A stretch of 64,000 nucleotides of DNA from Ferruginibacter sp. (lineage in GTDB: Bacteria > Bacteroidota > Bacteroidia > Chitinophagales > Chitinophagaceae): assembly GCA_025963635.1 (NCBI GenBank), contig JAOQAK010000075.1:181962-245961 (forward strand), read 5' to 3'. Each line of letters starts with the position of its first letter. Positions within the stretch are counted from its first letter, which is position 1. The notes under the pieces were generated by a model. The model searched no databases. It saw only the letters and a program-made list of their open reading frames with translations, and was not told the origin of the DNA. Positions 1 to 64,000 of this stretch are shown piece by piece. A program made the position numbers and the translations under genes.

Positions 1-299
1 GCCTGTCCCTCGTTTACTGAAAAAACAGTTGAATACTTATTTTCAAAGCCTGTTAAAGAATAACCCAGCAGGTAACTTCCTTTTTTGGAAATGGCGATTT
101 CGAATTTACCATTCGCATCGGTAATGGCTGCTTTTACGAGGTTGCTATCTTTAGCCTGCAATAGAGACACTGTTGCCGCAGCGAGGGCCTTGTGTGAAGC
201 ATCAGTTACACTTCCGGTAACTTTTGCCGGCGCCTGGGCCATTGATTGGGTAGTTAACAGCAGTAGAATAGCAGCCGCCACGATGGTAAAATTTCTCAT
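1..299 (-). CDS. N-terminus of secreted/outer-membrane protein with signal peptide and carboxypeptidase-regulatory-like domain (probable TonB-dependent receptor family), truncated by window edge
   Basis: Reverse-strand reading from ATG at 299: MRNFTIVAAAILLLLTTQSMAQAPAKVTGSVTDASHKALAAATVSLLQAKDSNLVKAAITDANGKFEIAISKKGSYLLGYSLTGFE..., open to the window edge; absent from the ORF track. Confidence 0.75.
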   Translation of the reverse strand, partial: MRNFTIVAAAILLLLTTQSMAQAPAKVTGSVTDASHKALAAATVSLLQAKDSNLVKAAITDANGKFEIAISKKGSYLLGYSLTGFENKYSTVFSVNEGQ

Positions 300-601
300 T
301 TTAGTTGTTTTTTATTTTAATAAGACACAAAGCACACAAAAATGTTACATTAAAAAGCATCAAATGGGATGAGTTGTTAATTTGAGGCCATGAATGGGAT
401 TTTCCCTCACATGAATATGTGATGACTATGTCTGATGTCTGATTTTGGACGGCTGATTTTCTTAAACCATCGCTATCAATCGCATAGGATCACGCTAATA
501 CCAGACATTAAAGAATATCCCACCAGCAAAACCCCTGCTTCATATCAGACATCTAAAAATCAGACATCAGAAAATCGAACATTGCTCCTATCTTTATCCA
601 C

Positions 602-3433
602 ATGATTACAGGAAAACGATTATTAGTGCCATTCCTCTTATTTTGCCTGCCGGCTTACCTTCATGCACAACAGTTCGGCGGCAATCCATCCTCCCTGAAA
701 TGGAATCAGATCAATAACCCGCAAACACGAATCATTTTTCCGCGAGGAATGGATAGCCAGGCAAACCGGATCAATAACATCAACCGGTTACTAAAAAACA
801 CAACTGCCTACAGCATTGGCGGCAACCAGCGTAAATGGAATATCATCTTGCTAAACCAGGCTACTATTGCCAACGCTTATGTACGCATGGCTCCTATAAT
901 GAGTGAGTTGAACCTGGTACCTGATCAAAATAATTTCACCACTGGAAGCCTTCGCTCGGATGATAACCTCATCATCCATGAAAACAGGCATATCCAACAG
1001 TTCAGCAATTTCAATACAGGCCTTACCAAAGTTTTTTCGTTTTTCCTCGGTCAGGAAGGGCAATTACTGGCAAACGGCATTGCCATACCCGACTATTTTT
1101 TTGAAGGCGATGCGGTATGGCAGGAAACATTGGTAAGTGCCCAGGGACGCGGCAGAATGCCATCTTTTTATAATGGGATGAAATCTTTATGGCTGGGCGA
1201 TAAAAATTATTCCTGGATGAAATTGCGCAGTGGCTCACTAAAGGATTACACACCCGATTATTACCAGTTAGGCTACCAGTTAGTAGCGTATGGCTATGAA
1301 AAGTATGGAGAAGATTTTTGGAGAAAAGTCACGGCCGATGCGGTGCATTTCAAAGGCCTGTTCTATGCTTTTAATAAGGCGATCGAACGGCATTCAGGAA
1401 AAACTTACCAGCAGTTTAGGGAAGATGCATTGCAGTATTTTAAAGAACGTTCCATAACTGTTGAATTAAAAAATACTCCACCCGTGAATTACATCACAGC
1501 CGTCACAAAGAACAATGTAACGGATTATCTTTTCCCTGCTTTTGTAAACGATGACACTATTGTAGTAACGAAGCAGTCTTACAAGGAGAACAGCTCTTTT
1601 TATTTATTGGTGAATGGAAAAGAACAAAAAATAAGGGTGAAGGATATAGTCATCGATGATTATTTTTCTTACAGGAATGGAAGGATCGTGTATGCTGCTT
1701 ACCAATCCGATCCACGCTGGGCCAACCGCAGCTACAGTGTGATCCGGTTATTGGATATCCATACCAGACAGCAAAGACAACTCAGTTCCCGTTCAAAATA
1801 TTTTTCACCTGATATCAATGAAGATGGCAGTGAAGTATTGGCAGTGAGTGTAAATCCTAATGGCAACAATAGTCTTCACCGGATCAGTGCAGGATCAGGA
1901 GAACTTACTAAAGAGCTGCCTAACCCACACAATTACTTCTTTACCCAAACAAAATACATTGATAACAATACAGCCATTTCCGCTGTAAGAAACCCGGAAG
2001 GAAAAATGTGCCTGGTAAAAGTGGATCTCACCAACGGTGAAACTGAAAGGATGACACCATTTTCTTTTAATGTAATCGGCTATCCACTTGTAAAAGGCGA
2101 CACGGTGTATTTCAGTGCGATGAATAAAAATGCAGACAAAATTTTTGCGGTGAGAATGAGCGATAAAAAGGTTTTTCAATTAACAAATAATATCAACGGC
2201 ATTTACCAGCCGGCAATAAATTCAAAGGGCGAAATGCTGTTTACCGCTTTTACTGCAGATGGGTCAAGGCTCGGTAAAATGGATCTTGCTGCAAAAAAAT
2301 GGCCGGAAGTTAATGATTCAAACTTCACCAATACCCCCGACCTATACACAGTAACTGCGCTGCGAAAAAAAGGAGCGGGCATACTCTATAATCTTACAGA
2401 CAGTTCGAATACAATTACCCCTTATAGAAAAGGGCTTCATCTTTTTAATTACCATAGCTGGCGACCCGAAGTAAACGATCCTGAATATAGTTATAGTCTT
2501 TATAGCGATAACGTACTGAGCAGTTTCAACAATACGGTTCAATATACTTTCAACCGCAGCGATCACAGCCATACTTTTGGCGTATTCGAAACCTTTGCAG
2601 GCTGGTTTCCTGTACTAAGCCTGGGAACCGAATATACTTTAAACCGGAGTTTGGATACCGCCCTGGGCAAATCGGTACAATTCAATGCAGGAAAATTGAA
2701 TGCAAGGATATCTATTCCATTAAGTTTTATTGGCGGCAGAACCTCTAAATTCTTAAACTTTGGCGGTGGCTACAATATAGAACAGTTATATTACCGTGGT
2801 ATTGGCAAAAACGTTTTTGATAACAAATCTGTAAAATATACCAACTTTTTTCTTGCGTTTAGCAATGCCAGCCGCCAGGCCAGGCAGCATATCAATCCTC
2901 GCTGGGCTCAAAGCATTTCACTCTCCTACCGCGATGCATTTACTTTGATCAACAGTCATAAGTTTGTTGGAAACAGTGCATTTTATTTCCCCGGATTATT
3001 TACCAATCATAGCCTCGTAATCAATGCCTCTTATCAAAAAAGAGATACACTCGGTGATCTGTTCAGCAATAACTTTTCTTATTCAAGAGGATACGAAGCA
3101 TTAAGCACCAGGCGCATGTACAAACTCGGCGCCAATTATCATTTCCCGTTAGTATACCCCGATTGGGGTTTTGGCAATATGATCTTCTTCCAACGCATAA
3201 GGGCCAACGCTTTTTATGATCATACCATTGCTCACGCAAGAGTAAGCGGCAAATTGACCGATATTAAAAACCGGAGCGCCGGTACTGAAATTTATTTTGA
3301 CACTAAAGTGTGGAACGCATTACCAGTAAGTTTTGGAGTTCGATTCTCGCACTTGCTGGATACCGACCTGCGCAATCCCGGAGCAAAAAATGTATGGGAA
3401 TTTATTGTACCGATTGGGTTGATCCCAGATTGA
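602..3433 (+). CDS. Large secreted protein: gluzincin-like N-terminal region (HENRH ... EGDAVWQE), TolB-like beta-propeller middle, probable outer-membrane barrel C-terminus
   Basis: 943 aa ORF with signal peptide; HExxH motif HENRH followed by FFEGDAVWQET; repeated propeller-like YFSPDINEDGSEVL/QPAINSKGEMLFTAF motifs; C-terminal beta-rich alternation. Confidence 0.7.
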   Translation: MITGKRLLVPFLLFCLPAYLHAQQFGGNPSSLKWNQINNPQTRIIFPRGMDSQANRINNINRLLKNTTAYSIGGNQRKWNIILLNQATIANAYVRMAPIMSELNLVPDQNNFTTGSLRSDDNLIIHENRHIQQFSNFNTGLTKVFSFFLGQEGQLLANGIAIPDYFFEGDAVWQETLVSAQGRGRMPSFYNGMKSLWLGDKNYSWMKLRSGSLKDYTPDYYQLGYQLVAYGYEKYGEDFWRKVTADAVHFKGLFYAFNKAIERHSGKTYQQFREDALQYFKERSITVELKNTPPVNYITAVTKNNVTDYLFPAFVNDDTIVVTKQSYKENSSFYLLVNGKEQKIRVKDIVIDDYFSYRNGRIVYAAYQSDPRWANRSYSVIRLLDIHTRQQRQLSSRSKYFSPDINEDGSEVLAVSVNPNGNNSLHRISAGSGELTKELPNPHNYFFTQTKYIDNNTAISAVRNPEGKMCLVKVDLTNGETERMTPFSFNVIGYPLVKGDTVYFSAMNKNADKIFAVRMSDKKVFQLTNNINGIYQPAINSKGEMLFTAFTADGSRLGKMDLAAKKWPEVNDSNFTNTPDLYTVTALRKKGAGILYNLTDSSNTITPYRKGLHLFNYHSWRPEVNDPEYSYSLYSDNVLSSFNNTVQYTFNRSDHSHTFGVFETFAGWFPVLSLGTEYTLNRSLDTALGKSVQFNAGKLNARISIPLSFIGGRTSKFLNFGGGYNIEQLYYRGIGKNVFDNKSVKYTNFFLAFSNASRQARQHINPRWAQSISLSYRDAFTLINSHKFVGNSAFYFPGLFTNHSLVINASYQKRDTLGDLFSNNFSYSRGYEALSTRRMYKLGANYHFPLVYPDWGFGNMIFFQRIRANAFYDHTIAHARVSGKLTDIKNRSAGTEIYFDTKVWNALPVSFGVRFSHLLDTDLRNPGAKNVWEFIVPIGLIPD

Positions 3434-3594
3434 TGCTTACCATAGAGGGGAAGTGATTCGTTTGCCAACATCTGTTTTTCAATAATGCATTGTTGTGTCA
3501 CTCCCTTGTACATTGACAGCAATAAGGAGCAACAAAGCAGTCGTCTTTCAGAAAACGGTGTTGGCTATAATAAATGCCGAAAACTAAAGAAGCG

Positions 3595-4119
3595 TTACAA
3601 GGGGTTCCTCTTCACTAAGTAAGCCAGTTGCCCAAGGTGATACGCCAGGTGATTGGTTCTGTTGATGATGATATTCAATTTATTTCTGTGTGGTTCCCTT
3701 GCAAAGTCATCGGCAGATACAGTAGTATGCCCGGTAAACCAATCGGCTGGTTGCAATTGGCCAATAAAAGAGGAAAGCTTTGCATTGATTTCGTCACGAT
3801 ATTTTTTCAATTCATTTACCGAAGGCATTTCAACATTCGACTTATCGGGATTGGTGAGAAATATTTGCTCCAACTGTGGATATAATCTTTCACCAAAACC
3901 CAGTATGGGTAACATGGCGTCGTTCACTGCTACCAGGTGGCCAAAAAGGTAAATGCCCGAATTACGGTCAGGCGCTGTTTCGGCTGATAATTGTTCCTCT
4001 GTAAGACCATCTGCCAATTTATTAAACCTTGCATTGTGGGATTCCCAGGCATCCAGTACCATCTTTATAAACACTTTTTTATCAGCGGATGTATCGCTGT
4101 TGATCGTTTGAGTTTGCAT
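3595..4119 (-). CDS. DinB family protein
   Basis: 174 aa; GHLVAVNDAMLP and HLAYHLGQLAYL are typical DinB/YfiT helices with histidine ligands. Confidence 0.8.
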   Translation of the reverse strand: MQTQTINSDTSADKKVFIKMVLDAWESHNARFNKLADGLTEEQLSAETAPDRNSGIYLFGHLVAVNDAMLPILGFGERLYPQLEQIFLTNPDKSNVEMPSVNELKKYRDEINAKLSSFIGQLQPADWFTGHTTVSADDFAREPHRNKLNIIINRTNHLAYHLGQLAYLVKRNPL

Positions 4120-4313
4120 ATTGTTCTATTTTAAAAATTATAATCGCAAAAATCGCGGCCTGTAAGTTAATCAATAAAATTGTTGAGGAAATGAAAAATG
4201 GTAACGTAGATGGGAAAATATAAGCAATGAAGGTATGTGCTCAATGGCTCAATTTAACAAAGCATCACATGAGCTTTCCCATACTTCTCATTAAGAATAC
4301 CGGCTAAAAAAAC

Positions 4314-4354
4314 GGAGATAAAAAAGTCTCCTTTCGGTAGATTTTTTTATCTCC
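4314..4354 (-). terminator. Putative intrinsic terminator downstream of the HMBD protein gene
   Basis: ggagataaaaaa ... ttttttatctcc inverted repeat with an A/T-rich flank, 3' of the minus-strand gene ending at 4470. Confidence 0.5.
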
Positions 4355-4469
4355 CAGCTACTTTGAACAATTCCATCGTAAGGTTGGCACCTTTCAATTC
4401 TTTAGTCCAAACCATTGCGGGTATCCACCGTTGTGATGAACAGACCCAACCCAATGTATACCTTGTGAC

Positions 4470-4811
4470 TTACCGGCTACTTTTTGTCTGTGCAGGTTTA
4501 GGAACGCTTAATTCCATTCCACATACTGTACATTTACCTGGCTTGTTGCTGGTAATATCCGGATGCATAGGACAGGTATATATTTTTGCAAGGTCTGTTT
4601 TCAGCGGTGCTTTCTTTAACAGAATTAAATCATCACCACATATGAAACATTTACCGGGCCTGTCATCTATTACTTCCGGATGCAGAACACAAACATAATT
4701 TTCAACTTTTACGCTGGCAGCGTTATTAACGAGTGAATTGGGCCTGGAATCCTGGGCATAGGTAGTCAAACTTGCGGCAAACATCAATGATATAATAAAT
4801 AGCTTTTTCAT
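4470..4811 (-). CDS. Small secreted protein with two heavy-metal-binding-domain (HMBD-like) motifs
   Basis: Signal peptide; YVCVLHPEVIDDRPGKCFICGDDL and YTCPMHPDITSNKPGKCTVCGMEL. Confidence 0.8.
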   Translation of the reverse strand: MKKLFIISLMFAASLTTYAQDSRPNSLVNNAASVKVENYVCVLHPEVIDDRPGKCFICGDDLILLKKAPLKTDLAKIYTCPMHPDITSNKPGKCTVCGMELSVPKPAQTKSSR

Positions 4812-5860
4812 ATACTTTATTTTTCATTTTGGAACTTCATAGATGATTTTGATAACGATCAACAGACTTTATTTTTGTATTGTGATCATTACCTTTATTA
4901 GGTTAACAGAATTTATATTTACATCGGCATTCGTTAAAACTCTCCGGAGCCTGCCGAATACCTGGTTACATTAAAACAAACAATCAATACAGAGATTACA
5001 ATGCAAAAGAAGAATTTTCACAACGCTAAACGGGGTGAAATAAGCCGCAGGCATCTTGTGTTAATACTGAGCCAGTAAATGACAGGAATAAGCTGATATG
5101 AGAAACAGCCATTGTTCCTGATGAAACAGGCAGAAATTGGAAAAAAGATTCGATAACTTTTTGGCTTTTCCCTGTTTTAAATTGTCTTTGTTCATTGTAA
5201 CAGCAGCCTTTTTGGACTGCTTTCTCTATATCTTTTTCGCCATATCTCCGCTCGCTTTCGCCCGGCAAAACCGACCGGTTCACCGCGTTCGTGCGATGAT
5301 CCAGGTGAATGGCAATCCCACCAGGTATAGTGATATACGCAATAGCTAATAGGATTATCAAAAACGTTTTCATGACAAGCTTGGAATAAAACGAATTATT
5401 TCCATTGAAGTGAAATGTATACCAGGTAAACTTTCATATATACCTTAACAGTTCGTTCACTAAGGAACTTAGAACTTTTTTGCAGCGTCCTTTTTTACCA
5501 ACCAGCAGTGCTTCCTGCCTGTAAAAAAGCTTCTAAATATTCGAAACAATCATTTTACTTCAGTAAAGATATTGCAACCGTTAACCCGGGATTATGATTG
5601 CAACTAGGGATAATGATGATTGTAATCACTAAGCCGGATCTCGGGTAAAGACCCTGTTGCTAAAGAATACATCAAATCAACAATACCAAGCCTACTTAAA
5701 CCCTTCGGTGTAAGATTGCAGCTAAAATTCACTACCATTCTATGAAAAGAGGGATGTTTGCACTTTTTGAGGAAAATCCCTGTCCCGCGTAAAGCGAGAT
5801 AATCAATAAATTACTTCAGGATAGTGTCGAAGAATGAAATACTAATATAGGCTGAGTGCA

Positions 5861-5907
5861 GAGCCATAGGCTCGATAGATATTGTAACAACGGATTTCAA
5901 TCCGTTG
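5861..5907. repeat. Paired hairpins, possible REP-like intergenic element
   Basis: gagcc-ata-ggctc (5861-5873) followed by caacggatt-tc-aatccgttg (5888-5907), a perfect 9-bp stem. Confidence 0.5.
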
Positions 5908-5922
5908 ACTTCTGACAGGAAC

Positions 5923-6306
5923 CTACAGCACCAGTTGCTCATATAATCTCACTAGTGTTTCGCTTGCATCTTCACAAAAACCGGGATGAACCTTTGAACT
6001 CTGTACAACCGTACTGCGGGTGGCGGTAAGCCAACGAAATCTCGAGGCAGTATCAAGCTTTCCAATCGGTCCGGCTCCTTCACCACCGGCACATATTCGC
6101 TCCAGTGCATGAAGATTTTCTTCTACTTCGGCGATATCCAACTGATCACAAAAAGCCTTGATCCGTTCATGATTTACCCCGAACATTGCCTTTAAAAAAT
6201 TTTGTTTGGCACAATACAAAATTACGCCTGCATTTAAAAATTCCTCCCGCTCAACTCTTGGCACAATGCGGATGACGGCATACTCAAATAAGTGTTTTTC
6301 CTGCAT
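5923..6306 (-). CDS. DUF3037 domain protein
   Basis: 127 aa; FEYAVIRIVPRVEREEFLNAGVILYCAKQNFL is typical of DUF3037; overlaps the upstream HipA-like gene by 23 nt. Confidence 0.85.
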   Translation of the reverse strand: MQEKHLFEYAVIRIVPRVEREEFLNAGVILYCAKQNFLKAMFGVNHERIKAFCDQLDIAEVEENLHALERICAGGEGAGPIGKLDTASRFRWLTATRSTVVQSSKVHPGFCEDASETLVRLYEQLVL

Positions 6307-7078
6307 CTTGTGCTTCTTTTAAAAAGTTTGCGGTATGATTAACCCTTATGGATAAAAACTGGTAATATGCTTCCCGGTGCAAGTCAGTTGATGCAAAGGA
6401 AGATTCATTTACCAGCCATTCTTCCGGAATAAGATTGACGATGGACCGTAGCAGGTCATTTGATAAAATTGTCCGAAACAATTCATCCACCTTCTCCAGT
6501 TCGCTGGCCCGGGGCAACAAAACATGATCTTTCACCAATGTAAAAGGGCGCAATGCCTGTTTCTCACAATTTTGCCAGTTATGATGAAAATACAGGCTGG
6601 CCCCATGATCGATCAACCACAATTCCCTGTGCCACCACAACATATTGGTATTTTTCACCGTTCGGTCCATATTGGTGACCAGGCAATCGAGCCATACAAT
6701 TTTTGACGCCAGCGTAGGATCAATTGCATGAACGGTAGGATCAAAGCTGATGGATCCGGAAAGATAATGTAGTGCTAAATTCAATCCTACACTGGCTTTT
6801 AGCAGATCCTGTATTTCTTCATCCGGTTCAGTTCTGCCAAAGGCTGTATCAACATTGGCGAATACAATTTCCGGTACAAGTAAACCGAGTGCACGGGCAA
6901 TTTCGCCTCCCAGCAACTCTGCAATAAGTGCCTTCACCCCTTGCCCTGCGCCGCGAAACTTCAACACGTACATAAAGCCATCATCTGCTTCGACAATTGC
7001 AGGAAGAGAGCCGCCTTCACGCAAAGGCGTGATATATCTTGTTACATTTACCGTTCTTAACTGTTTATTTTCATTCAT
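6284..7078 (-). CDS. HipA-like kinase family protein
   Basis: 264 aa; GFMYVLKFRGAGQGVKALIAELLGGEIARALGL, WLDCLVTNMDRTVKNTNML and LWLIDHGASLYFHHNW resemble HipA-family kinase motifs. Confidence 0.8.
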   Translation of the reverse strand: MNENKQLRTVNVTRYITPLREGGSLPAIVEADDGFMYVLKFRGAGQGVKALIAELLGGEIARALGLLVPEIVFANVDTAFGRTEPDEEIQDLLKASVGLNLALHYLSGSISFDPTVHAIDPTLASKIVWLDCLVTNMDRTVKNTNMLWWHRELWLIDHGASLYFHHNWQNCEKQALRPFTLVKDHVLLPRASELEKVDELFRTILSNDLLRSIVNLIPEEWLVNESSFASTDLHREAYYQFLSIRVNHTANFLKEAQDAGKTLI

Positions 7079-7313
7079 CGTTCATTATAAATTTGGCCAG
7101 TATCCACCCATTTTTTCAAGCATCGAAAACGGGGCATGAAATTTAACTCAAAATTTCTATACCCTCCGGGAATATTTTTTTATTTTATATATGCTTTGCG
7201 ACCGCTTCAGCTTATTGTAATTCCCAATGACATTAAGTTTCCTGATAATAAAATGATTGCTCAAGATACTTTGATTAACTAACTTAGTAGCTCAACCTTT
7301 AAGTTCATTATTT

Positions 7314-9326
7314 ATGATTCACGACGAAAAACTGGCCATTATCCAGGAAGATGCATGGTTAGAACCTTACGCACAGGATGTTAACGAACGGTTTGAAAGG
7401 TTTCAGAGAGCACTCAAAGAAATTGAAGACGCAGAAGGAAGTTTACTCAATTTTGCCAACGGCCATCACTACTACGGAATTAATTTTGATACAGAAAGAA
7501 ATGGTTGGTACTACAGGGAGTGGGCGCCCAATGCTTACCAGTTGTACCTCACAGGCGATTTCAACGGGTGGGACAGAACCTCGCATCAACTTGAGAAGAA
7601 CTTTCGCGGAGATTGGGAAATTTTTCTTCCTTACGAAGCTTATAAAGATTCTTTTGTTCACGGCAGTAAAGTAAAAGTTACCGTCCACGCTGCCAACGGA
7701 GAAACAGACAGGATACCGGCGTGGATCCGCCGGGTAATTCAAGATCCCTCCACGCATGATTTTGCAGGACAATTATGGTTTCCCCAAACGCCTTTTAAAT
7801 GGACCGACCAGCATTTTAACCTGGAACAAAACGTTCAGCAACCTATTATTTATGAATGCCATGTGGGCATGGCACAGGAAGAAGAAAAGGTGGGTACCTA
7901 TATAGAATTTGCCGATAACATTTTACCAAGAATAAAAGACGGTGGTTACAATGCGATCCAGGTAATGGCCATCATGGAGCACCCTTATTATGGATCGTTC
8001 GGATACCATGTTTCTAATTTCTTTTGCCCTTCCTCACGGTTTGGCACACCCGAAGATCTGAAGTACCTGGTGAATAAGGCACACAGCATGAACATTACGG
8101 TAATTATGGACATCGTTCATTCTCATGCTGTAAAAAATCTTTCAGAAGGATTGAATGAATTTGATGGTACCGACAGCCAGTATTTTCATCCCGGCGGAAG
8201 AGGTTACCACGAAGGATGGGATTCTAAATTATTTGATTATGGAAAATGGGAAGTAAAAAAATTCCTCCTGTCTAATACACGTTACTGGCTGGAAGAATTT
8301 CACTTCGATGGTTACCGGTTTGATGGCGTTACTTCCATGTTATATTTCCACCACGGACTAACCAGTTTTGATCATTACGATAAATATTTCAAAAGCGGTG
8401 TGGATTGGGATGCGGTTACTTACCTGCAATTAGCGAATGAGGTGATCCATCGTTTTAAGGAGCATTCTATTTCTATAGCAGAGGATGTGAGCGGCATGCC
8501 CGGATTGTGCAGGCTGCCGCATGAGGGCGGCTTTGGATTCGATTACCGGCTCGCCATGGGAATCCCCGATTACTGGATAAAAATTTTAAAAGAAAAGTCA
8601 GACGAAGATTGGGATATCTATGAAATGTGGGGCGTTTTAAGCAACCGGCGCTATAAGGAGAAAACGATTGCTTATGCCGAATCGCACGACCAGGCGCTGG
8701 TTGGCGATAAAACCATTGCCTTCTGGCTGATGGACAAAGAGATGTATTTCCACATGCGCAAAGACGATCAGAACCTGGTAATTGACCGTGGCATCGCCTT
8801 GCATAAAATGCTCAGGCTATTTACCATCAGCCTCGGTGGTGAAGGCTATCTGAACTTTATCGGTAACGAGTTCGGGCACCCTGAGTGGGTTGATTTTCCA
8901 AGATTAGGCAACGACTGGAGCCATCAATATGCAAGAAGGCAATGGAGCCTGGTGGATAACAAGGAACTTAAATATCAATGGCTCGCCGAATGGGACAAAG
9001 CGATGCTCCATACCATCACTGAAAATAAAATACTTGCAGCAACCAACGCGAAGCAACTCCACATGGATGGCCACAATAAAGTGATCATTTATGAAAAGAA
9101 CAATCTCATTTTCATTTTCAATTTCAGCACAGGTTCAAGCATCTTTGGATACAAGTTCAGGGCCCCTGAAAAAGGAACTTACCGCATTATATTAAATTCA
9201 GATCGCCAGGAATTTGGCGGATTTTACAGGGTAGATGACAGCATCGATTACCCAACAGATAACGATCAACTGTTAAGCGTATACGTAACCAACAGAACGG
9301 CTTTGGTGATGAAGAAACAATCGTAA
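7314..9326 (+). CDS. glgB: 1,4-alpha-glucan branching enzyme (GH13)
   Basis: 670 aa; YYREWAPNAYQLYLTGDFNGW, DIVHSHAVKN, GYRFDGVTSMLY, AYAESHDQALVGDKT, FIGNEFGHPEWVDFPR. Confidence 0.93.
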   Translation: MIHDEKLAIIQEDAWLEPYAQDVNERFERFQRALKEIEDAEGSLLNFANGHHYYGINFDTERNGWYYREWAPNAYQLYLTGDFNGWDRTSHQLEKNFRGDWEIFLPYEAYKDSFVHGSKVKVTVHAANGETDRIPAWIRRVIQDPSTHDFAGQLWFPQTPFKWTDQHFNLEQNVQQPIIYECHVGMAQEEEKVGTYIEFADNILPRIKDGGYNAIQVMAIMEHPYYGSFGYHVSNFFCPSSRFGTPEDLKYLVNKAHSMNITVIMDIVHSHAVKNLSEGLNEFDGTDSQYFHPGGRGYHEGWDSKLFDYGKWEVKKFLLSNTRYWLEEFHFDGYRFDGVTSMLYFHHGLTSFDHYDKYFKSGVDWDAVTYLQLANEVIHRFKEHSISIAEDVSGMPGLCRLPHEGGFGFDYRLAMGIPDYWIKILKEKSDEDWDIYEMWGVLSNRRYKEKTIAYAESHDQALVGDKTIAFWLMDKEMYFHMRKDDQNLVIDRGIALHKMLRLFTISLGGEGYLNFIGNEFGHPEWVDFPRLGNDWSHQYARRQWSLVDNKELKYQWLAEWDKAMLHTITENKILAATNAKQLHMDGHNKVIIYEKNNLIFIFNFSTGSSIFGYKFRAPEKGTYRIILNSDRQEFGGFYRVDDSIDYPTDNDQLLSVYVTNRTALVMKKQS

Positions 9327-9433
9327 AAAATTTCGCCGCTATTGAAAAATATTTATTGCACGGGCGGAAGAATATCTATTAAGCATCGTTGCGTCGCACA
9401 CTTGTACATTTGAGCATGAATGAACATTTCCAT

Positions 9434-9480
9434 AAAAAACAGGTTACACTTTTTTAGAAAGTTGTAACCTATTTTTTATT
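9434..9480. terminator. Putative bidirectional intrinsic terminator between convergent genes
   Basis: aaaaaacaggttaca ... tgtaacctattttttatt; 8-bp stem flanked by A and T tracts. Confidence 0.65.
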
Positions 9481-9484
9481 AAAA

Positions 9485-11122
9485 TCAGTTCCGATAAATA
9501 ATAAAGCTATTTGGTTTAAGGTCCGTGCTTCCCATCAATACTTTTGCTCCCGCCGGAAGTGTGGCAGTTTTCGTTGAGCCAAAGTTGATGATGACGGAAA
9601 TTTTATCAACTCCAAAATACCTTGTAAAAGAAATCTGGTCGGGGGCATATTCGAGCTTTTCATAGCTACCGTATTGCAAAACCTTTTCCCTGTTTCTTAA
9701 AGCAAGTAATTCTTTATAAAGGTTAAGAATTGAATTTGCCCTTGTTGTCAGCGCCTGCACATTCACTTCTTTGTAATCAGGACTGGTTTTAATCCATGAT
9801 TTAGCCGTCGAAAATCCTGCGAAAGCATTCCCATTCCATTGCATGGGGCTTCGTGATTTATCCCTGTTAAACTCATTACCCTCCTTCAAAGCCTCCACCG
9901 GCGTTTTACCGTTGGAAAGGGCCAGTTGATAATGTGTTCTACCTTGTATATCCACCATTTCATCAAGGCGCTGAGCAATGATATTGTGCATCCCGATTTC
10001 CTCGCCATAGTAAATAAATGGAATTCCCTTTGCGGTTAACATCAACGCGGCCAATGCACGTGCTCTCGAGGTATCACCATTGGCCAGCCTGTCCATTAAC
10101 CTGGGCATATCATGACTGCCGAAAAAAAGTGTTGGAAAGCTGCGCATGTTTACACCCATGCTCATTAGCTCATCATAAATGCGCTTTCCAGAAAACGTGG
10201 CGATACTTCCGAAGTTGAAATTAAAAACAGCATCCAGCAATTCCGGTAAATCATATTGCGCCAGTACATCTATTTTATCACTCCCCACTTCCCCAACCAC
10301 AAAGCGATCCTTAAATTCACCCACCACTGATTTGATCTTCTTCATCGCCTCTTTCACCCCTTTTTGATTGATGTCATAAAAGTGTTGCTGGGCACCGTTC
10401 CTCATTGGATTATCATGTATGATTCCATCCGTGGTTAAAAAATTAATCACATCCAATCTAAACCCATCAACCCCAAGGTTCAACCAATACCGTAGCACAG
10501 TTTGTATATCCTGCACCACCTTCGGATTGGACCAGTTGAGATCGGCCATTCTTTTATCAAATTTGTGGTAGTAATATTGATTGGTCAGCGAATCCAATTC
10601 CCAGGCGCCTCCCCCAAAAAAAGATTCCCAATTATTCGGCTTATCATTCCAGATATAATAGTCACGATAAGGATTGTCCCGCGATTTCCTTGCCTCCTTA
10701 AACCACTTCGCCTCTGTGGAAGTATGATTGAGCACCATATCCATTACCACTTTGATACCTTTTTTATGTGCCGCTGCCAAAAAGTTTTTGAAATCATCCG
10801 TGCTGCCATAAGTTGCATCAATATCATAATAGCTAGCTACATCATAACCATTATCTACTTTGGGCGATTGCAAAAACGGAGTAAGCCAGAGTGCCTTCAC
10901 ACCAAGCCCCTGCAGGTAATCCAGTTTAGTGGTCATCCCTTTAAAGTCGCCGTAACCATCGCCGTTACTATCTGCGAAACTGGGCATATAAATTTCGTAA
11001 AAAACAGATTCCTTCCACCACCTGTTTTCATAAGTTTGCGCTTGCGAAATACTCGGAAATAAGCACAATAAGGATGATAGAAAAAATGCAGCGATCAGAA
11101 ATAATTTAGGAGGTATTTTCAT
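9485..11122 (-). CDS. Secreted GH13 alpha-amylase/alpha-glucosidase family protein
   Basis: Signal peptide; WWKESVFYEIYMPSFADSNGDGYGDFKG, VMDMVLNHTS, VDGFRLDVINF, VVGEVGSD, FFGSHDMPRLMDRL, GIPFIYYGEEIGM. Confidence 0.93.
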   Translation of the reverse strand: MKIPPKLFLIAAFFLSSLLCLFPSISQAQTYENRWWKESVFYEIYMPSFADSNGDGYGDFKGMTTKLDYLQGLGVKALWLTPFLQSPKVDNGYDVASYYDIDATYGSTDDFKNFLAAAHKKGIKVVMDMVLNHTSTEAKWFKEARKSRDNPYRDYYIWNDKPNNWESFFGGGAWELDSLTNQYYYHKFDKRMADLNWSNPKVVQDIQTVLRYWLNLGVDGFRLDVINFLTTDGIIHDNPMRNGAQQHFYDINQKGVKEAMKKIKSVVGEFKDRFVVGEVGSDKIDVLAQYDLPELLDAVFNFNFGSIATFSGKRIYDELMSMGVNMRSFPTLFFGSHDMPRLMDRLANGDTSRARALAALMLTAKGIPFIYYGEEIGMHNIIAQRLDEMVDIQGRTHYQLALSNGKTPVEALKEGNEFNRDKSRSPMQWNGNAFAGFSTAKSWIKTSPDYKEVNVQALTTRANSILNLYKELLALRNREKVLQYGSYEKLEYAPDQISFTRYFGVDKISVIINFGSTKTATLPAGAKVLMGSTDLKPNSFIIYRN

Positions 11123-11485
11123 GGTTACAATTTACATATAATTTATTTTGAAGTTACTACTTCAAGGTGGGCCTCATACACCAAATTGCCAATCGCCATT
11201 CATTTATAATCTTTCTTAACAGGATTTCAATACACCGCAATAAAAAATTTTGCCACTAATGCACGAATAAATACAAATTAAATCTGTAGATAATTAAAAA
11301 TGCCAGACCACCCCTTGCATATATAAAAACTCTTTCCGGGTAACAGACAACAAAGGATTTAACCCTACGTCTATTTGGATAAATACAGCCTAATTAGTGA
11401 ACATTCGTGCATTCGTCGCAAAACATAGATCACCTGGCAGTAATCTCCAAACACCAGCGGAGCCTGGTTCCTGGTGCAATACAGA

Positions 11486-13207
11486 TTATTTTTTGCGGAA
11501 CATATAGTCCACTACAATTCCATCTACCAGCATTTTCTTTCCTGCATAGGTTACTTTCCCTCCCGAAGGGAGCATAACAATTACCGCGGCATTTTTAGGT
11601 GAAAGTTTTATTTGTGTTTGACCCGAAACATTGCGGGCTATAAAGGTTCCGGAAACTGTGTTGTACAGGTCTATTTTTTTACCTTGTTCATTTTTTATCA
11701 AAACAGGTTTAGTGGTTGGATAAGGATTGAAATATAAAAAAGAGGGATACGCTTTGTCATGATAAAAATCAGTGGCCAATAAATTTAGTTGAAGGATTCC
11801 TTCGACATTGGTTTTGCGGATGATACTTCCAAAAATGCCCACATGCCCGCTGCCATACACACTGAATTGAGACACTTCAGGATTTTTTCGCGGCACCCAC
11901 AACGGGCCGTCGCCTTGTGCCACAGGTCCGCTTAAATTTTCATGTTGCGCATAAGATGATTTGCGGATGATGCCTTCATAACCTATTACTCCTTTGGTCG
12001 CCGCCGCTATCTGTGGAATGGTTTCATGATCATCAGGCATATATTGCGGATAAAAAAACCTCGCAGCATTGGCTGCATTCAACATCCATTGCCCAATAGC
12101 AGTCGCGTACGATTGATCGTACCTCACCAATGGCACTAATGGCCAGGCTGCATCATAAGTGTTCATCAAAAAGCCATAGCCGCCATGATCTACGGTGCTG
12201 CCAACAATGCCTGATATGTCCATGCCATTCCAGTTGCCGACCAAGACACCCCAGCCTTCGCGGCAAATTGCCGTGCCATCAAAACTCCAGGCCAGCATTT
12301 TATCCATGTCGTACTGCTTTCCCTGTTCTGCATTGATCCTCGCGGATAAATAGGCTCCAAAGGGCATCAGCACTTCATACGTTGGATTTTTGGGCTGTGA
12401 TTGCAAAGCAGATAAAGCACTGAGAGCGCCCTTTAAATACCGCGGGTCACCGAATTTTTTATAAGCGGCATATAACACCCATGCATGGCCGGCAGCCACA
12501 TCAGGCTGTGCACAAATCTGGTTTTTCATGGGTGTCATCTTTCCATAATCAAAATAAGACCAATCGTAGTTACCATTTAATATTGAGTCTGCGCTGTAAA
12601 ACTTTTCGGCGATAGTATGGGCAATTTCGGTGAACCCCGGTTCATTGGGATACTGGTTATAAACCGCATAAAATAATACATTCGGGTAAACATCATACCA
12701 CCAGTCACGGCCATATCCTCCACCTAACAATGCCACCTCGGGACAAGTATTATTCATCATGATATTCCAGCCGGTTTCTTTGTTAAAATAATTTTTCAAC
12801 ATGCCCACGTAATTCCGTTTTTGTTGGTTCGTTTTATTGATCCCCACCAAACTTGCACCCAATGTGGCTCCCATGGTTGCCAACGCTTCATGAAACATTC
12901 CTTTGTTGTTGATCCCCTGCCGTACATCTCCCATAGCAGTGTACAATCCTACAACAGTTTGTGGAAAGTTTTTCTTGCTGCTATCCAACCATACCAATGG
13001 CCAGAATTCGCCTTTGGCATTGAAATCAAAAACGGTTTTGTCAAACCGAATCGCCAGGGCTTTATAATCGATTATTTGCAGTGGTTTTGGCAGAAAGGGC
13101 ATCTGCGCTACTCTTGGTATCTTTTGCTGTTTCGTCTGTGCCATTGCAGGCAATCCACAACAGGTGAAAAGCATGCAGGCGATACTAATTTTAAAAACCT
13201 TTGTCAT
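11486..13207 (-). CDS. Secreted protein of unassigned family, possible (alpha/alpha)-barrel glycoside hydrolase
   Basis: 573 aa with signal peptide; helical repeats with conserved-looking WWYDVYPNVLFYAVYNQYP and WVLYAAYKKFGDPRYLKGALSALSAL; C-terminal beta sandwich; lies in the PUL. Confidence 0.6.
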   Translation of the reverse strand: MTKVFKISIACMLFTCCGLPAMAQTKQQKIPRVAQMPFLPKPLQIIDYKALAIRFDKTVFDFNAKGEFWPLVWLDSSKKNFPQTVVGLYTAMGDVRQGINNKGMFHEALATMGATLGASLVGINKTNQQKRNYVGMLKNYFNKETGWNIMMNNTCPEVALLGGGYGRDWWYDVYPNVLFYAVYNQYPNEPGFTEIAHTIAEKFYSADSILNGNYDWSYFDYGKMTPMKNQICAQPDVAAGHAWVLYAAYKKFGDPRYLKGALSALSALQSQPKNPTYEVLMPFGAYLSARINAEQGKQYDMDKMLAWSFDGTAICREGWGVLVGNWNGMDISGIVGSTVDHGGYGFLMNTYDAAWPLVPLVRYDQSYATAIGQWMLNAANAARFFYPQYMPDDHETIPQIAAATKGVIGYEGIIRKSSYAQHENLSGPVAQGDGPLWVPRKNPEVSQFSVYGSGHVGIFGSIIRKTNVEGILQLNLLATDFYHDKAYPSFLYFNPYPTTKPVLIKNEQGKKIDLYNTVSGTFIARNVSGQTQIKLSPKNAAVIVMLPSGGKVTYAGKKMLVDGIVVDYMFRKK

Positions 13208-13372
13208 TCTTTGATTTATTTTAATGATACTGTTGATATAATGTACAAGGGATTCATAGTTTTAAGGTTTCCCAGGCGGGTCTCTGCATGGATTTGTGCG
13301 TGGCTTGCAGAACCGGCCGTCACTTCCGCAGGTTACCAGATTACCTTATACAATGAGTTAACCGCTCCATAG

Positions 13373-13441
13373 TACGGCGAGTCCTGCCGCAATATTTTAA
13401 AACTTTGAAGAGACTCGCGGCAGAGACTCGCCTGGGAAATC
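13373..13441. repeat. Palindromic REP-like repeat, copy 1
   Basis: 69 nt tacggcgagtcctgccgc...ggcagagactcgcctgggaaatc; 64/69 identical to copy 2 by hand count; ends form an imperfect stem (ggcgagtcctgcc / ggcagagactcgcc). Confidence 0.85.
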
Positions 13442-13473
13442 TGAGGTTGAAGGTAAAACTATATTTTTCAGGT

Positions 13474-13540
13474 TCCCAGGCGGGTCTCTTCACAGCTAAA
13501 GCTTACAATTTGAAAGACTAGCTGTGAAGGACCCGCCGCA
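13474..13540. repeat. Related palindromic element in opposite orientation, with a longer stem
   Basis: tcccaggcgggtctcttcacagct ... agctgtgaaggacccgccgca; shares cccaggcgRgtctc end with the complement of the 69-nt repeat. Confidence 0.75.
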
Positions 13541-13626
13541 ATCGGATCGCAAATACCATTTCAACTACAGGACTTGTTGTTATTTTTTTACATATGATTT
13601 TTCAGTTTGATATTTCTTTTCCGGAA

Positions 13627-13695
13627 TACGGCGAGTCCTGCCGCAATATCTTAAAACTCTGAAGAGATTCCTGGCAGAGACTCGCCTGGGAAATC
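13627..13695. repeat. Palindromic REP-like repeat, copy 2
   Basis: tacggcgagtcctgccgcaatatcttaaaactctgaagagattcctggcagagactcgcctgggaaatc. Confidence 0.85.
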
Positions 13696-13757
13696 AAATC
13701 AAGACTCTACTGAGAAATCAGCGATTCGCCGGCAACCTTCGGGAATAAACAACTGCA

Positions 13758-15053
13758 TTAAACCACCGCCGCTGCTACTTCATCCAGCACCTTCAGATCA
13801 ATGACCGGTTCTTCCGGTGAAAGCAATTTTCCCTGAGCGATGATTTTTTTGGCAACAAAGATCGAACACAATTGCAGTGACGCGATTATCACGATGGCGT
13901 AACGCAACGCAATTTCGGTGGAAATGGAATAAGCGAGCACAAGAAATGTTCCTGCACCTAAAAACCTTCCCACATATAATCCTGCTTCATGGTTGAGAAT
14001 ATAAGCAAACTCGCCCCGCTTTTCAATTTTAGAAACTATGTCGATCACCTTAAATTGGATGGGGAAATATGCCAGGTCCATTAAAGGTTTTGCGATCAAT
14101 AATAACAGGATAAAAAGCACCACGCCCACCTGGTTAAAAAGGATCCCGTTCAATACAGCACCCAATGCAAAAAGCCCCAAACCTGCGGCAAAGATTTTTA
14201 TCCGGTCCGACGGTTTTGAAAGCCTGCCCAATACATACATGATCACAGCGGCAATAACTGCGCCGATGGATTGTGCAGTTCCGAGTGCGCCTTCTTTACC
14301 TAATAATAACATAATGAGCATTGCCGGAGCAGTTACAAGAAAGCCCTGGGCCAGTCCTTTTAAGAGCGCTAAAGATAACAGCCTGTACCATAGTGGATGA
14401 AATTTAAAGAATACATATTGCTTTTGAGCCGGATTCTGAAAAGTGCCCCTGAAGCAGACAATGGATGCCATTACCGTTATCAGGAAAACTACCCCGGTGA
14501 TTACCAGGTAAGCCGTATGAACCTGTGCGTCACCTCCTTTTGATTCAATAAACCAGCCAATCGTAACCGGTATGATCACGGCAATGATTGTATAAAAAAA
14601 GGTTTCCAGGCCATAATAATAATTGCGGTTGCTATCATTGGTGATGGCTAAGGCAAGATAATCGCGGTTGGCCCAATAGAAACCAAATGACAATCCCATG
14701 GTAATGCCTGCGAAACCAATTCCAACAAGGTCAAGCGTTTTGAGCGACATCATGATCATCATCGAAACACCGCTGAGCATCATGCCCGCGGAATACAGCT
14801 TACGGATATTGAAATGTTTTAAAAGCCAGCCATTCAATAAAAAAGTAAGCGGGATGCCTGTATAAATGGTGAGTTGATAAATTACCACTTTCGTGGGGTC
14901 GTTGGAGTTACGCATTACATACGCCGCAACGAAAATATCAATTACCGGTAATACCAGCGCATATACAAGGTTGGTTAAAATAAGTATCCGGAAGTTGTGC
15001 GGCTGGCTCTTAAAGTGATCAACTTCTATCTTCAGTTTATTACGCATGATCAA
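13758..15053 (-). CDS. MFS transporter (PUL-associated)
   Basis: 431 aa polytopic protein with ~12 hydrophobic segments; overlaps the GH130 gene by 14 nt. Confidence 0.8.
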   Translation of the reverse strand: MIMRNKLKIEVDHFKSQPHNFRILILTNLVYALVLPVIDIFVAAYVMRNSNDPTKVVIYQLTIYTGIPLTFLLNGWLLKHFNIRKLYSAGMMLSGVSMMIMMSLKTLDLVGIGFAGITMGLSFGFYWANRDYLALAITNDSNRNYYYGLETFFYTIIAVIIPVTIGWFIESKGGDAQVHTAYLVITGVVFLITVMASIVCFRGTFQNPAQKQYVFFKFHPLWYRLLSLALLKGLAQGFLVTAPAMLIMLLLGKEGALGTAQSIGAVIAAVIMYVLGRLSKPSDRIKIFAAGLGLFALGAVLNGILFNQVGVVLFILLLLIAKPLMDLAYFPIQFKVIDIVSKIEKRGEFAYILNHEAGLYVGRFLGAGTFLVLAYSISTEIALRYAIVIIASLQLCSIFVAKKIIAQGKLLSPEEPVIDLKVLDEVAAAVV

Positions 15054-16104
15054 ATTTTAATAATGAGAAAATTTCGTTTATAGAAAAATGTGCCCCGCAT
15101 ACAAATTCATCTGAAGCACCATAGTAAAGCGTAATGGTATCTCCATCTGACCCTACTGTATGGCCATTGGTAAATACCACGTTGCCAAAGAATCCGCTCA
15201 GTTCATAAGCGGCAGAGGGTACCATGATGGGGACTTCTGTTCGGGCAATTACGATGGAAGGATCATTCAAATCTAACAGGAATGCACCGAGACAATATTG
15301 ATGCTGGTGATTGGCGCCATGATAAATTTCCAGCCAGCCTTTTTCTGTTTTAATGGGGGCTGCGCCGGCGCCGATTCTTGCGCTATCCCACGCATCTTCC
15401 CTCGTTTTGAGGATGCATTTATGATTACCCCAATGGATTCCATCCGGCGACTCCGCTAACCAAATATAATTGCCGCCGATGTCCACACTGCTAGGACGAT
15501 GCAGGGCATAATAGCGGCCATTTATTTTTTCTTCAAAAATGGCGCAGTCCTTATTATGCGGCGGTAACATCATCCCATGCGATTGAAAATTTTTCCAATC
15601 GGTGGTAGTGCGTAACCCCACCCCTACGCCATTGCCGGAGACTGCCGTAAATGTGAGCCAGTATTTATTTTCAAGAAGTGTAACCCGGCAATCTTCTACG
15701 CCAAAGGCTTGCAAAATGCCTTCTCCTACGAGTGAAGGATAATCTTCCGGTTGATAAAAATGTACTCCATCATCGCTGCAAACTAACCGGAGATGAGACA
15801 AGGTTGTGAGATAATCAACACCTTTATAATTGATCACCCTTGCATCGGTTGCTTTTAATTCAGGAGCATCTTTTGGTATTTCAATTATTTGGATGCCGCC
15901 CGTTACCGTTAGTATGGGAAAAGAAATGACATTTTCTTTTTGAGCAGGTCTTTCTGCCACCCTTACGATCAGCCAGGTTTTGCCCTGGTATTGAAATACA
16001 CCCGGGTTTAACAGGCAGGTAATTTCCAATCCTTCAGTACTTGCTTCCAAGTCGGAGGGTGATAGTAATGGGTTTTGTGCAAAGCGTTTCGCTATGTCTT
16101 TCAT
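15040..16104 (-). CDS. GH130-family glycosidase/phosphorylase
   Basis: 354 aa; NPGVFQYQGKTWLIVRVAER, GVEDCRVT, YHGANHQHQYCLGAFLLDLNDPSIVIARTEVPIM, FTNG...YYGASD are GH130-like. Confidence 0.88.
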   Translation of the reverse strand: MKDIAKRFAQNPLLSPSDLEASTEGLEITCLLNPGVFQYQGKTWLIVRVAERPAQKENVISFPILTVTGGIQIIEIPKDAPELKATDARVINYKGVDYLTTLSHLRLVCSDDGVHFYQPEDYPSLVGEGILQAFGVEDCRVTLLENKYWLTFTAVSGNGVGVGLRTTTDWKNFQSHGMMLPPHNKDCAIFEEKINGRYYALHRPSSVDIGGNYIWLAESPDGIHWGNHKCILKTREDAWDSARIGAGAAPIKTEKGWLEIYHGANHQHQYCLGAFLLDLNDPSIVIARTEVPIMVPSAAYELSGFFGNVVFTNGHTVGSDGDTITLYYGASDEFVCGAHFSINEIFSLLKFDHA

Positions 16105-16286
16105 GAGATGATTTTTTAGCGGTTCATCATTGTTGTGGATGAGTAATTTGATATGCTGAGGGTTTGGCTACGCATAGATAGAATGTACAAGAGTGATTAT
16201 TATTTCTTTTTACTAAAAAGAAATAATAACAAAATCCTATTTGCCACTGCAGCCTAACAGGTATTCTGAAGACTGGCTACAAAAGA

Positions 16287-16320
16287 CCTCACCCCAACCC
16301 CTCTCCAAAGGAGAGGGGCT
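16287..16320. repeat. REP-like hairpin motif
   Basis: cctcaccccaacccctctccaaaggagaggggct; perfect 9-bp stem cccctctcc-aaa-ggagagggg at 16298-16318. Confidence 0.6.
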
Positions 16321-16416
16321 TATGGAATGCTATTGCTGAGTTCTTTTATGAACTCAAACAGTTATATTCCGCCTTGGTGATGAATGAATTATTGTATTGC
16401 CGTTTCCGAATATCAA

Positions 16417-17901
16417 TTAATATCCCGGATTTTGAGTAAGCGTACCTGCTGAGGCGTCTATTTCGCTTTGTGGTATTGGGTATAGCATGTGTTTGTCCTG
16501 GAAGTTTTTTCCTTTAGCGGTCATCACTGACTTTGCAATTCCCCATCTTTTCAGATCGAGCATTCTTTGAGATTCGAAACCAAGTTCTACCCTCCGTTCT
16601 GCTACGAGCCATGCTTTAACAGTGGATTTATCTGTAGAGGCAGGCCTGTCGGGCAACGTGCCTGCAGGTGGTACAACGCCGGTAGCATCTACAGTATTTC
16701 GTGCCCTGGTCCTTACCTGGTTAATAATTGCTATTGCGTTGGTATAATCGCCTGTTTCAAGGTATGCTTCGGCTTTCCAAAGCAATGCGTCTGCAAAGCG
16801 GATATACACTTTGTTAGTGGGCGCATCATCGTTCCCTTTATAGGTTCCATCCAAACTGCCTAATAATTTATTGACCCATTGTTTGGGCGCATTTACCGTA
16901 AATATTTTGCGGGGATCATTGGGTTCAAAGGCGCTCAGGAAATCTGCGCTCGGCGCAAAAAATCCCCAGTCCAATGGTGCGCAAATCCCATCTCCCCTTC
17001 TTGGTGTTTGATTGCTTTGATGATCGTAAGCAAAAATGACTTCATTTTCGGCGAACTCGTTCGAGACAGCGAAACTGCTGAAGTAATTCGCATTCAAACT
17101 GTAAAAACTGAGCGCCTGCAATTCGGATACCAGGCTAATTACTTCCGGCCATTTTTGGGTATACAATGCAGCCTTTGCCTGGAGGGCAATTACAGCGCCT
17201 TTGGACACTCTCCACTTTTCGGTGGCAGACGTGTATTTGGAATTGGGAAGCAACCCTTTTGCAGCTGTGAGATCGGCTTTTATTTTATCCCATACTGCTG
17301 TTTTGCTGGCTCTTACCGCTACTTCAAAAGCTTCCTGGTAGGTTTTTACAGGGGCAACAATCAGGGGCACATCGCCGAAATTGGTTACCAGGGAGAAGTA
17401 GTAATGTGACCTTAAGAAATAAGCTTCGCCGAGCAACTGATTTTTTCTTGCCGTAGCAATTCCTGTGATGGCTTCTATGTCGGGCTTGGTTAATAAAGAA
17501 ATAGCAAGGTTAACCCTTTTGATGCCTTCATAATCATACTTCCATAAACCATTTGGGCCACCGTTGGTAGATGTAAAAGTAAAGTTGTTGATTTCGTCCA
17601 TCCATGGCTGATCACCATCTGCATTCCATTTCTTCTCCATATCATCGGAAGCAATGTCCTGCAGGATTAAATCATTTTGAAACACGAGTCCTCCACCCCA
17701 ATCCCATTGGGCCAAAATATTGAGCCTGTTCGACAACATTTCGTAAGAAGAACTTACCGAAGTTTCTACGATATTGAGTGTGGGTGCGGTCCTCACCTGC
17801 TCGTCCGTTAATAGGCCGATTGCATCCGTAGTAAGTTGCTTTTTGCAACCCCCTAAAAACGCGACAGCGATCAGCAGCCCTGTTATAGATAATATTTTCA
17901 T
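16417..17901 (-). CDS. SusD/RagB-family nutrient-binding outer-membrane lipoprotein
   Basis: Lipobox LGGC; GLLTDEQVRTAP, LLGEAYFLRSHYYFSLVTNFGDVPL, C-terminal RVELGFESQRMLDLKRWG...MLYPIPQSEIDAS. Confidence 0.95.
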   Translation of the reverse strand: MKILSITGLLIAVAFLGGCKKQLTTDAIGLLTDEQVRTAPTLNIVETSVSSSYEMLSNRLNILAQWDWGGGLVFQNDLILQDIASDDMEKKWNADGDQPWMDEINNFTFTSTNGGPNGLWKYDYEGIKRVNLAISLLTKPDIEAITGIATARKNQLLGEAYFLRSHYYFSLVTNFGDVPLIVAPVKTYQEAFEVAVRASKTAVWDKIKADLTAAKGLLPNSKYTSATEKWRVSKGAVIALQAKAALYTQKWPEVISLVSELQALSFYSLNANYFSSFAVSNEFAENEVIFAYDHQSNQTPRRGDGICAPLDWGFFAPSADFLSAFEPNDPRKIFTVNAPKQWVNKLLGSLDGTYKGNDDAPTNKVYIRFADALLWKAEAYLETGDYTNAIAIINQVRTRARNTVDATGVVPPAGTLPDRPASTDKSTVKAWLVAERRVELGFESQRMLDLKRWGIAKSVMTAKGKNFQDKHMLYPIPQSEIDASAGTLTQNPGY

Positions 17902-17927
17902 AACTAATAATTTTTTGGATGATTGAT

Positions 17928-20900
17928 TTACAATGAAATTTTTGCGCCTACAATAAATGCTTTGGATTGAGGATAGGTTCCTTTATCGATCAATGAGGTT
18001 GACTCAGGATCGAGGCCGGTATAGTTTGTACTGGTAAGCAGGTTCTGTCCTGATACATACAACCGCAGGTTTTTAATTCCAATCCTTTGTGTATTGAAAC
18101 TGTACCCGAGCTCAATATTCTTCAATCTTAAATAAGATCCATCTTCAATAAAAACACTAGAAACATTTCCACCGCCATTGTTATTGAAAGTTACTCTTGG
18201 TGTGGTAGTACTGGTTCCTTCGCCATGCCAGCTATCCAGAACCGATACCATCGAGTTAAACGGCCGGGTATCATAATTTAAAATTTGCTTCAGGTCATTG
18301 TAACGATCCACACCTTGCACGCCCTGTAGTAAAAAGGAAAAATCAAAATGTTTGTACTCAGATGAAAATGCAAAACCATAGGTAAGTTTTGGAATTGGAT
18401 TGCCAATGAAAGTCCTGTCATCTGCATTGATCTGCCCGTCATTATTTAAATCCTTAAACCGGATATCGCCAGGCTGTGTGCCGTTTGCATTGGAGAATAA
18501 GTGCTTACTTATTTCGCCTGCATTTTGATAGATGCCATCAAACATGTAGCCATAGTATGAACTGATGGGCTGTCCAACTTCAGTTCTTGAATGGGTACCC
18601 TCATCAATAATGTTCTTTACAAAAGTTTGTAACTTGTCTACCCTGTTGGTGAGGGTTGCAATGTTTGCATTCACACTGTATTTGAAAGCCTGTTCGTTAT
18701 CCTGGAAATTAACCCCAAATTCGAATCCTTTGTTATTTACCTGGCCGGCATTTACATAAGTCCTTTGAATTACGCCCACAGCAACTGCGGGTAATCCTAC
18801 GGATAATAAAATATCGCTGGTTGTTTTTATAAAGTAATCCGCTGAAAAAGTAAGTTTATTTCTTGCCACGCTCAAATCCACACCGTAGTTGGTTTGTGTG
18901 GTACTTTCCCACTTGATATCGGAATTGCCATAACGAGTGGTATTCGGTACCCCGTTTAGCTGTGTAACTATTGTTTCATAAGCGTGGTCAGGTATTTCCT
19001 GGTTACCAGATTTACCCCAGCTCGCTCTCAATTTCAGATTGGATATCCATTTGATATCCTGCATAAAGTTTTCCTGGGAAACTCTCCATCCTGCGGAAAC
19101 GGAGGGAAAATACCCCCATTTATGGTTCGGTCCAAACCTCGAAGAAGCATCTGCCCTCACGGTACCTGTTGCAAAATATTTATTGGCATACCCGTAGGTT
19201 CCTGAAGCAAAGAATGAAAGTAAGTTCCAGTTCACGGCGGTTCCGCCATTGCGTAAATTGGGGAAACCACCATATTCCAGGTACCTGAATGGAGCAGTGC
19301 TGTTGTCAAAATTTTGCCTGCTGCCGCCTATTCCTGACGACTTGCTGGTGATGTATTCAGTTCCAAGCAAACCGTTGATGGTGTGTTTTCCGTGAATGGT
19401 TTTAAGATAATTGAGGGTATTACTAAAAGTGAAAGTCATCGTCTGGCCAAAGTCTTCGTCCAGGTTATTGGGCCGGTTGTTTCGTCCCTGGCCGGGAAAT
19501 AATTCTGCGGGGTCATTGTCCTGGTCATCACCAAAATTCTGCGCAAATTTTTTGTTATGGGCAAAACTAATATCGACACCCACATTGGTTCTGAACCGCA
19601 AAGATTTATCCCCCAAAAATGCATATTCGCCATACACATTTCCAAATGTCTGGTAGGTATTTCGCTTATCATCTGTAAAGTGAACGATGGCAATCGGGTT
19701 AGAAGTAAATTCATAATTCTTATTCCATCCTCCATTGCTATTATTATTTAAATAGAAAGGAAGATCGGTATAAGGATTGGCTGCCGTATACGTTGGATCG
19801 GTCAGGCTTTTGTAAACGCTTAAGACCGGCGGCCGCAACAATGCATGACGGATAATACCCGGTGCATCGCCACTGGAGGAGAGCTTATCCTGCTTGGCAT
19901 AGCTAAGCTGGAGATTGGTACCAATTTTCAAGCGATCAGTAATGTTAGCGTTGATATTTGTTCTGAAATTAAAACGCTGATATTGATCGTGATCTTCCAC
20001 CACAATACCATCCTGTCCATAGTACCCGGCAGAAATTAAATACTGCACTGCTTCTGAACCACCGCTTGCTGAAGCCTGGATATTTTTTGAGATGCCGGTG
20101 TTAAACAATTCATTTTGCCAATCCGTATTTGCGAGGTCAGTTCTGCTTCTGTCTGCTTTATAAGGGCTGATAGCGGTAGCTGAATTGCCTACTGTATTGT
20201 GCCAGGCCATGTCCTTAACCGTTAGGTACTGATCCGCATTCAACATCTTGGGAAGGTTGGTAGCTGTATGAAACCCTGAAAAATAATCTAAAACGACCGC
20301 CATCTTTCCTTTTTGACCACTGTTGGTAGTAATTACAACTACTCCCCCGGCTGCCCTTGAACCATAAATGGCACCTGCTGCAGCATCTTTTAAAACCGTC
20401 ATAGATTTTACATCAGTCACATTGAGGAAAGAAATATCACGGGTTGGAACTCCATCTACGATATACAATACTTCGTTGTTGCCAAGAGTTCCTTCTCCCC
20501 TGATTCGAATCTTAATTCCGTCGCCGGGGGCGCCCGTATTGGCTGCCACAAACACACCGGCTACCTGCCCCTGTAATGCCTGTGCAACATCCGCAATTCT
20601 TGTCTTTGTTACATCCTTCATGTCTACTGTAGAAACCGCACCGGTTATGGAGGCCTTCTTTTGACTGCTATAACCCACCACTACTACATCATTCATAACA
20701 TTTACATCGGGATCCAGGCCAATCACCAACTGTGTGCGACCGGAAATGGATAATTCCTGTTTTTTGAACCCCACAGAACTGATTTCCAATACTCCATTGT
20801 CGGGGGCTACCAGTGAAAAATTTCCACCGGCATCGGTAGTGGTTGCACGGTTACTATTTTTTACCCGGACGGTAACACCCGCCAATGATTCACCTTGTGC

Positions 20901-21053
20901 GGAATTTACTTTCCCGGAGATGTTAATATCCTTCGATTGCGCAGTAGCTGAAAACTGCAATAAGGCCAATGCCAGGAAGCAGCAGGAGAATTTGAAACCT
21001 GGCCATAATTGTTTGGGAATGTAACGAATGATATTCGTAAGATTTTTTTTCAT
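17928..21053 (-). CDS. SusC/RagA-family TonB-linked outer-membrane protein
   Basis: INISGKVNSAQGESLAGVTVRVKNSNRATTTDAGGNFSL, plug VVVVGYSSQKKASITGAVSTVDM, GSRAAGGVVVITT; start placed at MKKNLTNIIRY (21053) rather than the ORF-track start 21143. Confidence 0.95.
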   Translation of the reverse strand: MKKNLTNIIRYIPKQLWPGFKFSCCFLALALLQFSATAQSKDINISGKVNSAQGESLAGVTVRVKNSNRATTTDAGGNFSLVAPDNGVLEISSVGFKKQELSISGRTQLVIGLDPDVNVMNDVVVVGYSSQKKASITGAVSTVDMKDVTKTRIADVAQALQGQVAGVFVAANTGAPGDGIKIRIRGEGTLGNNEVLYIVDGVPTRDISFLNVTDVKSMTVLKDAAAGAIYGSRAAGGVVVITTNSGQKGKMAVVLDYFSGFHTATNLPKMLNADQYLTVKDMAWHNTVGNSATAISPYKADRSRTDLANTDWQNELFNTGISKNIQASASGGSEAVQYLISAGYYGQDGIVVEDHDQYQRFNFRTNINANITDRLKIGTNLQLSYAKQDKLSSSGDAPGIIRHALLRPPVLSVYKSLTDPTYTAANPYTDLPFYLNNNSNGGWNKNYEFTSNPIAIVHFTDDKRNTYQTFGNVYGEYAFLGDKSLRFRTNVGVDISFAHNKKFAQNFGDDQDNDPAELFPGQGRNNRPNNLDEDFGQTMTFTFSNTLNYLKTIHGKHTINGLLGTEYITSKSSGIGGSRQNFDNSTAPFRYLEYGGFPNLRNGGTAVNWNLLSFFASGTYGYANKYFATGTVRADASSRFGPNHKWGYFPSVSAGWRVSQENFMQDIKWISNLKLRASWGKSGNQEIPDHAYETIVTQLNGVPNTTRYGNSDIKWESTTQTNYGVDLSVARNKLTFSADYFIKTTSDILLSVGLPAVAVGVIQRTYVNAGQVNNKGFEFGVNFQDNEQAFKYSVNANIATLTNRVDKLQTFVKNIIDEGTHSRTEVGQPISSYYGYMFDGIYQNAGEISKHLFSNANGTQPGDIRFKDLNNDGQINADDRTFIGNPIPKLTYGFAFSSEYKHFDFSFLLQGVQGVDRYNDLKQILNYDTRPFNSMVSVLDSWHGEGTSTTTPRVTFNNNGGGNVSSVFIEDGSYLRLKNIELGYSFNTQRIGIKNLRLYVSGQNLLTSTNYTGLDPESTSLIDKGTYPQSKAFIVGAKISL

Positions 21054-22235
21054 AATTGCAACGTTTAATATTTTTAGAAATGATTTCCTGGGTTTGCAGG
21101 ATGTAAAATGTTTTGAAGCAGTTTTGTTATTCATAATATTCATAACGCTTTGGTATAAATGCTTTAGTTGAATAACATTGTTTTGGATGTTTATTTCTTC
21201 ATATGTTTTTTGATGATTTTAAATGGTTAACAATTGTAATGAGGATACAGCCACTATTTGTCTGCAGGGACATCTCTTAAGGCGGGTTATATTTGATAAA
21301 CAAGATTTCTTTATAAAAAGTCTGCTGGAAATAAAAAAGAGTTGTGACAGATTGACATCAAAGCAGAGCCGGTTTAAATCTCTTCTTTGTGCAGGACTTC
21401 TTTTGTTCGACCACCGTTGCGGCTCAAGTAAAAGACGAAGCCCTGAATTAATATTGAGAACCCCTGGAGAGAATACCTCGTTATTACCACCAGGCGATTG
21501 ATAGCAGTAATATAGATGAGGTTCGAAATTCACCTTATCACTGCCGACTATTTTTAAGACCGGTAGTTGACCAGCGTTGAATGAAAACTTTGAAAAAAGA
21601 AGCAAGCATAATAAAAAAATAAGTAGCCCGCAATTGAAAGGAAGCATAAGCAGCAATTGAAGTTCAAAGCTAATGTCAATGGCTGCCGGCATTGTGCACT
21701 ATGCTGACATTTTACTGTACTATGATTACAATTTAGATGGATTTACGGGGATTTTATACGTAAAAATGGATTCAGGTACAGTCAAACAGAAAAAATAAAA
21801 TAACAACCGGGCAGAATGATTTGTAAAATTTAACCGGGGCAGGAAGGCAGTATTCCGGAAATTTCATTTTAAATCCGGAGCTACAATCTTTGGGCGCTGA
21901 TTTATTTTCGCATTAGATGGTGGGGTGTTCAGAGTACACTGATTTGCTATCATCATTTTTTAAAATGGGGAACATGCGATCAAAGAAAAACATAAGTATA
22001 GATGCGGGTTAAAATAAATGATTTTAATTAAAAGGAGCTCGGGACGGTGAATGTAATTTTGGTTAGAGGGTTTCAAATGTTTCCTTGCCCACCCGTAAAC
22101 TGACAATTTTACTGAAGCGCCTTTTCCTTGACTTGGGCACGAGTGCTTGAGGAGTGCGATGCGAAAACGATAAAATTCCTTAGCCCGACCTTACACTATT
22201 CTTTTAGTCTCGATTCAACGAATTCCCCATTGTAA

Positions 22236-25200
22236 TTATAAAGTGCCCGACAATGGGCTGGTTTGCTGTTCCCGGTACTCGTTGGGTGCGCAACTATAGC
22301 GCTTCCGGAATTCACGGAAAAAATAGGATTGATTATTAAAACCAGTACGATAGAAAATTTCGGTTACGGTGAGGGCAGTAGATGTCAGCAGGTTTGCTGC
22401 TTCCCGTAGCCTAATGTGTTTAATAAATTCGCCGGGTGTCATCCCGGTCATGGTTTTTAACTTACGATACAATTGCATCTTGCTCATGTTAAATTCCTTT
22501 TCCAGGAATACAGCACTCAGTTCAGTCTCATTGATATGTTCATCAATTACTTCCACCAGTTTGGATAAAAAAACCTTATCCCCTTCCACAAGGTCAGATT
22601 CAACCAGCATTTCTGCTACTGCATCATTTTTAAAGAGGTCTAATAATTTCTGGCGGTATTCGAGCAGCTTCCTCACACGCAATTTAAGGTGTGCGGTATG
22701 AAAAGGCTTCGTTATATAAGCATCCGCGCCAACTTCATATCCTTCCATATGATGATCTTCGCTGCCCCTGGCCGATAAAATAATAAAGGGTACTTGGCAG
22801 GTTGCCGGGGTATTTTTCATCATGTTGCAGAGTTCAAGCCCATTTAAGTTGGGCATCATTACATCGCAGATCACCATGTCCGGGATAATCTTTTCAATCA
22901 GTTCCAATGCCTTCCTTCCATCCGCTGCTTCGTACACGAGGTACTCATCTTTCAAAATATCTTTTAACAGAAAACGAATATCAGGATCATCTTCTACGAC
23001 AAGGATATTTTTGCGTTTATTTCCCTGCAGGTTTTCAATGATGGCTTGCTTGTTATTTTCAACCGCTGATATAGGGTGAACCGGTTCAGCATAAGTAGTG
23101 ACGGTTTGGTATAAATAAGAAGGCTTGTCGCTGATGGCAGGCCTGTTTTCGGCATAAGCAGCCCCTTCCTGTTCAGTAATTAACGGAAGCGATACTTTAA
23201 AACTAATTCTATCATTTTCGCTGCTCGCCTGGATGCTCCCGTTTAATAAGCTAACCAACTGCCTTGTAAAAGCAAGACCAATACCAGTTCCGAATTTTTC
23301 ACTGTCTGCTGTGTTTGGGTTAACCACGTAAAATTTATCAAACAACTGTTCAAGATTTTCTTTTGACAAGGGCGTGCCGGAATTAACTACGGTTATCTCC
23401 AACTCCTTTTTATCTTTATCGGCATGGGCAGAAAAAACGACCTGTTCATTTTTACCGGAATGTTTAAAAGCGTTTGACAAAAGATTGAAAATGATCTTTT
23501 CAATCTTATCCTTGTCGATCCAACCATACATGCCCGGCGAAATATTCAATTCATACTCCATTTTATTTTGCTCGCTCAAAGGAACAAAAGGTTCTGCGAG
23601 ATTTTGCAACAACTCTGAAATATTTAAATAGCTGAACTGGTTCTTAAAAAAGCCTGCTTCCACTTTCCTGAATTCCAGCAACTGGTGTACAAGATAAGTA
23701 AGGCGGGATGCCTGTTGGTGGATCAACGATAAAAAATAGGGCTTGTCTTTTTGTTCCTTTGCAGAAACGGCTTTATCCAGGAAACGCTCCGCCGAACCCA
23801 TTATCAATGTTAAAGGCGTTTGCAGCTCATGGGCGATATTCGTAAAAAACCCCAGCCTGTTCTGGTGTATGGCTTCTTCCTTTTCCCGCAGCAGATGCTC
23901 TACTTCCAGCTGGTGTTTAATTTGCTGCTTGTTTTTACGATAACTATACAATACGTACGCCAGTAATGATATGATTGCCGCATAAAAAAGGTACGCATAC
24001 GAAGTAAGCCAGAAATATTGTTTTATTTCAAGTTTTAGCAGGCGCATTTCGGTAGTCCATAGCCCTTCTCCATTGCTCCACTTTATTTTCAATGTATAAT
24101 TGCCCGGCGAAATGTTACTGTAAATAATTTTGCCATTTGTACCTGCGAAATGCCATGCATTATCGTACCCTTCTAAACTATAGGCATATTCGCATTTCTC
24201 CGCGTTTAAAAAGCTGATGGCTTTTATATCCAATTCAAAAAAATTGTCCTTCCTGCCTATTGAAAAGTTCAGGGGTTGATTATTGCCCGGACTTAACACT
24301 ATAAATCCGTTTTCACTGCTGGTTTTACCACCAATGAGTATCCCCGACAAAAGCAGGTTTGGCTGCCAGCCTGATTTATGAATGTTATGGGGAAGAAAAT
24401 GATTGAAGCCATAAGTGCCGCCAAAAAATATATTTCCCGGGGAGTCTTTCCAAACGGCACCATCGCAAAATTCATTGCTTTGCAGCCCATCGAGTTGCTG
24501 GTAATAAGAAATTTTGAGATCTGCCTGGTTCACTTTTGCCAGTCCCTTATTGGTACTCACCCAAATATCTCCGGCACTGTCTTCCGCTATCGCATGGATG
24601 GTATTATTTGGCAGGCCATTGGCTGTAGTTAACTTTTGAAACAGGGGCGCTTCACCGGAAGCATCTGCTATGTTGATCCAATTAAGACCATAACTGGTGC
24701 CGATCCAAAGCCTGTTGTGGCTATCTTTAAATAAGGACAGCACATCATTGTTGGAAAGGCTTCCTTCATAAGTGAATGCCTTAAATGTTCTAAAGGATTG
24801 TGTGGTTTTATCCAGCAGGCTAAGTCCACCATAACGGCACCCGATCCATAAGTGATTCTTATCCCCTTCCGCCAATGCGTAAATAATGTCATTGGCCGGA
24901 CCAGTATTTTTATTATTGAAGGTGAAGCGTTCGAGAAAAACAAGGGTGAGTTTGCCGGACTTCTCCCGGCTGATCTTTAGATGTATAAGTCCATAACCAC
25001 TGGTGCCGAGCCACAATGAATTGTCCGGATCCTGCCTGATAGCGTAAACAGAGCCAAACTCAGCATAAGTGTTATAGCCTGCAATTTCAGACCACTTAGT
25101 AAATTTTTTAGTTTTGAGATCGTATACTTCAATTCCTTTTGCATCCGACCCGATATAAATCAATTCATCATTCCCTTTTTGCAATGCAAATACCGCGTTG

Positions 25201-26390
25201 TGATCGAGCACATCGGGCGCTAGAAAGTATTGCTTGTTATAAGACGAGAGGGTATCAGACCAAAAATTTTTGATGCTGACTATGCCGCTTCCTTTTGTTC
25301 CGACCCATAAATCTCCATCCGCTTCACAAAACGCCCGCACTGATTTGTTGTAGGGCAATCCATTCTCCGAAGTGGCGATGGTGCCAAAGGACTTTGTTTT
25401 TGGATAAATTTTTATAATCCCGTTGCCATCCGTACCATACCACAAAATATCTTCGCTTCCAAGTGCCCAGGAAGTCACTTTGATTTCTTCCATTTGAAGC
25501 GTTTCCTGTTTAAGAAAAGACGATGGTTGAAAACCCGCATCGTAAACGCTGTATCCCCTGCTCGCCCATGCCAGCAGGTAATGTTCTTTATAAAAAATAA
25601 GCGAATTGAGCGTGTGACTGGTTTGCATCACCAGTTTTGAAGTAAAGGTGCCGGTCGGGATCGAAAACAACTGATCTTCCTTTGTGGTAAAAAAAAGCTG
25701 GTGGTTCACATAAAAGAAATTGCTGATAGCGCTTTGTTCCCGGAAGGTCCGTAATTTTTTGAACGCGTGTTCGCCTGCTGAATAAGCCTCCAGCAATCCA
25801 GTAGAGTTCAATACCCATAGTCGGTTGGCTTCATCAAATGCAATTTTGAGAATGCTTGAATTTCGTTCAGGTAAGTTGCATGCCAGGAAACTATCTGCGC
25901 TTACATCGTACCTGCTTAAACCAGCTTTTTGATTAAGACAAAAAACTTTACCGGCGGTATCAACGGCAAGCGCATATTCCTGCTCGCTCACCCTGCCGCG
26001 TTGGTATTGGTTGTAGAAGTAATTGTAAAATTTACCGGTGTGCTTTTCATAGCGGGATATACCTTCGATGGTAGTGACCCAAATATTTCCCCGTTTATCT
26101 TCCGTAACCTGTTGAATTACATTGCTGCCAATGCTTTTAAAATCATTTTCTTTGCTATAATTAAATACATGAAAAGTGCTTCCATCGTACATGTTCAAAC
26201 CGTCCCAGGTAGCCACCCACAATAAATTCGTAGCATCTTTAAAGATGTAGTTGATAGAACTATTGGAAAGCCCATTGCGGTTATCATAGTGCTGAAGAAA
26301 AAATGGATCTACCGGATCTGCAGTAGTCCCCTTCGCAATTAAAGTCAAAATAAGCAGCGTACAACAAAACTGAAGAATCCTCTTCATCAT
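22236..26390 (-). CDS. Hybrid two-component system regulator (reg_prop propeller, Y_Y_Y, histidine kinase, receiver, AraC-type HTH)
   Basis: 1384 aa; FFTNIAHELQTPLTLIMG H-box; FGTGIGLAFTRQLV; ILVVEDDPDIRFLLKDIL...VICDVMMPNLNG; AraC HTH C-terminus. Confidence 0.96.
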   Translation of the reverse strand: MMKRILQFCCTLLILTLIAKGTTADPVDPFFLQHYDNRNGLSNSSINYIFKDATNLLWVATWDGLNMYDGSTFHVFNYSKENDFKSIGSNVIQQVTEDKRGNIWVTTIEGISRYEKHTGKFYNYFYNQYQRGRVSEQEYALAVDTAGKVFCLNQKAGLSRYDVSADSFLACNLPERNSSILKIAFDEANRLWVLNSTGLLEAYSAGEHAFKKLRTFREQSAISNFFYVNHQLFFTTKEDQLFSIPTGTFTSKLVMQTSHTLNSLIFYKEHYLLAWASRGYSVYDAGFQPSSFLKQETLQMEEIKVTSWALGSEDILWYGTDGNGIIKIYPKTKSFGTIATSENGLPYNKSVRAFCEADGDLWVGTKGSGIVSIKNFWSDTLSSYNKQYFLAPDVLDHNAVFALQKGNDELIYIGSDAKGIEVYDLKTKKFTKWSEIAGYNTYAEFGSVYAIRQDPDNSLWLGTSGYGLIHLKISREKSGKLTLVFLERFTFNNKNTGPANDIIYALAEGDKNHLWIGCRYGGLSLLDKTTQSFRTFKAFTYEGSLSNNDVLSLFKDSHNRLWIGTSYGLNWINIADASGEAPLFQKLTTANGLPNNTIHAIAEDSAGDIWVSTNKGLAKVNQADLKISYYQQLDGLQSNEFCDGAVWKDSPGNIFFGGTYGFNHFLPHNIHKSGWQPNLLLSGILIGGKTSSENGFIVLSPGNNQPLNFSIGRKDNFFELDIKAISFLNAEKCEYAYSLEGYDNAWHFAGTNGKIIYSNISPGNYTLKIKWSNGEGLWTTEMRLLKLEIKQYFWLTSYAYLFYAAIISLLAYVLYSYRKNKQQIKHQLEVEHLLREKEEAIHQNRLGFFTNIAHELQTPLTLIMGSAERFLDKAVSAKEQKDKPYFLSLIHQQASRLTYLVHQLLEFRKVEAGFFKNQFSYLNISELLQNLAEPFVPLSEQNKMEYELNISPGMYGWIDKDKIEKIIFNLLSNAFKHSGKNEQVVFSAHADKDKKELEITVVNSGTPLSKENLEQLFDKFYVVNPNTADSEKFGTGIGLAFTRQLVSLLNGSIQASSENDRISFKVSLPLITEQEGAAYAENRPAISDKPSYLYQTVTTYAEPVHPISAVENNKQAIIENLQGNKRKNILVVEDDPDIRFLLKDILKDEYLVYEAADGRKALELIEKIIPDMVICDVMMPNLNGLELCNMMKNTPATCQVPFIILSARGSEDHHMEGYEVGADAYITKPFHTAHLKLRVRKLLEYRQKLLDLFKNDAVAEMLVESDLVEGDKVFLSKLVEVIDEHINETELSAVFLEKEFNMSKMQLYRKLKTMTGMTPGEFIKHIRLREAANLLTSTALTVTEIFYRTGFNNQSYFFREFRKRYSCAPNEYREQQTSPLSGTL

Positions 26391-26810
26391 TATGGTGAAT
26401 TAAAAAAGCAACACGTTCAATAACCATTTGTCTTATCTCAAACAAACTTTTACACTCAAATGGTCTACAGTGAAATTATCCATCTGCTCTATAAAGATAG
26501 CTATTTGAAAATTGAGGATAAATATCTGTTTTCAGTGGCTATAACATACGGTTCAGCGGCAAAAAAATACATTGCTAAATTATACATGTGATGTTATTTA
26601 CCTGGTAACCACAATATCTACCTCTATTTCAAACAATATGTTGAAATCGGCGTTCGTCAGGTATGCCGCCGTAAAAATTTTGATTCCTTTAAACATGAAT
26701 TAAAATCATAAAAAAACTGATACTGGTCATATTTAATTCGTTGTTTACGGTTGAAATTTGCACTCACAAGTTTGAAAGTATTTTATTCTATTATTTAATA
26801 AATATTAATT

Positions 26811-28670
26811 ATGACTCACCAAATTAAAACACCCTTTTTTGAGTCTTCCTCTATTAAATCAGAGTTGGAGACATGGGTAAACAGTATAGCTAAGCAGTGT
26901 AATGCCAAGAATATTCATTGGTGTGATGGCTCAAAGCAGGAATATGATGATCTATGTGAATTACTCGTAAAGAAAGGTACTTTCATAAAGTTAAACCAGG
27001 AAAAACGTCCTAATAGCTTCGCTTGTTTTTCTGATCCAAGTGATGTTGCAAGGGTTGAAGATAAAACCTTCATTAACTGCAGAAGGAAAGAAGATGCTGG
27101 TCCTACCAACAACTGGATGGAACCAACTGCCATGAAACAAATCTTAAACGGTTTGATGGACGGTGCAATGACTGGCAGAACATTGTATGTTATTCCTTTT
27201 TGTATGGGCCCTGTGGGGTCTCCCTATTCAAGGTACGGTATTCAACTGACCGATTCTGAATACGTAGTGGTGAACATGTACATCATGACCCGCATGGGAG
27301 AAAACATCTACCCTTATATTAAAACCAAGGAATTTGTAAAATGTATTCATACAGTTGGATCTCCAATAACTGCAGCAACTCCAGATACAAAATGGCCTAA
27401 TAATCCTACTACAAAATACATCTCTCATTTCCCTGAAGAAAGGCTGATCATTTCATACGGCAGCGGTTACGGTGGAAATGCATTGATGGGAAAAAAATGT
27501 TTTGCACTTCGTATTGCTTCAGTAATGGGCAGGGAAGAAGGATGGCTTGCAGAACATATGCTGATCCTTGGCGTTGAATCTCCCGCAAAAGAGAAAACTT
27601 ATGTTGCTGCAGCATTTCCAAGTGCCTGTGGTAAAACCAACTTTTCAATGATGATCCCTGCAAAGGGCGTCGATGACTGGAAAGTAACAACAGTAGGTGA
27701 TGATATTGCCTGGATTCATAAAGGAGAAGATGGCATTTTACACGCTATCAATCCTGAAGCTGGTTATTTTGGAGTAGCTCCCGGCACCAACTATCAAACC
27801 AATCCGAATGCTATGGAAAGCATTAAAGGAAATACAATTTTTACCAACGTAGCTGTTACAACTGATGGCGATATTTGGTGGGAAGGTATGAGCAAAGAAA
27901 TTCCTGAAGGATTAATTGACTGGCATGGTCAACCATACGACAAAACCAGCAGAAAACCAGCAGCACATGCTAATAGCCGTTTTACCGCACCAGCTTATCA
28001 AAATCCGGCAATTGATTCAGAATGGGATAATCCAAAAGGTGTTCCTGTAGCTGCTTTCGTTTTTGGCGGAAGAAGAAGTACTGCCGCTCCATTGGTTTGC
28101 CAGGCATTTAACTGGAACTTTGGTGTGTATGCTGCCGCAACAATGGGTAGTGAAACAACTGCTGCCGCTTTTGGTGAGGTTGGTAAAGTAAGACGCGATC
28201 CATTTGCAATGTTACCATTCATGGGATACCATATGGGTGATTATGTAAACCATTGGCTGCAATTTGGCCGTGATTTACCAAATGCACCACGTATTTTCAG
28301 TGTAAACTGGTTTAGAAAAGATGAAAATGGCAAGTTCCTGTGGCCGGGCTTTGGCGAAAACATGCGTGTTTTAAAATGGATCGTTCAAAGGGTTCATGGT
28401 GGAGCAAGTGCTGTTGAATCTCCAATAGGCTGGATGCCACGTTATGAAGATATGGACTGGACTGGCCAGGAAAACTTCAGCAAAGAAGATTTTGCAAAGA
28501 TCACTACCATCGACAGGGAACTTTGGAAACAGGAATTACTTTCTCACGAAGAGCTTTTCGCTAAACTGTATGATAAGCTTCCAAAAGAATTCTTTTTCAT
28601 GAGAGAACTGCTACTAAGTTCTTTATGGCGCTCACCCGAACATTGGGCATTGGCACCAGAACATGCATAA
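26811..28670 (+). CDS. pckG: Phosphoenolpyruvate carboxykinase (GTP)
   Basis: 619 aa; [67 protein letters not shown]. Confidence 0.96.
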
Positions 28671-28680
28671 TTTTTAATAC

Positions 28681-28711
28681 AAGAACGGGTATACTCTACC
28701 CGTTCTTTTTA
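28681..28711 (+). terminator. Intrinsic terminator after pckG
   Basis: aagaacgggta-tactc-tacccgttctt followed by T-rich tract. Confidence 0.85.
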
Positions 28712-28947
28712 TTGTATACCCTATATTATTGTTTATCCCGAATATTTCACTGGTACAATCAGTGAAATCACTGCACAGTGTAATGTGTATTATAACGATT
28801 GATTGTCTGCAAACGATTGCCTGCTGTATGAATTCATTGCATAACGGTTAAAGAATATCATCCAAATTCCTCATAAATAATGGCCTCTCCCATTATAGTC
28901 TAATTATTTTTAATCAGGTGTTTTGGGAGATTTTAATTTTTGTAATT

Positions 28948-30615
28948 ATGAACTGGTTTATACAGCTGTTTACCGAACCCTCCGTAGCACAGGCCGTCAT
29001 TATCTATTCACTGGTGATTGCCATCGGAATAGCTCTTGGAAAAGTAAAAATACTCGGCGTTTCACTAGGCATTACCTGGGTACTTTTTGTTGGTTTAATT
29101 TTTTCTTATTTTGGTATTGTTATTAGCAAAGAGACAGAGCATTTTGTTAAAGAATTTGGCCTGATTCTCTTTGTATACGCTATTGGCTTACAGGTTGGTC
29201 CCGGTTTTTTTGCTTCCCTTAAAAAGAGCGCCCTGGGTAATAATGCGCTTGCAGCCAGTGTTGTTTTGTTGGGCGTTACCATCACTGTAATATTTTTTTA
29301 TACTTCCGGAAACCCCATGTCGATCATGACCGGCGTAATGAGCGGTGCCGTTACCAATACACCTGGCCTTGCGGCAGCACAGGCAGCAGCAGTTGATCTC
29401 AATCTTCCTGGTACCGACAATACCACCATTACCCTGGCATACGCAGTAGCTTATCCTTTCGCGGTAATGGGTATTATTTTATCACTGGTAATTTTGAAAA
29501 AAGTACTTCGCGTTAACCTGGTCAATGAGCAGGAATTGCATCGCAAATTAAATTTCTTTAAATCGAACCGGCCACTTTCTACCCATATCAGGCTGGACAA
29601 TCAACAGCTTATAGGACAGCCGATAAGAAAGATCTTTCAAATGGTGAATGAACCTGTAATCATCTCCAGGATGTTTCACAACGGAACTGTTATTACGCCT
29701 ACCCCCGACCTTATTTTGAGTGACGGGGATGTAATGCTCTTTATCGCCCCAAAACAACTAATGGAGAAAGTTAAATTACTGGTTGGCGCCGAAAGTAAAA
29801 TGAACCTGGTGACAGAGCCTTCAAGTACCCTTATCTCCCGTAAGATTGTGGTAACCAGGAAGGAAGTTACCCATAAACGCCTCGGCGATATTCCGGGAAT
29901 TCAATATGAATCATTGACCCTTACCCGCATTAAAAGAGCGGGTATAGAAATGGTGGCGCATGGCAATATTTATTTGCAGTTGGGTGATACCATTACAGTA
30001 GTAGGCAGCGAGGAGAGCGTAACTGAATTTACAACCGTAGTGGGCAATTCTTTAAAAAGGCTAGAAGCTCCCGACCTGGGCCCAATTTTTATGGGGATTG
30101 TTTTGGGGGTAATTTTAGGAAGCATTCCTTTTTACATTCCCAATGTACCCGTAGCGGTTAAAATTGGCATGGCAGGAGGGCCACTGATCGTCGCTCTTTT
30201 TCTTAGCCGTTTCGGTAATCACTTATACCTCAATAATTACACCACCAGCAGTGCTAACATGATTGTAAGAGAGATCGGCATTGCCCTTTTCCTTGCAAGT
30301 GTAGGATTGAGCAGCGGGCACAACCTTGCATCAGCGTTTAGCGATGGAAGTGGTTATCGCTGGATATTTATGGGCATCGCCATTACCATGATACCCATTT
30401 TAATCGTGGGCATTGTTGCCAGCAAATTTTTCAGAAAAACATATTTCGAGATATGCGGGTTATTGTCCGGGGCATGCACAGACCCCCCTGCCCTTGCATT
30501 TTCCCTAAAAATGGCCGGGAATGATATCCCCTCCGCAACCTATGCTACCGTATATCCTTTAACAATGATCTTAAGGATATTGGCTGCACAATTGCTAATC
30601 CTGTTTTTTAACTGA
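28948..30615 (+). CDS. AspT/YidE/YbjL-type transporter with two TrkA-C domains
   Basis: VMSGAVTNTPGLAAAQAA and GLLSGACTDPPALAFSLKM half-repeats; central TrkA-C-like region. ATG at 28948 preferred over GTG at 28918. Confidence 0.88.
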   Translation: MNWFIQLFTEPSVAQAVIIYSLVIAIGIALGKVKILGVSLGITWVLFVGLIFSYFGIVISKETEHFVKEFGLILFVYAIGLQVGPGFFASLKKSALGNNALAASVVLLGVTITVIFFYTSGNPMSIMTGVMSGAVTNTPGLAAAQAAAVDLNLPGTDNTTITLAYAVAYPFAVMGIILSLVILKKVLRVNLVNEQELHRKLNFFKSNRPLSTHIRLDNQQLIGQPIRKIFQMVNEPVIISRMFHNGTVITPTPDLILSDGDVMLFIAPKQLMEKVKLLVGAESKMNLVTEPSSTLISRKIVVTRKEVTHKRLGDIPGIQYESLTLTRIKRAGIEMVAHGNIYLQLGDTITVVGSEESVTEFTTVVGNSLKRLEAPDLGPIFMGIVLGVILGSIPFYIPNVPVAVKIGMAGGPLIVALFLSRFGNHLYLNNYTTSSANMIVREIGIALFLASVGLSSGHNLASAFSDGSGYRWIFMGIAITMIPILIVGIVASKFFRKTYFEICGLLSGACTDPPALAFSLKMAGNDIPSATYATVYPLTMILRILAAQLLILFFN

Positions 30616-30698
30616 TTTGATGAAACCCTAGAACAACCCATAAAGCCATGAACCTGCGTATAGGCGAGTGGCTTTTTATTTCAGCACAATTAATTTAC

Positions 30699-31457
30699 AT
30701 GAAAAGATTTCAAACAACCCTACGCTTCATTTGCTTTATAATCATCATCATTGTTCCTTCTCTCCATTCTTTTGCACAAGCCAAGGTAAAGGAAATCAAT
30801 CACCAGAGCCAAAGCTGGTTTAGCATCAACAGCACCACCAGGCTGACGAATAAATTTGGCATAATTGCCGACCTGCACATGAGGAGAAATAATTTTGCGG
30901 CAGATCCCAGTTTTTATTTTGCAAGAATAGGTGCTAATTACTGGATAAAGGAAAATATTACTGCTGTGCTGGGTTACGGACAAATGTGGGTAGCCCCTAC
31001 CACTGCCAATTGGCATCATTTTGTTCAGGAACACCGTGTTTACCAGCAAATTCAGATGAGTACGAAAATAGGGAAAATATCTTTGCTCAACCGTTTAAGA
31101 AATGAGCAACGCTGGCAGGAAAAAATAGCCAACGACAAGTTCACCCACAACTACAAATTTACAGATCGCATCCGCTACCTTTTAAGTATGACTATACCGG
31201 TATTTAAAAATCCAAAATACCCTTCACTGGTGCTTGCCGATGAACTGTGTTTCCACTTTGGAAAAGAAGTTATTTACAACACATTCGATCAAAACAGGTA
31301 TTTTATCGGGATCAAACAACCGATTAGTAAATCATTGAGTTTTGATACCGGATATATGATGGTTTTTCAGCAAAAAGCTTCCGGGTATCAATATGATAAA
31401 AATCAAACTTACCGGTTGTTCTTTTATTATACACCCGATCTCAGGAAGAAAAAATAA
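30699..31457 (+). CDS. DUF2490 family protein
   Basis: Signal peptide; SQSWFSINSTTRLTNKFGIIADLHMRRN, HHFVQEHRVYQQIQ, RLRNEQRWQEKI. Confidence 0.8.
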   Translation: MKRFQTTLRFICFIIIIIVPSLHSFAQAKVKEINHQSQSWFSINSTTRLTNKFGIIADLHMRRNNFAADPSFYFARIGANYWIKENITAVLGYGQMWVAPTTANWHHFVQEHRVYQQIQMSTKIGKISLLNRLRNEQRWQEKIANDKFTHNYKFTDRIRYLLSMTIPVFKNPKYPSLVLADELCFHFGKEVIYNTFDQNRYFIGIKQPISKSLSFDTGYMMVFQQKASGYQYDKNQTYRLFFYYTPDLRKKK

Positions 31458-31981
31458 AAGAGCACAACAATTTTCGGAAAGCCCTGTAATCAACCCGCCG
31501 ATCAGCGGTTGTTTTTAATAACGGCCGCTTTTTTTTTGAAGCTATTCTGGCAATTGCAATTAGTACAAAAGAGACTACCAAAAATACAATTACCATCCCG
31601 CAGATATTGAGAAATACCTGGTTATAACCCAAACTGTTTACATCAATAAAGGGGTATGGATAAAAACCAGCCACCGCTCCACGGATCAAAATATACAAGC
31701 AATACATAACAGGGTAAATTAACCATGGCAAAACATGCTTCCATGCCAGCGTTTCTTTCGGAACAAACAGTAACCAATAAACGATAAATAACAGGGGAAT
31801 AAAGGAATGAAGTATTTCATCTACGATTCGTTGTAATCCCTGCGGTTCCCATAAAAACCGAAGTAAGGGAAGCCGTTCTGTTGACAACTATAAGATCGAG
31901 CTGAAGCAGCAGCGTAGCCCGTCCAAAAACTGCACCGATAATTAAAAACAGGCGCCCGGGTTGGTTTGAGATATTTCCCAT
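31441..31981 (-). pseudogene. Pr6Pr-family membrane protein with internal deletion and frame change
   Basis: ATG at 31981 gives MGNISNQPGRLFLIIGAVFGRATLLLQLDLIVVNRTASL (family TM1), then the sequence switches frame directly to LRFLWEPQGLQRIVDEILHSFIPLLFIVYWLL...; the region between TM1 and LRxLWEPQGLQ is absent. Confidence 0.7.
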
Positions 31982-32231
31982 AACATTATATTAGTATAAA
32001 GTAATGGAAAATAATTGAAGTAGTAGTGAAGTGTTAAAGATAAAATGGGAGCAGCTGAAGGCATATAATTACCTCCTGGCCAACATGGAAATAAACTTAT
32101 GGCCGCCGAATTGTTCACGCTGTTGTGATTGCTTCTCACTCATGAATATAGTAAATCAAACCACAAGCCAAAGGAATATGGAATTTGGTATCCCGACATG
32201 TGCCGATCAAAATTGTTGACAAAAAATAGAC

Positions 32232-32735
32232 CTATAAAACGGCGTGTTTTCGTCGTATCAACCTGATATTTTTTACGGATTCTTTACGCATCAGGTGCAT
32301 GGGGACGGCAACTCCCATCGCCAGTGACATAATAATAAATACTGTTTTCACACCATTGTTCACCGTTTCAGAAAGCACCAGGTTGTAATCTGGCCCGATC
32401 ACCCCGGTTAATTTTATAAGTCCCAGCATGGTACGGTAAGCAAACACACCGGGTATCAGTGGTATCACCGAGGGAATAGCAAATATCATCGGCGGTGCAT
32501 GGCGAAAATGCGCAACAGGTATGCTGCAAATGCCCACTACCAAAGCTCCTGCAAAAGACGCGAAGACTACTCCCATGGCCAGTTGCAATAAACTGAATTT
32601 CAAAAAGCCCCCCATAGCGCCACCCACCCAAATCGCAAATAAGGTACGGGGCGGTACATTAAACAAAATGCCGAACCCAACTGCTCCCCAGCCGCACCAA
32701 AATGCTTTACTCAGAATAAGTATCCAATCCATCAT
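32232..32735 (-). CDS. Threonine/serine exporter family protein, small subunit (ThrE C-terminal/DUF3815-like)
   Basis: VGFGILFNVPPRTLFAIWVGGAMGGF; PSVIPLIPGVFAYRTMLGLIKL. Confidence 0.85.
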   Translation of the reverse strand: MMDWILILSKAFWCGWGAVGFGILFNVPPRTLFAIWVGGAMGGFLKFSLLQLAMGVVFASFAGALVVGICSIPVAHFRHAPPMIFAIPSVIPLIPGVFAYRTMLGLIKLTGVIGPDYNLVLSETVNNGVKTVFIIMSLAMGVAVPMHLMRKESVKNIRLIRRKHAVL

Positions 32736-32738
32736 TAA

Positions 32739-33512
32739 TTATTTCAGGTTATAAATAAGCATTGCGGATAATAATCCTAAGGCAATGGCAAGTGCAAACA
32801 TCAGTGCGTTTACTCCCCTTACTATACCATTTAAGATGTTACCGTCAATTAAATCGGTATAGCAATTGATCAATGGCACACCAGGTATCAGGAACAAAAC
32901 AGAGGTTGCAAAAGCATGTTCAAAATTGATGTTCAAACCGGCTTTTACAAATGCTCCTGCAAATAAGGAGGCAACCAATGAGCCCATGAAAACACAGATA
33001 TAAGGATTGAACTTTTTTTTGATGGCTTCCTGTCGCACAAACAAGCCAAAAACGGTAGCTCCAAAAGTGATCACCATTTCCAGCAATTTGCCGCCAAAGG
33101 TGAAGCAGAATGCAGAGCCTGCAAGACCCACGGCAAGCAGCACAATAACACGGGGATAATGTGGCAATGCAATCAACCTGTTCAGTTCATCCCTAAGCTC
33201 CTGCAGGGTTAAGTCTTTTTCACTGGCAACCCAGCTTAATCTGCTGATACCGGAAATGGTTTTAAAATTCACTCCCTGCCCCGGGGTGGTGCGGATTCCG
33301 TTAAATACCGGCAACTCGTCTTCATCGCTGAGCGCTAATGAAACTGATTTGGGAGCAATGGAAATATGAGGAAGATATCCGTACGTGGTGGCGAGCCTGC
33401 GCATTGTGATCCTGATGCGACTTACACTTGCACCGGAACTCAAAAGGTAAACACCAACGTCCAGTAAAATTGATCCAAATTCTTTCGCCTCATTATTTTT
33501 TTGTTGATTCAT
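32739..33512 (-). CDS. Threonine/serine exporter family protein, large subunit (ThrE N-terminal/DUF1212-like)
   Basis: LLSSGASVSRIRITMRRLATTYGY; LIPGVPLINCYTDLIDGNILNGIVRGVNAL. Confidence 0.88.
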   Translation of the reverse strand: MNQQKNNEAKEFGSILLDVGVYLLSSGASVSRIRITMRRLATTYGYLPHISIAPKSVSLALSDEDELPVFNGIRTTPGQGVNFKTISGISRLSWVASEKDLTLQELRDELNRLIALPHYPRVIVLLAVGLAGSAFCFTFGGKLLEMVITFGATVFGLFVRQEAIKKKFNPYICVFMGSLVASLFAGAFVKAGLNINFEHAFATSVLFLIPGVPLINCYTDLIDGNILNGIVRGVNALMFALAIALGLLSAMLIYNLK

Positions 33513-34058
33513 CCAATAAATTAAAATGAAGAATAATTCTTTGCAAAAGTACAGGTAAAAAACTCCGAAAGCCTTTTAAATTGTATAATTAATGTGTCAA
33601 AAGTACATTATTGCAGTGCACGCTTTTCAAACCCTGAAAACGGTCTCTTTTGCATTCTTTTCCGGGGATGCTCATGCATTTGGAAAGGATGTTGCCTGAT
33701 GCTTCAATTGATGTCTTTGATGCAAAATTCTGCTGAACACCGGCCTTTGATAAAACACACTCGCAAGGCCGTTGATTTCTGTATCTTTTTTAGATACAAA
33801 TGGACAAATCGTAAAAACCGGAAGAGCATCGCAACAAGAATTCTACCCGGTACCCGCAAACATGATATCACTCCAACTAAATCAAACCGCTGTATGGCAG
33901 GAACTTTCAAAATCTACTGGAAGCCGCTTCCCAAACCAATTCCGGGCGAAAAATTTGTCTCACATTCTTTAAATTTAAGAGGCGAATTTCTAACACATGT
34001 ATAATTTAATAGTTATATTGTGATAATAATTTTTTTGTCAATTTCTCAACTAGTTGCG

Positions 34059-37000
34059 ATGTCTAAGCCTCTCGAATTCCATAAACACATATTTATAATC
34101 GTTTTTATACTTGGGTTTTTTTGCAATCATTCAAGCGCACAAGACGATCCGTTCAAAATAACGGATTTCATCGTATTCGGTGGCAGGGGCCCCATCCCGG
34201 CGGGCACGTCGGTAACACAACCCGGAGCTCCTGGATTTGGAGTGCAAATTGGCGCAAACTCAAACATCTCCAATGGGGCAGTCGGGAGTTATACCCTGGT
34301 GAAAAGTACGGGAAATGCTAAGATCGGCGGAGGTATACATAGCGGTGGCACAATCGAACTTAACAATAGCAATTCGGTTAAAGGATGGATTACAGCAGCA
34401 AATTCAGCTAACCTGAACGGAGCAATTTTCCGGGCCGGATCAAACAGTTCCTTTGGAGCAAATATTGATGTAAGAGGGAACATCGTAGTTAGAGGAGGTA
34501 CACTTACAGGAAAGGTTACGCATCCATTCGGAACGGGTTATTCCGGACCATCACCATCAAGGGGCGAGTTTATCAAAGATCCCGCTATCCCAATGCTACC
34601 CACAATGCCAGTTATTGCAAATTTTGGCAGCAATATTTCAACCACTATTGCAACTTCCAAAACACTTAAACCTGGCACTTATGGCAATATTGCCTTAAGC
34701 GGAAATAGAGTGCTGACGCTGTCGGGAACTGGCATCTATATTTTTAAATCAATTAAAAACAGGGATTACAACCGGATTGTATTCGATTTCATGAATGATA
34801 AATCGGGCATGTTCAAAATTTATGTTGAAGAGGATGTAGCCTGGGGTAACGTAGATGCAAATGCGATAAACGGTGGCGATGCTTCGAGGATATATTTTGA
34901 AGTGCATGGAAGAGGGGCAACTTCACCGGATGGTACCGTGGCATTTAGCCTCGTTAACGGCTTTGGTGGAATTTCTACAAAATGGCTGGGCACTGTTTGG
35001 GCGCCTTTTGCCGCTATTAATATTACTTCAGCAATGGGTTCGGGCAAACTTACCGGTGCATTCTGGAGCGGCACCCAGGTGAAAATCCAGAACGGCCTTA
35101 CCCTAAATTTTGCACCTTTTCGATATGATACTTCTCCGGAATACATTTATCCTGACTATCCCCCACCACCCAATTACAAGTCGAATGCTATCATCGGACC
35201 GGAGTTATTTTCCCTTTGTCAGAATTATGCCAGCGGGATTGTTCCTTCCCCCTACATATACCACATCATCGGTCAAAGTGTATTGATTGAAATAATAGCA
35301 ACGGTAGGGCAATATCAAACCCTGCTGCAGAAACTGCAAAATGTTTATGGAATGACCGATTTTGTTGATAATGGCCCAAATACATTAATTATTACAGGTA
35401 AAATCCCTATTGCTAATCTATGTAAGTTAAATGATGATGCCACTATCAGGCCTTATATCAATCATTGCCGCCCACTTTTCCCGGCTATTGTGAGCAGTGG
35501 TGTAGCTTTAACCAACGGTGATATTGCAATGCATTCCGATCTTGTTCGAAATAGCTATAACCTGTCAGGATCCGGGATAAAAGTCGGTGTACTTTCAGAT
35601 GGTTACAACACCATACCAGGAGATCCGGCACACACAGATATTTTAAACGGTGATCTCCCCGGAACCGGCAATCCTGACCATCCGCTTCCGGTAGAAATAT
35701 TGAAAGAATACCCTTACGGAAGGGTTTCAGATGAAGGACGAGCTATGCTGCAGACCATACATGATGTAGCGCCAGGCTCTCCACTGGCCTTTAGAACAGG
35801 CTTTGTAAGTGAAGGAGATTTTGCTCAGGGAATTATCGAATTACAGGAGCATGGATGTAGAGTTATTGCAGATGATGTTACTTTTATTACTGCGCCATTT
35901 CTTAAAGACGGCATTGCTGCCAAAGCCGTTGATCTTGTAAAAAGTAAAGGAGTTTCCTATTTTTCGGCAGCGGGCAACTTTGGCAACAGATCTTACGAAA
36001 GCTTTTTTACGCCCACCTCGGCACCACCCGGCATAACCGGATCGGTCCATAACTTTGGTGGAGGCGATTTTCTTCAAAGTGATTCTTTGAAACCCGGAGT
36101 TTACACAATCGTACTGCAATGGGAAGATTCGATTTACTCGTTAGGACAGGGTGGTGCGTTGAACGATTTGGATATTTACCTTGCCGATGATGCCGGCAAC
36201 TTGCTTTTTGGTATGAACCGGTTTAACATCGGCAGTGACCCTATTGAAGTACTACCTTTTGTAGTAACAGCAAATACGAGAACCAATATTATGGTGGTAA
36301 GGGCATTTGGCAGTAAGAATGTAAGGTTTAAGTTTATAGTATTTCGCGGGGAATTGAAATTCAATGAATATATCACTGGAACATCCACATTGGTAGGACA
36401 GGCAAATGCTGAGGGTGCAATGGCGGTGGGTGCTATCCGTTACACCAACACACCTGCTTTTGGTGTTACAATCCCCCAGGTTGAAACCTTCTCCTCTGTA
36501 GGTGGAACCCCGGTTTATGGTGTAATAAGGAATAAGCCTGATTTTAGTGCCCCCGATGGCGGAAACAGCAGTGTGAATTTTGGCGCGCCAAACATTGACG
36601 GAGATTTATTCCCCAACTTCTTTGGAACTTCCGCCGCCGCTCCCCACGCTGCCGGTGTAGCCGCATTAGTTTTGGAAGGGAAAAAGACCTTTTACAACAA
36701 GGACCTGGAACCGGATTCCGTAAGAATACTATTGAGCCAAACATCCCTTGATGCAGCAACTCCGGGCTTTGATTACAGTTCGGGCTTTGGCTTAATACAG
36801 GCTGATTCAGCGGTTGGTACTTTTGCAGTGCCCACACCTCGTTTAACAGCATTGGTATTGCCCACCACACCATTGTTCGTGCCGGGAAAGGCTCCCTTCA
36901 TTCTTAAGATAGAAGGAAATTTTTTAAGGCCTACCTCGGTGATAACTTTCCGGGGAACTGCGCTTGCCACAACTGTACTAAGTGATACCGAGGCAATGGC

Positions 37001-38999
37001 TACCATCCCGGCCTTTGTCGGCAACCCCGCAATCCAGGTGTATACCGCCCCAATTTCCCCGAGCGGAAAAGACGGCGGATTTTCTAACTCGCTCTATTTC
37101 TTTTCGGTCACCAAAAAACAGATTTTGATAACCGCGGATAATAAAACCAAATTTTATGGTGAGAGGCTACCGCGGTTTACTTCTACTGTTCTTGTTGACG
37201 GTGTACCGCTGCAAAATTCAGGGCTATCGCTGGCAGATTTAAAATTAGATCCCATTGTATATGCTACCCCGGCAACCAGTGCCAGCAATGTTGGTATATT
37301 CTTTATCCGGCCCGGCTTCAAAAAGCTTAGCAGCGCAGATTCAGCAATATTTGAAATTTATGATTTTACTTTTGTGGATGGATTGCTTTCAATTAAAAAA
37401 ATGCCACTTATGGTAACCCCAAGGGATACCACGCTGGTGTATGGAGATAAGATAGCCGGGTTTACATTTATCTACAAATTTTATGGCGAATTAATTCCTC
37501 CGTCGGAAATAGCAATGTTCCTTGCCAATATAAAGAGTGCACACCAGGCAACGTTGGACAATAACGTGGTTGCCCTCGTGGACGCAAAAAGTTTATTGAA
37601 CGGAAGAGCCTTAACAGACGCAGATTTGAAGAATATGGGTGTAATGGCGAGTGCAAAATCACTTCTAAATGCGAGAAGTTTATTAAATGCAAAGTCGCTT
37701 CTGAATGGAACGGTGGTAATAGATACAACGAAAGTGGTTGACCTTGCCGTAGCATCAATTTTCAATTACCAGCTTGATTCATCCTCTGCGCCCCTGGTAA
37801 GCGCCAAATCACTCCTGAATGCACGTGGCATCATCAATGCCAAGTCGCTCCTTAATGGCACCGCTTTTGCAAATGCCAAAAGCCTTCTTAACGGAAGTCC
37901 CATATTAAACAGTAATACCGTGGGTGATACAAGTAACCAAAATGTAGTAGTGATCGTTGATGAAGATGATGTGCCGAACCCAACCAATATCTTAACATCA
38001 TTTAAATCCATTAACCTGGTTACCGGCATTACAGCAGGGGAATTTACCATCGTGCCCGGTGCTTTACTTTCCGAAAACTTTGAGGTAACCTACGGATTGG
38101 GCAAACTAACCATCCAACCTGCTTCATTAATTGTAAAAGGAAATGACCTCGTGATTTACCAGGGTGAGCCACTGCCGGCATTCACTTCTGCGATTACGGG
38201 ATTGAAAAATGGAGATCTTGGTTTATCAGGCCCGGTTTACCACCTCACTCCTTCGTATACGGGCGCGGCAGGGGTTTATTCAATCGTTCCGGCGGGCTTA
38301 CAACTGCAATTTAACGAAAGCTATTCAACACAGTATTTGCCTGGTACTTTGTATGCAAATCCAAAAGGGGGAAATGCAAAAGCGATTAAGCCATACCTGT
38401 TTTGTATAGACACTTTGATAAACGACCCATCCGGTTTCAAATACACTGCTAAATTCGCCTATAAAAATGATAACGCTACCGTGTTATTTATTCCAAGGGG
38501 AATAGATAATACCATCACTACATCGGGTTCATATAGTGGACTTCAGCCAGAGGTATTTCAGCCCGGGGGTGGTTTCTTTACTATTCGTTTTGATGGCTCA
38601 AATATAACCTGGACGGTGAAATCATACAATGGGAACCAAAAAATCGCCCTTTCGGGTTCGGCCAATGCTACCTACGAAAAATGCAGGAAAACTGCGCCGG
38701 CTGCAAGAACCAATACTGCTCCCGAAGCTATTACGCTCACGGAAACGGCAGACAGCAAACTCATGGCATATCCGAATCCATCAAAAGGTTGGGTTACCAT
38801 TTCTGTTGATAAAGGGCTGATATCGGAAAAAGATCTCGTTGTGGTAAATACTCCGGGCAAGTCATTTGTGCCAAAGCAGGTTAAAAGAATATCCAATAAC
38901 AGGCTGCAACTCGAGCTTTCAAATTTGTCGCCCGGCATGTATTTTATAAAAGTAAAAGTAGATAACGGGTATAAAATATTCCGCGCTGTTAAATTATAA
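34059..38999 (+). CDS. Multidomain T9SS-secreted protein: N-terminal bactofilin/ice-binding-like beta region, S8-like subtilase domain, MBG domains with KSLLN repeat block, type A sorting domain
   Basis: Signal peptide; IKVGVLSDGYN, DEGRAMLQTIHDVAPGS, FFGTSAAAPHAAGVAALVLEGK; MBG-like VTPRDTTLVYGDKI; C-terminal YPNPSKGWVTISV...LSPGMYFIKVKVDNGYKIFRAVKL. ATG at 34059 preferred over GTG at 34020. Confidence 0.88.
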   Translation: MSKPLEFHKHIFIIVFILGFFCNHSSAQDDPFKITDFIVFGGRGPIPAGTSVTQPGAPGFGVQIGANSNISNGAVGSYTLVKSTGNAKIGGGIHSGGTIELNNSNSVKGWITAANSANLNGAIFRAGSNSSFGANIDVRGNIVVRGGTLTGKVTHPFGTGYSGPSPSRGEFIKDPAIPMLPTMPVIANFGSNISTTIATSKTLKPGTYGNIALSGNRVLTLSGTGIYIFKSIKNRDYNRIVFDFMNDKSGMFKIYVEEDVAWGNVDANAINGGDASRIYFEVHGRGATSPDGTVAFSLVNGFGGISTKWLGTVWAPFAAINITSAMGSGKLTGAFWSGTQVKIQNGLTLNFAPFRYDTSPEYIYPDYPPPPNYKSNAIIGPELFSLCQNYASGIVPSPYIYHIIGQSVLIEIIATVGQYQTLLQKLQNVYGMTDFVDNGPNTLIITGKIPIANLCKLNDDATIRPYINHCRPLFPAIVSSGVALTNGDIAMHSDLVRNSYNLSGSGIKVGVLSDGYNTIPGDPAHTDILNGDLPGTGNPDHPLPVEILKEYPYGRVSDEGRAMLQTIHDVAPGSPLAFRTGFVSEGDFAQGIIELQEHGCRVIADDVTFITAPFLKDGIAAKAVDLVKSKGVSYFSAAGNFGNRSYESFFTPTSAPPGITGSVHNFGGGDFLQSDSLKPGVYTIVLQWEDSIYSLGQGGALNDLDIYLADDAGNLLFGMNRFNIGSDPIEVLPFVVTANTRTNIMVVRAFGSKNVRFKFIVFRGELKFNEYITGTSTLVGQANAEGAMAVGAIRYTNTPAFGVTIPQVETFSSVGGTPVYGVIRNKPDFSAPDGGNSSVNFGAPNIDGDLFPNFFGTSAAAPHAAGVAALVLEGKKTFYNKDLEPDSVRILLSQTSLDAATPGFDYSSGFGLIQADSAVGTFAVPTPRLTALVLPTTPLFVPGKAPFILKIEGNFLRPTSVITFRGTALATTVLSDTEAMATIPAFVGNPAIQVYTAPISPSGKDGGFSNSLYFFSVTKKQILITADNKTKFYGERLPRFTSTVLVDGVPLQNSGLSLADLKLDPIVYATPATSASNVGIFFIRPGFKKLSSADSAIFEIYDFTFVDGLLSIKKMPLMVTPRDTTLVYGDKIAGFTFIYKFYGELIPPSEIAMFLANIKSAHQATLDNNVVALVDAKSLLNGRALTDADLKNMGVMASAKSLLNARSLLNAKSLLNGTVVIDTTKVVDLAVASIFNYQLDSSSAPLVSAKSLLNARGIINAKSLLNGTAFANAKSLLNGSPILNSNTVGDTSNQNVVVIVDEDDVPNPTNILTSFKSINLVTGITAGEFTIVPGALLSENFEVTYGLGKLTIQPASLIVKGNDLVIYQGEPLPAFTSAITGLKNGDLGLSGPVYHLTPSYTGAAGVYSIVPAGLQLQFNESYSTQYLPGTLYANPKGGNAKAIKPYLFCIDTLINDPSGFKYTAKFAYKNDNATVLFIPRGIDNTITTSGSYSGLQPEVFQPGGGFFTIRFDGSNITWTVKSYNGNQKIALSGSANATYEKCRKTAPAARTNTAPEAITLTETADSKLMAYPNPSKGWVTISVDKGLISEKDLVVVNTPGKSFVPKQVKRISNNRLQLELSNLSPGMYFIKVKVDNGYKIFRAVKL
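37581..37912 (+). repeat. Protein-coding KSLLN peptide-repeat block
   Basis: Seven [KR]SLLN units (DAKSLLNG, SAKSLLNA, RSLLNA, KSLLNG, SAKSLLNA, NAKSLLNG, NAKSLLNG) plus RGIIN and SPILN variants. Confidence 0.95.
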
Positions 39000-39135
39000 T
39001 CCGTTTATTTTTCATCTTCGTAAAATAAGGAAGCTACTTCTTATATTTTGCGAAGATGATTGCTATTGAAACCAGGCTTTGATTACTTGCATAAGCTCCT
39101 TTACTGTATATTTAATGCTGAAATAACTGCTCCAC

Positions 39136-41271
39136 ATGAAATGGAAAATAAAATTGCTGTATTTTTTTACTGTTTTTGTTTCCATTGTAAGTTTTGCCCA
39201 GGAGAATGCAACAGATAGCCTGCAAAGAGTGGTTGCAACCCATAACGATGACAGCCTGAAGGTAAACGCATTGATCAGCCTTGCCACTGCAGGGGCTCAA
39301 TCGGAACCACAAAAAGCCATAGAGTATGCAATAAAGGCGAAAGAACTGGCCACCAAAGTTGGGTACAAAAAGGGCCTTGGTTACGCATATAAATGGATGG
39401 GCATCATTAATAATTACAAGGGGAAATATTTTGAAGCGCTTGATTATTCCAATAAATCATTGAATGTATTTGAATCAATCGGAGATGAAGTGGGTATTTC
39501 AAACCTGCTGAATAACCTGGGTTATTTTTATGGCGATAAAGGGAAAGATCCAAAGGCGCTTGAATATTATCAGAAATCACTTCAGTTGGCCCGCAAACAT
39601 GGTAATAAGCTCAGGATAGCAACCGCCCTGCAAAATATAGGAGTCATCTATTTCAAAAATCCTGCTACTAATGAAAAGGCGTTGGAGTATTATCTCGAAG
39701 CCTTACCCCTCGCACTGGAAGTAAAGGACCAGGAATCAATTGGTACCATCAATACAAACATTGGTGAGGTTTATCTTGTGAAAAAAGATTTTGACAAGGC
39801 GCTCTTTTATTTTCAACAAGCAGAAAAAGTGTACGATGGCTCCCCAAGCGTGGCATATACTTACAATGATATCGGTAAATTGTACAGGCAAAAAAAAGAT
39901 TACACGTCCGCCCTCATTTATTACAACAAAGCTTACGAGATAGCAAACAAAATCAGTTCAACGCTTGATATGTGCCAATCCTTTATCGGTATTGCACAGG
40001 TATATATGGAACAAAACCTGGTAAAGGATGCATTGGCTGCTTATAAAAAAGCTTTGACACTGGCGCAGGAATTGAATGCAGTTCCGGAAATGAAGGAAAT
40101 CTATGAAGGCTTATCCACAGCATACGCAAAAACTGCCGATTACAAAAGCGCCTATTCTTCCCAAACCCTGCTTACAGCCTTGTACAATACGGAGAATGAC
40201 CAGAAGCTTAGCTTCAATACGGCAACATTTGAATACAACATTGAAATACAGAAACAGCTGGGTCAATATAACCTGCTGATGAAAGAAAAAGCTTTGCAAA
40301 AACTTGAGCTGGAAAAGGAAAAGTTTGCTAAAAACGCGTCCATTGCGGTATTAAGTACACTGATGGTCATCGCCCTCATCCTTTTAATAAATAACATGCA
40401 GCGAAAGAAATTAAATCGATTGCTGTATAAACAAAAAGGTGAAATCGAGGTCCAGAAGAGGAGCGTGGAAGAAGCGCTTGCAAATCTAAAAATTACCCAA
40501 TCACAACTAGTTCAATCGGAAAAAATGGCTTCACTTGGCGAACTCACCGCGGGTATTGCACATGAAATTCAAAACCCATTGAATTTTATAAATAATTTTT
40601 CTGATTTGAATACAGAACTGATTGAGGAGATGCTGGTGGAAATGAACAAGGGAAATACAGACGAGGTTAAAGGTATTGCAAGTAATATTTCAAACAATGA
40701 GCAAAAAATAAATCATCACGGTAAGCGGGCCGATTCCATTGTAAAAGGCATGCTACAACATTCAAGAACCAGCACGGGCAAAAAAGAGCCAACTGATATC
40801 AACGCATTGGCGGATGAATGTTTACGTTTAAGTTATCATGGCCTGCGATCAAAAGATAATTCTTTCAATGCCACGTTGCAAACAGACTTTGATGCATCTA
40901 TCGGCAAAGCAAATATTAACCCACAGGATGTAGGAAGAGTAATCCTTAATTTAGTCAGCAATGCATTTTATTCAGTATCGGATAAAAAGAAAAAACTCGG
41001 AGACAAGTACGAACCGATCGTTTCTGTCAGTACAAAAAAAGCAAAGGGCAAAATAGAAGTACACATAAAAGACAACGGCAACGGCATCCCGCAAAAAGTA
41101 TTGGACAAAATCTTCCAGCCATTCTTTACTACGAAACCAACGGGGCACGGAACAGGACTGGGTTTGTCACTGAGTTATGATATCGTTAAAGCACATGGCG
41201 GAGAAATAAATGTGGAAACAATAGAGGGTGAAGGTGTTGAATTTATAATAGTATTACCGGTAAGCGCTTAG
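39136..41271 (+). CDS. Sensor histidine kinase with N-terminal TPR repeats
   Basis: Signal peptide, many TPR units (ALEYYQKSLQLARKHGNKLRIATALQNIGVIY), TM segment, MASLGELTAGIAHEIQNPLNFINNFS, DNGNGIPQKVLDKIFQPFFTTKPTGHGTGLGLS. Confidence 0.94.
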   Translation: MKWKIKLLYFFTVFVSIVSFAQENATDSLQRVVATHNDDSLKVNALISLATAGAQSEPQKAIEYAIKAKELATKVGYKKGLGYAYKWMGIINNYKGKYFEALDYSNKSLNVFESIGDEVGISNLLNNLGYFYGDKGKDPKALEYYQKSLQLARKHGNKLRIATALQNIGVIYFKNPATNEKALEYYLEALPLALEVKDQESIGTINTNIGEVYLVKKDFDKALFYFQQAEKVYDGSPSVAYTYNDIGKLYRQKKDYTSALIYYNKAYEIANKISSTLDMCQSFIGIAQVYMEQNLVKDALAAYKKALTLAQELNAVPEMKEIYEGLSTAYAKTADYKSAYSSQTLLTALYNTENDQKLSFNTATFEYNIEIQKQLGQYNLLMKEKALQKLELEKEKFAKNASIAVLSTLMVIALILLINNMQRKKLNRLLYKQKGEIEVQKRSVEEALANLKITQSQLVQSEKMASLGELTAGIAHEIQNPLNFINNFSDLNTELIEEMLVEMNKGNTDEVKGIASNISNNEQKINHHGKRADSIVKGMLQHSRTSTGKKEPTDINALADECLRLSYHGLRSKDNSFNATLQTDFDASIGKANINPQDVGRVILNLVSNAFYSVSDKKKKLGDKYEPIVSVSTKKAKGKIEVHIKDNGNGIPQKVLDKIFQPFFTTKPTGHGTGLGLSLSYDIVKAHGGEINVETIEGEGVEFIIVLPVSA

Positions 41272-41482
41272 CAACATCTAGGCATTTATTATCGTATACA
41301 ACAATGTAATTGAATTGTACAAAATGAAAAGGCTATTCGGGTGAAGAAATTAATAGATTTAATTACGAGGAAATATTGAACTAAAATCATCAATTACATT
41401 ACACGAATTGATGCCTGGCAGAAAGAATCAAATCTCTTCTACATGGAAATAATTTAACCCTCATCCATCTTATATTAGTATT

Positions 41483-42826
41483 ATGTATTTAGAAATCGTA
41501 TTAGCCTTTTTCATTTTCCGATATCTTCGTAAATCCCTGCCTGCTGATGCATTACTTCAATGGGATAAAATTTTCGTAGGCGGCATGGCACTTTCTGCTG
41601 CGCTCGTGGTAATGGGAGTGATGCTGCGTGACAATACACAAATCACAAAGTGGTTTACACATGCGATGTTATTGGGGCTGATTTACCTTGTATTTAAACA
41701 AAAGGAATTGGCACCGGCAAAACAACTGATGTATTCCATATTACCTTATATCGCATTATCGGTTTTGAAAGACCTGGTTCTGCTAATCAGTCCTGCTTTT
41801 TCCCGTGATATGAACGACTATTTTGAAACCGCCACTCTGTTTGCTATTATCTGGATGATTGCCATGTGGATGATTACAAGAAAACAAAAAAAGGCACTTG
41901 AAAAAGAAAAGGCTAAAACGCTGGAAATTGAAAAAGAAAGCAGGATTATCGAATCATTAAAGGCAGCATTGGAAGTACAGGTGGCAGAACGTACTGCTGC
42001 GCTTACCCAACAGAAAGAAACATTGCAGCAAGCTCTTGATGAATTGAAAGCCACGCAGGCACAATTAATTCAGTCGGAAAAAATGGCTTCATTGGGCGAA
42101 CTTACGGCGGGCATTGCCCATGAAATTCAGAATCCTTTGAATTTCGTCAATAATTTTTCTGAGATCAATACAGAATTGATCGATGAGATGCAACAGGAAA
42201 TGGACAAAGGAAACCTGGAAGATGCCAAAGCAATTGGAAACGATATCAGGGACAATGAACAAAAAATAAATCATCATGGCAAACGTGCCGACGCAATCGT
42301 TAAAGGTATGTTGCAACATAGCCGGAGTAGCACCGGGATAAAAGAAGCAACCAATATTAACAATCTCGCAGATGAATACCTTCGGTTAGCTTACCATGGA
42401 TTAAGAGCAAAGGATAAATCGTTCAATGCATCCATGAAAACTGATTATGATGAAAGTGTTGGAACCATCCAGGTAATTCCCCAGGATATTGGCCGCGTAA
42501 TTCTTAACTTGATTACCAATGCTTTTTATGCTGTGGCGGAAAAGAAAAAAATGCTTGGCGATGGGTATGACCCAACCGTTTGTGTGAGTACAAAAAAGCT
42601 GGCAGAGAAGGTAATGATTGCTGTGAAAGATAATGGCAACGGCATTCCGCAAAAAGTATTGGATAAAATTTTTCAACCATTTTTTACTACCAAGCCCACA
42701 GGGCAGGGCACTGGGTTAGGATTGAGTATGAGTTATGATATTGTTAACAAGGTGCATGGTGGCGAAATAATTGTAGACACGGAGGAAGGGGAATGCACCA
42801 CCTTCACTATTTATTTACCTGTATAA
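41483..42826 (+). CDS. Sensor histidine kinase (membrane N-terminus, coiled coil), tandem paralogue of the preceding kinase
   Basis: MASLGELTAGIAHEIQNPLNFVNNFS and GTGLGLSMSYDIVNKVHGGE. Confidence 0.94.
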   Translation: MYLEIVLAFFIFRYLRKSLPADALLQWDKIFVGGMALSAALVVMGVMLRDNTQITKWFTHAMLLGLIYLVFKQKELAPAKQLMYSILPYIALSVLKDLVLLISPAFSRDMNDYFETATLFAIIWMIAMWMITRKQKKALEKEKAKTLEIEKESRIIESLKAALEVQVAERTAALTQQKETLQQALDELKATQAQLIQSEKMASLGELTAGIAHEIQNPLNFVNNFSEINTELIDEMQQEMDKGNLEDAKAIGNDIRDNEQKINHHGKRADAIVKGMLQHSRSSTGIKEATNINNLADEYLRLAYHGLRAKDKSFNASMKTDYDESVGTIQVIPQDIGRVILNLITNAFYAVAEKKKMLGDGYDPTVCVSTKKLAEKVMIAVKDNGNGIPQKVLDKIFQPFFTTKPTGQGTGLGLSMSYDIVNKVHGGEIIVDTEEGECTTFTIYLPV

Positions 42827-42843
42827 TTTCTAAAATTAACCCG

Positions 42844-43218
42844 ATGAAAATCCTGGTAGTTGATGATGAAACAGATATTCAAACATTGTTTGAGCAGCGC
42901 TTCCGGAAAGAGATCCGGCAAAAACTGGTCGAATTTGTTTTTGCCTTTTCCGGAGAAGATGCACTGAATTATCTTAACCATCATGAACATGAAGTGGTAT
43001 TGATATTGTCTGATATCAATATGCCCGGAATGAGTGGGATTGAGTTGTTGAGACAGATAAAACAAAAACACCTTACACCTCCCCCGGTGGTGATGATGAT
43101 CACTGCTTATGGAGATGCAGAAAACTTTAACATGGCCAAACAATTGGGGGCGGATGATTTTTTAACCAAACCGGTGGATTTTAATTTATTAAAAGAAAAA
43201 CTAAAATTAGTTAGCTGA
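42844..43218 (+). CDS. Stand-alone receiver-domain response regulator
   Basis: MKILVVDDETDIQ...LILSDINMPGMSGIELL...TKPVD; start set at 42844. Confidence 0.92.
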   Translation: MKILVVDDETDIQTLFEQRFRKEIRQKLVEFVFAFSGEDALNYLNHHEHEVVLILSDINMPGMSGIELLRQIKQKHLTPPPVVMMITAYGDAENFNMAKQLGADDFLTKPVDFNLLKEKLKLVS

Positions 43219-44258
43219 TGGCAAAAATATTAGTGGCTGATGACGAAGCGGACCTGGAAACGCTTATTAAACAAAAGTTTCGCCAAAAAATAAGGGATCA
43301 GCAATATGAATTCCTTTTTGCTGCGGACGGCAATGAAGCATTGAATAAAATTCAGCAACACCCCGACGTAGATATCGTACTGAGCGACATCAATATGCCC
43401 GGAATGGACGGGCTAACGCTGCTTAGCAGGCTGAGCGAAACCAGTCCGCTAATCAAGTCAGTTATTATTTCCGCCTATGGCGATATGGGTAATATTCGTA
43501 CAGCCATGAACCGTGGCGCTTTTGATTTCATCACCAAGCCGATCAATTTTGAAGACCTTTCACTAACGATGGAAAAAACCATCCGGCAGGTTAACCAGGT
43601 ACGTGAAACCCTCAAGGCCATCAAGGAAAACAATATTCTTAAAATGTATGTGGATCAAACCGTGCTGAATTTTATGGGCAGCCAGGAATTTGAATCTTCC
43701 CTGGTGAAGAATGAAGTGGTGGAAGCCACCGTTGTTTTCATCGATATCTGTTGCTTTACTTCCATCAGCGAAAAAGAATCTCCGGATACCGTCGTAAAGT
43801 TATTAAATAATTATTTCGATGTGATGGTGAAAGAAATTATTGCGCAGGGAGGTTATATAGATAAGTTTATCGGTGACGCGGTGATGGCAGTTTTTCGTGG
43901 CAATTACCATCTCGACCGGGCAATTGATGCAAGCCTCGCCGTTAGAAATAAGATAAGAGAACTGCCATCGCTTTACCAGGATGTCTCGTTTACCCCGCAG
44001 GTTTCCATCGGTATCAACAGCGGTGAAATGATATCAGGAAACATTGGTTCTGTTAACCTCCGCCGCCTCGATTATACGGTTGTAGGCGACGTGGTGAACA
44101 CTGCCCAGCGTTTACAATCGGTTGCCGGTGAAAGCCAGGTAGTAATCAATCAAACAGCCTATGACAAGGTTAAAGAGTCGTTCAGTTGCCGCAAACTGGG
44201 TGAGGTAGTGCTCAAGAATAAAACCAACCCCATGAGTATTTATGAAGTGATGGATTGA
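43218..44258 (+). CDS. Response regulator with class III nucleotide cyclase output domain
   Basis: Receiver KILVADDEADLETLI...VLSDINMPGMDG...TKPIN; cyclase VVFIDICCFTSISE, GGYIDKFIGDAVMAVF, LDYTVVGDVVNTAQRL. Overlaps the previous stop by 1 nt (TGATG). Confidence 0.94.
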   Translation: MAKILVADDEADLETLIKQKFRQKIRDQQYEFLFAADGNEALNKIQQHPDVDIVLSDINMPGMDGLTLLSRLSETSPLIKSVIISAYGDMGNIRTAMNRGAFDFITKPINFEDLSLTMEKTIRQVNQVRETLKAIKENNILKMYVDQTVLNFMGSQEFESSLVKNEVVEATVVFIDICCFTSISEKESPDTVVKLLNNYFDVMVKEIIAQGGYIDKFIGDAVMAVFRGNYHLDRAIDASLAVRNKIRELPSLYQDVSFTPQVSIGINSGEMISGNIGSVNLRRLDYTVVGDVVNTAQRLQSVAGESQVVINQTAYDKVKESFSCRKLGEVVLKNKTNPMSIYEVMD

Positions 44259-44347
44259 TGATGCGTTTAAACGATAATTCCTGGTTAAAATTCCGTTCAA
44301 CACTTCGTGGCTGTTTGCATCCCAGCTTTGATTCAAAAACCACCTGG

Positions 44348-45172
44348 CTATTTCCTCGTAAAATATTTATTCATAAAAAGAAGCTGGTACCCAATTGCGT
44401 TGCTCCAGTAATCCCAGGTATGGGCACCGGGGCGGCTTATAAAATCGTGGGGGATATTACTATACAATAACTTTTCATGAAGGTTTCTATTCACCTTGTA
44501 AAAGAAGTCATCTACACCGCAGTCAATGATCAACGCAAGCGAACCGGCAGTCAGTAAATGAGTGAGGTGAATGACACTATTATTTTCCCAACGGTCGGGA
44601 TACAAGGCATATGTACCAAGCCGTTTCGAAATTTCCCAGTTACCGGGGAATGGTGTAATGTCTACTCCCCCACTCATGCTTCCGGCAGCGCCAAAAATAC
44701 CCTGGTGTTTAAACGCAAGGTACAATGCACCATGGCCACCCATACTTAATCCAGTAATTCCCCTGCCGTTCTTTGCTTTAATGGTACTATAATGTTCATC
44801 CACCCATTGTACCAATTCATTCGAAACATAAGTTTCATATTTAAAAGCGCTATCAACAGGACTGTCGAAATACCAACTTGAAAAACCACCGTCGGGGCAT
44901 ACAATTACCAGGTTGTATTGATCTGAATACTGAACTAAGGCCGGCACTTTAGTAATCCAGTCTGCCTGGTTTCCTCCATAGCCGTGCAGCAGGTAGACTA
45001 CGGGAAATTTGTTTCCCTTGCTATAACTGTCCGGCTTTATAACAACTGCTTTAATATTCTTTTTCATAGAGGGGCTGTAGGTAAGCACGGTATCAACCGA
45101 AGCCGCATAAGAAATGCTGACCAGCAAAAAGAAAAGAACCGAGAGGCAAAGTGTATCCTTAAAAAATTTCAT
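44348..45172 (-). CDS. Secreted esterase/alpha-beta hydrolase (esterase D/antigen 85-like)
   Basis: Signal peptide; FPVVYLLHGYGGNQADW, GRGITGLSMGGHGALYLA, GAHTWDYW. Confidence 0.9.
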   Translation of the reverse strand: MKFFKDTLCLSVLFFLLVSISYAASVDTVLTYSPSMKKNIKAVVIKPDSYSKGNKFPVVYLLHGYGGNQADWITKVPALVQYSDQYNLVIVCPDGGFSSWYFDSPVDSAFKYETYVSNELVQWVDEHYSTIKAKNGRGITGLSMGGHGALYLAFKHQGIFGAAGSMSGGVDITPFPGNWEISKRLGTYALYPDRWENNSVIHLTHLLTAGSLALIIDCGVDDFFYKVNRNLHEKLLYSNIPHDFISRPGAHTWDYWSNAIGYQLLFMNKYFTRK

Positions 45173-45387
45173 GTGTACAAATGTTTGGTTTATGAATATG
45201 GATAAGAACGATTATACGATTTACTGGTAATGAATTTTGAAAACAGTGTTATTCACGCCTTAAAACAATGTGATTACAACATGCTCATTCAGGTGCACAA
45301 TATCCGCATTATAGGACAGCCATCAAAACTATTTTGGCTTTTCGGAACTACAGCTGGAGTATATAAATAAACATATTGGATAAATCA

Positions 45388-45907
45388 GATAAAGTTTAAG
45401 GCTACTCACGATTACGTATACAATTTGCCCGTAGCTTCAGCCAGGGGGGTAGTGATGAACATCAGCAAAGAAAGGAAAAAAATTATCATCAAGCTTACCG
45501 CCGCCAACGAAATGGAAGTTAAATTGGAGGCCCGTACCAAAGACATCCTGTATCACTGAGAAAGCATTTCATTGAAAGAGGCAGGCAGCAGATCGAAATC
45601 ACAGAAGAAAATTTTCCGGCAGGAATTGCACAGTTTACTTTAGATAGGCATCCTTGCCGGACTTGCTGTACAGCCCTGGCAACTGAAAGAAATAATGAAA
45701 AAAAACCAGGCAGCTTATTACAAGATCTTTGACAATTAACCGGTGTTCTACTGGATGGGTTTTGCACCGAATGAAACAAAAACAATCAGGCTTGATTTGA
45801 AGGCTGAAATTGCGGGCACATATAAAGTAAAAGGCAGCACAACTTACCTATATTACACGCCTGAATTGAAGCACTGGAATGATGGGGCGGAAATAGAAAT
45901 TAAGTAA
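45388..45907 (+). pseudogene. Remnant of an alpha-2-macroglobulin family protein
   Basis: KFKATHDYVYNLPVASARGVVMNISKERKKIIIKLTAANEMEVKLEARTKDILYH* (frame 1), EITEENFPAGIAQFTL (frame 2), GILAGLAVQPWQLKEIMKKNQAAYYKIFDN*PVFYWMGFAPNETKTIRLDLKAEIAGTYKVKGSTTYLYYTPELKHWNDGAEIEIK* (frame 3). Two frame changes and an in-frame TAA at 45737-45739. Confidence 0.75.
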
Positions 45908-45996
45908 AAAAGATAACCCATAAATGGTTGAAAATAACAGGATCTAACAAACGAATGATTGCTATGGCATTACCCCGTTTATCAAATCCTGCATTT

Positions 45997-46773
45997 CTAT
46001 TTGTACAAAACCTGTTCGTCTGTGTAGTAAGTTTTCATCATCCCTTTTTGATCAATTTTGATAGGTTCACCTGTAGGACTTTCAGTTCTTTCTTTGGTGT
46101 GTATTTTTAAGAAGGTCTTTACTTCAACATTTACCTTCCCTTTGAAGTTTTTGTAGATGTTTTCCGTTTCCTTCTTTAAGATCTTTTTAATAATCTTCAC
46201 CAACTCTTTGATCTTTTCATCAGGGATGGCTTGCGCAACCGAATAGGGAGATATCCTGGCTTCCCATAAAATTTCATCTGAATAACTATTGCCGATACCT
46301 CTTATCACATCCTGGTCGATTAATATTTTTTTGATTGTAGTCTTCCGCTGTAGTGCTTTTTTTAGATACTCAAAATTGAGTTCATCTGAAATAGCATCTA
46401 CACCTGCCTTATCAACAGGGTTGAGTTTGATATTGGCATTCTTCATCCTGTCGTTGAGCGCCAATCCCTGCCCATCTTCAAAGTGCATTTCAGCAATGGT
46501 AGATGAATGCGTATTCTTTTTATCAAAAACAAATACATCGCCGGTGAGCATCAGGTGCAAACCAAGCAGGGTGCCATCTGTAAATTCAAAACGCATTTCT
46601 TTACCGGAGCGATAAATTCTTTTGAGCGTTTTCCCATTCAGGGCTTTGGAAAACTCAGCCGGTTTATCCTTCAACCTGTCACCATTGACAATTTTGATGT
46701 TCCCTAATTTTTTACTGGCAAATATTTTATTTAGATTTCGTGTAAAGACTTCTACATCTGGCAATTCAGGCAT
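45997..46773 (-). CDS. Fpg/Nei family DNA glycosylase without zinc-finger cysteines
   Basis: MPELPDVEVFTRNL N-terminus; GLHLMLTGD; IRGIGNSYSDEILWEARISPY; C-terminus SPTGEPIKIDQKGMMKTYYTDEQVLYK. Confidence 0.9.
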   Translation of the reverse strand: MPELPDVEVFTRNLNKIFASKKLGNIKIVNGDRLKDKPAEFSKALNGKTLKRIYRSGKEMRFEFTDGTLLGLHLMLTGDVFVFDKKNTHSSTIAEMHFEDGQGLALNDRMKNANIKLNPVDKAGVDAISDELNFEYLKKALQRKTTIKKILIDQDVIRGIGNSYSDEILWEARISPYSVAQAIPDEKIKELVKIIKKILKKETENIYKNFKGKVNVEVKTFLKIHTKERTESPTGEPIKIDQKGMMKTYYTDEQVLYK

Positions 46774-46842
46774 GGCTTATTATTTATGGAGTAAGTTAAG
46801 GAATCCGTTATTTAAACAAGTTTTAATAATGTTGAAAACGAA

Positions 46843-47232
46843 TCATTTTATTTTTTTCAAAACAACTGCTTTCCTCTTTTTCAGTCTTTCTACTTCCGGG
46901 ATCGCCAGCAAATTCTTTCCCTTTTTATCCGTGTGCCCCAGCAACGCATTTAATCTTTTACTCAGTTGCACTACTTTCACATCTTTTGATTTTAAAGAAC
47001 TGTATTTTTGTTCATGGATCTTTATTGCTGTATCAATATAGGTTAGTTCCTTTTTATATTCTTTTAATTTTCTCGAGAGGATCATTAGCCTATCCAACAC
47101 AGCAAGGTTTGATGGAAATTTTTTCACCAATTTTTCATACATCGCCACCGCCCTGGCGAATTCGCCTTCCTTTTCCAGCATAGCCGCACTTTCGATAGAA
47201 ACCGGTACCGCATTTTTAGAAACTACTTCCAT
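46843..47232 (-). CDS. Small TPR-like/helical hypothetical protein
   Basis: 129 aa; AAMLEKEGEFARAVAMYEKLVKKFPSNLAVLDRLMILS is TPR-like. Confidence 0.65.
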   Translation of the reverse strand: MEVVSKNAVPVSIESAAMLEKEGEFARAVAMYEKLVKKFPSNLAVLDRLMILSRKLKEYKKELTYIDTAIKIHEQKYSSLKSKDVKVVQLSKRLNALLGHTDKKGKNLLAIPEVERLKKRKAVVLKKIK

Positions 47233-47240
47233 GATACGAT

Positions 47241-47495
47241 TTATTGCCTGTTGTGATGATCGATTTCTGCACCGATACTTTGAACAACCACATCATCAAT
47301 TTCCTTATCGGCATTTTTCAAAGAGATTACCCACTTTCCTCTGGCATCATCAGATTTCGTGATGTTGAACGACAATTGATTGCTGATATAAATGGCATAA
47401 TCTACTACATTGTCTTCCCTGCAACATGGCCTCACTTCTGCGGGATGCAAGCTTTCTCCATTCCAAAAATTGATGGTATAAGGTGTAATGTCCAT
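47241..47495 (-). CDS. Small hypothetical protein
   Basis: 84 aa ORF directly upstream of and co-directional with 46843..47232; balanced composition. Confidence 0.55.
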   Translation of the reverse strand: MDITPYTINFWNGESLHPAEVRPCCREDNVVDYAIYISNQLSFNITKSDDARGKWVISLKNADKEIDDVVVQSIGAEIDHHNRQ

Positions 47496-47722
47496 AATGA
47501 TAGTTATTTTCCGGTTTAATGTACATTAAATATCATGCCATTCAACATGCGGGTATTGGTTATACAAATGGATCTTGCGCTTGAATTATTAAGTGTAAGA
47601 AAAACCCAACCAACCATCAAATTTCATAGCGCCACTTACGGCAAAGCAAGTTGAATGGTGGCGATTACTTTTTTTGAGCGATAACACCTGCCTGCGATTT
47701 GGTCCGGTGTTTATTAACCCAT

Positions 47723-48324
47723 TTAGCGGGTCAATTTAGATTTCTTTCTGTACTTCAAGGTTCTGCTATCATTTATTACGCCTTTCCAATTAAGTCCAAA
47801 TGCAAAGTCATAACTGTTGCCCTTTGCGTCAACATAACATTCCATATCAAGCGGTACATTTTCCTTTTGTTCTTCAACGGTTTTCATATGGGCCGATCGG
47901 TAAGATCGGATGCTTTTGCACCACTTTCTGGAAAAGGTGTTCCCTGATAGGTGGCTGCCCCGAATCCTCTTGGGTTAGCGGGTATAGCCTGGTGACCGCT
48001 ATACAACATAAGACCGGCTATTTGGCCGATTTTCATTTTAGCTGCCAGGTCCTTCGCCCTTTCCTCCACTCCAAACCGTCAGTCTTCGTATTTATCAAGT
48101 TTACCATTCTTGTTCAGGTCTTTAAAATGCAGGCCTTTGATGGTAAGGATTTTTATCCCCGAAGCTGGAGCATAACCCAATACGGGACCGGTTTTATTAA
48201 ATACGATTTTGAAATTGCTATTGGATGAATCAATTTTTTGCTGGGCAGCAATAGGGTTCATCAAACTCGGGAATAAAAAAACAGCGACAATAGTTTTGCG
48301 AAGATGTAAAGATGTAGCAGGCAT
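47723..48324 (-). pseudogene. Glycoside hydrolase family 3 remnant: N- and C-termini kept, core missing
   Basis: GLHFKDLNKNGKLDKYED(TGA)RFGVEERAKDLAAKMKIGQIAGLMLYSGHQAIPANPRGFGAATYQGTPFPESGAKASDLTD, then shift to YRSAHMKTVEEQKENVPLDMECYVDAKGNSYDFAFGLNWKGVINDSRTLKYRKK. Confidence 0.82.
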
Positions 48325-48503
48325 TCGTTAAAAGTTTTGGTGATGGTAAGAATATTATCCGAACAGAACCAGCTGACGGCCAGCCCAAATAAAAAGAAAC
48401 AATAAAAAAAGAATGTTTATCATTTGAGACAAAAATCTAAAATGCATCGACGAAATAAATGGAAGAATATTTTTTTTGGATAGGCTATATAGAGAACCCG
48501 GGT

Positions 48504-49670
48504 TTACAACCTGCCTTCAGGTAATCTTCCATTTTTCATTGCTTCCACTTGCGCCGCAGTAAAGGCCGGATCAAAAAGTTCTTTTGATTGGTGATAGCAT
48601 CGAAACATGTCGGCAATATAATGCATTCGTTCCGCAAGATTAGCCCAATCAGTCGCTCCGCTTTCAAGCACGCTGCCTGGTGTTGGGTCTACCTGTTTCA
48701 GCAGCGCAATAAGGTCAGCATCGGTGAGTTCTTTTAAATCCTCGGAAAATGTCATGGAAAGATCACGCCCTAAATGCAAATAGTTGTCCGGAGGTAATGT
48801 AATGGTCATGAGGTGAGCAGTTAACGCCATACGAAGATGTTTTTGTATTAATTGCACCGAAGCTTCAATGGCATTATCTAATAAAGTGAAACCAAATACA
48901 CGTTTAAAAAACAGGCGAAACTTTATCCACCAGTTGGATCCTTTAAATAATTTATCTAACAATTCACTTTTTATCTGCTGTGCATCTATGGAGGCATTTA
49001 GCGCCTCGGCAATTTCAGGCTGCAATCGATTTTGTTCGTGATAACCGATAAAGAGATTCCCCAGTAAATTCAGTTGCACCCTTTTCTTCGAATCCAGTTC
49101 AAAAAGGGCACGATAGTAATACGAAAAACCTTTTGCGAGGTAGTCTTGTCCGTCGGGCGGAAGGCCTGGTTTTAATTGCCTGCAGAAATCATCAATGTGC
49201 GATTTATTATAGGCAATATCGGGAAGACAATTCATAATAAACCGCGAAAACTCCCGGGCAATTTCTTCAAATACTTTTTTATTACCGCGGCTCACTGCAT
49301 CGGCAGCATGGCTGGCAGCATTGGAAACCATGGTACCAACAACGGAATCACGAAGATTCCCCAGGCTCTGCTGTGCACCTGACTGTTTTGCCAGGGTGAT
49401 TACTAGTGACAAAGCAATCTCAATTTCGGGCACATTTTTTAAAATGTTTTCCAATGCATGTTCAAGGTCTTCATGCCGTATTGTAAGGCCCGCTTGCTTT
49501 GATGCCCAGGTGGCAAACGTACACCAGTTGGCACCTGCGGCCATATGAGTTGCAAATACAGAAGAGAGTTCACAATAGCATTGGGTGATTAAAACATTGC
49601 GCAACACCGGCTCAGTCAGGGCTGCAATACTATCAATTTTCGCGATGGTTATCTCGCCAGGAACAGGCAT
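48504..49670 (-). CDS. Conserved-looking hypothetical protein, mostly helical
   Basis: 388 aa ORF, no signal peptide; segment FATHMAAGANWCTFATWASKQAGLTIRHEDLEHALENIL; no family recognised with certainty. Confidence 0.75.
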   Translation of the reverse strand: MPVPGEITIAKIDSIAALTEPVLRNVLITQCYCELSSVFATHMAAGANWCTFATWASKQAGLTIRHEDLEHALENILKNVPEIEIALSLVITLAKQSGAQQSLGNLRDSVVGTMVSNAASHAADAVSRGNKKVFEEIAREFSRFIMNCLPDIAYNKSHIDDFCRQLKPGLPPDGQDYLAKGFSYYYRALFELDSKKRVQLNLLGNLFIGYHEQNRLQPEIAEALNASIDAQQIKSELLDKLFKGSNWWIKFRLFFKRVFGFTLLDNAIEASVQLIQKHLRMALTAHLMTITLPPDNYLHLGRDLSMTFSEDLKELTDADLIALLKQVDPTPGSVLESGATDWANLAERMHYIADMFRCYHQSKELFDPAFTAAQVEAMKNGRLPEGRL

Positions 49671-50064
49671 TAGCTAACAATTAAGTTTTGAAGAAACCAA
49701 TGAGAATGAGCACTAAATTACTGCGTGGATTAGCTATTTGCAACAGTCCACCTTATAAACAGGGTTTTCCAATTTTGAAAAAAATACCGATGATATAGGC
49801 GAGTAGAAAAGCAAAAAAGACTCAAAATTCACATCAATAAATTGAAAAGAAATTTATTTGACTTGCAAAACCATGACACTGCTTAATCACCAGAATTTTT
49901 ACAAAACTGTTTACTTATCGGGCTCTTCGATGGTTACATTTTGACCTCTTTGGCGCACCCTAAATCAAACCGCAAGTCATACAACTATTCTCGTTATGAA
50001 AATATATGCCACCTCAGCCAGGACGCTAAACTTTAGTGTAATCAAAACCTTACTAAAGAGATTT

Positions 50065-50871
50065 TTATTTATCCTCTCGTAAGTTCAACAGCCGGATATT
50101 TCTAAAATCAACTGGCTGGCCTTCGCTTTGCAATGCGATAAAACCTTCCTTCAACAATTTACCATCTTGTTTTATTTTTGGATCATAATTGTTTACTACT
50201 CCCCCACCGATCTGCGGTTTTGAGTAACGAAGTACGGTATCACCGTTGATGATATGTGTTATCAGCGAATCACCCAACACGATGATTTCACCCTGCACCC
50301 ATTCGTTTATTGCATAGGTTTTTGAAGTAGAATTGATACAATGGCGATTGTCTATTTTCCCCTCAAACACAACATCGGTGCCGGGTGAACACATGTTCCC
50401 GGTAGGACGGGGCTTGCCGTCATCAAGACCAGCGAGCAGTTGAAATTCAATAGAAATAGGCCAATCCTGTTCCCTGGGCATGGTTGCGGGATCCTGCGAA
50501 TGAAACATAACACCGCTATTTCTAATGGTATAACTCGGTGCATCCCGGCGCCATTCGCCTGTGATGCGATATTCAAATACAAGGTGATAATAAGAAAATA
50601 GCTGCTTGTAGTACAAGTGGCCATAGCTGGTATTAAAGCTATCATACTGATCGTATCGAACCTTTATCATTCCTTCTTCTACCCGGAAAGTATTGCCATA
50701 ATTTACTCCTACATCATGGTGGTTAATCTTCGCTACCCAATCGTTGATTTCCCTGCCATTAAAAAGTGATATCCAGCCTTTTTGATGCGTTGTATCCTGG
50801 GCACTTGCTGTTAACATTGACAAGTTGACAATAAGAAAGAAAAATACAAATGAGCTACGTGATTTTATCAT
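50065..50871 (-). CDS. Secreted DUF1080 (3-keto-disaccharide hydrolase-like) protein
   Basis: Signal peptide; GWISLFNGREINDWVAKI; FRVEEGMIKVRYDQYDSF; SGVMFHSQDPATMP; EGFIALQSEGQPVDFRNIRLLNL. Confidence 0.92.
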   Translation of the reverse strand: MIKSRSSFVFFFLIVNLSMLTASAQDTTHQKGWISLFNGREINDWVAKINHHDVGVNYGNTFRVEEGMIKVRYDQYDSFNTSYGHLYYKQLFSYYHLVFEYRITGEWRRDAPSYTIRNSGVMFHSQDPATMPREQDWPISIEFQLLAGLDDGKPRPTGNMCSPGTDVVFEGKIDNRHCINSTSKTYAINEWVQGEIIVLGDSLITHIINGDTVLRYSKPQIGGGVVNNYDPKIKQDGKLLKEGFIALQSEGQPVDFRNIRLLNLREDK

Positions 50872-51075
50872 AATAATTATTTAAGACCGAAATGTGAAAT
50901 TACCAAATAGTTTATCAATAGGTAATAAGGCAGGTATTCTTTAGAAAATATCAATTTGATTCGAAGTTGAAATGGAATATGTCGTGTAAATCCATCGAGT
51001 GTGCTATTAATCAGCAAAAGAATCGATTGAAGCAATGTATTACCGGATTAAACGAATTCCCATTTTCAAGAAAGC

Positions 51076-53130
51076 TTATTCTAATCCGATAGTTTGTAGC
51101 AATCTATAGTATCGGGGCTCTTTATTAAATGGATAGAACTCTCTTTGTACCTTCATATACACCAGGAGGCCATATTTTTCCTTCGCCAGTTTTTCGAAAA
51201 TATCGAAAGCCTCATCTATTTTACCACGAGTGGCTTTAATCATTCCAACAGCATACAACTTATCATTGTTTATTGGCGGCGCCTGCATTTCAGCCAACAG
51301 TTTGTCGACCTCTGCTTTCTTTCCCTGTTTTTCATATGACACAGCCAGCATGCCCACCATTACAGGGCGCCTGCCGGCTAAGCTTAGCGCTTTTTCTATC
51401 GACGCAGATGCATCTTTATAATCATTTATTGCATGATAGGCCATACCCCTTGTAAAATAAGCGTCAGCATAATCCGGTTCCATCCTGATCGTTTTATCGA
51501 TCTGTGCTAATGATTTTGTGAACTCTCTTCGGAAATGATAAATTCTTGCCACCCCGGTGTTGATACTTGGAGAAAGCGGGTCTAACTGGTAAGCGGTAAG
51601 AATTTCCTGCCGGGCCTCATCCAGCCTTTCGTGTAACGCGAGGTACAATGCATACCATTCATGTGCGGTAGCATAACCAGGCTTTAATGCGATCGCTTTT
51701 TTGAACGCTTTTTCAGTGCCTTGCCAATCCCAATCTATCCTGAATTTTATATAGCCCAGGGCAGCATGCGCTTCTGCCAGGGTAGAATCAATCCGAAGCG
51801 CATGCATCACCGCCGCTTTTGCGTTTGCCTCTGCGATAGATCTGGGGATACTTCCATATCCAGCCACGCCGATGAGGGTATAACAATAAGCCAGGCTTGA
51901 ATAGGCCAGTGCAAAAGAGGAATCCGCCGCGATGCTTTTTTCAAACTGTTCTTTTGCAGTGTGTATGCTTTCGGGGGTTCTTTTATTGAGAAAATATTTG
52001 CCGATCAGGTAATCCTGGTAGGCATTCATATTTTGGGTGGTACCTTTTTCCAGTTGTTCTTTTTCGGTTGAAAGGAGCCTCACCTTAAGTTCGTCGGCCA
52101 CATTCATTGCAATCTCACTCTGGATCATGAAAATATCTTTCAGTTCCCTGTCATATTCCTTCGACCAGATATGTTGTTGGTTGGATGCATCGATCAATTG
52201 AACCGTTATCCTGGCCATATTTTCTACTTTCCGCACGCTGCCTTCTAATATGGTGCCCACCATTAGTTCACGGCTGATCTGAGAAATATTTTTATCTGTG
52301 ATTTTATATTTCATAATCGAGGTCCGGGCGATCACATCCAGCCCGCTTATTTTAGAAAGGCCGGAAATCAGTTCCTCGGTCATTCCGTCGGCAAAATATT
52401 CATCCTTCGAATCATTGCTGATATTTGCCAATGGTAAAACGGCCAGTCTTGTTTTAGAAAATGCATCCTTATGGCCTAGTTCCTTTACGAAATAGACCAG
52501 TCCGAAAAGCAGGCATATGCCCAGCAAAACCAATCCATAAGTAAGTATTCTTTTTCGAGAAAATTTTTGATTAAACTTTTTTGGATTGCTGAGCCATGGT
52601 AACACGAGGCAATAAATATCCATTGGCATGGATATGTTCTTCAGCTTTTCAGCCCCGATCTTCCGAACCGGGTATTGCACTTTGTTCCTGATCTGCCGGG
52701 CTACATCTTCGGAGATACAGATGCCACCAGGCGGCGCCAAAGGCTCGATTCTTGCAGCTATATTTACCCCGTCACCATGCACATGATCATCTATATACAC
52801 CACATCGCCGATATGGAGGCCTATTCGCAGTGTGATCCTGCGTGTTATATTCTCTGCGAGATTCCTGTTGTGTAAAGCGGACTGAATTTCGATCGCACAT
52901 TCGGTGGCTTCCACGGCACTGTTAAACTCTACGAAAAAGGAATCTCCGGCAGTCTCAATTTCCCGTCCGGAATGTTTTAGAAATAAAGGCCGCAGGATCA
53001 CGCGGTGCTCTTGTAGCAGGTCCAGGGCAAGGGCTTCATTGGACTGGGTGAGGGCGCTGTAGCCAACCATGTCCGTAAACATTATTGCAGATAACCGTCT
53101 CATACGCTTTTGGTTGAAATGCCCTACCAA
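51076..53130 (-). CDS. Class III nucleotide cyclase with TM segment, TolB-N-like domain and TPR repeats
   Basis: RRLSAIMFTDMVGYSALTQ, REIETAGDSFFVEF, HGDGVNIAARIE; LAVLPLANISNDSKDEYFADGMTEELISGLSKISGLDVIARTS; TPRs. Confidence 0.93.
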   Translation of the reverse strand: MVGHFNQKRMRRLSAIMFTDMVGYSALTQSNEALALDLLQEHRVILRPLFLKHSGREIETAGDSFFVEFNSAVEATECAIEIQSALHNRNLAENITRRITLRIGLHIGDVVYIDDHVHGDGVNIAARIEPLAPPGGICISEDVARQIRNKVQYPVRKIGAEKLKNISMPMDIYCLVLPWLSNPKKFNQKFSRKRILTYGLVLLGICLLFGLVYFVKELGHKDAFSKTRLAVLPLANISNDSKDEYFADGMTEELISGLSKISGLDVIARTSIMKYKITDKNISQISRELMVGTILEGSVRKVENMARITVQLIDASNQQHIWSKEYDRELKDIFMIQSEIAMNVADELKVRLLSTEKEQLEKGTTQNMNAYQDYLIGKYFLNKRTPESIHTAKEQFEKSIAADSSFALAYSSLAYCYTLIGVAGYGSIPRSIAEANAKAAVMHALRIDSTLAEAHAALGYIKFRIDWDWQGTEKAFKKAIALKPGYATAHEWYALYLALHERLDEARQEILTAYQLDPLSPSINTGVARIYHFRREFTKSLAQIDKTIRMEPDYADAYFTRGMAYHAINDYKDASASIEKALSLAGRRPVMVGMLAVSYEKQGKKAEVDKLLAEMQAPPINNDKLYAVGMIKATRGKIDEAFDIFEKLAKEKYGLLVYMKVQREFYPFNKEPRYYRLLQTIGLE

Positions 53131-53586
53131 ATATATTACAATTTAGTCGCAGAAAGCAAGCATATTGTCACCAGCAATGAATTTGCCGATCATTAACCGC
53201 GACAAACCGCGAGCCAAAAATTTTGTTCTTTTATTGGTCACGTCCGGTATCGGGCAAACGGATTTATATAGGGATGACAAGGGAATAATATGGGCCGAAA
53301 ACTCAACTTTTTAAACAATCCATATAACTGCACGCACAATACATTATCAAATATGGTGCGCATTGAAAATTCAGCATTGCGATAATTTACACAATTGATT
53401 CCTTGCTCTATATTGACTTGATTGCTAGAAATCTACATTTTCGCATTCAGTCATATTTCGACCCACGATCATTTTTTACATTCATTGATCGCATACTTAC
53501 ATCACCTTTCTCAATTGTGCCTGTAGAATAATTGTTTTACGCAATGTTTAAATATCTTTAAGCTTATCAACACCGATATTACCCTT

Positions 53587-53921
53587 ATGAAAGCCGCTTT
53601 TCTTTTTGTATTCTTCTATTGCTATCACATTGCTTTATTTTGCCAAACAGTTCCTTCCATCGAACAGCAACGTTTTATTACGCAATTACATGCCGCTGCT
53701 CCCCAATCTTCTTTAATACATCACCAAACCAGTAACACAAAAGGGCTGAATGATTTTATACAAACCAGTTCCGGTATCGTTACACTCATCCGTTATTTTT
53801 TTTTGAATACGGTGAGGGCCAATACTATTCACACCCTGGCAAATTAGCAAAGAGATACAGCAAATATTATGGCTCAATTTCGTACCGGTTGTTAAATGAG
53901 CAGATTGAGAATTTGTCATGA
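53587..53921 (+). pseudogene. Short secreted protein gene disrupted at a poly-T tract
   Basis: Signal-peptide ORF ending IQTSSGIVTLIRYFF; after the 9-T tract at 53796-53804 an alternative frame reads FEYGEGQYYSHPGKLAKRYSKYYGSISYRLLNEQIENLS*. Confidence 0.45.
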
Positions 53922-54360
53922 TGGCTTTGCACAGGGATGCCGCAAAAGGTTGATGAGTAAACTTATTTACCTGATGGGTATTATTACTGCGAAAAAATGA
54001 TTTTACCAGTGTTTGAAGCTGAACGCTAGATCTGATATTTGAATATCACCATCGTTATTCTTTACAGTTTCATTTGTGAACGCTTGATCTCCGGCATTAT
54101 CATTGTCTCTTTTTGTTGGGATTTCTTTGAAACTGATCTTATGGCTTACGGAAGTGAATACGCTGGTAGACAATCGTTGACCGGCATTTTTGCTCCTCTC
54201 AGGCTAAGAAAAAATTTTTGATACTCATGTAAATACGGCCTCCATTCGTATGCTTAAATTGCAATACCGTGTCCGTGTGTCATTCCATATTTCATGTATG
54301 TGTAAGATATTTTGCAATCAAGCGGGAAAAAGTGGCGAAAAGATAAAACTTAAAAATAAT

Positions 54361-54390
54361 AACCCCTGTAAATAATCATTTACAGGGGTT
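54361..54390 (-). terminator. Intrinsic terminator after tRNA-Leu
   Basis: aacccctgtaaa-taatca-tttacaggggtt, perfect 12-bp stem; T-rich downstream on the minus strand. Confidence 0.85.
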
Positions 54391-54396
54391 ATATAG

Positions 54397-54480
54397 TGCC
54401 CGGGACTGGATTCGAACCAGCACATCCTTGCGAACGCTGCGACCTGAACACAGTGCGTCTACCAATTTCGCCACCCGGGC
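54397..54480 (-). tRNA. tRNA-Leu (anticodon CAG)
   Basis: Reverse complement GCCCGGGTGGCGAAATTGGTAGACGCACTGTGTTCAGGTCGCAGCGTTCGCAAGGATGTGCTGGTTCGAATCCAGTCCCGGGCA folds as class II tRNA: acceptor GCCCGGG/CCCGGGC, anticodon stem CTGTG/CGCAG with loop TTCAGGT, T-arm GGTTCGAATCC. Confidence 0.96.
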
Positions 54481-54541
54481 TAACAATTCAGGGCTGCAAA
54501 TATAGAAACTATAATGTATCCACCCAAAACCTTATCATAAA

Positions 54542-55468
54542 TCAAGCTGTTGTTCCCCGGCCCTTCCATCCGGTTAATAAAACACCTGCAATTACGAGGA
54601 CCGTACCTGTCACTTGTTCCAGGAAGATCCGTTCACCCAATACAAAATGTGCCTGGATAATCGTGCTGACCGGTCCAACACTGGAAATGATTGCAACATT
54701 ATTAGAACCTATCCGCTTCATTGCATTCGAAATCAAAAACCCGGGGATAACAGTCGCTACAATTGCCAGTAAAAACCCATAACCCCAAAATGAAATCCCG
54801 GCAGGCATGTCCTTGTAATTGCCTGCAACAAAAAAATGTAAAAAGATGCCGGCTGTGGATGCCAGCATTGAATAGGTTGTAAATTTTGCGGCTCCGACTT
54901 GCGGAATAATTTTACCACTACCTACAATGTAAATGGAGTAAGTGATCGCACAAATGAATATCAATAAGCTACCCAATATAAAATTGGAATGACTAAAATC
55001 AAACTTTAATTCTCCAAAATAGGCGATTCCAATTCCAAGATAAGTAAGCCCCAGGGCAATTTTTTGGATGCCCGATATCTTTTGTCTGAATACAAAGGCA
55101 TTGATGAGAACTACAAAACTTGGGTATAGGAAAAGTATCAGCCGTTCCAGTCCTGCACTGATATACTGCAATCCAATAAAATCAAAAAGGCTACTCAGAT
55201 AATAACCAAACAAACCAAGACCAGAGATGATAATCCACTGCCTGCCAGTAAGTTGCACATTGCCCTTTTTATTACGTTCCAATATAGCCGCTGCCACAAA
55301 AAAAGGGAGTGAAAAAACCATTCGTAGCATCAATAAAGACAATGCATCTGTATGAGTTTGTTCAAACGCCTTTTTAACAATGATCGCCTTTGTTGAAAAC
55401 AGGATAGAACCTATAAAAGCGATCATAAATCCGGTTACAGGTATAGCGGTATTCTTTTTTACTTCCAT
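54542..55468 (-). CDS. EamA/DMT family transporter
   Basis: 10-TM pattern; ILFSTKAIIVKKAFEQTHTDALSLLMLRMVFSLPFF; SSVGPVSTIIQAHFVLGERIFLEQVTGTVLVIAGVLL. Start set at internal Met (55468). Confidence 0.9.
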   Translation of the reverse strand: MEVKKNTAIPVTGFMIAFIGSILFSTKAIIVKKAFEQTHTDALSLLMLRMVFSLPFFVAAAILERNKKGNVQLTGRQWIIISGLGLFGYYLSSLFDFIGLQYISAGLERLILFLYPSFVVLINAFVFRQKISGIQKIALGLTYLGIGIAYFGELKFDFSHSNFILGSLLIFICAITYSIYIVGSGKIIPQVGAAKFTTYSMLASTAGIFLHFFVAGNYKDMPAGISFWGYGFLLAIVATVIPGFLISNAMKRIGSNNVAIISSVGPVSTIIQAHFVLGERIFLEQVTGTVLVIAGVLLTGWKGRGTTA

Positions 55469-55583
55469 AACATTAGAGAAAATCAAGCGCACTTCCTGTA
55501 AGATAAATTTGCTTTGCAATTGCTGAATATGCGTCAGCGTAAAACTGATACAGTTTCAATGTATTTATGCCTGCGAACACCAA

Positions 55584-56414
55584 TTAAACAGACACGTTGA
55601 ATTCTCTTAATGCCTCATTAAGACTCGTTTTAAGATCCGTTGAAGGTTTCCGTTGACCAATGATCAAAGCGCACCCTACCCCAAACTCCCCGGCAGGGAA
55701 TTTTTTGGTGTAAGAACCCGGTATTACCACACTACGGGCGGGCACCCTGCCCTTCATCTCAACAGGTTCGGCCCCACTTACATCGATGATCTTGGTCGAT
55801 TGCGTTAACACTACATTTGCTCCAAGAACAGCTTCCCGTTCAATCCGAACACCCTCCACCACAATACAACGGCTGCCGATAAAACAGCCATCTTCAATTA
55901 TCACCGGGCTTGCCTGCAAAGGTTCCAATACTCCGCCAATACCCACACCACCACTCAGGTGCACCCCTTTACCGATCTGTGCACAACTTCCAACTGTGGC
56001 CCATGTATCCACCATAGTTCCTTCATCAACATAGGCACCAATATTAACATAAGAAGGCATGAGCACAACGTTTCTTGCAAGGTAAGCGCCATATCTTGCG
56101 ATGGCATGCGGAACAGCCCTAACTCCCAGTTCAGCATAGCCGCTTTTTAGTTTCATTTTGTCGTAAAATTCGAAAGGAGACAATACCATGGTTTCCATTT
56201 GCTGGGTGGCAAAATACATTAGTATCGCTTGTTTAACCCATTCGTTTACCTGCCATGTTGTAGCTGTCCCCGGCTCACTATTTGTTGGCGAAGCGGTGCG
56301 CAGGCGCCCTTTATCAACCTCTTCAATTACATCCCTCACGGCTTCAACGTATAATGTTTCTTTCAAAAGATCCCGGTTGCTCCAGGCATCCTGTATTAAC
56401 TGCTGCAATTGCAT
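55584..56414 (-). CDS. dapD: 2,3,4,5-tetrahydropyridine-2,6-dicarboxylate N-succinyltransferase
   Basis: 276 aa; hexapeptide repeat region NIGAYVDEGTMVDTWATVGSCAQIGKGVHLSGGVGIGGVLEPLQASPVIIEDGCFIGSRC. Confidence 0.96.
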   Translation of the reverse strand: MQLQQLIQDAWSNRDLLKETLYVEAVRDVIEEVDKGRLRTASPTNSEPGTATTWQVNEWVKQAILMYFATQQMETMVLSPFEFYDKMKLKSGYAELGVRAVPHAIARYGAYLARNVVLMPSYVNIGAYVDEGTMVDTWATVGSCAQIGKGVHLSGGVGIGGVLEPLQASPVIIEDGCFIGSRCIVVEGVRIEREAVLGANVVLTQSTKIIDVSGAEPVEMKGRVPARSVVIPGSYTKKFPAGEFGVGCALIIGQRKPSTDLKTSLNEALREFNVSV

Positions 56415-56422
56415 ATTGATGT

Positions 56423-57184
56423 TTATTTTGATTTATTTTTTTGTAAAAGCAATAACTTACTATATTTTAAAAATACTTCATGGGAATTCATCTTTGCCAT
56501 CATGAAACCCGCAAAGCCATCGAGGAAACCAAGCTTGAAAATATAACCCTTTATAAAAGTGAATAAAGGGCTTACCACCACTTTGAATCCTGCTCCTTTT
56601 TTACCAGCTTCAAAATATTCCTTTGCGCCCATGGTAGAATATTTACTAATTCCGGCCGTATGCTCTTCCAGGGTGTCCTTACTTTTGTGCAGCAGGTCGC
56701 CCTTCAATTTGTGAATGGTTATTGCTTCACTGATCTCAAGCGTTTCATGTACCGATCGCAATGACCACCTCGTTTCGCGCCGGTTATATAATCGTACAGT
56801 GGCATCCGGGTAGGAATTGCCGTGATGCAGATCGGACCCATAGAAATTGTTCAGCCTATTCATTTGGTATACCCCGGATAAGACAGCTTTCTTTGCCTGC
56901 AAAATTGATCGCTGCAATGCAGGCGATAAACTTTCATCTGCATCCAAACTCAAAATATAATCATGTGAAGCCCTTTCCGCTGCATCATTCTTTTGTGATC
57001 CATAACCTTTCCAATTTTGCTGGTATAATTTTGCTCCATATTGTTTACAAATACCGGGTGTTTTATCCGTGGAAAAGGAATCCATTACCACCACTTCGTC
57101 CACCACGCCCTGCAGCGAAGCCAGGCATGTTGCTATTTTTTTCTCTTCATTGAACGTAATAATAACCGCTGATATCTTTTGCAT
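56423..57184 (-). CDS. Glycosyltransferase family 2
   Basis: ISAVIITFNEEKKIATCLASLQGVVDEVVVMDSFSTDKT; YILSLDADESLSPAL. Confidence 0.93.
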   Translation of the reverse strand: MQKISAVIITFNEEKKIATCLASLQGVVDEVVVMDSFSTDKTPGICKQYGAKLYQQNWKGYGSQKNDAAERASHDYILSLDADESLSPALQRSILQAKKAVLSGVYQMNRLNNFYGSDLHHGNSYPDATVRLYNRRETRWSLRSVHETLEISEAITIHKLKGDLLHKSKDTLEEHTAGISKYSTMGAKEYFEAGKKGAGFKVVVSPLFTFIKGYIFKLGFLDGFAGFMMAKMNSHEVFLKYSKLLLLQKNKSK

Positions 57185-57402
57185 AAATGGTGGTGAATGA
57201 TCGCAAGATACAAAAAGAAAAAATTGAGTTACAAACGCTACCGCTTAATGCGTAGCGGGCGACTGGACCTTTTGAAGCCTTCGTATCTTTTTGCCCCAGT
57301 AATCCGGCGTTACAGCAATTCACTTCCCTTTACATCCGCAAGGTGCTGCACATAGGCTTCCGCTGTTTTCTATATCTTGCAGTTTAATCAAGCGTCGGGT
57401 AT

Positions 57403-58560
57403 ATGAATATTGGTTATGATAGCAAAAGGGCATTTCAAAACAAAACAGGATTAGGCAATTACAGCCGCTCTTTAATTACTATTTTGAGCCGGTATTTTCC
57501 ACAACATCATTATATTTTATTTGCCCCCAGACAAACCAGCCTTTTTAAAATTGAGCTTTTCTATAAAGTGCGTGCTATTGAACCTCAAAATCCATTTTTT
57601 AAAAAATTCCCTTCATTATGGCGAAGGATGGGAATGGTGAAGGAGATTAAAACGGCTGGCCTGGATATTTATCACGGCTTAAGCAATGAACTGCCAAGGG
57701 GAATCCAAAAAGCCAACATTAAAACCATCGTGACAATCCATGACTTGATTTTTGAACGCTTCCCGGAGACCTATCATTTTGATGAACGCTATGTACACCG
57801 TTGGAAAATAAAACACGCCTGCAAAATAGCTGATGCGATCATTGCTATCAGCCAGCAAACTAAAGACGATCTTATCAACCTGTACAAAGTAAAGGCCGAA
57901 AAAATATTTATCTGTTATCAAAGCTGCAATCCCATTTTTGAAAAGAAAAGTAGTGAAGAAGAAAAAGCAATCGTTAAAAAAAGATACCGCTTACCGGGCA
58001 AATACTTTTTGTTTGTAAGTTCCATCGCACCCCGAAAGAACCTGCTGACAGTTTGCCGGGCAATGATTTTACTGAAAGATCAAATCAATATACCGCTGCT
58101 GGTAATCGGCGATGGAAAGAAAGAAAAAGAAAATGTTCGAAAACTGATGCAATCAAATGGCATGGAGGAAAGGTTGATATTACTCAATGAAATGCAGCAA
58201 TCAAAAGAAGACTCATTTGCATCGGCTGAAGATTTTCCGGCTATCTATCAACAGGCGACCGCACTCATTTACCCGTCTGTTTTTGAAGGATTTGGCTTAC
58301 CATTACTGGAAGCTTTTTGGAGTGGGTTGCCCGTGATATGCAGCAATGCCTCCAGCCTTCCGGAAGTTGCTGCCGCAGCTGCCTTATACTTTTCACCAAC
58401 CGACCACGAAATGCTTGCAAAACACATGCTGAATATTTTCACTGATAATCAATTGGTTAGTGATTTGAAAAATAAAGGATTTGAAAGGGCACAAAGTTTT
58501 GCCTCCGATAAATACGCCGATAGCATCATGAAGGTATATAATCACGTAAATAATCGATAA
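57403..58560 (+). CDS. Glycosyltransferase family 4 (GT-B)
   Basis: GYDSKRAFQNKTGLGNYSRSLI; FVSSIAPRKNLLTVCRAM; ALIYPSVFEGFGLPLLEAFWSGLPVICSNASSLPEVAAAAALYFSP. Confidence 0.94.
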   Translation: MNIGYDSKRAFQNKTGLGNYSRSLITILSRYFPQHHYILFAPRQTSLFKIELFYKVRAIEPQNPFFKKFPSLWRRMGMVKEIKTAGLDIYHGLSNELPRGIQKANIKTIVTIHDLIFERFPETYHFDERYVHRWKIKHACKIADAIIAISQQTKDDLINLYKVKAEKIFICYQSCNPIFEKKSSEEEKAIVKKRYRLPGKYFLFVSSIAPRKNLLTVCRAMILLKDQINIPLLVIGDGKKEKENVRKLMQSNGMEERLILLNEMQQSKEDSFASAEDFPAIYQQATALIYPSVFEGFGLPLLEAFWSGLPVICSNASSLPEVAAAAALYFSPTDHEMLAKHMLNIFTDNQLVSDLKNKGFERAQSFASDKYADSIMKVYNHVNNR

Positions 58561-58642
58561 TGCTATGTTAAACCGGCAAATAAAATTTGCCCGATTCTTT
58601 TTATCGATTGGTAATTCAGTTTTAACTTAGTGATTCAATCAA

Positions 58643-59215
58643 ATGATTCCATTTTCCAACGATATAGAACAGTGTCTTATCACCTTAAGCAATGGAGGGA
58701 TAATTCTTTACCCAACAGATACCATTTGGGGAATCGGATGCGATGCAACCAGTGCCACCGCAGTGGAAAAAGTTTATGCGCTAAAGAAAAGATCAACCAG
58801 TAAAAATATGATCATTTTGCTGGCCGAAGAAAAGGATATCCTCACTCATGTTACACAACCTGAGCTACAAATTTTTGATTATATAAAAGGTGTTTCAAAA
58901 CCTACTACCGTGATTTATGAAGGCGCTACCGGGTTGGCCGAAAACCTTATTAGCGAAGATGGCACTATTGCTATCCGTATTGTCAGCGACGCGTTTTGCA
59001 GGCTGCTGATAAAACGTTTCGGCAAACCGCTTGTATCTACCTCTGCTAACATCTCCGGTTATCCGCCACCGGCAATTTTCAATGATATTGACATTACAAT
59101 AAAAAACGGTGTTGACTATATCGTTCAACACCGCCAGGATGATGTATTGATTGCTGCTCCATCCGCAATCGTCAGGTGGAATAAAAATGGTATTCCCACC
59201 ATCATACGTAAATAA
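58643..59215 (+). CDS. Sua5/YciO/YrdC family protein (threonylcarbamoyl-AMP synthase-like)
   Basis: GGIILYPTDTIWGIGCDATSATAVEKVYALKKRSTSKNMIIL; KPLVSTSANISGYPPP. Confidence 0.92.
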   Translation: MIPFSNDIEQCLITLSNGGIILYPTDTIWGIGCDATSATAVEKVYALKKRSTSKNMIILLAEEKDILTHVTQPELQIFDYIKGVSKPTTVIYEGATGLAENLISEDGTIAIRIVSDAFCRLLIKRFGKPLVSTSANISGYPPPAIFNDIDITIKNGVDYIVQHRQDDVLIAAPSAIVRWNKNGIPTIIRK

Positions 59216-59217
59216 TT

Positions 59218-59802
59218 TTATAGTATCGCCAATCCAACACCTAGCTGGAAACTTTGGCTCTTCCACTTGTCCTGTTTATCAATATCATTCAGGTTACTTA
59301 AACCCAATGCATAACGGCCATAGACCCGGATGCTGGAGAATTTCAGTTGCACACCACCCACCATGCTAAAGTCACCCTTCTTAAATGCATCCTTGCCATT
59401 CTGCAACAATTTTTCATTTTGATTCATTAAAATTCCGAACTGTGGTCCGAGCTGAAGAGAGAGAATACTCGAAGGCTTATAATTCAGGAGAATCGGAATA
59501 CTTAAATAATTCAGTTTGATGTTTGTGCTTAGGTTGTTCAGCTGGTATATATCTCTGAAATGAGAAGAAGTATCTTGTTTGAACTCGTTAAATACAACTT
59601 CCGGCTGAACAGAAAACTTTTCACTTAACCCGATTTCAGCAAATCCGCCAAGATGGTATCCGAAACTAAATTCATCTTTAAAAGATTTACCGGTTAATTT
59701 ATTAATGTTTGCACCGCCTTTGATACCAAGGTGAAAACTTTGAGCGTTTGCCGCTGAAAAGATCAGCACAAAAACAACAAGGGTTAAGAGTTTCGCTTTC
59801 AT
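59218..59802 (-). CDS. Outer-membrane beta-barrel (porin family) protein
   Basis: Signal peptide; FHLGIKGGANINKLTGKSFKDEFSFGYHLGGFAEIGLSEKFSVQPEVVFNEF; LNYLSIPILLNYKPSSILSLQLGPQFGILM. Confidence 0.88.
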   Translation of the reverse strand: MKAKLLTLVVFVLIFSAANAQSFHLGIKGGANINKLTGKSFKDEFSFGYHLGGFAEIGLSEKFSVQPEVVFNEFKQDTSSHFRDIYQLNNLSTNIKLNYLSIPILLNYKPSSILSLQLGPQFGILMNQNEKLLQNGKDAFKKGDFSMVGGVQLKFSSIRVYGRYALGLSNLNDIDKQDKWKSQSFQLGVGLAIL

Positions 59803-60207
59803 AAATTATGTTTTAGATTTTAGATTACCATTTCAACTTATATGCCAACGAGCCGGAAAAATTTGTAATTATTTGTTAACCAATGTTTACAGCTCTTTTC
59901 ATTCAACCACTAAACGGGTTGTTGCTCTTTCCTAAGCGCCATACAACATTCCTCATGCAAATTACAAAACTGCACGATTCGCCGGTCGATTAAAACCTCG
60001 ACAGTGTCTCTATACTGAAGTGCGCCTGCTCAGCAGCTGATAATAACAGCTTGGGTTATGCGAAAAAGCATAGTACGTCATGGTTTACATTTGTCACCTA
60101 TAGGAGCATGTTATCAAGCATAGACGAAATATCTTCGTAATTACGATCAAATTAAATCAATACGGAATTTAATCCCTGTTTAATTATGTCATATGGCTAA
60201 AAACCTT

Positions 60208-60215
60208 TACTTTTG
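60208..60215 (+). promoter_or_regulatory. Possible Bacteroidota -7 box (TAnnTTTG) upstream of the helicase gene
   Basis: TACTTTTG ~140 nt before the ATG; no convincing -33 element seen. Confidence 0.3.
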
Positions 60216-60355
60216 CAAATTATTTATAACGAGTATTGCATGAAGTGCCCAAAAGGCTGTTGAATATAGTATTTACTTTTTGATTTTTTATTGAGGAATT
60301 AAGTAGCGCGACAACAGAAAATAGCATATCATGTAAACACAAAAAAAACTTTTAC

Positions 60356-62098
60356 ATGAATGCATTTGAAGCTTTAGGCTTAAACGAACAATTAGTACAG
60401 GCAGTTACAGAAATGGGTTTTGAAACCCCTACTCCCATCCAGGAAAAAGCTATCCCCGTTTTATTATCAGGAACAACAGATTTTGTAGGTTTGGCACAAA
60501 CCGGCACAGGTAAAACCGCAGCTTTTGGCCTGCCATTGCTACACCTGATCGATACCGCTCAAAAACACCCGCAGGCACTAATTGTATGTCCTACGAGAGA
60601 ATTATGTATCCAGATCTGCAATGACCTGATGCATTTCAAAAAGCACGTAAAGGGACTGAGTGTAGAACCTGTATACGGCGGTGCTTCTATTGTGATGCAG
60701 ATAAGGGAATTAAAAAGAGGCGTGCAAATAGTAGTGGCAACGCCGGGAAGATTGATCGACCTGATAGAAAGAAAAGCCATCGATCTGCAAAAAGTGAAAT
60801 ATGTAGTATTGGATGAAGCAGATGAAATGTTGAACATGGGCTTCAGGGATGATATTGATTTTGTTTTAAAAAATACCATCTTAAGAGAAAGCATCTGGCT
60901 GTTTAGCGCCACCATGCCTACCGCTGTTAAAGCGATCTCAAAAAACTTTATGACTAACCCGATCGAGGTTACCATGGGCAAAAAAAATACTGCCAATGTA
61001 AACATCGATCATCAATATTTTATTACACCTGCCCACAGCCGTTATGACACATTAAAACGCCTGGTAGATTTTAACCCGGGTATGTACGGCCTGATCTTCA
61101 CCCGTACAAAAGCAGATGCACAGGAAGTTGCTGAACGCCTTGTTAAGGAAGGATATGATATTGAAGCGCTTCATGGTGATTTAACCCAGCAGCAAAGAGA
61201 TAAGGTAATGGGCCGTTTCCGTTCAAAAAGCATTCAATTATTGATTGCCACAGATGTTGCTGCAAGAGGTATCGATGTTGACGGAATTACACATGTAATC
61301 AATTACGAATTGCCAGATGATATCGAAGTATATACCCATCGTAGTGGTCGTACTGCAAGAGCAGGCAAAAGCGGAATTTGCATCACCATTTGCCATAGCA
61401 GGGAAGCTTACAAAATCAGGTCGATCGAAAAAATGGTTAACGCCCAATTTCACCGCCTGGATATACCAAGTGGCAAAGATGTTTGCCGCAAACAATTTTT
61501 CCACTTTATGGATAAATTAATGGACGCAGACATTTCCAATGGCGAATACGAAACGTATATGCCCGATCTGCAAAAGAAATTTGAAGAAATTAGCAAGGAA
61601 GAAGTTTTAAAAAGAGTAGCCGCTTTGGAATTCAACCATTTTTTAAAGTATTATCAGCATTCAGATGATCTTAATGCTAAAACAGATTCAAGAGAAAGAA
61701 GGGAATATAGCTCAAGAGATAGCAGCAACAACGGAGAAAGAGGTGAACGCACCAGCTTTAGCAGATCAGATAACGGTTATAGCAGGTTATTCATCAACCT
61801 TGGTACCAAAGATGGTTTTTATAAAGCCAGCTTTTTACAGTTTATCCTTGACGAAAGCAATTTAAATAAGGAAGTATTGGGTAAGATCGATATCCGTGAA
61901 ATGAATGCATGGGTGGAAATTGATAAAGCAGCAGCTCCTGCAATGATCAAAAGCATGGATGGCAAAAAGTACAATGGCCGCCTGGTAAGAATGAATGAAG
62001 CAGATGGCGGGTTTAAACGCCCCACCGATGAAGGAAGAAGCGACAGGAGTGAGAGAACAGAAGGCAGAAAGAGAATTCCAATGAGAGAGAAAAGATAA
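60356..62098 (+). CDS. DEAD-box RNA helicase with DbpA-like C-terminal RNA-binding domain
   Basis: PTPIQEKAIPVLLSG, AQTGTGKTAAF, VLDEADEMLNMGF, SATMP, ATDVAARGIDVDGITHVINYELPDD, HRSGRTARAG. Confidence 0.95.
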   Translation: MNAFEALGLNEQLVQAVTEMGFETPTPIQEKAIPVLLSGTTDFVGLAQTGTGKTAAFGLPLLHLIDTAQKHPQALIVCPTRELCIQICNDLMHFKKHVKGLSVEPVYGGASIVMQIRELKRGVQIVVATPGRLIDLIERKAIDLQKVKYVVLDEADEMLNMGFRDDIDFVLKNTILRESIWLFSATMPTAVKAISKNFMTNPIEVTMGKKNTANVNIDHQYFITPAHSRYDTLKRLVDFNPGMYGLIFTRTKADAQEVAERLVKEGYDIEALHGDLTQQQRDKVMGRFRSKSIQLLIATDVAARGIDVDGITHVINYELPDDIEVYTHRSGRTARAGKSGICITICHSREAYKIRSIEKMVNAQFHRLDIPSGKDVCRKQFFHFMDKLMDADISNGEYETYMPDLQKKFEEISKEEVLKRVAALEFNHFLKYYQHSDDLNAKTDSRERREYSSRDSSNNGERGERTSFSRSDNGYSRLFINLGTKDGFYKASFLQFILDESNLNKEVLGKIDIREMNAWVEIDKAAAPAMIKSMDGKKYNGRLVRMNEADGGFKRPTDEGRSDRSERTEGRKRIPMREKR

Positions 62099-62115
62099 AT
62101 GAGCTTATAAAAAAT

Positions 62116-62144
62116 AAAAATGCCGGAAAATTTCCGGCATTTTT
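62116..62144. terminator. Bidirectional intrinsic terminator between convergent genes
   Basis: aaaaatgccggaaa-a-tttccggcattttt, perfect palindrome with A/T tails. Confidence 0.88.
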
Positions 62145-62345
62145 TATGAAATGGAGTTATCAAGTAACTATAGAACGCGAGGCCATTAAAACTAAAGGAA
62201 AATGCCTGAGTTTCAAATTTGAAAATGAGAAAATTCGAAAATGGCTCAATGGCAGCATTGTGCACCTCATTAGATAATGAGGCAACTTGATTGTAGTTTT
62301 TCTCCTTTTAACCGTTCCCTAACTCCTACCAGCTCGACTGCCTTA

Positions 62346-63596
62346 CTACACTAGTTCTATCACGGTAATTTCAGGCAATATTCCTACCCTGCCCGGGTAT
62401 CCTATAAAACCAAATCCGCGGTTTACATATAATTTTTGTTTCAGGTTCTCATATAGTCCTGCCCACTCTTTATATACGTATTGTACAGGGCTCCATTTAA
62501 AACCCGGGATCTCAACACCAAACTGCATTCCATGCGTATGCCCGCTCAGCATCAGGTCCACATCAGCATACCTGGTTCTCACTTCTGCATCCCAATGGCT
62601 TGGATCATGACTCATTAATATTTTGAATGGGTATTTTTCCGTACCGGGATGAGCAAGATCCATCCGGCCGTGCTTGGGGAAATTTGCTTTTGCACTCCAG
62701 TTCTCAATGCCCAGCAGTGCAATCTGGTCACCATTTTTTTCTAACACAACATGTTCGTTCATTAACAATCTCCAGCCCAAATGTGCATGTACTTTTTTCA
62801 GATTTTCGAGGTTCTGCACTTTACTGATTCCTTCTGAAGGCCATTTTACATAATCGCCATAATCGTGGTTACCTAAGGTGGAAAATACGCCCATCGGGGC
62901 TTTCAACCTGTTAAAAACATCCAGGTAATTATCCATCTCAGTGGCCTTATCGTTTACAAGATCGCCGGTAAACAAGATAATGTCTGCATTCTCCTTTAAT
63001 ATCTCTTCCACACCATGACTAACGGCTTTTTTATCCATAAAACTACCGCTATGGATATCACTGATATGCAATATTTTCAAGCCTTTGAATCCCTTCGGCA
63101 AATTATCAAAAGACAATTGTATCCTCTTTATATCATATTTGTATTTATTACTAAACCCATAAATAAGACTACCAAATAAAGTGCTCCCAACCGCCAAACC
63201 AAACCAGCTTAAAAAAACAGAACGGGTAATTCCTGTGTCATTCATTGCATCCCCTTCGGTATGATTGTACATCAGCTTACCCGCAGTCCATTGTATTCCT
63301 CGCCGCAGATCATCTACCAAAATAAAAATCACTGTCGTAAGCTTTGCCAGGAATAAGCCAATGACGATTGCGAATAGATAAGTTCTCACTTTACGCGGCA
63401 AAAAATGCTGGTCGGTGAGCACAAAAACTAAAAACCCGATTACTGCCAAAGCGGAAAGTGTCCAATAGATACTGTAAATAATTGTCCTGGTTTTGGGCGA
63501 TGCAGACTGGCTAACAGCCTTGATTGCCTGGAAAACATAAGTGTCCAGCAGCAACATGACCACTACAAATATAAAAGCACCAGCAGGTGAACGCAT
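62346..63596 (-). CDS. Membrane-anchored metallophosphoesterase
   Basis: N-terminal TMs; KILHISDIHSGSF, LFTGDLVNDKATE, STLGNHDYGDYVKW, LMSHDPSHWDAE, LMLSGHTHGMQFGV. Confidence 0.93.
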   Translation of the reverse strand: MRSPAGAFIFVVVMLLLDTYVFQAIKAVSQSASPKTRTIIYSIYWTLSALAVIGFLVFVLTDQHFLPRKVRTYLFAIVIGLFLAKLTTVIFILVDDLRRGIQWTAGKLMYNHTEGDAMNDTGITRSVFLSWFGLAVGSTLFGSLIYGFSNKYKYDIKRIQLSFDNLPKGFKGLKILHISDIHSGSFMDKKAVSHGVEEILKENADIILFTGDLVNDKATEMDNYLDVFNRLKAPMGVFSTLGNHDYGDYVKWPSEGISKVQNLENLKKVHAHLGWRLLMNEHVVLEKNGDQIALLGIENWSAKANFPKHGRMDLAHPGTEKYPFKILMSHDPSHWDAEVRTRYADVDLMLSGHTHGMQFGVEIPGFKWSPVQYVYKEWAGLYENLKQKLYVNRGFGFIGYPGRVGILPEITVIELV

Positions 63597-63731
63597 AAAT
63601 ATCTATTAAATGATTTATTAAAGTAATTACAATGGTAAATGCCAATATTGCGTAGTCAAGGATAACATTTACAAATAAATATAAAGCCCATAAAAGCTAG
63701 GACGAATTTAAACATCCAATATTTTAAACGC

Positions 63732-64000
63732 CTAATTTCCGCCGCCGGTCCATTTTATAAACTCATCCAATTGCTGGTTGATTGCCTTCAAAGTACTCTC
63801 ATCTGTAATATGCCCTTCTGTATCCATCAGCTTGTCGACGGAAGAAATAGGTAACTGGTTCGGATGAACCATCACTTTTACATAATTTAAAACGCTTGCC
63901 AAATGATCCATTCCTCTCAAATTGCCGGCTCTTCCGGTTGACACGCCCGTAAGCATGGCTTTTTTGTGCCACCACAAGGCGTGCGTTTTGCCGGTATCGA
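63732..64000 (-). CDS. NAD(P)H-dependent FMN reductase-like protein, C-terminal part, truncated by window edge
   Basis: Open to the edge (DTGKTHALWWHKKAMLTGVSTGRAGNLRGMDHLASVLNYVKVMVHPNQLPIS...). Confidence 0.75.
   Translation of the reverse strand, partial: DTGKTHALWWHKKAMLTGVSTGRAGNLRGMDHLASVLNYVKVMVHPNQLPISSVDKLMDTEGHITDESTLKAINQQLDEFIKWTGGGN

Follow-up and report, generated by a model that had tools for sequence, protein, structure and literature searches.

In the Bacillota, the RRNPPA systems (Rap-Phr, PlcR-PapR, arbitrium) are encoded by a TPR receptor gene that adjoins the gene for a secreted precursor, with hexapeptides being common (PMC11343458, PMC10075063). These Bacillota receptors take hexapeptide pheromones as ligands, of which certain propeptides contain one to four identical or similar copies, and extracellular proteases process them (PMC11343458). 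Here we describe a gene pair in a window of 64,000 nucleotides from Ferruginibacter sp. (the whole stretch of DNA analysed), in which a gene for a large protein with an array of repeated short peptide words is directly followed by a TPR receptor gene. This neighbour, and the replacement of the word as a set in each lineage, were both missed in an earlier reading of the sequence (the first-pass annotation). Our results suggest that the array and the neighbouring receptor form an undescribed signalling pair; in the open-access literature searched, we found no paper on an array-TPR receptor pair and no description of peptide signalling in the host's large environmental Bacteroidota family.

The array-bearing protein is a T9SS subtilase-like protein encoded on the forward strand at positions 34059..38999, with the ATG at 34059 as the likely start in a frame that is open from a GTG at 34020. 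A split ThrE-type threonine/serine exporter is found upstream on the opposite strand (32232-33512). Profile matches, all on the forward strand, bear out the earlier proposal of an exported T9SS subtilase-like protein with MBG domains: the C-terminal half of Peptidase_S8 (36279..36791; Pfam PF00082, 2.1e-14), a first MBG_2 domain (PF18676, 9.1e-15 protein-wide with the strongest stretch at 37128..37388; 55.5 bits, cutoff 25), and a T9SS type A C-terminal sorting domain (38769..38975; PF18962, 7.6e-12; TIGR04183, 1.3e-08). Together with the sorting domain, the N-terminus, which is hydrophobic as judged from its sequence, gives the protein the features of T9SS type A cargo. The array was previously placed between MBG segments; the MBG context stands, but the array interrupts a second MBG-like domain (37398..38114, forward strand, recognised by alignment only), into which the alignments show it inserted between ...TLVYGDK and ...TIVPGALLSENFEVTYGLGKLTI. 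The protein thus shares its carrier domain and sorting signal with MBG_2 T9SS proteins (PF18676, TIGR04183), whose models include no word array.

With Peptidase S8 subtilases (PF00082) the protein shares the C-terminal-half match and the Ser motif GTSAAAP, retained as FFGTSAAAPH, but it is set apart by the motif SDEGRAML, which has a glutamate at the position of the catalytic His of subtilisins. The Asp, His, Ser triad of an active Peptidase S8 is hence incomplete, and the same glutamate is found in all 58 homologs in which the motif was found. It is possible, judging from these motifs, that the domain is a pseudoprotease or has an altered catalytic residue, and because the His to Glu change is so general, self-processing of the subtilase should not be assumed.

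The repeat unit is a strict six residues, [AG]-[KR]-S-L-L-N. Seven [KR]SLLN words start at 37587, 37656, 37674, 37692, 37806, 37842 and 37878 (span 37587-37892), and variant words are found at 37824 (RGIIN) and 37896 (SPILN). Both blocks of the array are on the forward strand: block 1 (37584..37709) holds KSLLN at 37587, 37656 and 37692 and RSLLN at 37674, and block 2 (37803..37910) is a run of six hexapeptides (KSLLN, RGIIN, KSLLN, TAFAN, KSLLN, SPILN), so that degenerate hexapeptides (RGIIN, GTAFAN, GSPILN) are interspersed among the words. Six exact copies of AKSLLN in one stretch are far beyond chance, with none elsewhere in the open reading frame or in nearby ones; a search for the word in the same frame and nearby genes returned none in the former and two single-copy chance matches in short open reading frames. 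We found no second multicopy protein of this kind in the window's genome, nor in genomes G115 and G197.

All seven codon spellings of [KR]SLLN are as quoted in the first-pass annotation. Synonymous codon identity between units is 0.28, versus 0.32 if codons are drawn independently according to the usage of the gene, indicating that the units are saturated, and certain unit pairs are identical in DNA. We considered whether the units of this gene owe their identity to a recent tandem duplication and ruled this out, since the codons are random. When the window is compared with another array gene (L015), the serine codon families agree at 5/6 units, an outcome that by a hand count would arise from random pairing one time in five.

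The array block is a family. A first search of 99 genomes of the host order returned it in 12, mostly with differing words, although one of these matches (G046) is weak, of low complexity and not a homolog; genomes G060 and G068 extend the block to two further families of the order. In the host family, a profile search of 399 sampled genomes gave 49 matches, one of which (G469) was found on inspection to lack an array, leaving 48. A scan of named genomes yielded 23 loci, all in Bacteroidota and many labelled Chitinophagaceae, and the words of Ilyomonas limi and Ginsengibacter hankyongi are KSIIN and KAIVA. Confinement of the block to one genome, which had been named as fatal to the idea of a conserved motif, is therefore not what we see; it is the exact KSLLN word that is found only here.

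Each array protein has its own word. Those seen include RALSN, RALVN, RPLVN, KVVTN, HAIVN, KSVVN, TRGLVN, RQAVN, KQAVN, KRSVN, NPAYL/NPAYLV, GYALVN, LRGIVS, SKAVAN, NGQTLTLS, NGVPVAIV, NGTLVQMV, NEEAII and NGGVTRA, and the highest copy number is reached by EAIIN, with 25 copies in one protein (L084). Where complete, the carrier open frames range from about 1500 to over 5000 amino acids. In four loci (L037, L069, L075, L089), eight-residue words of the form NGQL[KRQ]ALV extend across hundreds of residues and are separated by irregular spacers; L069 and L089 are two array genes of one genome (G403) with similar words and a receptor beside only one of them. Another array gene (L072) is apparently frame-broken, its MBG and sorting-signal tail lying downstream in another frame.

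Comparison of 21 aligned proteins showed that word units are 80% identical within a protein, versus 35% at the equivalent unit between proteins. On a tree of the flanks, the same change is found in at least three units on one branch in 34 events, against 3.5 expected from random placement, and multi-unit events account for 143 of the 239 inferred changes. Units that agree in amino acids while their codons diverge are also a property of polyubiquitin and of multicopy peptide precursors; in the present arrays the word additionally changes as a set between species.

At the DNA level the codons are random in most arrays, with a median excess identity of 0.06 and |z|<2 in 45 of the 63 arrays (a set in which two locus pairs represent one gene each); GYALVN, for example, is present in 16 exact copies with 16 DNA spellings, and NGQTLTLS in 18 exact copies with 18 spellings. 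Recent DNA similarity, with z above 3, is seen in 10/63 arrays (L034, L035, L020 and L037 among them), and DNA homogenisation of the arrays therefore happens sometimes. Selection against DNA identity, which had been considered, is not borne out by these figures, but the view of old repeats kept by amino-acid-level selection is supported: in a close pair (L112/L113) with ten units, 60/60 residues are identical and only 29/60 codons. A second close pair (L105/L108) keeps its word in 7/7 units, with codon identity of 0.67 at orthologous units versus 0.37 across units, although codon retention at orthologous units is mostly uninformative, as synonymous sites in the flanks are themselves almost saturated.

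Fixed variant units (GTAxVN, GSPILN) outlast word changes, and as far as the aligned sequences go this argues for a change of the word in place, point by point, with synonymous sites saturated in most pairs that differ in word. One pair of loci (L130/L131), from closely related species, has words that differ at one position, NGSLLKVV or SGSLLKVV. Its MBG-array domain (residues ~1350-1850) is about 75% identical in amino acids and its flanks over 90%, which looks like a swap of the array domain by recombination, with the remaining gene and the receptor almost identical.

An all-against-all comparison of neighbouring genes revealed one gene family at nearly all array loci. The TPR receptor gene lies beside the array gene, a candidate for a precursor gene of the RRNPPA kind: it is the next same-strand gene downstream in 62 of the 68 loci whose downstream sequence is 700 bp or longer, at a median gap of 50 bp to its open frame. 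Another gene intervenes at one locus (L093), two loci (L026, L034) have no receptor despite 2.7 and 6.4 kb downstream, and L089, the second array gene of its genome, is without a receptor of its own. Other genes near the array gene at 52 loci (L017 155-4052 and equivalents) encode MFS-like transporters (22), cNMP-binding proteins (16) and HD-domain proteins (13).

The receptors consist of a signal peptide, about 370 TPR residues, one membrane helix and then an output domain, which is a class III nucleotidyl cyclase in 51 (counting one truncated receptor, L016, put among the cyclases on weak evidence) and a histidine kinase in nine, the window included; whichever output is present, the TPR part is kept, as is its pairing with the array. 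In the window the receptor is encoded at 39136..41271 on the forward strand and has a signal peptide, periplasmic TPR (TPR_12, 5.2e-42), one TM helix, HisKA and HATPase_c (6.9e-22). It is followed on the same strand by a second histidine kinase (41483..42826), possibly part of the output, and by a response regulator that carries a fused class III nucleotidyl cyclase (43218..44258; Response_reg 2.4e-24, Guanylate_cyc 3.6e-23). The cyclase output, fused to the receptor in most relatives, may here have been split off from it.

Array and receptor co-occur at nearly 1:1. Among the 399 host-family genomes the receptor is present in 47/49 array genomes versus 3/350 others (Fisher p 6e-55), given a TPR profile that was built from array-linked receptors and whose scores are bimodal (above 330 bits in 50 genomes, or below 240), the 330-bit cut having been picked after the gap was seen. 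Contig ends, or a match that is no array, account for four of the five genomes that are discordant: the contig ends at the array gene in G222, an array-domain tail lies at a contig end in G294, G258 is likewise at a contig end, and G469 has no array. In the fifth (G304) the receptor's neighbour is a different MBG protein, truncated where the contig ends. The window's receptor is the sole close relative of its kind in its own genome (single match, G000), and a search with its TPR domain in five array genomes gave a single match each, within the array's neighbourhood.

Word distance correlates with TPR distance when subtilase and MBG-flank distances are controlled (partial Mantel r 0.30, p 0.001, 53 loci), a modest correlation from a type of test that can be anticonservative. 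With cyclase distance as an added control, r is 0.31 over 42 loci and 0.28 over the 29 loci with short words (p 0.001 each), and reciprocal controls with subtilase, MBG flank and cyclase reach r of at most 0.14, weak or not significant. The signal is spread across the TPR with no single part prominent, and word-TPR charge complementarity showed nothing beyond controls. The receptors of L130/L131 are almost identical despite the one-position difference between their words, indicating that this position is read not strictly, or not at all.

We propose, at about even chances, that the array repeats, word by word, a ligand of the TPR receptor encoded by the next gene. The subtilase-like carrier would be exported through the T9SS and its words displayed, or freed by proteolysis; the neighbouring receptor would bind a word by its periplasmic TPR domain and, through its one membrane helix, would control its output domain, usually a class III nucleotidyl cyclase but a histidine kinase in the window. 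A single TPR groove serving every copy would hold all copies identical, and a drift of this groove would lead all copies to change jointly while synonymous codons scramble freely. A dedicated TPR receptor beside a carrier with many copies of one word is best accounted for by repeated ligands, since a single binding site would constrain all copies to one sequence and make them shift jointly. The cNMP-binding proteins close to the array gene in 16 of 52 loci also count in favour of this reading. Against this, the array lies outside while the TPR is periplasmic, and the His to Glu change, possibly marking an inactive serine protease, makes release of the word uncertain. The further step to a Bacteroidota peptide-pheromone system, in which a multicopy precursor would release species-specific words to a periplasmic TPR receptor with cyclic nucleotide output, we hold to be rather doubtful.

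By analogy, the pair may work like the TPR-peptide class of Bacillota, with putative binding in the TPR groove. The RRNPPA receptor is cytoplasmic, whereas the array-linked receptor has a signal peptide, periplasmic TPR, a TM helix and a cyclase or kinase; the RRNPPA precursor is a short propeptide, whereas the carrier described here is a large T9SS-exported protein whose MBG insert holds as many as 25 copies of the word; and the former are found in Bacillota, the latter in Bacteroidota. As the receptor is not cytoplasmic and the carrier is no short propeptide, we do not file the pair under RRNPPA.

The main rival, which we consider unlikely though deserving of attention, is a homotypic structural module, whose words would be short beta strands stacking as a solenoid or as an intermolecular adhesive sheet. 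As like would stack on like, units would change jointly, and the receptor would merely report the state of the surface protein. The words are indeed prone to beta structure, with turns at NG, NA or NS, the length of the unit mostly stays the same within a protein and ranges from 6 to 8 between proteins, and Asn is swapped as a set for Ser, Ala or Gln, as ladder positions would be. Such a module predicts neither the receptor partnership nor the word-TPR correlation, and it sits poorly with runs of sometimes only three units and with variant units (GTAFAN, GSPILN) tolerated at fixed places. AlphaFold2 confidence is low for the array in two members; this also counts against the module, while the prediction, a check proposed in the first-pass annotation, is too poor to judge the structure. 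A PDB fold search gave no useful match (best E 0.007, TM below 0.2). For the self-association or processing-site role once suggested for the KSLLN units we have no positive evidence.

Another rival is ordinary concerted evolution, in which duplication and gene conversion would keep the units of a structural repeat alike and their codons would diverge afterwards. This would fit the 10/63 arrays that are more DNA-alike than chance and the identical DNA of some unit pairs. We think it improbable, given the random codons of the 45 arrays, the position-specific variant units that outlive word changes, and the orthologous codons retained in L105/L108. Just as improbable, in our estimate, is an export sensor, in which the periplasmic TPR would bind the array of the unexported protein and report T9SS traffic, the words being a handle rather than an intercellular signal. 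T9SS cargo does cross the periplasm, the expected location of the TPR, and the array-receptor pairing is dedicated, but the strong difference in words between species is left unexplained.

The repeated-ligand reading, if true, would give a large environmental Bacteroidota family a dedicated ligand-receptor pair, and sequence alone would let one read both partners, along with dozens of natural variants of ligand and receptor. The array is a clear natural case in which many units change in concert while the DNA drifts freely, and it makes the cause of concerted amino-acid evolution testable. Should the pheromone reading also be true, each species would have its own password.
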